Source of the DNA: Thermodesulfobacteriota bacterium
GTDB lineage: Bacteria; Desulfobacterota; UBA8473
Assembly (NCBI GenBank): GCA_040757775.1
Contig: JBFLWQ010000026.1
Location: forward strand, 1 to 38,935
DNA length: 38,935 bases
Reading direction: 5' to 3'
A program made the position numbers and the translations under genes. The notes beneath the pieces are model-generated. The model saw only the letters and a program-made list of their open reading frames with translations. It was not told the DNA's origin and ran no database searches. This document shows positions 1 to 38,935 of the stretch, piece by piece. The first letter of the stretch is position 1. Each line of letters begins with the position of its first letter.

Positions 1-2
1 TA

Positions 3-608
3 AGGACAGAGATAGTAAAAGAGACATGGGATGGTAAGACATATTGGCTGAAGGCTAAGATTGAAGCTGACCCTGATGAGGTAATAAAGTCTGTTGACTC
101 TTTACGAAAAGACCATCAGAAGACAAAAGAGCTTGAGGAGACAAGGAAAAAAGCAGCAGAGTATCTGAAGGAGATGGAGAGGTTAAGGAGCGAGCTGGCA
201 TCGGCTAAAGGTGATACAAAAAAACAGGGAGAGTACAACGAAGCCGTAAAGGGACTAAGTGCAACAGATTGGTCTGTGAAGGGAGTTTTACATGCACAAG
301 CAAGAGAGTATCAGGATGCTTTATATGCTTATACCAAAGCCATAGAAATAAACCCCAAACGTGCATGGAATTATATCAAACGGGGGGATACTTATAAAGA
401 ATTAGGCAACTACCAGCAGGCTATAGCCGACTACACTATGGCCATAGAATTAGACCCTAAAGATGCAGCGGCTTATTATAACCTTGGGGTGGCTTATCAG
501 AAATTAGGTAACCGCCAGCAAGCTTTTAGTGACTATAAAGCAGCAGCGCGAGTAGGTCTTAAAGAAGCCCAAGATTATTTACGTGGAGCAGGGATTAATT
601 GGTATTGA
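3..608 (+). CDS. TPR-repeat protein, 5' end outside the window
   Basis: The reading frame is open from the first bases, so this is the C-terminal 201 residues of a longer protein; the first ATG (174) is internal, not the likely start. The upstream part reads like a conserved extension (ETWDGKTYWLKAKIEAD, then a Lys/Glu-rich stretch likely to be coiled coil, about residues 35-70). The C-terminal half has about three tetratricopeptide repeats, shown by the repeated pattern A-x-Y-x-x-A-x-x-x-Y-x-x-A-I-E-x-x-P-x and G-x-x-Y-x-x-L-G-N-Y-Q-Q-A. TPRs mediate protein-protein contacts; the partner cannot be told. The protein ends in GINWY, just before a small membrane protein. No catalytic domain is visible in the part present. 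Confidence 0.8.
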   Translation, partial: RTEIVKETWDGKTYWLKAKIEADPDEVIKSVDSLRKDHQKTKELEETRKKAAEYLKEMERLRSELASAKGDTKKQGEYNEAVKGLSATDWSVKGVLHAQAREYQDALYAYTKAIEINPKRAWNYIKRGDTYKELGNYQQAIADYTMAIELDPKDAAAYYNLGVAYQKLGNRQQAFSDYKAAARVGLKEAQDYLRGAGINWY

Positions 609-663
609 ATATGTTGGGATTCGTATTATTATATGTTGGGGTTCGAAGGGTAAGGGTAATATT

Positions 664-1230
664 ATGAAAGATCTTTTTTACGCAGCAGGTATAATTCTAA
701 CTTTCATTATTGGCATATGGAACATTTTAATGAACTATAGGCAAAATCGACGGACTGCTTTTATAAACACTGTCACTAGCGAACGCGTTAAATGGATTCA
801 AACTCTGAGGCAAAATATATCCGCTTTTTGCGGATTAACATATAATTGGTGTTATTCAAACCTTCCGGATAAACCTGAAGAAGTTGAGGTGTTGAAGGAA
901 ATTGATAAATTAAGATATTTGATTAGGCTTCAACTAAATCCCGACCCTGAAAGCAAATCAGAACGTAAAATAGAAGATTTGATAAAGACAATCCCTGAAT
1001 TGACCGATGTATCAAGAAGGGCTGAACTCGAAGACTCACTGAATGAACTTATAAAAACCACCCAACTACTTTTAAAAGAAGAATGGGAAAAGGTAAAAAC
1101 AGAATCAAAACGTGGTGATCTCAAAGAAAACGAAAATTTTTTAGATCTTGTCAATAATTTTATGCTGAATTTTACAGCCAAAAAAGAAAGTCCTACGGGG
1201 CTAGGAGACATTAATTCTAAAACAACTTAA
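664..1230 (+). CDS. Small hypothetical protein with N-terminal membrane anchor
   Basis: I do not recognise the family. I chose the ATG at 664 (188 residues); the in-frame ATG at 583 lies inside the preceding TPR gene and has no better ribosome site. Residues about 5-23 form one hydrophobic segment (FYAAGIILTFIIGIWNIL), followed by basic residues (NYRQNRR), predicting a single-pass anchor with a cytoplasmic charged domain. The rest is Lys/Glu-rich and helical, with several Trp in the first half (VKWIQTLRQ, YNWCYSN). Base use is AT-rich compared with the housekeeping genes to the right, which fits an accessory region. It lies 55 bp downstream of the TPR gene and may be cotranscribed with it. 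Confidence 0.6.
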   Translation: MKDLFYAAGIILTFIIGIWNILMNYRQNRRTAFINTVTSERVKWIQTLRQNISAFCGLTYNWCYSNLPDKPEEVEVLKEIDKLRYLIRLQLNPDPESKSERKIEDLIKTIPELTDVSRRAELEDSLNELIKTTQLLLKEEWEKVKTESKRGDLKENENFLDLVNNFMLNFTAKKESPTGLGDINSKTT

Positions 1231-1280
1231 ATTTTTTCATAAGAAAGTCTATTTTTAAGATTTTTCATAAAAATAATATC

Positions 1281-1348
1281 CAATAAAAACAGTAGGTTAC
1301 AAAGTCTCCAATTGCTGATTTATGGGTTTTTCTACAGGCTCATTTGGC
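1281..1348 (+). repeat. Flanking repeat U, copy 1 (upstream of hicBA-1)
   Basis: This 68-bp stretch matches 2859-2926 at about 56 of 68 positions without gaps, starting at CAATAAAAACAGT and ending GGCTCATT-x-GGC. Both copies end shortly before a HicB start (22 and 36 bp). The HicBA proteins that follow are not close copies of each other, so the flank is conserved while the cargo differs. It may carry the promoter of the module or be part of a mobile unit. Confidence 0.75.
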
Positions 1349-1369
1349 AGAGTAAAGAAAGGAGAAGAT

Positions 1370-1618
1370 ATGATCAGGAAGTATATTCAAACTGCGCTGG
1401 AGCATGCTAAATACGAAATTCTCCAGGATGATGGGACGTATTATGGCGAGATCCAAGAATGTCCTGGTGTCTATTCAAACGCTCCGACCCTCGAGAAGTG
1501 CAGAAACGAGTTGGAGGAAGTTCTGGAAGAATGGGTTCTGTTTCGTGTGTACAAGAATCTGCAGGTACCTCCAATCGATAACATCGAAATCAAGATCAAG
1601 AAGCATGCAGTTGCCTGA
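1370..1618 (+). CDS. hicB: HicB-like antitoxin
   Basis: An 82-residue protein of the HicB type: a partial RNase H-like fold seen in the pattern DDGTYYGEIQECPGVYSNAPTLEKCRNEL (broken here: Y-x-G-E-I-x-E-x-P-G-V then a helix with E-x-x-x-x-E-L). HicB proteins bind and neutralise the HicA mRNA interferase and often repress their own operon. The ATG at 1370 follows AAAGGAG with good spacing; an in-frame ATG at 1322 lies in the flanking repeat and is rejected. The stop overlaps the hicA start by one base (TGATG), so the two are translationally coupled. The order is antitoxin first, toxin second. The C-terminus (IEIKIKKHAVA) shows no separate DNA-binding domain. Confidence 0.85.
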   Translation: MIRKYIQTALEHAKYEILQDDGTYYGEIQECPGVYSNAPTLEKCRNELEEVLEEWVLFRVYKNLQVPPIDNIEIKIKKHAVA

Positions 1619-1836
1619 TGCCAACCTTTGGTGCAGTCAAGAGATCTGAGCTAGTCAGATATCTACGGAAATGCGGCTTTGACGGACCCTATTCCGGAGG
1701 GAAGCATCCTTTCATGGTCAAAGGAGACCTTACTATGACAATTCCGAATCCACATCAGAAAGACATCGGAAGGGAGTTCTTGGCCAGAATACTTCGTCAG
1801 GCTGGAATGTCCAAAGAAGAATGGGAAAAGCTCTAG
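1618..1836 (+). CDS. hicA: HicA-like mRNA interferase toxin
   Basis: A 72-residue HicA (YcfA) family protein with a dsRBD-like fold: KRSELVRYLRKCGF opens the first helix, then the diagnostic loop SGGKHPFM carries the catalytic His, then the strand TMTIPNPHQKDIGREFLARILRQAGM with its terminal helix. HicA toxins cleave mRNA in a ribosome-independent way. Length and motif order are those of an intact toxin. It is coupled to hicB by a one-base overlap. About 28 bp after its stop lies flanking repeat L, so the module sits between repeats U and L. Confidence 0.88.
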   Translation: MPTFGAVKRSELVRYLRKCGFDGPYSGGKHPFMVKGDLTMTIPNPHQKDIGREFLARILRQAGMSKEEWEKL

Positions 1837-1863
1837 CCCAACGTATCAGTCCACTAGATAGGG

Positions 1864-1924
1864 AATTCGGGGGACACAATACTTAATTCTTCAAAACAGT
1901 TTATGGTCTCATATTTGTAAGTGT
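1864..1924 (+). repeat. Flanking repeat L, copy 1
   Basis: Starts AATTCGGGGGACACAATACT and continues through CTTCAAAACAGTTTATGGTC to TTTGTAAGTGT. The reverse complement of 7811-7869 matches it at about 57 of 59 positions; 3424-3462 matches the first 39 bp. The opening resembles the leader of the transposase at the right end of the window (GGGGACAGTATACTTAAT). Likely an end of a non-autonomous, RAYT-related element. Confidence 0.8.
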
Positions 1925-1943
1925 GTAATAATATTAGCAAGTT

Positions 1944-1973
1944 CGCCTAACCAGTCACTACCTTTGTTAGGCG
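1944..1973. promoter_or_regulatory. Perfect 8-bp inverted repeat upstream of the YafQ module
   Basis: CGCCTAAC (1944-1951) pairs with GTTAGGCG (1966-1973) around a 14-nt loop, ending 25 bp before the antitoxin ATG. The position suits an operator for autoregulation by the toxin-antitoxin complex. The half-sites also match the integron core forms RYYYAAC and GTTRRRY, but the structure is too short for a normal attC. Confidence 0.45.
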
Positions 1974-1998
1974 TTGAAAGAAGGAGGGAAATGCAAAG

Positions 1999-2262
1999 AT
2001 GTTGACATCGAAAAAACAACCGGAAAAATCTCAATCTATGACAATCAGCGCGGCAGAGGCGTTTTATCGGGTATTTCGTGCATTGCCGAAAAAAGACCGA
2101 CTGACCGTCGCACGATACATTCTGGAGGATAAAGATATTCGACGTAGTTTTGACAAGCTTGAAATTCCGAATGAAACGACTTTGAAAGCATTTGCCGAAG
2201 ACAAATCCGCCATGCCTGTATTTCATTCCGTCGAAGAATTACGAAAGGATTTGTTATCTTGA
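1999..2262 (+). CDS. RelB/DinJ-type antitoxin (inferred from partner)
   Basis: An 87-residue acidic-tailed protein directly upstream of a YafQ-like toxin. The middle (ISAAEAFYRVFRALPKKDRLTVARYIL) has the look of a small N-terminal DNA-binding/dimerisation helix pair, and the C-terminal part (ETTLKAFAEDKSAMPVFHSVEELRKDLLS) resembles the toxin-wrapping tail of RelB-like antitoxins (FHSVEEL... is a common ending). The start at 1999 is preceded by AAGGAGGGAA with slightly long spacing; ATG 2038 is a weaker alternative. The gene overlaps the toxin by 4 bp (TTGAAG reading into the toxin start). Family assignment rests mainly on the partner and the C-terminus. Confidence 0.8.
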   Translation: MLTSKKQPEKSQSMTISAAEAFYRVFRALPKKDRLTVARYILEDKDIRRSFDKLEIPNETTLKAFAEDKSAMPVFHSVEELRKDLLS

Positions 2263-2531
2263 AGCTGACTATTCTAAGGACAACCCAGTTCAAACAAGAT
2301 ATCAAACGACTTTTACGAAGTGGGAAAGATATTGAGAAGTTACTGAGTATTGTTGAGGAACTTGCAGAAGGACGGAAATTACCTCCTGAATACCATGACC
2401 ATCCCCTCAGTGGCAAATATAAGAATAAGCGTGATTGTCATATTGAACCTGACTGGATTCTGATTTACGCAATAGATGATGATGAACTTGTTCTTTATCG
2501 TACAGGGAGTCATTCTCAACTTTTCAGATGA
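2259..2531 (+). CDS. yafQ: YafQ-family mRNA interferase toxin
   Basis: A 90-residue RelE-superfamily toxin of the YafQ branch. The C-terminal half is a close match: LPPEYHDHPLSG, then RDCHIEPDWILIY, then YRTGSHSQLF. The residues used by YafQ for ribosome-dependent mRNA cutting are all present (His48, His61, Asp65, Trp66, Arg81, His85, Phe89), so it looks active. The start is TTG at 2259, overlapping the antitoxin stop by four bases. The module is bracketed by repeat L (1864-1924) and repeat R (2551-2572). Confidence 0.92.
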   Translation: MKLTILRTTQFKQDIKRLLRSGKDIEKLLSIVEELAEGRKLPPEYHDHPLSGKYKNKRDCHIEPDWILIYAIDDDELVLYRTGSHSQLFR

Positions 2532-2550
2532 TATTATACCGCGCTGTTAG

Positions 2551-2572
2551 CGGGACGGTTCTCAAATATATT
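2551..2572 (+). repeat. Flanking repeat R, copy 1
   Basis: These 22 bases (CGGGACGGTTCTCAAAT onward) are identical to 3472-3493 and have a diverged inverted copy near 7711-7740. The repeat begins 19 bp after the YafQ stop. With repeat L it brackets the antitoxin/YafQ module. Confidence 0.7.
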
Positions 2573-2582
2573 ATGTAATATA

Positions 2583-2639
2583 AATAGTTAGAAGATAATT
2601 ATTGGGGTTAGGCTACTTACGCTAGCACGTCTAACTATT
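2583..2639. repeat. Inverted repeat in the gap after YafQ
   Basis: AATAGTTAGA (2583-2592) is a perfect inverted match to TCTAACTATT (2630-2639), enclosing 37 bp that contains GTTAGGC. It may be a terminator-like or recombination structure; there is no U-run. The rest of 2573-2858 holds this structure, the next one, and no coding sequence. Confidence 0.4.
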
Positions 2640-2673
2640 ATTAATTTTTGTTATTCTGTATTCTGCTGTATTC

Positions 2674-2765
2674 TGTCATTCCGTGCTTGATAAGCCTGCC
2701 CCGTACTTGATACAGGGGAATCCAGTCTTTTAGTTTTCTGGATTCCTGCTTTCGCAGGAATGACA
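2674..2765. repeat. Nested palindromic element (GGAATCCAG type)
   Basis: Three nested stems: TGTCATTCC (2674-2682) with GGAATGACA (2757-2765); GGAATCCAG (2717-2725) with CTGGATTCC (2738-2746); and a small hairpin TTCCTGC/GCAGGAA (2743-2749, 2754-2760). This is the familiar dispersed intergenic palindrome found in many anaerobe genomes, where copies read like TGGATTCCTGCTTTCGCAGG. No coding content. Confidence 0.6.
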
Positions 2766-2858
2766 TATGGAAAACATGTAGCAAGCTACAGGGAATTATC
2801 AAGTTAAACTATGAATGAGATATCGAGCCTCATAGAACTATGAGAAAAAAACAATACT

Positions 2859-2926
2859 CAATAAAAACAGTGAGCTACAAAGTGTTCAATTGTTGATTCG
2901 GGAGTTTTTCTATAGGCTCATTAGGC
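2859..2926 (+). repeat. Flanking repeat U, copy 2 (upstream of hicBA-2)
   Basis: Ungapped match to 1281-1348 at about 56 of 68 positions. It ends 36 bp before the second hicB start. See copy 1 for the interpretation. Confidence 0.75.
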
Positions 2927-2961
2927 TAAAACCAATCTTTACTATCAGGGAGGATTAAGCA

Positions 2962-3201
2962 ATGTTTACAACATACACAGCGAAATATACAAAGATTGAT
3001 TCCGGATACATGGGACAATTAGTTGAATGGCCTGAGATAGTTACTGAAGGCAAAGATATTGAGGAATGCCGATATATGTTAAGAGACGCTCTTAACGAAA
3101 TGATCCTGGCATACCATCAGCAAGGAAAAGAAATTCCCATAGGTAGCTCTTTAATTGAGCAGGTTCCGGTCGAGGTTGACAGTGTCCATCAAACGGCGTG
3201 A
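2962..3201 (+). CDS. hicB: HicB-like antitoxin, second module
   Basis: A 79-residue HicB-family protein: the core reads YTAKYTKIDSGYMGQLVEWP, then EIVTEGKDIEECRYMLRDAL, which is the usual strand-turn-strand-helix order (Y-x-G-x-x-x-E-W-P-x-x-x-T-x-G-x-x-x-E-E-C). It ends with a short tail and no separate DNA-binding domain. The ATG follows CAGGGAGGATTAAGCA, a strong ribosome site. It shares little sequence with the first HicB beyond the family core. The 3' end overlaps the toxin gene by 20 bp in another frame. Confidence 0.87.
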   Translation: MFTTYTAKYTKIDSGYMGQLVEWPEIVTEGKDIEECRYMLRDALNEMILAYHQQGKEIPIGSSLIEQVPVEVDSVHQTA

Positions 3202-3370
3202 CCTAATTCGGTATTTTGAAGAAAACAGATTTTATCTATTGCGAGAGGGTAGCAATCATTCGATATTTACGAATGGAGCAAAGACAGTTCCTATCAAAAG
3301 GCATAGGAATCTCGATAGAATCACAGCAAATGAATTATGCAAGCAAGCTGGACTGAAGCCAAAATATTAA
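3182..3370 (+). CDS. hicA: HicA-like toxin, second module
   Basis: A 62-residue HicA-family protein starting at GTG 3182, which has CGAGG six bases upstream and gives the normal N-terminus SIKRRDLIRYFEENRFYLLR. The alternative ATG at 3155 lies deeper inside hicB and adds nine residues that do not fit the family. The loop REGSNHSIFTN has the catalytic His (family form G-x-x-H-x-x-[FM]), followed by KTVPIKRHRNLDRITANELCKQAGL, the strand and last helix. Intact by length. The 20-bp overlap with hicB implies translational coupling. Repeat L copy 2 follows 53 bp after the stop. Confidence 0.87.
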   Translation: MSIKRRDLIRYFEENRFYLLREGSNHSIFTNGAKTVPIKRHRNLDRITANELCKQAGLKPKY

Positions 3371-3423
3371 GCTATTCCTATAAATCACAGCCTAACCTTT
3401 AAGGATTGACACGACATGGGGAA

Positions 3424-3493
3424 AATTCGGGAGGCGCAATACTTAATTCTTCAAAATAGTTAGTATATTAACGGGACGGTTCTCAAATATATT
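3424..3493 (+). repeat. Joined flanks L and R with no gene between them
   Basis: Bases 3424-3462 match the first 39 bp of repeat L with about four changes, and 3472-3493 are identical to repeat R at 2551-2572. Only nine bases separate them. At 1864-2572 the same two ends enclose the antitoxin/YafQ genes. This looks like an empty or internally deleted version of the same unit. Confidence 0.7.
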
Positions 3494-3536
3494 CAGGATA
3501 TGTATGTTTAAATTAGTTTAGTAAAGGAGGAATACT

Positions 3537-3782
3537 ATGGCGACAACAAATGACAGAGTTATTGAAGAAGCCCTATCTCTTCCTGCAGATGTCCGTATAA
3601 ACTTAGTTGAGAAGCTTCTTACGAGCCTCAACCTTCCAGTCAATGAAGAAGTGGAACGCCTTTGGGCCGAGGAAGCGGAACGTCGCGTGTCCCAAATTGA
3701 GGAAAGCAAAGCTAAGCTGGTTCCCGGTGAAGAAGTTTTCGCCAAAATTCGAGCTAAGCACGGGAGGTTCATATATGGATAA
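3537..3782 (+). CDS. Addiction-module antitoxin (TIGR02574-like)
   Basis: An 81-residue acidic helical protein. The first half (VIEEALSLPADVRINLVEKLLTSL) and the later ERLWAEEAERRVSQIEE match the addiction-module component family TIGR02574 (form: E-A-L-x-L-P-x-x-x-R-x-x-L-x-x-x-L-L-x-S-L ... W-x-x-E-x-x-x-R), which usually ends with a G-x-x-V-x-A-x-x segment preceding a RelE/ParE-type toxin gene; here it ends PGEEVFAKIRAKHGRFIYG. The ATG follows AAAGGAGGAATACT, a near-ideal ribosome site. The gene after it is a DUF2283 protein instead of a RelE-like toxin. Confidence 0.85.
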   Translation: MATTNDRVIEEALSLPADVRINLVEKLLTSLNLPVNEEVERLWAEEAERRVSQIEESKAKLVPGEEVFAKIRAKHGRFIYG

Positions 3783-4002
3783 AACAAAGATGGCATATTT
3801 TAAAGATGAAGATATCCTGCATATAGTTATCTCCGAGGAAAAAGAAGCAGATAGCGTTGAGATAAGCCCAAATATTACAGCCGAGTTAAATAAAAACGGT
3901 GAGTTAATCGGCATAGAAATATTAGAGGCAAGTTTATTTCTTCGCGATTCAATATTAGAATCATCACAAGCCAAAATACTTAAATTAAAAAAAGCCGTAT
4001 AA
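3775..4002 (+). CDS. DUF2283 family protein
   Basis: A 75-residue protein with the DUF2283 pattern: MAYFKDEDILHIVISEEKE near the start, then an acidic stretch and ITAELNKNGELIGIEILEAS, where D-x-x-G-x-[IL]-x-G-[IL]-E-[IL]-L is the family signature. DUF2283 proteins are often found next to small toxin-like genes and are suspected antitoxins; no activity is established that I can cite. It starts inside the preceding gene (8-bp overlap) with GGGAGG just upstream, so the pair is translationally coupled. The ATG at 3607 is too far upstream and lies within the antitoxin. Confidence 0.82.
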   Translation: MDKTKMAYFKDEDILHIVISEEKEADSVEISPNITAELNKNGELIGIEILEASLFLRDSILESSQAKILKLKKAV

Positions 4003-4122
4003 TTTGCTAGCTGAACTGACCAATATACAAACCTGTGGAAGGATAGAGGAGAGAGATTGCTTCACTTCGTTCACAATGATAGTTTGTATAGATTTTCAAA
4101 GCTCTCTCGTATATGGTGAAAT

Positions 4123-4923
4123 ATGGACAAAGCTATAGGGGTTTTTGATTCAGGTATAGGTGGATTGACGGTTTTAAAGGAAATAATAAATACACTTCCA
4201 GAGGAAAATACTATTTACTTGGGGGATACTGCGAGGGTTCCCTATGGAATAAAATCATCCGACACTGTGATCAGATATTCTCTGGAAAATGCAGAGTTCT
4301 TATCAAGTAAAGACATAAAACTGCTGGTAGTCGCCTGTAATACAGCTTCTGCTGTTGGTCTTCCTGCCTTGAGGGACAAATACAACCTTCCTATTATCGG
4401 GGTTATAGAGCCAGGGGCCAGGAAAGCGATAAAGGTTACTAAAAGAAAGCGAGTAGGGGTAATAGGTACAGAAAGGACAATCAAAAGTAGTGCTTATGTG
4501 AATTCGCTCAAGGGGATAGATCCTAAAATTGCGGTAGTCAGTCAGGCATGTCCCTTATTCGTTCCTCTGGTAGAGGAAGGATGGACAGATAACGATATCG
4601 CATTTTTAACTGCTGAAAGGTATCTTCAGAGACTTAAGGAAGCAGATGTTGATACCTTAATACTGGGTTGTACCCATTACCCTTTGTTAAAAGATGTAAT
4701 CGGGAAGGTTTTGGGCGATGAAGTACTGTTGGTTGACTCTGCCGAAGAGACAGCAGCCGAAGTAGTAGGAGTCTTACAGTCTGGCGATCTGCTAAAAACC
4801 AGTAATAAAAGCGCTGTTCATGAATTCTATGTCACTGATGCGCCTGAGAAGTTTGTCGAAGCAGGAATGAGGTTCTTACAGGGAACAGAGTTTAAAAACG
4901 TTAAACAAATAAGTGTGGCATAG
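4123..4923 (+). CDS. murI: Glutamate racemase
   Basis: A 266-residue cofactor-independent racemase that makes D-glutamate for peptidoglycan in the cytoplasm. All family signatures are present: FDSGIGGLTVLKE with the Asp/Ser of the substrate pocket, YLGDTARVPYG, the first catalytic cysteine in VACNTASA (residues about 70-77) and the second in GCTHYPLL (about 183-190). The family is normally 255-290 residues, so this is full length. The ATG at 4123 follows ATGGTGAA, a modest ribosome site. The region 4003-4122 holds no gene. The next gene begins 13 bp after the stop. Confidence 0.96.
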   Translation: MDKAIGVFDSGIGGLTVLKEIINTLPEENTIYLGDTARVPYGIKSSDTVIRYSLENAEFLSSKDIKLLVVACNTASAVGLPALRDKYNLPIIGVIEPGARKAIKVTKRKRVGVIGTERTIKSSAYVNSLKGIDPKIAVVSQACPLFVPLVEEGWTDNDIAFLTAERYLQRLKEADVDTLILGCTHYPLLKDVIGKVLGDEVLLVDSAEETAAEVVGVLQSGDLLKTSNKSAVHEFYVTDAPEKFVEAGMRFLQGTEFKNVKQISVA

Positions 4924-4936
4924 GGGAGGAAAGGCA

Positions 4937-5509
4937 TTGAAGACAAAAAAAGGGGGGGGAAATAGGTATAAACGGAGGTTTTTGCCTGTACTCACAATTG
5001 TCATTTTAACCCTTTTGGTAGCTTACTTCATCTACTATAAATACCATAAAAAAATATACCCTACACCTCCAACCGGAGAGAAGGAGAAGATTGTAGTAGA
5101 CCTGTATTTTGCTGAACCAAATACAGATCATTTAATTAGAGAAAAGAGAAAGGTTGAGGCATATGGTGATTTGACGAGCCAGGCTAAACAGGTCATTCTG
5201 GGACTGATTAAAGGTCCCGAGACAAACCTTACCGGAACAATACCCCCTGGAACGACCCTACGTGGTCTTTCGATCAATCATGACGGTATTGCCTTTGTTA
5301 ATTTCAGCTCTGAGTTAACGAGTCGACATCCCGGGGGAAGTTCTGCAGAGCTGCTTACAATTTACTCCATTGTAAATTCTCTTATCTTAAATTTCAAAGG
5401 GATAGAAAAGGTTCAGATTCTGGTGGAAGGGAAAAAGGTCGAAACCGTAGCCGGACATATCTTTGCTATGATGCCATTCGAAGCCGATATGAAGATTGTT
5501 GGAAAGTAG
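4937..5509 (+). CDS. GerMN-domain membrane-anchored protein
   Basis: About 190 residues. I chose the TTG at 4937, preceded by GGGGAGGAAAGG at ideal spacing, over the ATG at 4913, which overlaps murI and lacks a site. Residues about 16-36 are one transmembrane segment (FLPVLTIVILTLLVAYFIYY) after a basic start, so the protein is an anchored periplasmic domain. The rest is a GerMN (sporulation/spore germination-type) domain: VDLYFAEPN, then a long helix region QAKQVILGLIKGPE, PPGTTLRGLSINHDGIAFVNFSSE, and a last helix-strand LTIYSIVNSLILNFKGIEKVQILVEG. These domains occur widely in non-spore-formers near murI; they are thought to bind envelope components. The stop abuts the EF-G start with no gap. 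Confidence 0.85.
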   Translation: MKTKKGGGNRYKRRFLPVLTIVILTLLVAYFIYYKYHKKIYPTPPTGEKEKIVVDLYFAEPNTDHLIREKRKVEAYGDLTSQAKQVILGLIKGPETNLTGTIPPGTTLRGLSINHDGIAFVNFSSELTSRHPGGSSAELLTIYSIVNSLILNFKGIEKVQILVEGKKVETVAGHIFAMMPFEADMKIVGK

Positions 5510-7552
5510 ATGGTAAAAAAAGACAGACTCTCTCAAATTAGAAATATAGGTATAATTGCCCACATCGATGCTGGAAAGACTACCATTACAGAAAGAATCC
5601 TGTATTATACCGGTCGCTCTCATAAAATAGGGGAGGTTCATAACGGAGAGGCAACCATGGATTGGATGATTCAGGAGCAGGAGAGGGGAATCACTATAAC
5701 GTCGGCGGTGACTACCTGTAACTGGAAAAACCATGAAATCCATATTATAGATACCCCTGGGCACGTAGATTTTACTATAGAAGTAGAGAGATCTCTCAGG
5801 ATACTTGATGGGGCTGTAGTAGTATTTTGCGCTGTAGGGGGGGTCGAACCGCAATCAGAGACTGTATGGCATCAGGCTGACAAGTACCATGTGCCAAGAG
5901 TAGTCTTTATAAATAAAATGGACAGGGTTGGGGCTGACTTTTTTAGAACTGTTGGGATGATGAAGGACAGATTAGGAGCTAACCCTTTACTCATCCAGCT
6001 ACCCTTTGGAAAAGAGGAGGATTACCAGGGTATAATCGATTTAATCAGGATGAAGAGCATAGTATGGCATAAGGAGACTCTTGGAGCCACTTTTGATGAG
6101 ATGGACATCCCCAAAAGCCTTCTCGACCAGAGTCAGGAGTACAGAGAAAAGCTGATAGAAGCTGTGGCTGAAACCGATGATATCCTGACTGAAAAGTACC
6201 TTAAGGGAGAAATGTTAACCGAGGGCGAAATCAAATCAGCTGTCAGAACTGCGACTATCCGTTATCAGTTGGTGCCCGTGATGTGTGGGGCAGGACTCCG
6301 AAACAAAGGCGTACAGCCGCTTCTGGATTCGGTAGTTGATTTTCTGCCGTCACCTTTGGATGTCCCGCCTATTGAGGGTATAATTCCTGGGAGCGGTGAA
6401 AAGGAGAAACGGTTAAGTAGCGATGACGAACATTTTTCCGCACTGTCCTTCAAGATTATGATGGACCAGGGGCGTAAGATGACCTATTTTCGTGTATATT
6501 CAGGCGTCTTAAAGGCCGAAGCCGAGGTTCTCAATTCCACAAGAGACAAAAGAGAGAGGATTGCCAGAATCCTGAAGATGCATGCCAATAAGAGAGAAAG
6601 GATACCGCTGGTTCGTACAGGGGATATCGTAGCAGCCATGGGACTAAAATATACTACTACCGGTGATACCCTGTGCGATGAAGCCCATCCGATTCTCCTG
6701 GAATCAATAGACACTTACGAACCTGTTATCTCTGTTGCGGTAGAACCGAAAACCAAAGACGACGAGGAGAAGCTGCCCCTTTCTTTAGAGAAGCTGGCGG
6801 AAGAGGACCCTACCTTCAGGGTAAAGTATGATGAGGATACAGGGCAGACAGTTATCTCCGGAATGGGGGAACTCCACCTGGACATATTGGTAAACAGATT
6901 GCTTCTGGACTTTAATGTAAAAGTCAATGTTGGGAGACCACAGGTTGTATACCGGGAGACCATAGAGAAATCCGTTGAAATCGAGGGAAGGTTTGATAAA
7001 GAGATAGATGGGCGACTGCACTTTGGACATCTGTGGTTACGTCTCGAACCTCTGGGCAGGGGAGAGGGGATAAGCTTTATAAATGAACTAAGAGACGGAA
7101 CAATACCCCCTGAATACATACCTGCCATTGAAGAAAGTATTAAGGAATCAGCAGTTAGCGGTGTAAATGGCTATAGGGTAGTGGATATGAAGGTAACCCT
7201 ATTTGACGGTTCCTTTCATGAAACCAACTCCTCAGAACTGGGATACAGGGTCGCCGCATCTATGGCATTTAACAAAGGGGACAGGATGGCAAGCCCGGTA
7301 CTTCTGGAACCTATCATGGAGGTTAATATAGTAGTTCCAGAGGAATTTACAGGAGAGATAATAGGAGACATCAACTCCAGAGGCGGGAAGATAGGGGAAA
7401 TAGCCTCTAAAGGAAAGGTCAAGGCTATCAAATCATTGATCCCTTTAAAAAGGATGTTTGGTTATTCCACTGATTTGAGGTCAGCCAGTCAGGGGCGGGG
7501 AACGTTTTCCATGCAGTTTTCTCAATATGACAAGGTTGCTGAGAAAAGGTGA
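5510..7552 (+). CDS. fusA: Elongation factor G paralogue
   Basis: 680 residues, GTPase of the EF-G family, which drives ribosome translocation or recycling. G motifs: AHIDAGKTT (17-25), RGITITSA (59-66), DTPGH (81-85), NKMD (135-138), then [15 protein letters not shown]. All five EF-G domains are visible, ending with the domain V pattern [20 protein letters not shown]. Domain IV differs from housekeeping EF-G: where the canonical protein has a GGRGQYGHV loop, this has DGRLHFGHL (500-508), and the tip region is reduced. There are no rpsL, rpsG or tuf genes nearby, so it is not in the str operon. I read it as a second EF-G copy; it may still act in translation. It starts immediately after the GerMN gene. 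Confidence 0.88.
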
Positions 7553-7574
7553 AATGCCATCTATCTATGATCGT

Positions 7575-7649
7575 AAATCGTAAGTCGTGAGTCGTAAATA
7601 AAATAAATAAAAGGTATAACACCTATTCACGATTCACGATTTACGACTT
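7575..7649. repeat. Imperfect inverted repeat of TCGTAA/TCGTGA units after EF-G
   Basis: The left arm 7575-7599 and the right arm 7625-7649 are complementary at about 21 of 25 positions, with the differences all purine transitions on one strand. Each arm is itself a tandem run of the 7-mer TCGTRAR. It starts 22 bp after the EF-G stop and could form a large hairpin that ends that transcript, although it lacks a clear U-run. Confidence 0.5.
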
Positions 7650-7664
7650 CCGGTTTTTGACGAT

Positions 7665-7696
7665 GTTCGCTCTCAGGGGAGTTCTTCAAAGCGAAC
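7665..7696 (+). repeat. Right-end fragment of the structured repeat family
   Basis: TTCGCTCTCAGGGGAGTTCT followed by TCAAAGC matches the right end of the full copies at 14960-15139 and 24067-24263. Only this end is present. GTTCGCT and AGCGAAC at its borders also pair. Confidence 0.55.
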
Positions 7697-7710
7697 TAAT
7701 TAGTTGTAAT

Positions 7711-7869
7711 TGCATGATAATTTGAAAACCATCCCGTTAATGCCTTCTCCCTTCTTTCTTATGAAAAAATTTAACTTGTTTAAAACCAACGTGCCCTCGT
7801 CTCCCCTTACACTTACAAATATGAGACCATAAACTATTTTGAAGAATTAAATATTGTGTCCCCCGAATT
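7711..7869 (-). repeat. Inverted copy of the L...R flanking unit
   Basis: Read on the minus strand this starts with repeat L (7811-7869, about 57 of 59 identical to 1864-1922), continues with about 70 bp that include a near-perfect 26-bp match to 1223-1248 (TTAAATTTTTTCATAAGAAAG), and ends with a diverged repeat R (around 7711-7740). No ORF lies inside. The segment 7870-7925 shows nothing further. Confidence 0.7.
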
Positions 7870-7925
7870 GCCCCGAATTGCCGACCGTATTCAAGGCATG
7901 GTTCTGATGTTGGATATTGACCATA

Positions 7926-8372
7926 TTAGTCTTTGCCAAGAGCTTCCAGGTCTGCTAAATCTCTCTTCCTGCCGACAGCTCGCTTATTGGAAATAAATTC
8001 ATTAAGTCCTATATAGTGGACGACAACATCGCCATATTTGCCCTTGACTCTGTTTGAGGCTACAGCCTCCCAAGTGACGTTGGTGACAGAGGTCACGATG
8101 TCTATTCGGACAGGTGGAACACCAAGCTGGACAACTTTATCTGGATACTGGAAGTCCTTGGTTGTGAGTCCTACTGAACCAAAGCCAAAAGCATCAAGTG
8201 CTTTCATTACTCGCTGAGCGTTGCCCGCATCCGGTCTGACAAAGATGTCAATGTCTCCAGTGTACCTTGGAGCCCCATGAAATGCCAGAGCATAACCGCC
8301 AACAATGACATACTCAACCTTGTGCTCGTTGAATAACTCGAGCAGATCTCTGAAGTCTGGTTGTACTTCCAT
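7926..8372 (-). CDS. Nucleotidyltransferase-fold protein (MNT/AbiEii-like)
   Basis: A 148-residue protein of the pol-beta nucleotidyltransferase superfamily. The signature is VGGYALAFHGAPRYTGDIDI: GG at about 25-26 and the metal-binding D-x-D (DID) about 14 residues later. A third acidic strand is likely in VRIDIVTSV. Short proteins like this are found as the second gene of two-gene cassettes and some act as tRNA- or protein-modifying toxins or antitoxins. The start at 8372 has GAGAGGACA upstream and lies inside the small gene that precedes it (59-bp overlap). It ends LADLEALGKD, the usual end of the family. Confidence 0.85.
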   Translation of the reverse strand: MEVQPDFRDLLELFNEHKVEYVIVGGYALAFHGAPRYTGDIDIFVRPDAGNAQRVMKALDAFGFGSVGLTTKDFQYPDKVVQLGVPPVRIDIVTSVTNVTWEAVASNRVKGKYGDVVVHYIGLNEFISNKRAVGRKRDLADLEALGKD

Positions 8373-8502
8373 GATATTGTCCTCTCAAGTAGTCTACAGT
8401 CGCCACGCGTTCTTCCGGAGGTTTGCTTAGCCAATACTCCAGGTCATCCTTGATAGATGAAGAATCACGTAAGCTTCTCCTGGTAACTATTCGTTTAACC
8501 AT
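8314..8502 (-). CDS. Small partner protein of the nucleotidyltransferase
   Basis: A 62-residue protein read before the nucleotidyltransferase on the minus strand. It has the pattern DLEYWLSKPPEERVATVDYLRGQYHGSTTRLQR, seen in a family of small proteins that sit directly upstream of such transferases (typically D-x-x-Y-W-L-S-x-x-P-E-E-R-L-x-A-V-E-x-L-R-x-Q). The ATG at 8502 follows ACAGGGAT. Its last 59 bp overlap the next gene in a different frame, so the two are probably translationally coupled and function as a pair, possibly an antitoxin. The stretch 8503-8681 before leuS holds no gene. Confidence 0.75.
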   Translation of the reverse strand: MVKRIVTRRSLRDSSSIKDDLEYWLSKPPEERVATVDYLRGQYHGSTTRLQRSARVIQRAQG

Positions 8503-8681
8503 ATCCCTGTGCTCCTTTTATTGGTGCCCTGATCCATACTCCGAACATCAACATAATACTACTTTTCTTGAAGATATGCCACATTTTTTGTTAAGGGAAG
8601 AGAGCAAATTCTCCTTGAAAAGCTTTTATATTTATGCTAGTTAAAGTCTTGTATACTTCTTAACTTGCCGGAGGATTCCAG

Positions 8682-11171
8682 ATGGAAGACAGATACAACC
8701 CCCACCAGATAGAAGAGAAGTGGCAGAGATACTGGGGGGAGAAAGGGTTATTTAAGGTAGTTGAAGACCCTGGAAAGAAAAAATACTATATCCTTGAGAT
8801 GTTTCCCTACCCCTCGGGGAAGATACATATGGGCCACGTTAGAAACTATTCTATAGGCGACGTAGTTGCCCGCTACAAAATGATGAAGGGCTATAATGTG
8901 CTTCATCCGATGGGCTGGGATGCATTCGGGCTGCCTGCTGAGAATGCTGCCATTGGACACAGGGTGCATCCGGCAAAATGGACGTATGACAATATCAGGT
9001 ATATGAGAAGACAGCTAAAAAGGATGGGTTTCAGCTACGATTGGGACAGGGAAATTGCCTCCTGCCATCCCGGATACTATAAGTGGAATCAGTGGTTTTT
9101 CCTCAAGATGTACGAAAGGGGATTGGCTTACAGAAAAAAGTCTTTTGTGAATTGGTGTGAATCATGTAAAACCGTTTTGGCTAATGAACAGGTTGAAGCT
9201 GGCCTTTGCTGGCGTTGTAATACAGAGGTCAGGCAAAAGGAGCTGGAACAGTGGTTTCTAAAGATTACCAGGTACGCAGAGGAACTGTTAAAAGGGTGCG
9301 ATGAACTTTCTGAGGGATGGCCTGAAAAAGTTTTAACTATGCAGAGAAACTGGATTGGCAAGAGCTATGGGGCTGAAGTGGATTTTCCGGTGGCAGATTC
9401 GGATAAGGTCATCAAGGTATTTACCACAAGGCAGGATACCCTTTATGGTGCAACATTTATGAGCCTTGCCCCGGAACATCCCTTTTGTAAGGAGTTGTCA
9501 GCCGGTACCACTCAGGAAAAAGATGTTTTAGACTTCATCTCTCAGGTGTCCAGGGAAGACAAAATAGAGCGTACAGCAGAAGATGTAGAGAAGAAGGGGG
9601 TCTTTACCGGAAGGTATGCTATTAACCCCTTCACAAATGATATGATTCCGATATGGGTAGCCAACTTTGTCTTGATGGAATACGGTACCGGTGCCGTTAT
9701 GGCAGTACCTGCACATGACCAGAGGGATCTTGACTTTGCCAGAAAATATAATATCCCTGTGAAGGTAGTAATCCATCCTTACGACGGTACCCTGGATGAA
9801 GATACGATGACCGAAGCCTATGTAGAAGAAGGGTATCTGGTAAATTCAGGTCAGTTCAACGGGATGAACAGCATAGAGGCATTGGACAGGATAGGAGAAT
9901 ACCTGGAAGGGAAAGGAATTGGCAGAAGGACTGTGAATTATCGTATCAGGGACTGGGGTGTGTCCAGACAGAGATATTGGGGAACACCGATCCCAATGAT
10001 TTACTGTGATAAATGCGGCATTGTTCCTGTGCCGTATGAGCAGCTTCCCGTCATATTGCCTGTTGATATAGACTTCAGAGGAGATGGCAGATCTCCCCTG
10101 CCTGAGGCAGAGTCTTTCCTTTTTACCGTTTGTCCCAAGTGCAATAGCAGAGCCAGAAGAGAGACAGATACACTGGATACCTTTGTCTGCTCCTCGTGGT
10201 ATTTCGATAGATATACCTGTCCGAGATACGATAAAGCTCCTCTAGACAAAAAGGCTGTAAATTACTGGATGCCCGTTGATCAGTACATTGGCGGAATTGA
10301 ACATGCCATCCTCCACCTGTTATACTCCCGTTTCTTTACCATGGTACTTCGGGATATAGATCTTCTCGAGGTTGGAGAACCATACAATAGTCTTCTGACG
10401 CAGGGAATGGTTATAAAGGATGGGGCGAAGATGGCCAAATCCAAGGGCAATGTGGTTGATCCAAACGATATAATAGATAAGTATGGAGCGGACACAACCC
10501 GTTTGTTTATCCTCTTTACATCCCCGCCGGAGAGAGACCTTGATTGGAGTGACCAGGGGGTAGAGGGGGCATTTAGATTTATCAACAGGGTCTGGCGACT
10601 GGTGATAGGAAATCTGGAAAAGATTAAGGATGCCTCCCTTTATGAGAGTGGGGGATCTCTCCCCGACAACTTGAGGAATCTGCGACGCAAAACCCATCAG
10701 ACAATAAAGAAGGTAACAGAGGACATAGAAGACAGGTTTCACTTCAACACAGCGATCAGCGCTATTATGGAGCTGGTCAATGCCATCTACCAGTTCGACA
10801 TAGAGAATGAAAAGGAATCTATTTCTCTCTCTGTACTGAGAGAGGCAATAGAGACGGTGATTATACTCCTTTCTCCGGTAGCGCCTCACATTTGCGAAGA
10901 ATTGTGGGAAAAATTGGGAAAAAAAGAGAGCATCATTAAGGTTCCATGGCCATCTTACAATGAAGAGATTATCAGAGAGGATGAAATACTGATAGTTGTC
11001 CAGATAAACGGTAAATTAAGAAGTAAAGTCAATGTTATTGCCTCTTCCCGCGAAGACGAGATCAAGAGAGCGGCACTCGATGTCCCCAGGGTAAAGGAAC
11101 TCCTGAGGGATAATGAGATAAGAAGGATTATCTTTGTTCCAGGTAAATTGGTAAACATAGTAACAAACTGA
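8682..11171 (+). CDS. leuS: Leucyl-tRNA synthetase
   Basis: 829 residues, class Ia synthetase charging tRNA-Leu. HIGH motif as HMGH (49-52) within [19 protein letters not shown] motif as KMAKS (583-587). The CP1 editing domain is present ([16 protein letters not shown] and [15 protein letters not shown]), with Gln in the TTRPDT motif position. Two cysteine pairs form the zinc ribbons CESCKTV...CWRC and CDKCG...CPKC. The C-terminal anticodon-binding and tail domains are complete ([11 protein letters not shown]). Usual length is 800-880. The ATG has GGAGG at good spacing (CCGGAGGATTCCAG). The next gene starts 27 bp after its stop. Confidence 0.98.
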
Positions 11172-11197
11172 CCCCAAACTTGACGGAGGTTAAGACC

Positions 11198-13933
11198 ATG
11201 AAGGCAAGATTCTTAAACATCCTGGGCATTTTGTTGATCTTTACCGTCTCTGGTTGTGTATCCACCAAAACTACCCAGATCGCCCCTCAGATTAGCGAGC
11301 TTTTTAAAGGAAAGTACAAAGTAAGCGATTACATGGAAGGACATCAGCCAAAAACAGTAGCTGTCCTGCCTTTTGTAAATAAGACCAAAAGCGATGAGGC
11401 ATTTGAGATAGTGAGAAAGAGCTTCTACAACCACTTCAGTTCCCTGCCTTATGTTGATAGAGAACTGTATAAGGTTGATGAGCTATTAAAGAAGGCAGGC
11501 GTGGATACCCCTGAGAAAGTAGCCCAGAGTGACAGTAAAAAGCTTGGGGACATATTAAATACTGATGCTGTCATCTATGGAGAGATAACCCACTATGACA
11601 GGATCTTTGCCGGAGTTTATTCCCAGATAGCTGTAGGAGCTCATGTGCGGATGGTCGACGTAAAGACAAACAATCTCCTCTGGGAAGCCGAAAATGTTAC
11701 CAGAAAACACCAGGGAGGAATATCCACCACCCCTGTGGGACTGATCTTGACGGCTATTTCTGCTGCTATGAATGTTCGACAAATCGAACTGCTTCGAGCA
11801 GGAGATGACCTTTTCAGGGACATGATAAAGACCCTCCCTGCACCGACCATCGCAGAGTCATTGAGACCTCCGATAATAACTATATTGGTTCAGGATACCG
11901 CAGGTCTTCCTAAAAAAGTTGGAGATACTATAAAGGTTGCCATGGAAGGAGATTCTAAGAAACAGGCATCGTTTGACATAGGGGATTTCAAAAAAGGGAT
12001 AGCTATGAGGGAGGTAGAACCCGGCAGCTATGTAGGAATCTATCAGGTGATGCCTAAGGATAATGTCACTGATGCTGTAATAACCGGTTACTTATCCGAT
12101 GATGCAGGAAATACAGCCAAATGGATAGATGTATTAGGTACGGTAACCATTGATACGGAACCCCCGGCAATACCAAAGGAGCTTTCATCCTTTGGAAGGG
12201 ATGGGTTGGTTAGCCTGAAATGGGATAAGAATACTGAACACGACCTTGCCAGGTATAAGGTGTACAGGAGCACATCCCCGTTAAGCGGCTATACAGAAGT
12301 TGTATCTACTGAATTTACAGAATTTCAGGACAAGGGTATTCAAAATCTCACGACTTACTACTACAAACTCGCTGCCTTGGACAAGACCGGTAATGAAAGC
12401 AAGATGTCAGAATATATAACAGGGGTACCGGTAAGCCCCGGGCCCACACCGGTTAGGGGAAACATTTCCCAGGATACAATATGGTATGCTGGTGCGAGCC
12501 CTTATATAGTCGAGGATCAAATCACGGTTATGGATAAGGCAACCTTAACCGTTGAACCCGGGACCATTGTAAAGTCCAGGGGTCCAAGCATCCATATCTA
12601 TGGAAAGCTCAGTGCCAAGGGTAAACAAAACGGTATGATTACCTTTGAGGGGATGGACAAGAATCGTTGGGACGGAATTGTCTTTCAGAAGACCAAGGAA
12701 AAAGAGAGTGCTGTTGAATATACACAGATCAGGGGGGCAGTTACAGGGATAACCCTCTTCTCATCCTCACCGAAAATATCCAATAATGACATCTCTAAAA
12801 ACGATACCGGTTTGAGTATAAGCGACCCGTTTTCTGCACCAGAGATCAAAAACAACGTAATTTCAGAAAACAAGGGGACGGGCGTCCTGGCCTTGGCAGG
12901 TGCAAATCCTGTATTGGAAAGGAATGAAATAAAACACAATGGAAAGGAAGGCATTGTCTCTGAAAACTCTTCACCTATCATCTCCCATAACACCATTTCA
13001 AACAACGGAACCTACGGAATAAAGGCTTTTTTATCATCTCCAAAGGTTATAGAGAACAATATACACGATAACGGGAAGTTTGAGTTCTACAATTCAGACC
13101 CCAAAGGTGAGGCCATAAATGCCAATAATAACTGGTGGGGAAGCCGTGATATATCAAAGATAGTATCCGGCATCTCAGGAAAAGTGGACTACAGGACATC
13201 CCTGGATGCCCCATATCCAGATGGCAAGCCCTTTGAGTTATCAATACTAAAAGGGCCTTTGAGTGGCAGCATAACCAAGGACTCATACCTGACAGTTGCC
13301 AACAGTCCCTATGTCATTGAGGGTAAACTCGTTATAGACAATGGTGCTACCTTAACGGTTGAACAAGGTGTTACCCTTAAATACAACAGCGGTGATATAA
13401 GCATAATAGTTAAAAATGGAGCTATAAATGCCAAAGGCACCAAAGAGGAGATGATTACCTTTACCTCCAACAGTTCCTCACCCTCTGCAGGTGATTATGG
13501 CAGTGCAATAAAATTTGAAGAAAAGACAACACTTTCCAGCTTTTTCAAATATTGTATCTTTGAGTATGCAGCCATTGCCTTTGTAATCCGTTATGGGACG
13601 CCGGATATAACTTACAGCCTGATTACAAATAATTCCCAAAGCGGGATAAATATAATGAACGACTCTGCCCCCAAGATATTTTACAATACCATATCCAACA
13701 ATACGGGTACCGGTGGGATTGTGTCCATGGGCATGTCAAAGCCAAAAATAAACAACAACAACATTATTGACAATCCATTTGCAATCCAGAGTTCTTCTAG
13801 CATCTTTATAGATGCAAGAAAAAACTGGTGGGGGTCATCTCCACCGAATGAATCGTTGTTTTTAGGCAATGTTAACTATAAACCATGGTTGAATGAGACC
13901 GAAAAAGAGGCATTCTCCGGGAGGCAAAAATGA
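11198..13933 (+). CDS. Chimeric lipoprotein: GNA1162-like, FN3, two beta-helix modules
   Basis: 911 residues. The ATG at 11198 follows GACGGAGGTTAAG; a TTG at 11180 is weaker. Residues 1-20 are a lipoprotein signal with lipobox VSGC, so the protein is lipid-anchored. Residues about 35-220 resemble the DUF799/GNA1162 lipoproteins (KTVAVLPFVNKTKSDEAFE, DAVIYGEITHYDR, NNLLWEAENVT). A fibronectin type III domain follows (about 325-405: PAIPKELSSFGRDGLVSLKW, YKVYRSTS, TTYYYKLAALDKTGNES). The second half is two right-handed beta-helix (PbH1/NosD-like) modules, each with N-x-I-x-x-N repeats and each closing with NNWWGS / KNWWGS. Role unknown; a surface or periplasmic scaffold is likely. It overlaps the next gene by 4 bp. 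Confidence 0.85.
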   Translation: MKARFLNILGILLIFTVSGCVSTKTTQIAPQISELFKGKYKVSDYMEGHQPKTVAVLPFVNKTKSDEAFEIVRKSFYNHFSSLPYVDRELYKVDELLKKAGVDTPEKVAQSDSKKLGDILNTDAVIYGEITHYDRIFAGVYSQIAVGAHVRMVDVKTNNLLWEAENVTRKHQGGISTTPVGLILTAISAAMNVRQIELLRAGDDLFRDMIKTLPAPTIAESLRPPIITILVQDTAGLPKKVGDTIKVAMEGDSKKQASFDIGDFKKGIAMREVEPGSYVGIYQVMPKDNVTDAVITGYLSDDAGNTAKWIDVLGTVTIDTEPPAIPKELSSFGRDGLVSLKWDKNTEHDLARYKVYRSTSPLSGYTEVVSTEFTEFQDKGIQNLTTYYYKLAALDKTGNESKMSEYITGVPVSPGPTPVRGNISQDTIWYAGASPYIVEDQITVMDKATLTVEPGTIVKSRGPSIHIYGKLSAKGKQNGMITFEGMDKNRWDGIVFQKTKEKESAVEYTQIRGAVTGITLFSSSPKISNNDISKNDTGLSISDPFSAPEIKNNVISENKGTGVLALAGANPVLERNEIKHNGKEGIVSENSSPIISHNTISNNGTYGIKAFLSSPKVIENNIHDNGKFEFYNSDPKGEAINANNNWWGSRDISKIVSGISGKVDYRTSLDAPYPDGKPFELSILKGPLSGSITKDSYLTVANSPYVIEGKLVIDNGATLTVEQGVTLKYNSGDISIIVKNGAINAKGTKEEMITFTSNSSSPSAGDYGSAIKFEEKTTLSSFFKYCIFEYAAIAFVIRYGTPDITYSLITNNSQSGINIMNDSAPKIFYNTISNNTGTGGIVSMGMSKPKINNNNIIDNPFAIQSSSSIFIDARKNWWGSSPPNESLFLGNVNYKPWLNETEKEAFSGRQK

Positions 13934-14898
13934 AAAGAATAACTGCTTTTTTGATTCCATTTTTCATAATTTTATTTTGCAGTAATATCTTCGGAGGCGA
14001 TGTTGAACTCATAGAACCCCTTGGAACCAATGGCAGTATAAACTGGACATCCGGTATTATCATTGCAAAGGGTAGTGGTGCCCCATCTCCAGATGCGCAG
14101 AATCCTGCTCAGGGGAGGATATTGGCCAAGAGGGCTGCTATATCTGACGCGAGAAGAAATCTTCTGGAAACATTGGAAGGGGTGAGAGTTGCTTCTACTA
14201 CTGTTGTAAAAGAATATATGGTAGAAAATGATGTTATAAAAACAAGGGTGCAAGGTATCATAAAAGGGTCAAAGGTTACAGATACAAAGTATATGTCTGA
14301 TGGATCAGTGGAAGTTACAGTCAGTATGAGTATCAAAGGGGATTTGTTAAGCCTGTTTTTAAAGCCGGTAGAGAAGAAGGCAATGGCACCGGTAAAGGTC
14401 ATAAAGGGGGATATTCCTAAACCGGAAGCAGTGCCTGAGAAACCAGTTGCTGAACCTGTCCCTGATGTTAAAGAGCCATCTGAATCTAAAGCAGCTAAGA
14501 CAGAGGAACCAAAAGCAGAAGAGCCAAAAGCAGAAGAACCCCCCCCTTTAAAGTTGCCGGATTATACCGGGCTTGTTGTAGACGCCAGAGCATTAAAGCT
14601 GAAGCCTGCGCTAATCCCCAGAATTCTTGAATTATCAGGGAAAGAGCTTTACCATACCAATGTGGCATCCCAGGAGGGAGCTGCTGAAAATGGAGTGGCT
14701 TTGTACTCAAGGGACCTGACTGCTGCCCAGACCAATCCAAGGGTTGCAGATAATCCTGTTACCCTGAAGCCAGTAAGTGTAAGCGATAAAAGCCCCTCTG
14801 ACATAGTGATGAGTGACAAGGATGCAGAAATACTGAAGGCTATAATCAAGCAGAAGGGCTTCTTAAACCAATGCAGGGTGATGATTGTAATTGATTAA
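13930..14898 (+). CDS. LPP20-like secreted protein with Pro/Glu-rich linker
   Basis: 322 residues, starting in the ATGA overlap with the previous gene, so the two are coupled and probably act together. Residues 1-22 are a signal peptide (ITAFLIPFFIILFCSNIFGG), with no clear lipobox. Residues about 35-135 match the LPP20/FlgT N-terminal type (GIIIAKGSGAPSP, then QGRILAKRAAISDARRNLLE, then a strand region with VTVSMSIKGDL). A linker follows (about 160-200), rich in Pro and Glu with a tandem EEPKA. The C-terminal part (LPDYTGLVVDARALKLKPAL) resembles the domain that follows LPP20 units in other outer-membrane-associated proteins. A role in the outer membrane or periplasm is likely; the exact function is not known. 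Confidence 0.8.
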   Translation: MKRITAFLIPFFIILFCSNIFGGDVELIEPLGTNGSINWTSGIIIAKGSGAPSPDAQNPAQGRILAKRAAISDARRNLLETLEGVRVASTTVVKEYMVENDVIKTRVQGIIKGSKVTDTKYMSDGSVEVTVSMSIKGDLLSLFLKPVEKKAMAPVKVIKGDIPKPEAVPEKPVAEPVPDVKEPSESKAAKTEEPKAEEPKAEEPPPLKLPDYTGLVVDARALKLKPALIPRILELSGKELYHTNVASQEGAAENGVALYSRDLTAAQTNPRVADNPVTLKPVSVSDKSPSDIVMSDKDAEILKAIIKQKGFLNQCRVMIVID

Positions 14899-14959
14899 AC
14901 TGCAAAGCTAAAACAGGACTATCTTATGCAACCCTCCAGAGAAGGAAAGATATAAGAGC

Positions 14960-15139
14960 GTTGAAAAAACTCCCCTTTTCGCTTCAGCATACATTTTTTG
15001 ACCCATCTAAGCTCGCTCCATTGAAAATTCACAAACTCCCCCTTTGGGCTCAACCATGTGAATTTTCTACATTACGCTCGCCCAGGTGGGTTCCCCAAAA
15101 AATCTATGAATTCGCTCTCAGGGAACTTCTTCAAAGCTT
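14960..15139 (+). repeat. Structured repeat, copy A
   Basis: An imperfect palindrome with nested stems: outer ATTTTTTGACCCA (14993-15005) with TGGGTTCCCCAAAAAAT (15087-15103); middle GAAAATTCACA (15023-15033) with TGTGAATTTTC (15057-15067), a perfect 11-bp stem; tip CCC/GGG. Its right end is GGAACTTCTTCAAAGCTT. It matches 24067-24263 closely and 20426-20612 more distantly. It reads through in frame into lptE, giving a false 63-residue extension. The 60 bp before it (14899-14959) hold nothing recognisable. Confidence 0.85.
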
Positions 15140-15149
15140 TAGGCAGGTT

Positions 15150-15671
15150 ATGCAAAGGCTTTGTATATACAGCGTATTAATTGCAATATTGATAATATCC
15201 TTCTCTGCATGTGGATACCATTTTACCGGAAAAAGAGGAACGGTAACCCGGGATGTCAAGACAATAGCCGTTCCATTCTTTGCCAATAAGACTTTTGAAC
15301 CTGGGATTGAAAGCCTTTTTACAGATGCCCTTATCGAAGAGTTTTTAAAAAGGGGGAATGTGGATGTTTCAAAAGGAGACAACCCTGATGCAACTGTAAT
15401 CGGAACAATCAAATCGTTTAAAGAGTCTCCCGTATCTTTTGACAGAAACGACAGGACATTGGAATACAGGGCAACCGTCACGTTGGATATATCCCTGAAG
15501 AGAAACAATGATGGGATGATCATATGGAAATCCTCAGATCTCTCAGGTTACCATGAGTATACAGTTTCATCAAACACAGCCACTACCTATAACAATAAGA
15601 TAGGGGCAATAAAAAAGATAGCAGAAGATATGGCAGAGGAGATCCACAATATGATCTTCGAAGATTTTTAG
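15150..15671 (+). CDS. lptE: LPS-assembly lipoprotein LptE
   Basis: 173 residues from the ATG at 15150. The signal peptide (MQRLCIYSVLIAILIISFSA) ends at a lipobox SFSAC followed directly by GYHF, the hallmark of LptE (C-G-Y-x-[FL]). The body reads VKTIAVPFFANKTFEPGIES, then FTDALIEEFLKRGNVDV, TVIGTIKSFKESPVSF and YRATVTLDISLK, the usual order for the family. LptE plugs the LptD barrel and completes LPS export to the outer membrane. An upstream TTG (14961) gives a longer frame, but those residues come from repeat copy A and would abolish the signal peptide. LptE next to holA after leuS is a common order in Gram-negatives. Confidence 0.93.
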   Translation: MQRLCIYSVLIAILIISFSACGYHFTGKRGTVTRDVKTIAVPFFANKTFEPGIESLFTDALIEEFLKRGNVDVSKGDNPDATVIGTIKSFKESPVSFDRNDRTLEYRATVTLDISLKRNNDGMIIWKSSDLSGYHEYTVSSNTATTYNNKIGAIKKIAEDMAEEIHNMIFEDF

Positions 15672-15686
15672 CACATCCAAACTATT

Positions 15687-16694
15687 ATGCTTCCAACCAT
15701 AACCCCACATGAACTCACCAGACATCTGGAAAAAGAAGAAGTCCTCCCAGTCTATTATCTTTATGGTGATGAAACATACCTGATTGAAGAGGCTATCAGA
15801 AGTATCGAAGAAAGAATTGTCCTCTCCGGTTTTAAAGACTTCAATTACGAAATATTTTATGGCAGTGAAACTGGAGCACCGGAGATCATTAATGCTGCCC
15901 AGACTATGCCGGTAATATCAGAAAAGAGGCTTATTGTTGTCAAAGATGCTAATCAATTATCAGCAAAAGATTTGGAGCAGCTTACATCCTATATCTCTGA
16001 TCCGTCTCCTTTTGCATGTCTGGTTTTCATTGGTGAAAAGGTAAATCCTAAAGCGAAGTTCTTCATTAATCTTTCCAGGTTTGGCACTATTGCCCAATTA
16101 AACCATCCCAAAGATAGAGAATTACCCTATTGGATTCAAAGATTGGCTAACAGGTTCTGTAAGAAGATCAGTAAAGATGCAATAGCTTTTTTGATAGAGT
16201 TAGTCGGCAATAACCTCCAGCAGATATACAATGAAACAGAAAAGGTCTCTATATTTATAGGGGAAAAAAAGACAATAGAAGTAGAAGATCTGGAGGCAGT
16301 GGTTACGAATCTTAAGGTAGAAAGTATTTTTACTCTGATAGACTCCGTGGGAAATAAGGATAGAGAAAAAGCGTTAAATATACTCATGAAGATTCTGGCT
16401 TCAGGGGAAGATCACTTGAAGATTCTGGGGATGATAATACGTCAATTTCGTCTAATATTAAAGGCAAAGGAGATGCTGCAGAAGGGTTTAACACCTCCTG
16501 ATGTAGGTGAGAGATTGGGGATCAGGAAATTTTTCCTCAAAGGATTCTTCAAGCAGGCAGATCAATTTTCCTTTGATGAATTGAAGAGGGCATTTGATCA
16601 TTTTCTCAGTACCGATCTGGCTCTTAAATCCAGCAGAGTTGCCAAGAGATTGATATTGGAAAGGTTGATACTGGATCTTACAAAAGTAGAATGA
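15687..16694 (+). CDS. holA: DNA polymerase III delta subunit
   Basis: 335 residues. HolA is the clamp-loader subunit that opens the beta clamp. The N-terminal domain is typical: EVLPVYYLYGDETYLIEEAI (residues about 17-36), followed by the RLIVVKDAN strand, the LVFIGEKVNPKAKFF segment and the collar helices (LKILGMIIRQFRLILKAKEM). The end (LKSSRVAKRLILERLILDL) is also family-typical. The length is normal. It lies 15 bp after lptE, so it is likely in the same transcript. The ATG at 15687 has no strong ribosome site. The 98 bp that follow hold no gene. Confidence 0.95.
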   Translation: MLPTITPHELTRHLEKEEVLPVYYLYGDETYLIEEAIRSIEERIVLSGFKDFNYEIFYGSETGAPEIINAAQTMPVISEKRLIVVKDANQLSAKDLEQLTSYISDPSPFACLVFIGEKVNPKAKFFINLSRFGTIAQLNHPKDRELPYWIQRLANRFCKKISKDAIAFLIELVGNNLQQIYNETEKVSIFIGEKKTIEVEDLEAVVTNLKVESIFTLIDSVGNKDREKALNILMKILASGEDHLKILGMIIRQFRLILKAKEMLQKGLTPPDVGERLGIRKFFLKGFFKQADQFSFDELKRAFDHFLSTDLALKSSRVAKRLILERLILDLTKVE

Positions 16695-16792
16695 TTTTTT
16701 TTATTTGACTTATCTGACGAGGTTGGTTTAAATAAGATAAAAGACACTGGGTATTAACTTGTATTTGATACTGTTGCGGGAGGATGTTGAAT

Positions 16793-17299
16793 ATGTATGA
16801 GGAAAAAGAAGAGAGGTTTACAAAAGAGGAGATTAAGAAAGGGGTAGAGGATTTTCTGAAGTATGTAGGGTATACTCTCCTGGAACCGAAGTACATCGGG
16901 TTTGCCCTGCCTGATATCCATGTGAAGAGAGAAGAAGGTACTGAGAAACACGAAATAATCGGGGTGATAAAGAGAGATATTAGCGAGGCAATAGAGGGAT
17001 TTAAAGAACTTGCTGCTGCCAGGTGTGTTTTGAAAGATAAGGTAGATTATGCCTTAATACTTCCGCCGGTGAGCGAGTATTTTTTTCTTGCATTCCTCAT
17101 CAGAGAGGAAGAATGGTGGTTTACAGTTAAAGACCACTCTTTTATGATGTGGCTGGTTAACCCTGAAAGGGAGAAAGTTGACTGCCTTGTGGGCTGGCCT
17201 AAAGATAAAAAGTTTGGCGATTACTTCAGTATGACCAGCAGTGCCGATGGGATAATTGGCCAGGAAGCGTCAAAGAAGATGATAGAAGAGGAATTTTGA
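16793..17299 (+). CDS. Hypothetical acidic protein
   Basis: 168 residues, not recognised. The ATG at 16793 has GGGAGG nine bases upstream; ATG 16784 overlaps that site and is less likely. The first 25 residues are charged (EEKEERFTKEEIKKGVEDFL). The middle has LPDIHVKREEGTEKHEIIGV followed by IKRDI, a strand-turn-strand that faintly recalls nuclease-fold cores (P-D ... E-x-x-x-x-x-K), but the spacing is not standard, so I make no claim. A hydrophobic strand DYALILPPVSEYFFLAFLI follows, then a Trp-rich part. No signal peptide or membrane segment. It lies 38 bp before the radical SAM gene and is probably cotranscribed with it. Confidence 0.7.
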   Translation: MYEEKEERFTKEEIKKGVEDFLKYVGYTLLEPKYIGFALPDIHVKREEGTEKHEIIGVIKRDISEAIEGFKELAAARCVLKDKVDYALILPPVSEYFFLAFLIREEEWWFTVKDHSFMMWLVNPEREKVDCLVGWPKDKKFGDYFSMTSSADGIIGQEASKKMIEEEF

Positions 17300-17337
17300 G
17301 GAACCCCCAGGAAATCCTGTCAGTGGTGGTATAGAAA

Positions 17338-18441
17338 ATGCTGATTCATAATAGTAAACTTGCCGAACTTTCCTTTGAAATGGGTCCCATACGCCCACCA
17401 AGTGAAGGTGGAAGCTATTCCTTGCTGATAAGGGTTACGAGGAATTGCCCCTGGAATCACTGTGCCTTTTGCTATGGTAGACCATACAATCACGAGAAAT
17501 TCAAGAAGCGGTCCGTAGATGATGTTAAAGCCGATATTGATATGGTGAGTGCCATCTGTGACGAGATAAAGAAGCTGTCCCGGAATTTGGGCTATGCTGG
17601 TGATATAAACAATGCAGTAGGTGCCGTCCTTATAAGAAGTATGCCCCAGCTAAACAACAATCACAGTTTTGTCAATGTATTTAACTGGCTGTATTCCGAG
17701 GCAAGGACAGTGTTTTTGCAGGATGCTGATTCCCCTGTAATTCCCACTCCCCAATTGGTTGAAATTATCGTATATTTAAAGGAGAAGTTTTCTACCCTGA
17801 ACAGGATAACCTCTTATGCCAGGGCGAAGACCATTTTTAAAAAGAAACCGGAGGAGCTAGAACAACTGGGTAAAGCAGGTCTGTCGAGATTGCATATAGG
17901 ATTGGAGACAGGAGACGATGAATTGTTATGGAAGATCAAGAAAGGGGTAACGGCAGAGGAACATATTATTGCAGGAAAAAAGGTTGTTGAAGCCGATATA
18001 GAGCTTTCAGAATATATAATGCCTGGACTGGGTGGAAGGGCAATGTCTAAACAGCATGCTGTGAATACTGCAGGGGTATTAAACGAGATAAATCCTGATT
18101 TCATACGATCAAGACCCTTTACCCCTTTGCCTGGGACACCCATGCTGGATGAATACGAAAAGAATAAATTGGAGCTTCTTTCTCCCCATGAGATTCTGAA
18201 AGAGATGAAAATAATGGTAGAGGGGTTAGATGTAACCAGCAGGATTTGCTTCGACCACTTCAGGAATCCCGCTTATCGGACAGGGACCGGAGGTCTTATC
18301 CATTTATTAAAACAGGACTATGATGGTTATAAACTCCCTGAGGAAAAAGGAGCTGTCCTGGATATAATCGAAGAGGGTTTAGGCATCAGTGAAGATAGTT
18401 TTTTACAACCAGAGTATTTTATTCGTCTGGGAAGCCTGTAA
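17338..18441 (+). CDS. Radical SAM protein
   Basis: 367 residues. The iron-sulfur cluster motif near residues 36-46 is NCPWNHCAFC, i.e. C-x4-C-x2-C rather than the usual C-x3-C-x2-C; the surrounding sequence (LLIRVTRNCPWNHCAFCYG) is otherwise that of the HemN/Elp3-like radical SAM group. Further group signals are the strand ARTVFLQDADSPV, LSRLHIGLETGDDELLWKIKKG, the GLGG motif in IMPGLGGRAM and RSRPFTPLPGTPM. The C-terminus has no extra cluster-binding cysteine motif and no B12 domain. The substrate is unknown. It follows the hypothetical gene by 38 bp and precedes an acyl-CoA dehydrogenase by 65 bp, so a link to acid metabolism is possible but unproven. Confidence 0.9.
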   Translation: MLIHNSKLAELSFEMGPIRPPSEGGSYSLLIRVTRNCPWNHCAFCYGRPYNHEKFKKRSVDDVKADIDMVSAICDEIKKLSRNLGYAGDINNAVGAVLIRSMPQLNNNHSFVNVFNWLYSEARTVFLQDADSPVIPTPQLVEIIVYLKEKFSTLNRITSYARAKTIFKKKPEELEQLGKAGLSRLHIGLETGDDELLWKIKKGVTAEEHIIAGKKVVEADIELSEYIMPGLGGRAMSKQHAVNTAGVLNEINPDFIRSRPFTPLPGTPMLDEYEKNKLELLSPHEILKEMKIMVEGLDVTSRICFDHFRNPAYRTGTGGLIHLLKQDYDGYKLPEEKGAVLDIIEEGLGISEDSFLQPEYFIRLGSL

Positions 18442-18506
18442 AACCTTAACTCCATACCATCGTAGAGAGAATAGAGACCATGGAAAAACCATAAGGAGGT
18501 TAGAAG

Positions 18507-20369
18507 ATGGGAAATCTATTAGTCGACGAAAGAGACGTAGAGTTTGTATTGTACGAACAGCTATGTGTCGAGGATCTGTGTAAGACCGAAAGATATAAGG
18601 ATTTTACAAAACAGGACTTTGATATGGTTATTGAGGAGGCAAGGAAACTGGCGGTAAATGTGCTTTTGCCTACAAGAGAAAAAGGAGACAGGGAAGGTTG
18701 CAGATATGAAGATGGCAAGGTAACGGTACCCGAATGTTTCCATGAGGCATTCAGGCTCTATAAAGAGGGGGGGTGGATTACCCCTACAGAGGATCCTGAG
18801 ATAGGCGGGCAGGGGTTGCCTTTCACCATATTTGCGCCGATAGAAGAACACGTTAGCGCAGCAAATGGTGCACTTGGAGGGTATGCAATGCTTACCCATG
18901 GAGCTGCCAAGCTGATAGAGATCTATGGTACCGAAGAGCAGAAGAAGAAATACATGAACAGGATGTATTCCGGTGAATGGACAGGTACCATGTGCCTTAC
19001 TGAACCAGGTGCGGGAAGCGATGTGGGCGCTACCAAGACAGTTGCAAAAAAGAACGAGGATGGCACGTATAGTATAACGGGCACCAAATCCTTTATCACG
19101 GCAGGGGAACACGATCTGGCGGAAAACATAATACATCCTGTTCTCGCCAGGATTCAGGGGGCACCTCCTGGAACAGGAGGGATATCCCTGTTTTTGATTC
19201 CAAAGATCAGGGTTAATGAAGATGGGAGCCTTGGTGAAGGCAATGATGTATTTTGCAGCGGTATAGAACATAAGCTTGGGATTAACGGTTCAGCAACGAC
19301 TACCCTGAATTTTGGAGATAATGGCAGATGTGTCGGTGAACTTCTGGGCGGAGAGAACCAGGGCATGAAGATCATGTTCCACATGATGAACGAAGCCAGG
19401 CTGAGTGTGGGCCTTCAATCTCTTGGACAGGCAAGCTCTGCATATCTCAATGCCGTTGCCTATGCAAAAGAGAGGCTTCAGGGGGCCAGTATTATGAGTA
19501 TGCAGGACCCCAACGCACCTCAGGTTACTATAATCAATCATCCGGATGTCCGAAGGATGCTTCTGTGGATGAAGAGTTATGTAGAAGGCATGAGGGCGTT
19601 CGCATACTATATCGCCTATTGTGAGGATAAGGAGGTTACAGCAACAGATGAGGAGGAAAGGGAGAAATATGCGGATTACATAGCCCTGTTCACCCCTGTA
19701 TGCAAGGCATTCTTCAGTGATATGTCCTTTTATATAATAAAGGAGGCCATCCAGGTGTACGGTGGATATGGGTACTGTTCCGAATACCCGGTAGAGCAAC
19801 TCCTCAGGGACAATAAGATTGCCTCTCTCTACGAAGGAACAAATGGTATTCAGGCACTGGATCTCGTGGGCAGAAAGATGGGGATGAAAAAAGGCGGCGT
19901 CTTGATGAATTTCTTGACTGACATGAATAATTTTATTGAAGCGAACAGGTCAAACGAGACACTCAAGGGGTGTATAGAGGGGTTTGAAAAGGCAAAGAAT
20001 TCACTGGCAGAAGTCAGCATGCACTTTGGTCAGATTGCCAGGGGACCGGATTTCATCATACCCATTATCAACGCGTACCCATATCTGGAAGTCTTTGGCA
20101 TGGTTGCCCTTGGATGGATGCTCCTCTGGCAGGCAACTATAGCAGAAAAGAAACTCAGGGAGATTATGGCAAAGGAAGGAACTTCGGACCAGAAGATTAT
20201 AAAAAAACTCATATCAGACAACAAAGATGCCGCCTTTTATAGCGGCAAGATTGCTGCTGCCAGGTTCTACGCCAATACGGTTCTTCCTGTGGTGATCAGT
20301 AAGGTCAGGGCGATAAAATCGGGGGATAAGAGCGTAGTCGAGATAGCTGAGGAGTCGTTTGCATCGTAG
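18507..20369 (+). CDS. Long-form acyl-CoA dehydrogenase
   Basis: 620 residues, FAD enzyme oxidising an acyl-CoA to the enoyl-CoA. N-terminal helical domain with EDPEIGGQGLPFTIF, the flavin-binding strand MCLTEPGAGSDVGATKT, and the catalytic Glu443 in LYEGTNGIQALDLVGRK. A C-terminal extension of about 150 residues (from about 460 on) marks the long subgroup that includes DmdC and several FadE-like enzymes, which act on unusual or branched acyl-CoA. The ATG has the perfect site AAGGAGGTTAGAAG. A hairpin overlaps the stop codon. It stands before the BcrC/BcrB-like pair on the same strand, so a role in a dearomatising or acid-oxidising route is plausible; its actual substrate cannot be told. Confidence 0.94.
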   Translation: MGNLLVDERDVEFVLYEQLCVEDLCKTERYKDFTKQDFDMVIEEARKLAVNVLLPTREKGDREGCRYEDGKVTVPECFHEAFRLYKEGGWITPTEDPEIGGQGLPFTIFAPIEEHVSAANGALGGYAMLTHGAAKLIEIYGTEEQKKKYMNRMYSGEWTGTMCLTEPGAGSDVGATKTVAKKNEDGTYSITGTKSFITAGEHDLAENIIHPVLARIQGAPPGTGGISLFLIPKIRVNEDGSLGEGNDVFCSGIEHKLGINGSATTTLNFGDNGRCVGELLGGENQGMKIMFHMMNEARLSVGLQSLGQASSAYLNAVAYAKERLQGASIMSMQDPNAPQVTIINHPDVRRMLLWMKSYVEGMRAFAYYIAYCEDKEVTATDEEEREKYADYIALFTPVCKAFFSDMSFYIIKEAIQVYGGYGYCSEYPVEQLLRDNKIASLYEGTNGIQALDLVGRKMGMKKGGVLMNFLTDMNNFIEANRSNETLKGCIEGFEKAKNSLAEVSMHFGQIARGPDFIIPIINAYPYLEVFGMVALGWMLLWQATIAEKKLREIMAKEGTSDQKIIKKLISDNKDAAFYSGKIAAARFYANTVLPVVISKVRAIKSGDKSVVEIAEESFAS

Positions 20370-20393
20370 TGGCGGGTTTTAAACCTGCCACTA
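20367..20393 (+). terminator. Hairpin overlapping the acyl-CoA dehydrogenase stop
   Basis: TAGTGGCGGGTTT pairs with AAACCTGCCACTA around one base, with a single G-U-type mismatch. The stem includes the TAG stop. It is stable but lacks a U-run, so termination is likely rather than certain. Confidence 0.5.
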
Positions 20394-20425
20394 CTCTATG
20401 GGGTTAATTATTAATTATTAATGGC

Positions 20426-20612
20426 CTGTTGCCTGAATCCCTTTTCGCTTTGTCTAAAACGTTTTTTGATAAATCTAAGGCTTGCTTCAGGCGATTTCAA
20501 AACTCGCCCTTCGGGCTCAAACAGTTGAAATCGCTTATCTTACGCTTCGCCAAGATTTATTAGCAAAAAACGTTTTTATGACCGCTCAAAGGAATTTTTG
20601 TTTGGGCAACAG
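20426..20612 (+). repeat. Structured repeat, copy C
   Basis: Same family as copies A and B but with different stem sequences that still pair: ends CTGTTGCC / GGGCAACAG; outer AAACGTTTTTTGATAAATCT (20457-20476) with AGATTTATTAGCAAAAAACG (20553-20572 and on); middle GCGATTTCAA (20491-20500) with TTGAAATCGC (20525-20534); tip GCCCTTCGGGC (20506-20516). Shared non-stem blocks include CCTTTTCGCTT, TTTTTTGA, ATCTAAG and GGGCTCAA. It occupies the gap before the BcrC-like gene. The segment 20394-20425 is AT-rich and empty. Confidence 0.8.
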
Positions 20613-20634
20613 CCCCTTAAGAAAGGACTGAACC

Positions 20635-21741
20635 ATGATGATTAAGGATTTTCAAGAACGATACGCAAAACGTCACGAGCTAGCGAGAGAGTGGAAGAAA
20701 GATGGCAAAAAGATTTTCGGTTATTTCTGTGGTTATGCACCGGAAGAGTTAATAGATGCTGCCGGCATTATACCTGTCAGGATACTGGGGTCTCTGGACA
20801 AGGTTAGCCTGGCGGATTCACATCTCCAGAGCTTCATATGTGCATTTGCCAGAAGCTGCCTGGATCAGGGTTTGAAAGGTACTTATGACTATCTGGATGG
20901 AATGGTAACCTCTAAGACATGTGATATTATGAGGAATATGCCAGGAATCTGGTCAAGGAATATTGAGGTTCCTTTTGTTGGTTATATTGGTGCGCCAGCA
21001 AAGAGGACCAAAGCAGCCAGAGAATGCCTTATAGAAGAGTATAAAATTTTACGGTCAAGGTTAGATGAGTTTATCGGCAAACAGATAGATGACGATTCTA
21101 TAAATCGTTCTATAGAGACATATAACGAAAGCCGGAAGCTGCTCAAGGAACTTTATGAGATAAGGGGAGAAGATAATCCCCCACTCTCCGGCAGCGATTT
21201 CTACCATGTTGTCAGAGCCGGTTTTGTAACACCGAAAGAGGAATACAATAAAATGCTTTCCTCTCTCAAGAGTGAAATGACCCCTTCCAAATCTTCCAGG
21301 GATGGGAAGGTACGTTTTCTGGTTTCTGGTTCAACCTTCGAGGATGTGAATATGCTTAAAATGATAGAAGATGCAGGTGGAAGCATTGTTGCCGATGACC
21401 TTTGCATTGGCAGCCGTTATTTCTGGGACCTTGTGGAGCCTGCTTCTGACCCTGTAAGGTCTCTGGCAGACCGTTACCAGATGAGAATAGCCTGCCCCTG
21501 CAAACATCCATCCGATGAGAGGATGGAAAGGATACTGGAAGAGGTCAAGAAACACCGGGTACAGGGAGTAATCTCTATCGTACAGAAATACTGTGATACC
21601 CATTTGTTCGAATATCCATATATGAGGGATATTCTACAGAAAAACGGCATACCCTTATTGTACTTGGAAACAGAAGACAGATTGGGTGAAGAGGGACAAT
21701 TCAAAACCAGGGTTCAAGCATTTATCGAGATGTTGAAGTAG
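20635..21741 (+). CDS. BcrC / 2-hydroxyacyl-CoA dehydratase-like subunit
   Basis: 368 residues, HgdB/BcrC-type half of a 4Fe-4S enzyme (benzoyl-CoA reductase or 2-hydroxyacyl-CoA dehydratase). Family markers: GKKIFGYFCGYAPEELIDAA with PVRILG at the start, the cysteine stretches FICAFARSCLDQG and TSKTCDIMRN in the first half, ADDLCIGSRYFWD (about 258-270), and QGVISIVQKYCDTHLFEYP near the end. These Cys would hold the cluster. The class needs an ATP-dependent activator (BcrA/D or HgdC); none is in this window. The ATG at 20635 follows AAGAAAGGACTGAACC; ATG 20638 is an alternative. The partner subunit follows by 63 bp. Confidence 0.87.
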   Translation: MMIKDFQERYAKRHELAREWKKDGKKIFGYFCGYAPEELIDAAGIIPVRILGSLDKVSLADSHLQSFICAFARSCLDQGLKGTYDYLDGMVTSKTCDIMRNMPGIWSRNIEVPFVGYIGAPAKRTKAARECLIEEYKILRSRLDEFIGKQIDDDSINRSIETYNESRKLLKELYEIRGEDNPPLSGSDFYHVVRAGFVTPKEEYNKMLSSLKSEMTPSKSSRDGKVRFLVSGSTFEDVNMLKMIEDAGGSIVADDLCIGSRYFWDLVEPASDPVRSLADRYQMRIACPCKHPSDERMERILEEVKKHRVQGVISIVQKYCDTHLFEYPYMRDILQKNGIPLLYLETEDRLGEEGQFKTRVQAFIEMLK

Positions 21742-21804
21742 GTATTTAACTAACCAGATACGGGGTAATCTCTTATAACCTTTTAAAGAAGAAAGGATTA
21801 TAAA

Positions 21805-23034
21805 ATGAGCGATAAAAAACCTGAAAAAAAGAAGAGGCTGAGGACAGCTGAAAAATTGGGTAAAATTATGGCAGATTACTATGCGGAATCCGCTATGGTA
21901 AAAGCACAGAAGAAGCCTGTGGCGTGGCTTTCGTCTGTGGCACCTGTAGAAGTATGCTATACGATGGATGTTTTTCCTGTCTATCCTGAGAACTATGGTA
22001 CAATGTGTGCGGCAAGGAAATTATCGGCAGAATTCTGTGCTGCAGCAGAAGCAAAAGGATTTTCCACTGACCTTTGCAGCTACGCGCTCAACAATCTGGG
22101 CTCAATTTACCTGGATAAAGGTCCATTTATGGGAAAGGGGCTTCCAGAGCCTGATCTGCTGATTGCCACAGAGCATGCCTGTTTGTCGATGGCCAAGTGG
22201 TGGGAGGAGTTAAGCAGATATTTCAATGTTCCATTATATATTGTTGATGCATCTCTTCCAGTAGGTGAAGACCTCTCTCCTCATCATATAAATTATTTTG
22301 CGGAGCAGCTGAGAGAACTGATGGGATTTGTGGAAGAACACACCGGTAATAAGTTCGACATGGACAAATTCAAAGAAGTGCTTGGATATTCAGATGAAGC
22401 AAGCAGGCTGTTTCTAGAAATAGGGGGGCTGAGGAAGACAGTGCCTTCACCAATAAGCCCCATTGAAATCTTTACCAACATGTTCCCTATAGTAACCCTT
22501 GCTGGAAAAAAGGAAGCTGTTGAATTTTATAATGAGTTATATGATGAGATAAGCGAGTTTGCAAGGAGGAAAGAGGCGGCTGTCCCCACTGAGAAATACC
22601 GTCTGTTATGGGACTTGTTCCCTATTTGGTACAATCTTCCTCTGTTTAATTATATAGAGGGAAAAGGAGGGGTTGTTGTGGCAGATGTCTATGCAACCAC
22701 CTTCGGTGGCAGAATCGATATTGACAGACCGTTTGAAGGACTTGCCGAGAGATACGTCGGTAATCCATTGCTGTCATACAGTGTTCAACAAACAACAGAA
22801 TTATACAAGCATATGATAAAAGAATATCACGTGGATGGTGTTGTCTTCCATTCCAATCGAAGCTGTCGTATGGCATCTATGGGACAATACGATGTTAAGC
22901 AGGGAATTTATGAGGACCTTGGAGTTCCGGGTGCCATCTTCGAGTCCGATTTTGTCGATCCAAGAAGCTATTCTGATGAACAGGTTAAAGATGTATTAGA
23001 TTCTTTATTTGAGATTCTGGAATCCAGGGGATAA
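21805..23034 (+). CDS. BcrB / 2-hydroxyacyl-CoA dehydratase-like subunit
   Basis: 409 residues, the second half of the pair. After a Lys-rich start come PVAWLSSVAPVEVCYTMDVF with PVYPENYG, then the Cys-bearing LCSYALNNLGS and ATEHACLSMAKWWEEL, and near the end VVFHSNRSCRMASMGQYD with GVPGAIFESDFVDPRSYSD. This order is typical of BcrB/HadB subunits, which share the double-cubane or 4Fe-4S cluster with the other subunit. Electron source and activator are not encoded nearby. The ATG at 21805 has AGAAAGGATTATAAA upstream. It ends the plus-strand run; the next gene points the other way, 60 bp away. Confidence 0.88.
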   Translation: MSDKKPEKKKRLRTAEKLGKIMADYYAESAMVKAQKKPVAWLSSVAPVEVCYTMDVFPVYPENYGTMCAARKLSAEFCAAAEAKGFSTDLCSYALNNLGSIYLDKGPFMGKGLPEPDLLIATEHACLSMAKWWEELSRYFNVPLYIVDASLPVGEDLSPHHINYFAEQLRELMGFVEEHTGNKFDMDKFKEVLGYSDEASRLFLEIGGLRKTVPSPISPIEIFTNMFPIVTLAGKKEAVEFYNELYDEISEFARRKEAAVPTEKYRLLWDLFPIWYNLPLFNYIEGKGGVVVADVYATTFGGRIDIDRPFEGLAERYVGNPLLSYSVQQTTELYKHMIKEYHVDGVVFHSNRSCRMASMGQYDVKQGIYEDLGVPGAIFESDFVDPRSYSDEQVKDVLDSLFEILESRG

Positions 23035-23094
23035 GCAGCTTCCGCCTCTATCTATGCATCCTCTATCTAGGTACTGTCTTTGGATATTACCATG

Positions 23095-24030
23095 TTATAG
23101 ATGCTCTTGAGGTATTGCCTTTCTCCACCTCTGATGTATCCACCACCACTGATCCGGGTATTTCCGAATATATGATTCTACAATCTTTGATAATCTGGAC
23201 AGATTTGTAAATATGTCTTTATCCTTATCGCCTGTTAACTCCAGGTCTACAGGAGGATCTATTACTATTCTGTGCCTGTTTCCATCCTCTCTAAGGATAA
23301 AGGCAGGGAGGATAGAAGCCTTTGTCCTCATTGCCATAACCACAGGCCCTTTGAAGGTAGGAACCATACGTCCAAAGAAGTCTACATAGATGCCACCCGA
23401 GATTACATTCAAATCTGTCAGAAGAAAGAGTATCCTGTTTTCTTTTAGGCATTTCAGGGATCGTTCTACGCAGATTCTGGGTGGTTTATCGGGAATCATC
23501 CCGACCCCTGTCATTCTCGCCAGATTGTCAAGGTATCGGGCAAATCCTTCATTCCGGGGGTATCTGGTAATGGCGGATAGAGGATATCCCAGTTGGGCAA
23601 GCCTGATTACTAAAAACGAAAAATTCCCAAAATGAGCACTGAGAATAAGGACCCCTCTGCCTAATCTTAATGCCTCATCCAGGTTTTCTCTTCCTTCAAT
23701 GCTTATCATCTTATTCAAATATCCATCATGGAACTTGGGATAGGCAAGCAGTTCTACTCCGCCCTTCCCTATATTTCCAATGGTGGACTTGTATATTTCG
23801 AGAATTTCTCCTTCACTTTTTTCTTCTCCTAAGGCAAGTCTGAGATTACTCATTGTGATACTTTTTCGTCTTTTTAAAAAGAAAAAGGCTAATCTGCTCG
23901 TCTTTTCACCAAAGATATAAAGATACTTCAGGGGCAGAACCCTCAGAACAAATAGAAATGCCAGCATAAGATACCAGCCTATTTTACGAAAAATCATTTT
24001 TTTTATCTTCACAATCCTTTTTTCTGCCAT
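23095..24030 (-). CDS. LpxL/HtrB-like acyltransferase with altered catalytic motif
   Basis: 311 residues, family of lipid A late acyltransferases at the inner membrane. An N-terminal hydrophobic helix (about 18-32) anchors it. The family order is present: SNLRLALGE, GRGVLILSAHFGNFSFL, a basic ITRYPRN segment, FFGRMVPTFKGPVVMAMRT and a C-terminal PDQWWWIHQRWR. The catalytic HX4D/E motif reads H133-F-G-N-F-S138, so Ser replaces the acidic residue (the codon TCG is clear). It may act with another residue, have a different donor or acceptor, or be inactive. It is the last gene of the LPS operon on the minus strand; 256 bp separate it from the DapA-like gene, and repeat copy B fills that gap. Confidence 0.85.
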   Translation of the reverse strand: MAEKRIVKIKKMIFRKIGWYLMLAFLFVLRVLPLKYLYIFGEKTSRLAFFFLKRRKSITMSNLRLALGEEKSEGEILEIYKSTIGNIGKGGVELLAYPKFHDGYLNKMISIEGRENLDEALRLGRGVLILSAHFGNFSFLVIRLAQLGYPLSAITRYPRNEGFARYLDNLARMTGVGMIPDKPPRICVERSLKCLKENRILFLLTDLNVISGGIYVDFFGRMVPTFKGPVVMAMRTKASILPAFILREDGNRHRIVIDPPVDLELTGDKDKDIFTNLSRLSKIVESYIRKYPDQWWWIHQRWRKAIPQEHL

Positions 24031-24066
24031 CTGTTGCCTCAGTTTTTACAGGTCTCTCTATATGAG

Positions 24067-24263
24067 AACTTTGAAGAAGTACTCCTTTTCACTTCAGCAT
24101 ACATTTTTTGACCCATCTAAGCTTGCTCCATTAAAAATTCACAAACTCCCCGCCTCTGGCGGGTCAAACATGTGAATTTTCTACATTCCACTCGCTAAGA
24201 AGGGTTCCCCAAAATCCCGATAAAATCGGGATGAATTCGCTGTCAGGGGACTTCTTCAAAGTT
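24067..24263 (+). repeat. Structured repeat, copy B, with perfect terminal inverted repeats
   Basis: AACTTTGAAGAAGT (24067-24080) is the exact inverse of ACTTCTTCAAAGTT (24250-24263). Inside are the stem AAAATTCACA (24134-24143) with TGTGAATTTT (24171-24180), the tip CCCGCC-TCT-GGCGGG (24149-24163), and an extra hairpin ATCCCGAT/ATCGGGAT near 24213-24232 that copy A lacks. It fills the gap between the DapA-like and LpxL-like genes. Confidence 0.88.
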
Positions 24264-24286
24264 CTTGATAGGTTGGGTATAGGTCT

Positions 24287-25237
24287 CTATATGAGTTTGT
24301 ATTCTGCCAGTAAACTGCAAATCTTTGATTCCTGCTCCGGTGTGGCAGCAGGGGTACCTTCAACTACTACACTGCTTCCAATCTTGCCCATCAATTTTAA
24401 TGCAAGCTTGATTATCGCTGGAGGGTTTGGCATGTATGCCTCGTGAAGGGACTTTAGCATCTGTCCTGCCTTCCAGAGGTCGGTATAATATATTGGGTCG
24501 TCCTTGAGCATCTCTTTTGGATTTATAGAGGATTCTGTTATATCTTTCCATTCCCTGGGCAATATATTAGCCCCCTTCGCCACTACTCCATCCAAACTGG
24601 GATTACCCAGGAAGTCGAGCTCATTACCGTCATATATTCTGAAATCTCTTCTGTCTCTTACAGCTCTGGCGTAATTCATCGCCCTCCTGAGTTCCCCTAC
24701 GTGCATGATACCAACTATCTGTTCATTCTTAGATAGTTTCTTTAATACGTTTGTTCTTATATTCTTTCTCTTCAGGTGCGCTTTGAGTTCTATAATCAAA
24801 TAAGGATTGTTATACAGGACGAATGGAAGCGGAGTGAGTCTGCCAAATTCAACATAGAGGCGCGGCAGGTCCTTATTGCTATGGTACCATAAAGGACAAT
24901 CGAAAAGAAATATATCCCCACTGTAATCAAGCTCTTCTTTAATTCTCTCCACATGGGTAATATTTTCTCCTGTCAGGTCCTCTGTGCCTCCGGTGATGTT
25001 CAGGAAAAGGGGTATCCTTCCATTAACCATCTCCATCCCCGTCTTTATCAGTTCTACTCTCTTATGGTTACTGAGGACAAACCCTTCTCCTATATCTCCT
25101 GCTCCGATAAGGATCGCATGGAGACTCTCTATTGTATAATCCAGCAAGCTTTTAATGCCAGGTTTGTCTATATTACAATCATTATTCAGGGGTGTCACCA
25201 TGGCACCAATCAGCCCCCTGGGTGGTAAGGTAGGCAT
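24287..25237 (-). CDS. DapA/NAL-superfamily protein lacking the Schiff-base lysine
   Basis: 316 residues from the ATG at 25237, which follows AAAGGGGAATAGC; the longer frame to 25378 runs through a repeat and into the kdsD 3' end, so it is rejected. The fold is clear: GLIGAMVTPLNND, a GxxGE region as GDIGEGF (GTTGE in DapA), VNGRIPLFLNITGG, and LYNNP with Tyr142. The lysine strand that should read VGIKE reads VGIMH: Met178 replaces the catalytic Lys, and the Tyr-to-Lys spacing is about 8 residues longer. So it is unlikely to be DHDPS or NAL in the classical sense. It lies in the Kdo operon, between kdsD and the LpxL-like gene, and may serve the LPS sugar route or be structural. Confidence 0.85.
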   Translation of the reverse strand: MPTLPPRGLIGAMVTPLNNDCNIDKPGIKSLLDYTIESLHAILIGAGDIGEGFVLSNHKRVELIKTGMEMVNGRIPLFLNITGGTEDLTGENITHVERIKEELDYSGDIFLFDCPLWYHSNKDLPRLYVEFGRLTPLPFVLYNNPYLIIELKAHLKRKNIRTNVLKKLSKNEQIVGIMHVGELRRAMNYARAVRDRRDFRIYDGNELDFLGNPSLDGVVAKGANILPREWKDITESSINPKEMLKDDPIYYTDLWKAGQMLKSLHEAYMPNPPAIIKLALKLMGKIGSSVVVEGTPAATPEQESKICSLLAEYKLI

Positions 25238-25253
25238 TCTGCTATTCCCCTTT

Positions 25254-25306
25254 GATGGCTTTGTAAAAAGTTCATCTGTCCGCCTCTGGCGGATTACTTT
25301 GCCATC
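25254..25306 (+). repeat. Short palindromic repeat D, copy 1
   Basis: Begins GATGGCTTTGTAAAAAG and ends GCCATC, with a central hairpin TCCGCC-TCT-GGCGGA. The first 44 bp match the minus strand of 31031-31074 at about 38 positions. It lies between kdsD and the DapA-like gene and creates the false N-terminal extension of the latter. Confidence 0.65.
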
Positions 25307-25337
25307 CCAATTTTGACTTATTACGAGTCCATCCCTT

Positions 25338-26309
25338 TTAGGATCGGAATTTAAACTCTCCCTTTCCCAGAAGGTCATGGAGATGGACTATCCCTTTAAT
25401 CCTCCTTGCATCATCTATAATCGCAAGAGAGGTAATCCTGTGCCTCTCCATCTCTTCTATTGCCTCTCCAGCCAGTTTATCTTCATCTATGATTCTTGGA
25501 TTAAGGGTCATGACCTCTTTAACAGGTATTTCAAGGAGATTATCATTATTCTGGATTAACCGGCGCAGGTCACCGTCAGTGATTATCCCTGTCAGCATCT
25601 CCTTATGATTTACTACCAGTGTAAGACCAATGTCCTTCCTGGTTATCTCCTCCAGGGCTTCCTTCATTGACTGTTCTTCGTGTACAACAGGGATATCTTC
25701 GCCTGTCAACATAACATCCCTTATCCTTAACATCAGTCTCTTACTCAGACTTCCCCCGGGATGGATTCTGTGAAAGTCTACCTTCTGAAACGATCTTTTG
25801 TTCAAGAGAGCTACTGCCAGGGCATCTCCCATAGCCAGAGTGGCAGTGGTGCTCGCAGTTGGAGCTAAGCCGAGAGGACACGCCTCTCTTTCAACCCCTA
25901 TATCTATAGTCACGTCGCTCTTCCTTGCCAATGTAGACTCTACATTTCCTGTAAATGCAATCAAACTGGCACCTATCCTTTTTACTATGGGGATTATGGA
26001 ATTTATTTCCTCGGTTTCTCCACTGTTGGATATTGCAATGACCACATCCTCCTTCATAACTATGCCCAAATCCCCATGCATACCTTCCACAGGATGAAGA
26101 AATAATGCCGGTGTCCCGGTACTGGTAAGGGTGGCAGCAATCTTTCTTCCTATGATCCCTGATTTACCGACGCCGGTTACTACAGCCCGTCCCTTGCTGG
26201 AGTAAAGAATATCTACCGCCTTGACAAAATTCTTATCTATACGGTTGATGAGATTTTCTATGGCTTCTGCCTCTATCCGGAGGACCTCTTTAGCCTGCTT
26301 GATAACCAT
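25338..26309 (-). CDS. kdsD: D-arabinose 5-phosphate isomerase (KdsD/KpsF)
   Basis: 323 residues. KdsD converts ribulose 5-phosphate to arabinose 5-phosphate, the first step to Kdo. The SIS domain is typical: GRAVVTGVGKSGIIGRKIAATLTSTGT with HPVEGMHGDLG and AISNSGETEEI, then ACPLGLAPTASTT. Two CBS domains follow (IRDVMLTGEDIPVV, then VKEVMTLNPRIIDEDK) ending in LGKGEF. The length matches the family (about 320). It begins 14 bp after waaA, with AAGGG before the ATG, so it is part of the same transcript. Confidence 0.95.
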   Translation of the reverse strand: MVIKQAKEVLRIEAEAIENLINRIDKNFVKAVDILYSSKGRAVVTGVGKSGIIGRKIAATLTSTGTPALFLHPVEGMHGDLGIVMKEDVVIAISNSGETEEINSIIPIVKRIGASLIAFTGNVESTLARKSDVTIDIGVEREACPLGLAPTASTTATLAMGDALAVALLNKRSFQKVDFHRIHPGGSLSKRLMLRIRDVMLTGEDIPVVHEEQSMKEALEEITRKDIGLTLVVNHKEMLTGIITDGDLRRLIQNNDNLLEIPVKEVMTLNPRIIDEDKLAGEAIEEMERHRITSLAIIDDARRIKGIVHLHDLLGKGEFKFRS

Positions 26310-26323
26310 CTTGCTTAACCCTT

Positions 26324-27625
26324 TTATATATTTCCATCCAGTAACTCTTTTATAAGTTCTGCGTTCCGTCTGGCAGCCCCCCTGTTTGCCATAACGGCTT
26401 CCCTTCCTGCCTTACCCAGGAAGCCGAGCCTTTCAGGGTCTTTCAAGAGTTTAGTACCTGTGTCTACCAGTTCATCAGCATCTTTTATCTCTATCCCGGC
26501 TCCAACCCGCTCCAGAAGTTCCCTGGCATCCAGGAAATCCTCCATGAAGGGACCATAAAAGACCACCTTCCCCCAGGCAGCAGGTTCCAATACATTCTGA
26601 CCTCCCAGAGGGACAAGGCTTCCTCCGCAAAAGACTATGGTTCCGACACTGTAAACCTTGAACAGGTCTCCTATGGTATCTATAACAATTACCTGTTTGT
26701 CCCGCTTCATTTTGCCTTTGTCCAGCTCTGTTTTGAGAACAAATCCAATGCTGTTTTTACGGAGCAGTTCTTCTATTTCTCCAGTCCTTTCGATATGACG
26801 GGGGACTATAATCATCAACATTTCGGGATAGACTTCAATAAATTTCAGGTAAGCCTCGATAACTATCTCTTCCTCTCCTGTCCTTGTACTTCCTGCTATT
26901 AAGACCTTATCCTCCCTTGAAATACTCAGTATCCTCCTCATTTCTTCCTCAAAACCGGGATGGACCTGATCTGCCAACCTATCATACTTTGAATTTCCAG
27001 TAATTAGAACCCTCTCCGGTGATGCCCCCATAGATATAATTTTGTCGGCATCACTCTTCGTGATCATGCTCATTATGTCAAGATTCTGAAGTACCCTTTT
27101 TATAAAGAACCTTACCTTCATATAGCTGCCGAAGGACCTTACGGATATTCTGCCATTAACCATTATAGTTTTGATACCCAGCTTTTTGGCTGTCCGTAAA
27201 AAGTTTGGCCATATCTCCGTCTCTGATACAATAAATATATCAGGGGATACAGCCCTCAATACCCTTCTGACAACCCATCCCAGGTCTAAGGGGAAGTATA
27301 TATAGGAAGATACATCTTCTAATGCCTTTTTTGCAAACCCATGTCCACCCCTGGTAGTGTTGGAGACTACTATGCAGGATGAAGGATAGATCTTCTTTAT
27401 CTCAGTAATTATAGGACTTATTACTATAATCTCGCCCACAGAACAGGCATGGATCCATAATCTGGGTTTTAAAGAAGGGCTGTCTGGAGTCTGGGGCTGG
27501 ATGAAACCAAGCCTCTGCCCCAATCCTTCTCTGTACTTTCCTGTTATCAATACATACAGGCACAAGGGTGGAAGTATGAGGACAGCCGCTGCTGTTACTA
27601 AAAGATTATACAGGAGATACATCAC
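26324..27625 (-). CDS. waaA: Kdo transferase
   Basis: 433 residues, inner-membrane GT-B glycosyltransferase that adds Kdo (or Kdo8N) to lipid A precursor. An N-terminal membrane segment is followed by RLWIHACSVGEI with the catalytic base Glu65, the strand IVVSNTTRGGHGFA, IFIVSETEIWPNFL, VLIAGSTRTGEEEI and the C-terminal CGGSLVPLGGQNVLEPAAWG with PFMEDF. All are hallmarks of WaaA/KdtA. It overlaps kdsB by 20 bp and precedes kdsD closely, so the genes are cotranscribed. The ATG codons at 27625 and 27622 are both possible starts. Confidence 0.96.
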   Translation of the reverse strand: MMYLLYNLLVTAAAVLILPPLCLYVLITGKYREGLGQRLGFIQPQTPDSPSLKPRLWIHACSVGEIIVISPIITEIKKIYPSSCIVVSNTTRGGHGFAKKALEDVSSYIYFPLDLGWVVRRVLRAVSPDIFIVSETEIWPNFLRTAKKLGIKTIMVNGRISVRSFGSYMKVRFFIKRVLQNLDIMSMITKSDADKIISMGASPERVLITGNSKYDRLADQVHPGFEEEMRRILSISREDKVLIAGSTRTGEEEIVIEAYLKFIEVYPEMLMIIVPRHIERTGEIEELLRKNSIGFVLKTELDKGKMKRDKQVIVIDTIGDLFKVYSVGTIVFCGGSLVPLGGQNVLEPAAWGKVVFYGPFMEDFLDARELLERVGAGIEIKDADELVDTGTKLLKDPERLGFLGKAGREAVMANRGAARRNAELIKELLDGNI

Positions 27626-28364
27626 TACATCTCTTCCCGATAATCCTTTTAACCTTTTCTAAGTCCTCTTGGGTATCGACTTCTACAGAGTCAAAAAGGG
27701 TCTTAACCGCCTTTATTCTGTAACCATTCTCCAGTGCTCTCAACTGTTCTAACATTTCAGCCTTCTCCAGCTCACTCTGGGGCATCCGGGTAAATCTCAG
27801 CAAAAAATCTTTCCTGTATGCATAAATCCCTATATGCTTGTAAAAAGAAGGGGTGGTATCCTGTTCCCTCACATAAGGTATGGGTAACCTTGAAAAGTAT
27901 AATGCGAACCCATCGTTATCAACCACCACCTTCACCACATTCGGGTTCCTTATTTCCTCTTCGGTCTCTATTTGACAACACAGGGTTGCCATCACTAAAG
28001 AGGAGTCGTTGACAAAAGGACGGATAATCTCATCTATTGTTGCCGGCTCTAAAAGAGGCTGGTCTCCCTGGATATTTACTATTAAATCGGTGTCTTTAAC
28101 ATCCAGTTTAATAAGGGCTTCGGCAATCCTGTCCGTCCCTGATTTGTGGTGAGAAGATGTAAGTATTGCCCTGCCTCCAAACTCCTCTACCCTTCTAAAA
28201 ATACGTTCGTCATCCGTAGCTACTGTTAACGATGTTAAAGAACCTGCTCTCGAAGCCCTGTTGTAAACATGCTCTATCATAGGTTTGCCACAGATATCCG
28301 CCAGGGGCTTCCCAACAAATCTCGTAGAATGGTATCTGGCTGGGATTATTCCTATAGCCTTCAT
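27606..28364 (-). CDS. kdsB: CMP-Kdo synthetase (probably using Kdo8N)
   Basis: 252 residues. KdsB activates Kdo with CTP to CMP-Kdo. Signature IIPARYHSTRFVGKPLADI at the N-terminus, then TVATDDERI, SGTDRIAEA, VNIQGDQPLLEP and ALYFSRLPIPY; the His/Tyr strand YKHIGIYAYR is also present. The usual length is about 250. Because kdnA and kdnB homologues lie directly upstream on the same strand, the physiological substrate may be the 8-amino sugar Kdo8N, as in Shewanella. The start has AGGAT upstream. The 3' end overlaps waaA by 20 bp. Confidence 0.96.
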   Translation of the reverse strand: MKAIGIIPARYHSTRFVGKPLADICGKPMIEHVYNRASRAGSLTSLTVATDDERIFRRVEEFGGRAILTSSHHKSGTDRIAEALIKLDVKDTDLIVNIQGDQPLLEPATIDEIIRPFVNDSSLVMATLCCQIETEEEIRNPNVVKVVVDNDGFALYFSRLPIPYVREQDTTPSFYKHIGIYAYRKDFLLRFTRMPQSELEKAEMLEQLRALENGYRIKAVKTLFDSVEVDTQEDLEKVKRIIGKRCSDVSPV

Positions 28365-28382
28365 ATCTATCCTAAAAAGTTA

Positions 28383-29561
28383 TCAACTGAGTACAAGCCT
28401 TGCTGCTTTATTAGTACCCGTGATTATTCTGTCTATATAATCATCCGTCATATTTACTGAAATACCTATAGCTATGGCACGATTCAGGATGCTGTCACTT
28501 TTCGGCCACATATCTCTTCTGTATATCTCTTTGCCCATTTGTCTGTTTAACCTTTTGATGATATGATCCCAGTTTCCGATATAATGCCACCCAAGTGCGG
28601 AAGGTAGAATTTTTGTTTCTATTCCATCCTTCGTCAGTATATCCTCAAAACCTTTTGCCATCCAGCTGTCAGGTAGAAGGAATATTAATGTATCTCCTCC
28701 GTCACCATCTTTATCCGGCAGTTCTCTGAACTCTAAACCGGCTATATCCCTGATAGCGTCCTTTATCCTTGCCTTGTTCTTCCTTTGCCGGGATATCACG
28801 TAATCAAGCCTTGAAAGCTGAATTACCCCTATTGCTCCCTGTATCTCACTCATACGATAGTTAAATCCGGTAATACTCTTAGTGTCTTTTCCCCTCGGAA
28901 CGTCGGTTCTATGCTCATGTCCATGGTCATGGAAGCAGGCGCTTCTAAAGTACATTCCTTCATCGTTGGTAACAACCATCCCTCCTTCACCGGTGGTTAT
29001 CGTCTTAACGAAGTCAAAGCTGAAACAACCAATGTCTCCTATGGTTCCTGTCTTTCTGCCTTTATAGCTTGATCCACATGCCTGGCAAGAATCTTCCAGT
29101 ACTTTGATTCCATGTCTCTTTGCAATGTCGCATATCTCATCCATTTTAGCAGGGACTCCAAGCATGTGAACAGGGATTATGGCTTTGGTTTTATTGGTGA
29201 TCTTTGCCTCAAGGTCATTTGGGTCCATATTGAATGATTGGTCTATCTCTGTAATCACGGGGACAGCTCCTGCCTCCAATATGGCTTCGATGGTAGCCAC
29301 AAATGTAAAAGACTGGGTTATCACCTCATCTCCCGGTTCAATACCCAGAGATGCAAGGGCTACCCGGACTGCTGCTGTACCGGAGGCAACAGCCAGTGCG
29401 TAATTCACCCCCATATATTTTGCAATCATTTCTTCAAATTCTACTACCTTGAAGACATCTTTTCGCTTTTCATTAAAACCATATCGAAAGAGAACCCCTC
29501 TTTCAAATACGCCCACTACCTCATCTATCTCTTTCTTCCCTAATAATTCTCCACCACCCAT
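28383..29561 (-). CDS. kdnA: KdnA-like DegT/DnrJ aminotransferase
   Basis: 392 residues, PLP aminotransferase of the sugar type. PLP Lys186 lies in SFDFVKTITTGEGG; VLEDSCQACGSSYKGRK carries the Asp157 that pairs with the ring nitrogen; GTAAVRVAL, VIPVHMLGVPA-like and GFNYRMSEIQGAIG are the other DegT signatures. In Shewanella KdnA transfers an amino group to the 8-oxo-Kdo made by KdnB. Here it sits 18 bp upstream of kdsB and 46 bp downstream of an Fe-type dehydrogenase on the minus strand, matching that gene set. A general nucleotide-sugar aminotransferase is an alternative. Start at 29561 with GGGAGGGG upstream. Confidence 0.88.
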   Translation of the reverse strand: MGGGELLGKKEIDEVVGVFERGVLFRYGFNEKRKDVFKVVEFEEMIAKYMGVNYALAVASGTAAVRVALASLGIEPGDEVITQSFTFVATIEAILEAGAVPVITEIDQSFNMDPNDLEAKITNKTKAIIPVHMLGVPAKMDEICDIAKRHGIKVLEDSCQACGSSYKGRKTGTIGDIGCFSFDFVKTITTGEGGMVVTNDEGMYFRSACFHDHGHEHRTDVPRGKDTKSITGFNYRMSEIQGAIGVIQLSRLDYVISRQRKNKARIKDAIRDIAGLEFRELPDKDGDGGDTLIFLLPDSWMAKGFEDILTKDGIETKILPSALGWHYIGNWDHIIKRLNRQMGKEIYRRDMWPKSDSILNRAIAIGISVNMTDDYIDRIITGTNKAARLVLS

Positions 29562-29607
29562 AGCTCTATTCCCCTCCCTTGCTTACTACTGAATGCTTAT
29601 CCTATAT

Positions 29608-30768
29608 TTAGTATGCCCTTCTGTATATCTCAATGGCATCCTCTTTAGTTACCTTTCTTGGGTTATTCTCTATAGGTCGGGTCACCTTCATAGCCCCTGA
29701 AGACAACCCCTCTATTGCAGATTCTGGGATGCCCAATTCTCTCAACCTGTTTGGTACCTTTACATTTTCTATCAGTTTTTTTACCATAGATATGGATTTT
29801 TCTGCAAACCCTGGAGAAGGAGAGTCCCCTCCCTTTTCTCCCATAGCCTCCGCAATGCGCGAAAACTTCTCTATGTTGCTTTCCAGATTAAACTCCATCA
29901 CATAGGGAAGCAGTAACCCGTTTGCTATGCCATGAGGAACATGGTGCTCGCCCCCCATCGGGTATGCCAGGGCATGGGCTGCACCCACCCCTGCATTTGC
30001 CAGAGCAATTCCACCAAACAGACTTCCTCTTAGCATACTGCCCCTTGCCTCAATATCCTGACCATCCGTGACAGCTTTATGGAGGCTCTTAGATATAAGA
30101 GCTATTGCCTCCAGGGCAAAGAGATCGACGAACGAATTGGATGAAAGAGATGTGTATGCCTCAATAGCATGAGTAAGGGCATCCATACCGGTAAAGGCTG
30201 TAACCTTGGGTGGAAGGGATAGGGTGAGTTTGGGGTCAAGAAGGGCTAGATCAGCGAATAGATATTTGCTGTTCACACCTGCCTTACTCTTCGTACTCTT
30301 ATCTGTGAATACCGCTGTAAAAGTAACCTCACTTCCGGTTCCTGCTGTTGTGGGGATCATAATCTTGGGTACCCCCGGTTTCCTGACCAAGTCAAGACCC
30401 TGATAATCTCTGGTCTTCCCTTCGTTTGTCAGCAATATTGAAGTTGCCTTTGCTGTATCCATTGCACTGCCGCCCCCAATACCCACTACAAGATCACAGC
30501 CTTTATCACGGCCCAATTGTGCACACTGATCAGCAGTCTCAATCTGTGGTTCAGGTTCCACTCCATCGAAGACGGTAACCTCTATCCCCTCTTTTCTCAA
30601 TGACCGTTTGATGCTATCGAAGAGTCCTGCCCTGATGATACCTGGGTCTGCAACAACCAGGACTCTGGTTCCGCCTCTCTTTCTGGCTTCAACACCAACC
30701 CTTTCAGATGCCCCATTCCCAAAGATAAGTTCGGGTATTATCTTGAAATCAAAGATTTTCTCCTGCAA
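29608..30768 (-). CDS. kdnB: KdnB-like Fe-type alcohol dehydrogenase
   Basis: 386 residues, iron-containing alcohol dehydrogenase (group III). NAD(P) loop VVGIGGGSAMDTAKA, then IPTTAGTGSEVT, and metal ligands Asp196 and His200 in GMDALTHAIEAY, His265 in GAAHALAYPMGG and His279 in HHVPHG. In Shewanella KdnB oxidises C8 of Kdo as the first step to Kdo8N. Its place at the head of kdnA-kdsB-waaA-kdsD makes that role likely; a general ADH is the alternative, since the sequence alone does not settle the substrate. It starts with TTG (GGAAAGGAG seven bases upstream), and is the first gene of the minus-strand operon. Confidence 0.85.
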   Translation of the reverse strand: MQEKIFDFKIIPELIFGNGASERVGVEARKRGGTRVLVVADPGIIRAGLFDSIKRSLRKEGIEVTVFDGVEPEPQIETADQCAQLGRDKGCDLVVGIGGGSAMDTAKATSILLTNEGKTRDYQGLDLVRKPGVPKIMIPTTAGTGSEVTFTAVFTDKSTKSKAGVNSKYLFADLALLDPKLTLSLPPKVTAFTGMDALTHAIEAYTSLSSNSFVDLFALEAIALISKSLHKAVTDGQDIEARGSMLRGSLFGGIALANAGVGAAHALAYPMGGEHHVPHGIANGLLLPYVMEFNLESNIEKFSRIAEAMGEKGGDSPSPGFAEKSISMVKKLIENVKVPNRLRELGIPESAIEGLSSGAMKVTRPIENNPRKVTKEDAIEIYRRAY

Positions 30769-30902
30769 TTATTACTCCTTTCCTACTATAAGCTGCCAAG
30801 AATTTTGAAGTTCGCTCAAGAATGCAAGGAAACGTAACACAAAGAGCGCTTGAAGTCAAGGGGTTCGTTTTGCTGTGTCTATTTTTGGGACTATAAAAAT
30901 AT

Positions 30903-30931
30903 TTGACAATCTTCTTTCTTTTTGATATTTC
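30903..30931 (+). promoter_or_regulatory. Candidate -35/-10 promoter in the divergent gap
   Basis: TTGACA (30903-30908), 17 bp, then TATTTC (30926-30931). The -35 is ideal, the -10 weak. It points towards the ferredoxin-oxidoreductase operon. The rest of 30769-31112 holds a palindrome and a repeat but no gene. Confidence 0.3.
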
Positions 30932-30989
30932 TTTAAGTTATGCTTTTAAGTTTTGTTATTTTATAATCTGCGGATTTCGTGTTTAAAAG

Positions 30990-31003
30990 CCCCTAATTAG
31001 GGG
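30990..31003. promoter_or_regulatory. 14-bp perfect palindrome, possible operator
   Basis: CCCCTAATTAGGGG lies between the candidate promoter and the ferredoxin gene. Palindromes of this kind are typical operators; the XRE-cupin protein at the end of this operon would be a natural candidate to bind it. Confidence 0.4.
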
Positions 31004-31030
31004 GTACGCCGCAACGACTAAGGATACAGT

Positions 31031-31074
31031 GCAATCCGCTTCAGGCGGACAGATGGACTTTTTACGAAGCCATC
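31031..31074 (-). repeat. Short palindromic repeat D, copy 2
   Basis: On the minus strand it begins GATGGCTTCGTAAAAAGT and carries TCCGC...GCGGA. It matches 25254-25297 at about 38 of 44 positions. It creates a false N-terminal extension of the ferredoxin frame. Confidence 0.65.
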
Positions 31075-31112
31075 AATATATAAACCAACGGAAGGATATT
31101 AATAAAGGTATT

Positions 31113-31316
31113 TTGGCTAAAATAGTAATTGAAAGAGATAGATGTAAGGGCTGTAGTTTTTGTGTTGATGCTTGTCCAAAAAATCTTATCACAATTCAGG
31201 AAGAACTGAACATTCAAGGATACCTTCCTGCTACAATAAAGGATAATAACAAGTGTACCGGATGTGCACTTTGTGCCGAGGTTTGTCCGGATGTGGCTAT
31301 TGAGGTTTATAAATAG
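31113..31316 (+). CDS. 2[4Fe-4S] ferredoxin subunit of a 2-oxoacid oxidoreductase
   Basis: 67 residues from the TTG at 31113, which gives the family start (M)AKIVIERDRCKGC and has AAAGG upstream. The longer frames at GTG 31029 or ATG 31053 run through repeat D and are probably not translated. Two clusters are present: CKGCSFCVDACP and CTGCALCAEVCP. This is the delta (VorD/KorD) subunit that takes electrons from the alpha-beta-gamma enzyme. It is followed by the alpha gene at 31382. Confidence 0.85.
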   Translation: MAKIVIERDRCKGCSFCVDACPKNLITIQEELNIQGYLPATIKDNNKCTGCALCAEVCPDVAIEVYK

Positions 31317-31381
31317 CCAGGAAGGATTGGGGATTAACCCCCTGGACGGTGAACAATCAACAATGAACGGATGAAAGGAAT

Positions 31382-32446
31382 ATGACGGAAAAGATCCTTC
31401 TAAAAGGGAATATTGCTCTGGCTAAAGGTGCTATTGTAGCTGGATGCAGATACTATTTCGGTTATCCAATTACCCCCCAAAATGATATACCCGAATACCT
31501 GTCTGCGGAATTGCCGAAGATTGGTGGGACCTTTATCCAGGCTGAAAGCGAAATAGCTTCGATAAATATGGTCTTGGGAGCTTCTGCATCTGGTGTCAGG
31601 GCTATGACATCCTCTTCAGGGCCTGGTATATCTTTGATGCAGGAAGGTATGTCGTATATGGCTGGAAGTGAATTGCCCGGTTTAGTGGTTAATGTTATGA
31701 GGGTAGGACCAGGGCTTGGAGGCATTGCCCCTACTCAGGGTGATTATTTTCAGGCAACCCGCGGAGGTGGGCATGGTGACTACTTTAATATTGTATTAGC
31801 CCCTGCCTCTGTTCAGGAGATGTTTGACCTCGCAATAAAGGCATTTGAATTGTCTGATAAATACCGTAATCCAGCAATGATTCTTTGCGATGCTATCTTG
31901 GGGCAAATGAAAGAGCCTGTTCTCTTGGAAGAAACGAATACTGTAATTCCACCATTCAAGCCGTGGGCATTGACAGGTTCCAAAGGACGCAAGCCCCAGT
32001 TTCTTAAAACCCTGTATCTTTCTGATGGGGAGCAGGAAGCTCACAATTTAGAACTAAAGGAAAAATATGACCGCTTAAGAGCAAAGGAGGTCATCTTTGA
32101 GGCAAAAGGATTGTATGATTGTGAGATGGTTATTGTAGCCTTTGGTACAGTTTCTCGGATTGCCAAGACCGCTATCCAGATGGCAAAAGGAGAAGGTATA
32201 AAAGTAGGTCTGATTCGTCCAATTACCCTATTCCCATTTCCTGCTGAGGTCATTCGAGAAACCGCAAAAAAAATCCCCAGAATATTAGTAGTAGAAATGA
32301 ATACAGGTCAGATGTTACAGGATGTTAATCTTTCCATTGAAAGTAATGTTAAACTTAGATTTTATGGCCGTCCTGGAGGAGGTATACCTACCCCAGAAGA
32401 TATGCTGAGAGAGATCAGGGTGATGTTTAATGAAAAAGGTTTTTAG
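31382..32446 (+). CDS. 2-oxoacid:ferredoxin oxidoreductase, alpha subunit
   Basis: 354 residues. It opens with LKGNIALAKGAIVAGCRYYF and GYPITPQNDIPE, the pyrimidine-binding domain of the alpha chain, then AESEIASINMVLGASASGVR and TSSSGPGISLM. A transketolase-C domain follows (MVIVAFGTVSRIAKTAI and GLIRPITLFPFP). With beta, gamma and ferredoxin subunits it oxidatively decarboxylates a 2-oxoacid to the acyl-CoA. The subunit order delta-alpha-beta-gamma and sizes fit the VorDABC/KorDABC group; sequence alone does not separate branched-chain (Vor) from 2-oxoglutarate (Kor) use. Start ATG with AAAGGA upstream. It overlaps beta by 17 bp. Confidence 0.92.
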   Translation: MTEKILLKGNIALAKGAIVAGCRYYFGYPITPQNDIPEYLSAELPKIGGTFIQAESEIASINMVLGASASGVRAMTSSSGPGISLMQEGMSYMAGSELPGLVVNVMRVGPGLGGIAPTQGDYFQATRGGGHGDYFNIVLAPASVQEMFDLAIKAFELSDKYRNPAMILCDAILGQMKEPVLLEETNTVIPPFKPWALTGSKGRKPQFLKTLYLSDGEQEAHNLELKEKYDRLRAKEVIFEAKGLYDCEMVIVAFGTVSRIAKTAIQMAKGEGIKVGLIRPITLFPFPAEVIRETAKKIPRILVVEMNTGQMLQDVNLSIESNVKLRFYGRPGGGIPTPEDMLREIRVMFNEKGF

Positions 32447-33182
32447 CAGACCGAAGAGTTTAATTGATCGTCAAACCCATTTTTGTCCGGGATGTACCCA
32501 TGGTACTGCTCATAGACTAGTGGCTGATGCAATTGATCACTTTGGTGTTCAGGAAGAAACAATTGGTGTCTGCGGGGTGGGATGTGCTGTCTTTATGTAT
32601 GATTATTTTGCCATAGATGCCATTGAGGCCCCCCACGGCCGCGCTCCTGCAGTTGCTACAGGGATTAAACGAGTACATCCTAAAAAAATAGTCTTTACTT
32701 ACCAAGGTGATGGTGACCTGGCATCAATAGGTACTGCAGAAACAATCCATACTGCTAACAGGGGAGAGAACATAACCATAATCTTTATCAACAATACTGT
32801 ATACGGTATGACTGGTGGGCAGATGGCCCCAACTACTCTATTGGGTCAACAGACAACCACCACCCCCTATGGACGAAATTTTCGAAATGATGGTTATCCT
32901 ATCCGAATGGCGGAGATGCTGGCTACTTTGGAAGGGGTTGCGTATTCAACTCGGGTCTCAATGCATAATGCCAAGGAGGTTCTTAAGGCTAAAAAGGCAG
33001 TAAGAAGGGCATTTGAAATGCAGATAGAGGGTATGGGGCTGACCTTTGTGGAACTCTTATCTGCCTGTCATACAAACTGGCGGGTTAAACCTTTAGAAGG
33101 ACAGAAAAGGGTTGAAGAAGAGTTGATTCCTTACTTCCCATTAGGAGTTTTCAAAGAGAGAAAGGGCAAGGATTTCTTATAA
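32430..33182 (+). CDS. 2-oxoacid:ferredoxin oxidoreductase, beta subunit (TPP-binding)
   Basis: 250 residues. It carries the TPP motif QGDGDLASIGTAETIHTANR through IIFINNTVYGMTGGQ, i.e. GDGD...NN. Three conserved cysteines of the beta chain occur: FCPGC near residues 18-22 and the pair in GVCGVGCAVF, with a fourth in SACHTNW. These hold a 4Fe-4S cluster near TPP. The gene overlaps the alpha subunit by 17 bp and is followed by gamma after 49 bp. The length is normal. Confidence 0.94.
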   Translation: MKKVFSRPKSLIDRQTHFCPGCTHGTAHRLVADAIDHFGVQEETIGVCGVGCAVFMYDYFAIDAIEAPHGRAPAVATGIKRVHPKKIVFTYQGDGDLASIGTAETIHTANRGENITIIFINNTVYGMTGGQMAPTTLLGQQTTTTPYGRNFRNDGYPIRMAEMLATLEGVAYSTRVSMHNAKEVLKAKKAVRRAFEMQIEGMGLTFVELLSACHTNWRVKPLEGQKRVEEELIPYFPLGVFKERKGKDFL

Positions 33183-33231
33183 TCAAATCGTATGGAAATA
33201 GAATCATAGAACTAATTAAAGGGTTTATTGT

Positions 33232-33780
33232 ATGTACTACGATGTAATCATTGCAGGTTTTGGTGGACAGGGAATTATGTTAATCGCTGATATACTTGCC
33301 CTGATAGCTATGAAAGAGGAAAAGAATGTTACGTGGATGCCCTCTTACGGAGTAGAAATGAGGGGAGGAACTGCCAATTGTACTGTAGTTCTCTCCTCAG
33401 AGGAGATTGGGTCTCCTGTCACAGGCCACCCTATGAGTGCTATAGTAATGAATGAGCCTTCTCTTCTCAAATATGAACCTATGGTCAGGACAAAAGGATT
33501 TTTGCTGGTCAATACATCCTTAATCGATCCAGAAAAGGCGAAACGGGAAGATATAGATATTTTATTACTTCCTGCCAATTATATTGCAAAAAAATTGGGG
33601 AATTCTCAAATGGCAAATATGGTCGCTTTAGGGGCATTCATTGAAAAGACACAGATTGTTTCTCTGGATTTGGCTATTAAGTTACTACCAGAGATATTCC
33701 CGGAACGTCCCCCCAAATTTATATCAAACAATTCCAAGGCCATCGAGAAAGGGGCGGAATTTGTTGTAAAGGGGAAATAA
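33232..33780 (+). CDS. 2-oxoacid:ferredoxin oxidoreductase, gamma subunit
   Basis: 182 residues. The start reads YYDVIIAGFGGQGIMLIADI, the family motif of gamma chains (G-x-G-G-Q-G), then MPSYGVEMRGGTANC and MNEPSLLKYEPM. It completes the complex. The ATG follows AAAGGG at a long spacing. The next gene on the strand is an XRE-cupin regulator, 53 bp further on. Confidence 0.94.
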   Translation: MYYDVIIAGFGGQGIMLIADILALIAMKEEKNVTWMPSYGVEMRGGTANCTVVLSSEEIGSPVTGHPMSAIVMNEPSLLKYEPMVRTKGFLLVNTSLIDPEKAKREDIDILLLPANYIAKKLGNSQMANMVALGAFIEKTQIVSLDLAIKLLPEIFPERPPKFISNNSKAIEKGAEFVVKGK

Positions 33781-33833
33781 GTGTAATGGCGCAAAGTTAC
33801 ACTGAACTTTGAACAGACAGGGGTAATTGTATA

Positions 33834-34424
33834 ATGCCGAGAAAAAAAGACGGGAAGGAAATAAAGGTTGGGGAAAGGATAAAACAAATTAGAAAGAGTA
33901 AAGGGTTTTCCCTTGCAGACGTAGCCGAGAAGTCGGGTTTTTCCTCTGCTTTACTATCTCAGATAGAGAATCATTTAGTTTCCCCACCTCTGGGCACGCT
34001 GATAAGGCTTTCTAGGGCACTGGATATTGAAATAGGACAGTTCTTTTGGGATAAATCAAAAGCCCCTTTTACCATTGTTCGAAAGGATGAAAGAAAAAGC
34101 ATTTCCAGGGTTGCCTCTAAGGAAGGAGTAAAATACGGTTATTCCTATGAATCCCTTGCCTTCGATAAAAAGGGGAGACACATGGAACCCTTCTTGATTA
34201 CCCTAGAGCCAGCAACCATAGAAGATAAAAACGTGTTTAGCCATGAAGGTGAAGAGTTTATCTTTGTATTAAAAGGAGACATGGAGATCACCCTGGATGA
34301 ATATACCGATGTCTTACACCCTGGTGATTGTATCTATTATGACTCTACAATTCCTCATAGCGTCCAGTGCTGTGAGGGTATCGAAACAAAGATACTGGCT
34401 GTTATATGCGTTCCCACTGAATGA
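33834..34424 (+). CDS. XRE-family regulator with cupin domain
   Basis: 196 residues. An N-terminal HTH (about 12-66) reads VGERIKQIRKSKGFSLADVA with EKSGFSSALLSQIENHLVSP, the XRE pattern. The C-terminal half (about 115-190) is a cupin: FSHEGEEFIFVLKGDMEI and LHPGDCIYYDSTIPHSVQCC carry its metal-type His/Glu residues (H-x-G-E-E ... H). Such proteins usually sense a small molecule and repress. It follows the oxidoreductase genes, so control of that operon is likely. The ATG at 33834 has GGGG some ten bases upstream. Confidence 0.92.
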   Translation: MPRKKDGKEIKVGERIKQIRKSKGFSLADVAEKSGFSSALLSQIENHLVSPPLGTLIRLSRALDIEIGQFFWDKSKAPFTIVRKDERKSISRVASKEGVKYGYSYESLAFDKKGRHMEPFLITLEPATIEDKNVFSHEGEEFIFVLKGDMEITLDEYTDVLHPGDCIYYDSTIPHSVQCCEGIETKILAVICVPTE

Positions 34425-34437
34425 AAAGTACACTGCC

Positions 34438-34459
34438 TGAGGACTAACCCTCAATTTTT
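34438..34459 (+). terminator. Possible terminator between convergent genes
   Basis: TGAGG (34438-34442) pairs with CCTCA (34449-34453) around six bases, followed by ATTTTT. The stem is short; it would stop transcription of the XRE gene before the convergent PBP1A gene. Confidence 0.45.
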
Positions 34460-36537
34460 CATTGCTTATCAAGCCCGTATGAACTTCTCAATTCCGACTT
34501 TGGAAACTCCCTAGAATCTTCAGGTGGAACAGCCTCTTCCTTAAAGGATTCCGGTATAATATTGGTTGAATTGGGGTTAGCAATGCGGCCGGTCTTCGAG
34601 TCGATATTTACAAATACAATCCCTCCCGGAACAGGAAAGTCCACTATTTCTTTACCTTTCAATGCCTCTTTCATGAATTGAATCCATATTGGGAGAGCTG
34701 CTTGGGAACCGGTTTCATTTTGCCCTAATGGCTGGTTATCTTCGTCAAAACCTACCCATACTCCCGTGACTATATCTGGAGTGTATCCTATAAACCATGC
34801 ATCCACGTAGTCATTTGTTGTGCCTGTTTTACCCGCGCAGGGTCTACCAAGGGCTTGTGCTTTTGCACCTGTTCCATTCTGTACAACACCTTTTAAAAGA
34901 TTTGTCATAATATAGGCAGTTTGCGGGCTAATGACCTCCTCCATTTGTGGTTTGTTCTCTTCTAATACCTCCCCCTTCTGATCGACAACCTTGGTTACAA
35001 AGATTGGTTCGGCACTTCTACCCTGGGCAGCAAAGACTGCATAAGCCCTGGTTAATTCCAGAAGTGAGACACTGGAAGAACCGAGTGCCATAGTAAGGTC
35101 CATATTCAGTGGGGATGTTATTCCAAGTATCCTGGCATAGCTAGCTGCGTAGTCTAAACCCAGGTCTCTAAGGATTTTTACTGTTACCACATTTATAGAC
35201 TTAGCCAATGCCTCACGAAGGGTAACGGGTCCACGAAACTCCCCATCAAAATTCTTGGGCTGCCATGGTTCTCCTCTTATCGGATCATCAAAACTAATCG
35301 GCGAATCGACAATAACAGTCGCAGGTGTATAACCTTTATCTAAGGCTGCTGCATAAATAATGGGTTTAAATGCGGAGCCTCCCTGTCTCTTGGCTTGAAT
35401 AGCCCTGTTAAATTTACTCTTTCTGAAGTCTTTTCCCCCCACCATTGCCCTGACATATCCCGTATATGGATCCATGCATAACAAAGCCCCCTGAATACCT
35501 GAGTCCTGCCTATTTCCCTGGTATTTATTCCTTCTCTCCATATCCATAAGTCCTGACTCTAAAGATACTTGAGCGGCATTTTGCATCTCGAGATTAAGGG
35601 TAGTATAAACCAGTAATCCCTCTCTGTACAAAGCATCGCTCCCATATTTTCCTTCTATATACCTACGGATATGCTCAGTGAAGTATGGAGCTTTCAAGAT
35701 TTGTTTATTTTCTTCAGTGTTGAAAGTTAATGGTATACTTAGTGCCTGGTTAAACTTTTTAGTAGTTATATAACCCTCTTTTAGCATTCGCTTTAAAACA
35801 TAAACTTGACGTTCCTTTGCCATTTTGTAATTACTAAATGGTGAATACTTGCTGGGGGCTCTTGGAAGTCCTGCAAGCATGGCAGCTTCAGCCAGATTGA
35901 GATCTTCTACGTGCTTGCCAAAATAACTCTGAGCCGCTGATTCAACACCGTAAGCACCGTGTCCCAGGTAGATTTGATTCAAGTAGAGGAAGAGAATGTT
36001 TTCTTTTGAAAGCTCGTTCTCTACCCGATATGCCAGAATAGCTTCCTTTATCTTTCTTGAAAAACTCTTCTCTGGCGAGAGCAAAAAGTATTTCGTTACC
36101 TGTTGGGTGATTGTACTGCCTCCCTGAACAATTCTGCCTGCCCAGATGTTTTTGAAAAAGGCTCTAATTATACTCAGAGGGCTGATACCCTGATGTTCAT
36201 AAAAACGGCTGTCTTCGGCAGATATGAAGGCATCTATAACCATCCTGGGAATTCTTGTTATAGGGACTATGATCCGTTTCTCAAGATAGAATTCGCCTAT
36301 TAACTCTTTATCATCAGAATAAAACTTACTTGTAATATTTGGATGATAATTTCTTAATGAGGAAATATCCGGCAGATTTTGCCTGAAATAATAGTAAACT
36401 CCACCAGCCGAAACCATCAGAGCAATCAAAGGAATAAAGAGAACAACAGAGATAAATTTTATGCGTTTTATATTCCTTTTTCGTTGAAATTTTATCTTCT
36501 TTGTACCAGATTTGTTTTTATCAGGTTTCATATTCAT
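34459..36537 (-). CDS. mrcA: Penicillin-binding protein 1A, class A
   Basis: 692 residues, bifunctional peptidoglycan synthase. Cytoplasmic basic tail, TM about 28-50, then the glycosyltransferase domain: SAEDSRFYEHQG with catalytic Glu108, GGSTITQQVTK, and the KIKEAILAYRVE and LYLNQIYLGHGAYGVESAA motifs. The transpeptidase domain has the SxxK as S388-AFK (GGSAFKPIIY), SIN in KSINVVTVKI, and KTGTTNDY. All three catalytic motifs are intact. It is shorter than E. coli PBP1A, with a compact linker between the domains. It lies 7 bp downstream of comM on the minus strand. ATG at 36537 and 36531 are both usable; no strong ribosome site. Confidence 0.96.
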   Translation of the reverse strand: MNMKPDKNKSGTKKIKFQRKRNIKRIKFISVVLFIPLIALMVSAGGVYYYFRQNLPDISSLRNYHPNITSKFYSDDKELIGEFYLEKRIIVPITRIPRMVIDAFISAEDSRFYEHQGISPLSIIRAFFKNIWAGRIVQGGSTITQQVTKYFLLSPEKSFSRKIKEAILAYRVENELSKENILFLYLNQIYLGHGAYGVESAAQSYFGKHVEDLNLAEAAMLAGLPRAPSKYSPFSNYKMAKERQVYVLKRMLKEGYITTKKFNQALSIPLTFNTEENKQILKAPYFTEHIRRYIEGKYGSDALYREGLLVYTTLNLEMQNAAQVSLESGLMDMERRNKYQGNRQDSGIQGALLCMDPYTGYVRAMVGGKDFRKSKFNRAIQAKRQGGSAFKPIIYAAALDKGYTPATVIVDSPISFDDPIRGEPWQPKNFDGEFRGPVTLREALAKSINVVTVKILRDLGLDYAASYARILGITSPLNMDLTMALGSSSVSLLELTRAYAVFAAQGRSAEPIFVTKVVDQKGEVLEENKPQMEEVISPQTAYIMTNLLKGVVQNGTGAKAQALGRPCAGKTGTTNDYVDAWFIGYTPDIVTGVWVGFDEDNQPLGQNETGSQAALPIWIQFMKEALKGKEIVDFPVPGGIVFVNIDSKTGRIANPNSTNIIPESFKEEAVPPEDSREFPKSELRSSYGLDKQ

Positions 36538-36544
36538 ATTTTTA

Positions 36545-38074
36545 CTAAAAGGGATCTCTGTCGAGACTTCGGTATTGAATAGCCTCAGAGATATGATATG
36601 AGGTTATATCATCTCTGCATTCAAGGTCAGCTATAGTACGGGCAACTTTGAGAATTCGAGTATATGCTCTGGCACTTAGCCCTAACTTATCTATAGCTGT
36701 TTCTAAAAGTCTCTTTGATTCTTCTCCTATTTGACAATACTTTTTAATATACCTGGAGGTCATCTGAGCATTACAGTGGATTTTACCCCCGTTGAATCGT
36801 TTAATCTGTATACCCCTGGCAAAATTCACCCTTTTTTTGATACTTTCAGAAGGTTCTCCTGCTCTTTCATCAGAGAGGTCTTTATACCTTACTGATGGCA
36901 CTTCAATATGTATATCAATCCTGTCCAATAGAGGCCCTGACACCTTTGCTTTGTATTTTCGAATTTGAGGAACTGTGCAACTACATTCATGATGAGGATC
37001 GGTGTAAAATCCACATGGACATGGATTCATTGCAGCAATAAGCATAAATTGGGCAGGATAGCTCAGGGAGGTTACTGCCCTGGAAATGGTAACCCTACCG
37101 TCTTCCATAGGTTGCCGCATGACCTCCAATACATTCTTTTTAAATTCTGGCAACTCATCCAGAAAGAGAACTCCGCTATGGGAGAGACTCACTTCTCCAG
37201 GCTTAGGAATCTGCCCACCTCCGATCAACCCTGCATCGGAGATAGTGTGGTGGGGATAGCGAAAGGGTCGTGTAACTATCAGAGCATTGTTATTGTCGAG
37301 CAACCCCATCACACTATGTACCTTGGTTGTTTCTATTGCCTCTTCAAAAGACATATCCGGCAGGATGGTGGGAACCCTCTTGGCAAGCATCGTCTTTCCA
37401 GAACCAGGAGGTCCCACCATTATTACATTATGCCCTCCGGCAGCAGCTATCTCTAAGGCTCTTTTGGCATGTTCCTGTCCTTTCACCTCATTAAAATCAA
37501 CCGGGTATGTCAGGTTGTTCTTAAAAATATCCTCTAAATCCACGGCAGTCGGTTCAATGGACAGAGAGTTGTTTAGAAACTCGACTACATCTGCCAGGGT
37601 TTCAACTGCCAGAACATCGACCCCTTTTACTATGGCACCTTCTCTGGCATTGTCTCTGGGGACAATTATCCCCTTGATGCCTTTTTCTCTAGCTGTTGCT
37701 GCTATTGGGAGGGATCCCTTGATAGGTTTTATTCTTCCATCCAGGGAGAGCTCTCCCATGACCAAAAAGTCAGCCAGTTTACTTGTTTCGACTACCTCGG
37801 TGGCAACCAGTATTCCTATAGCTATAGGTAAATCAAAGGCGGTCCCTTCTTTTTTTATATCGGCTGGAGCCAGATTTACTGTAATCTTCTTCGATGGAAA
37901 TTCATATCCTGAGTTTTTCACAGCAGATTTTACCCGTTCTTTGCTTTCTCTTACTGCACCTTCAGGAAGGCCAACTGTAGAGAAGGACGGCAGACCACGG
38001 GTTATATCAACCTCCACCTCGACTTTATAGGCATCAACCCCAAGGATAGCGCTGCTTAAAACCTTTGCTAACAT
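36545..38074 (-). CDS. comM: ComM/YifB-family Mg-chelatase-like AAA+ ATPase
   Basis: 509 residues. N-terminal Lon-S5-like domain (LGVDAYKVEVEVDITRGLPS and FSTVGLPEGAVRESKERVK), then the AAA+ core with Walker A GPPGSGKT (221-228) and Walker B VLFLDELPEF, SPAQFM-like sensor region (SYPAQFMLIAAMNPCPCG), and a CxC...CxC segment (NPCPCGFY...HHECSC) typical of the group. ComM acts as a hexameric branch-migration helicase in natural transformation. The C-terminal Mg-chelatase domain (LGLSARAYTRILKVARTIAD) is present. Full length. Neighbouring genes give no further hint of competence. Confidence 0.95.
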   Translation of the reverse strand: MLAKVLSSAILGVDAYKVEVEVDITRGLPSFSTVGLPEGAVRESKERVKSAVKNSGYEFPSKKITVNLAPADIKKEGTAFDLPIAIGILVATEVVETSKLADFLVMGELSLDGRIKPIKGSLPIAATAREKGIKGIIVPRDNAREGAIVKGVDVLAVETLADVVEFLNNSLSIEPTAVDLEDIFKNNLTYPVDFNEVKGQEHAKRALEIAAAGGHNVIMVGPPGSGKTMLAKRVPTILPDMSFEEAIETTKVHSVMGLLDNNNALIVTRPFRYPHHTISDAGLIGGGQIPKPGEVSLSHSGVLFLDELPEFKKNVLEVMRQPMEDGRVTISRAVTSLSYPAQFMLIAAMNPCPCGFYTDPHHECSCTVPQIRKYKAKVSGPLLDRIDIHIEVPSVRYKDLSDERAGEPSESIKKRVNFARGIQIKRFNGGKIHCNAQMTSRYIKKYCQIGEESKRLLETAIDKLGLSARAYTRILKVARTIADLECRDDITSYHISEAIQYRSLDRDPF

Positions 38075-38343
38075 TTCTCTGCCTTTAAATTTCCATTTGG
38101 AAGAACATCTTTAACTAATTGTGTATTCTAGCAATATCCATACCTTAAAGCAAGGTTTTTTTAGAAGTCAACTCCCCATGCAAGATTTGAAGGTTCGGAG
38201 CGAAGGTATAGAACCGAAATATTGTCCGGTATTTTGAGCACGGTATATTAAACAGAAACTTGATAACATGACGAAAAGTATATTATCCGAGAAGCAACTA
38301 TAATGAGCTTAAGTAGTTATGCCAAGATGTATTTTCTATTTTA

Positions 38344-38372
38344 TTGACTATGCTGAAACTTACTGATATTAT
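38344..38372 (+). promoter_or_regulatory. Good -35/-10 promoter match, reading rightwards
   Basis: TTGACT (38344-38349), 17 bp, TATTAT (38367-38372). On the plus strand it would read across the small minus-strand gene as antisense and on towards the transposase. The rest of 38075-38395 holds no gene or repeat that I can support. Confidence 0.35.
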
Positions 38373-38395
38373 ACAGAAAACTGTTCAATAATATG

Positions 38396-38602
38396 TTATC
38401 TTGACAAATGATCAAGAACCGCATCATACGCTACATCAGCCAGCTTACGAGCATCAGCGCACATTACCCTGTCTTTACCATAAGAGGCGTATTCTATTGT
38501 CCCTTTATCATCATCGATCATAAAAATAATAACCTTTGTCTTCCCGTACTTCTTAGCGAGGTCTCTGGCCTCTGCTACTTTTGGAGATGGATTAAAAGCC
38601 AT
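38396..38602 (-). CDS. Small conserved hypothetical protein
   Basis: 68 residues from the ATG at 38602, preceded by TTTGAGGTTTGTTTT. The reading frame continues upstream to 38914, but that part is antisense to a transposase and has low-complexity sequence, so it is not included. The pattern is MAFNPSPKVAEARDLAKKYG, then KTKVIIFMIDDDKGTIEYASY, GKDRVMCADARKLADVAYDA. I recall small proteins with this F-x-P-S-x-K-V-x-x-A-R-x-x-x ... I-x-Y-x-S-Y-G-x-x-R-x-x-C-x-x-A motif next to phage or mobile genes, without known function. One Cys (in MCADA) and no membrane segment. Confidence 0.75.
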   Translation of the reverse strand: MAFNPSPKVAEARDLAKKYGKTKVIIFMIDDDKGTIEYASYGKDRVMCADARKLADVAYDAVLDHLSR

Positions 38603-38735
38603 AAAACAAACCTCAAAGATAACAAACTTATCCAGCCGACCCGGATCATGTTGGATGGTTATAGTTTCAGCCGTGGCCGGGCGGCTGATAACGGCGTTAA
38701 GCCGGAACTCCTGTTTCCCTTCGCTCCGCTCAGAG

Positions 38736-38800
38736 GGGGATTCCGGGGGGGATTCCGGGGACAGTATACTTAATATTTGACAATTGGGGACAATACCGGC
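38736..38800 (+). repeat. RAYT leader with direct repeats
   Basis: GGGGATTCCGG occurs twice in tandem (from about 38736 and 38748), then GGGGACAGTATACTTAAT and a second GGGGACAAT at about 38787-38795. These GGGGAC/ACTTAAT blocks resemble repeat L (GGGGGACACAATACTTAATT) at 1864, 3424 and 7811-7869. Confidence 0.6.
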
Positions 38801-38812
38801 AATAATCCAGGC

Positions 38813-38935
38813 ATGGCAAGGATAGCAAGAGTCGTCATACCGGGAATACCTCACAACATCACCCAGCGGGGTAATCGCCGGATGCAGACTTTTTTCTGCG
38901 ACGATGATTATCAAGGATATATGTCCATGATGTCT
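38813..38935 (+). CDS. REP-associated tyrosine transposase (RAYT), 5' part
   Basis: 41 residues run to the window edge. They begin MARIARVVIPGIPHNITQRG and continue NRRMQTFFCDDDYQGYM, which is the start of the IS200/Y1-type RAYT transposase: the H-x-x-x-R-G-x-R form, here PHNITQRGNRR. The tyrosine and HUH catalytic residues lie further on, outside the window. The gene starts about 20 bp after the repeat leader. It supports a mobile-element origin of the similar repeats near the toxin-antitoxin genes. Because it is cut off, whether it is intact is unknown. Confidence 0.9.
   Translation, partial: MARIARVVIPGIPHNITQRGNRRMQTFFCDDDYQGYMSMMS

Follow-up and report, generated by a model that had tools for sequence, protein, structure and literature searches.

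Hairpin elements in the window

The window, by which we mean the whole stretch of 38,935 nucleotides analysed here, contains three copies of one repeated element, designated A, B and C (Table 1). Copy A sits within the gene order leuS, GNA1162-like, hypothetical, lptE, holA, and its right end contains the apparent start codon of lptE (15150-15671, AGGCAGGTT-ATG, with the ATG at 15150). Copy A may thus supply both the start codon and the ribosome-binding site of this outer-membrane assembly gene. Further repeat families lie on both sides of EF-G (1220-1924, 2547-3493 and 7754-7872), including an inverted 64-bp pair, 5.9 kb apart (1861-1924 / 7809-7872, 95%).

Table 1. Elements of the hairpin family in the window, with their cores, target site duplications and ends.
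Feature	Position	Strand	Remarks
Copy A, F1 hairpin MITE	14954..15162	+	F1-type ends: left AAGAGCGTTG (consensus GAGAGCTTTG), right outer ..GGCAGGTTATGCAAAGGCTTT (consensus GGCAGGTTGTGCAAAGGTCTC); target duplication degraded
Copy A, conserved folded core	14975..15122	+	covariance model R1, 139 bits
Copy B, F3 hairpin MITE	20422..20616	+	ends TGGCCTGTTGCC / GGCAACAGCCCC
Copy B, left target site duplication	20418..20421	.	TTAA; F3 4-bp duplications
Copy B, right target site duplication	20617..20620	.	TTAA; F3 4-bp duplications
Copy B, conserved folded core	20441..20592	+	model R1, 173 bits
Copy C, F1 hairpin MITE	24064..24287	+	F1-type ends: left GAGAACTTTG, inner right CAAAGTTCTT, outer right TATAGGTCTC
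Copy C, left target site duplication	24059..24063	.	TATAT; F1 5-bp duplications
Copy C, right target site duplication	24288..24292	.	TATAT; F1 5-bp duplications
Copy C, conserved folded core	24085..24236	+	model R1, 81 bits; 3' arm with additional palindrome TCCCGATAAAATCGGGA
F1 right end (7666-7692) fused to unrelated palindromic core	7566..7692	+	core ATCGTAAATCGTAAGTCG..CGATTTACGACTT

The three copies had been picked out in an earlier note on this DNA as a structured repeat family with a common block order and with paired arms that differ and still match. The family is real: every block and arm quoted there is found in the three copies, and the block order and the pairing of the arms stand. 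The letters B and C had been exchanged relative to the note's own coordinates, which changes the details. The arms said to be shared by A and B, GAAAATTCACA/TGTGAATTTTC, are common to the copies at 14960 and 24067, the latter with AAAAATTCACA and so one mismatched pair; the odd one out, with different arms that nonetheless match, is the copy at 20426 (GCGATTTCAA/TTGAAATCGC). Likewise the perfect 14-bp terminal inverted repeat exists (AACTTTGAAGAAGT / ACTTCTTCAAAGTT) and belongs to the copy at 24067, at 24067-24080 / 24250-24263, while in the copy at 20426 the perfect terminal match is limited to 8 bp (CTGTTGCC). The note had also allowed that its divergent copy might be unrelated to the other two, and this copy proved to be related to them. 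The element ends used here are defined by the target duplications and lie slightly outside those of the note.

Subfamilies, ends and hybrids

In the whole genome (3.1 Mb, 50 contigs), blastn gave 33 matches to copy A, 20 to copy B and 43 to an F2 copy, many of them partial. Collecting the copies with the covariance model, as the note had advised, yielded 26 full cores beside dozens of partial copies. The elements are about 190-225 bp long, have no coding capacity and carry no transposase gene. Sorted by terminal sequence they fall into three subfamilies, each with its own set of terminal inverted repeats: F1 (represented by copies A and C) extends from GAGAGCTTTGAAGAAGT to GGCAGGTTGTGCAAAGGTCTC, F2 (none of the three window copies) from GTTCATCCTGAAAAAT to its near inverse, and F3 (copy B) from CGGGCTGTTGCCC to its near inverse. 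What the earlier note missed is that one core is common to subfamilies with unrelated ends.

Ends and core are also found in other combinations. Internal deletion has often reduced a copy to its ends (L053, L061-L063), two hybrids (L035 and L036) have an F1 inner stem within F2 outer stems, and a third (L203) joins F2, the core and an F1 end. Some F1 and F2 copies have an unrelated palindrome in place of the core, among them the chimera at 7566-7692 of the window, whose arrangement was found in six loci. In four copies of the same genome (L064, L066, L067 and L075) the palindrome TCCGCCAAAGGCGGA replaces one arm of the inner stem, so the inner stem is not always required.

Smaller palindromes show a pattern of their own. 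Either TCCGCCTNNGGCGGA or TCCGCCAAAGGCGGA replaces stretches of the hairpin arms in L033, L034, L036, L064, L066, L067 and L075, sometimes breaking the inner stem, and these palindromes look as if they were spreading by replacement; similar ones occur in the window at 25252-25295 and 31033-31076. Two F1 copies (L034 and L054) have another hairpin, GCCTGCCTGTGCGATG..AGACAGGTAT, inserted at the identical position of the arm, and the tips of L109 and L130 contain hairpins of similar type (CTGCCTGTGC).

Fold and covariation

Copies A, B and C all fold more stably than their shuffled sequences (z -3.4, -6.9 and -7.0, respectively), with 0 of 200 shuffles as good in each case. A MAFFT alignment of 50 copies showed that the blocks align across 170 columns, about 45 of them invariant, and RNAalifold predicted 30 pairs from this alignment, with compensatory changes in 15. 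The covariation check proposed in the earlier note was run with a null in which the inferred substitutions are redistributed on the tree, and the signal survives it: 7 of the 30 pairs are significant at E<0.05, and the top two column pairs overall are pairs of the structure. Recombination blurs the tree used for these covariation and substitution counts. When 100 copies were aligned to the model, 96.2% of cells paired, compared with 43-52% when the partner columns were slid, and double changes occurred in 30/30 pairs (572 cells, versus at most 131 when slid), although this alignment was fitted to the model and leans the model's way.

The stems vary freely, both arms changing together. In distant members they are entirely different, while the fold and the loops are kept over a range of 37% to 68% GC. 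Between the variable stems lie fixed unpaired motifs: CGCT opposite CGCTC, and GCTCGCTTC opposite CCGCTTCG; the tip is flanked by unpaired AAACTC..CTCAAACA, and TCTA and AAGA hardly vary. Unpaired positions as a class change no more slowly than paired ones (a mean of 9.6 versus 8.6 changes over all columns): it is the motifs that are conserved, and not each unpaired base.

Strand signature and gene context

Selection on one RNA strand predicts that G-U pairs are tolerated far more often than A-C mismatches, and that compensation proceeds through G-U and hence mostly by transitions. Neither pattern was seen. Changes placed on the tree led to G-U in 40 cases and to A-C in 35 (p=0.64), showing no strand preference in a test that has no calibrated control, the tRNA control having too few pairs to serve; an alignment not fitted to the model gave the same trend with fewer events (11 versus 8). 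The 168 double changes comprised 81 transitions and 87 transversions, with no sign of a G-U route, and the share of transitions among them equals the background share of 0.46-0.49 in single changes elsewhere in the element. Because the changes are strand-symmetric and bypass G-U, they point away from an RNA of one strand and towards a hairpin of DNA or arms that have been copied from one another through template switching.

These results bear directly on one alternative, in which the core works in sense orientation within host transcripts as a structured RNA (an mRNA stabiliser, processing site or attenuator) that was spread by MITE ends. Some of the evidence favors it: where both flanking genes are codirectional, the element is sense to them 45 times and antisense 20 times (p=0.003, from rough ORF calls made by a simple script), copy A lies inside the leuS..lptE-holA order with its right end overlapping the lptE start codon, and many copies have the stable tip GCCC-UUCG-GGC on the sense strand. 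The orientation bias counts against a role in DNA only, which does not predict it; it could reflect a role as RNA, or harm done by one orientation in transcripts. Against the RNA alternative stand the lack of any excess of G-U over A-C or of transitions among double changes, the 20 codirectional copies that are antisense, and Rfam 15, in which the element had no match at E<=1 in six representative loci and the window matched no family at the gathering score. We regard an RNA function of the core as unlikely. With respect to replication strands, the copies listed for the complete chromosome G299 are evenly divided (30 versus 30 in a hand count with origin and terminus roughly placed).

A second alternative, which we consider improbable to a similar degree, dispenses with selection on the fold: the elements would be ordinary decaying MITEs, long quasi-palindromes kept paired by template-switch correction during replication. 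Strand-symmetric compensation at the background transition share is in its favor, as is the time course of change, since single mismatches stay at 4-8% per pair at every distance and double changes become more frequent as copies diverge, the pattern that short-lived mismatches would produce. Template switching is, moreover, documented as a generator of compensatory changes (PMC8794818). Nevertheless, template switching alone leaves the persistence of the unpaired motifs unexplained: correction by itself would erase them or let them drift, and they have stayed unpaired and near invariant from 37 to 68% GC. Nor does this alternative account for the recurrence of the same core with unrelated ends. 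The covariation may reflect selection alone or, in part, correction by template switching.

Target duplications and the IS5 link

The earlier note proposed either selection for the fold or a mobile palindromic element, and both halves hold, the first through covariation beyond the tree-based null, the second through the observations that follow. Target site duplications, which the note had suggested looking for, are present with a length characteristic of each subfamily. F3 has duplications of 4 bp, exact in 10 of 13 copies (mean 2.7 and maximum 6 in 300 sets of shuffled flanks). For F2 they are 6 bp long, mostly TANNTA, and exact in 7/12 (shuffle mean 1.2, maximum 5). The 5-bp duplications of F1 are exact in 5 of 26 copies (shuffle mean 0.24, maximum 2) and have no more than one mismatch in 11 of 26 (shuffle mean 1.28, maximum 5). 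In addition, one F2 insertion of the genome under study is absent from the same site in a congener, where the flanks are 88-90% identical and the empty site is not clean.

A candidate source of mobility was found for F2. In sister genomes (congeners), a multicopy insertion sequence has F2-type ends and TAAGTA/TAATTA flanks, and its ORF matches the NCBIfam model transpos_IS5_1 at 2e-79 and also Pfam DUF772; the copy read from end to end has a truncated ORF, which scores 267.6 bits against the NCBIfam curated cut-off of 275. The readable IS5-type copy showed no hairpin core, which means that F2 is more than an internally deleted form of this insertion sequence. The IS5 link is shown only for F2 ends, and F2, at least, could plausibly be moved by a transposase supplied in trans. 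For F1 and F3, no autonomous element was found in about 1.08 Mb of loci, where matching ends enclose only other MITE copies and ordinary genes. Two candidates were set aside: in G137, F2 ends 1.8 kb apart surround ordinary genes (uppS- and cdsA-like by eye) and are two MITE remnants, and the one PF01609 match in the genome under study gave no match between its ends and a subfamily.

Two loci have unusual arrangements. At L163:4258-5766, the 5' and 3' ends of F1, properly inverted, surround a 432-aa transporter-like ORF (AmpG-like by eye), possibly a passenger-carrying unit or possibly two remnants. At L249:1556-1713 and L197:6087-6244, different F2 copies occupy the same intergenic gap of two species in opposite orientation, and this gap is a possible insertion hot spot.

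Distribution

A pattern made from the shared blocks matched at least 120 loci in a genome collection; among the matches listed, nearly all are titled Deltaproteobacteria, Desulfobacterales or Proteobacteria, and some Nitrospirae. With model R1, the core was detected in 32 of the 297 genomes, and in 24 of the 198 genera, sampled from the host phylum, with 72, 76, 41 and 15 copies in other carriers. The fold thus spans genera and probably phyla, and many of its carriers are bacteria of sulfate-reducer type. No match to the element was obtained in plasmid and phage collections by blastn or in viral contigs by pattern search, and a literature search covering few subscription journals returned no description of this core.

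Discussion

Taken together, these observations make it probable that the elements are non-autonomous MITE-type transposons whose conserved core is a long interrupted hairpin set within subfamily-specific ends. They have the main features of the MITE class (short multicopy sequences, inverted repeats, duplications of fixed length, and a presence/absence difference), and one hairpin core is carried by several transposon chassis. Convergence of unrelated MITEs on similar hairpins would fit the different terminal repeats and duplication lengths of the subfamilies, but this is hardly credible given the F1/F2 hybrids and the shared order and sequence of core blocks that align over 170 columns.

The entity preserved would be a DNA hairpin, extruded as a cruciform or formed as a foldback when the DNA is single-stranded, with the unpaired motifs as candidate contacts for a protein of the host or of the element. 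Template switching may re-copy one arm from the other and so help to keep the arms complementary, and the core may pass between chassis by recombination inside the conserved blocks, as the hybrid copies suggest. The core would then be a selfish module that aids the transposition or survival of the element. We offer only as a tentative proposal the more specific view that it is one independent selfish DNA-hairpin module which at least two phyla have conserved in structure and not in sequence, which travels on several unrelated insertion-sequence chassis, and which a protein of the host or of the element recognises in its folded form through the fixed unpaired motifs.

The closest known systems each share part of this picture. 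According to a review, the 235-bp Chunjie MITE of Geobacter uraniireducens is, like the present elements, a multicopy, non-coding sequence of comparable length that has both terminal and direct repeats; many of its copies are truncated, and one lies in an operon (PMC10969869). To the extent of that review's account, and by description only, Chunjie differs in having no core common to other terminal-repeat families (PMC10969869). Among IS5-derived MITEs the likeness is confined to F2, whose ends and target preference match the IS5-type insertion sequence of the sister genomes, whereas F1 and F3 differ both in their ends and in the length of their duplications. The Tn3-derived TIMEs (PMC4133298) are likewise non-autonomous and combine termini with different internal modules, but what they share is the 38-bp Tn3 repeats, whereas the present elements share the core and differ in the termini. 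Bacterial stem-loop families, compared by description from a survey (PMC2267715), likewise consist of intergenic repeats for which a common fold is predicted, while the present fold extends across genera and probably phyla. REP/REPIN sequences, which bear a GTAG or CGTC tag, are also palindromic, intergenic and multicopy; since REPs are palindromes of 20-40 bp (PMC3733652), we rejected this identity on length for an element of about 200 bp bounded by target duplications of 4-6 bp. Several families of Geobacter multicopy sequences have been described in one paper.

The case gives a warning that a functional RNA cannot be established by covariation alone. It would also open two questions to testing: does selection act on the folded DNA of a transposon as such, and what share of the compensatory change in hairpins is due to template switching? 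The interior of a MITE is usually taken as filler left by a dead transposon. Here the interior is conserved and the ends change, and strong covariation comes without the strand signature expected of RNA. As a mobile hairpin the element is newly recognised and uncommonly well conserved, and its family is a MITE-type group in which such a conserved interior is unusual.
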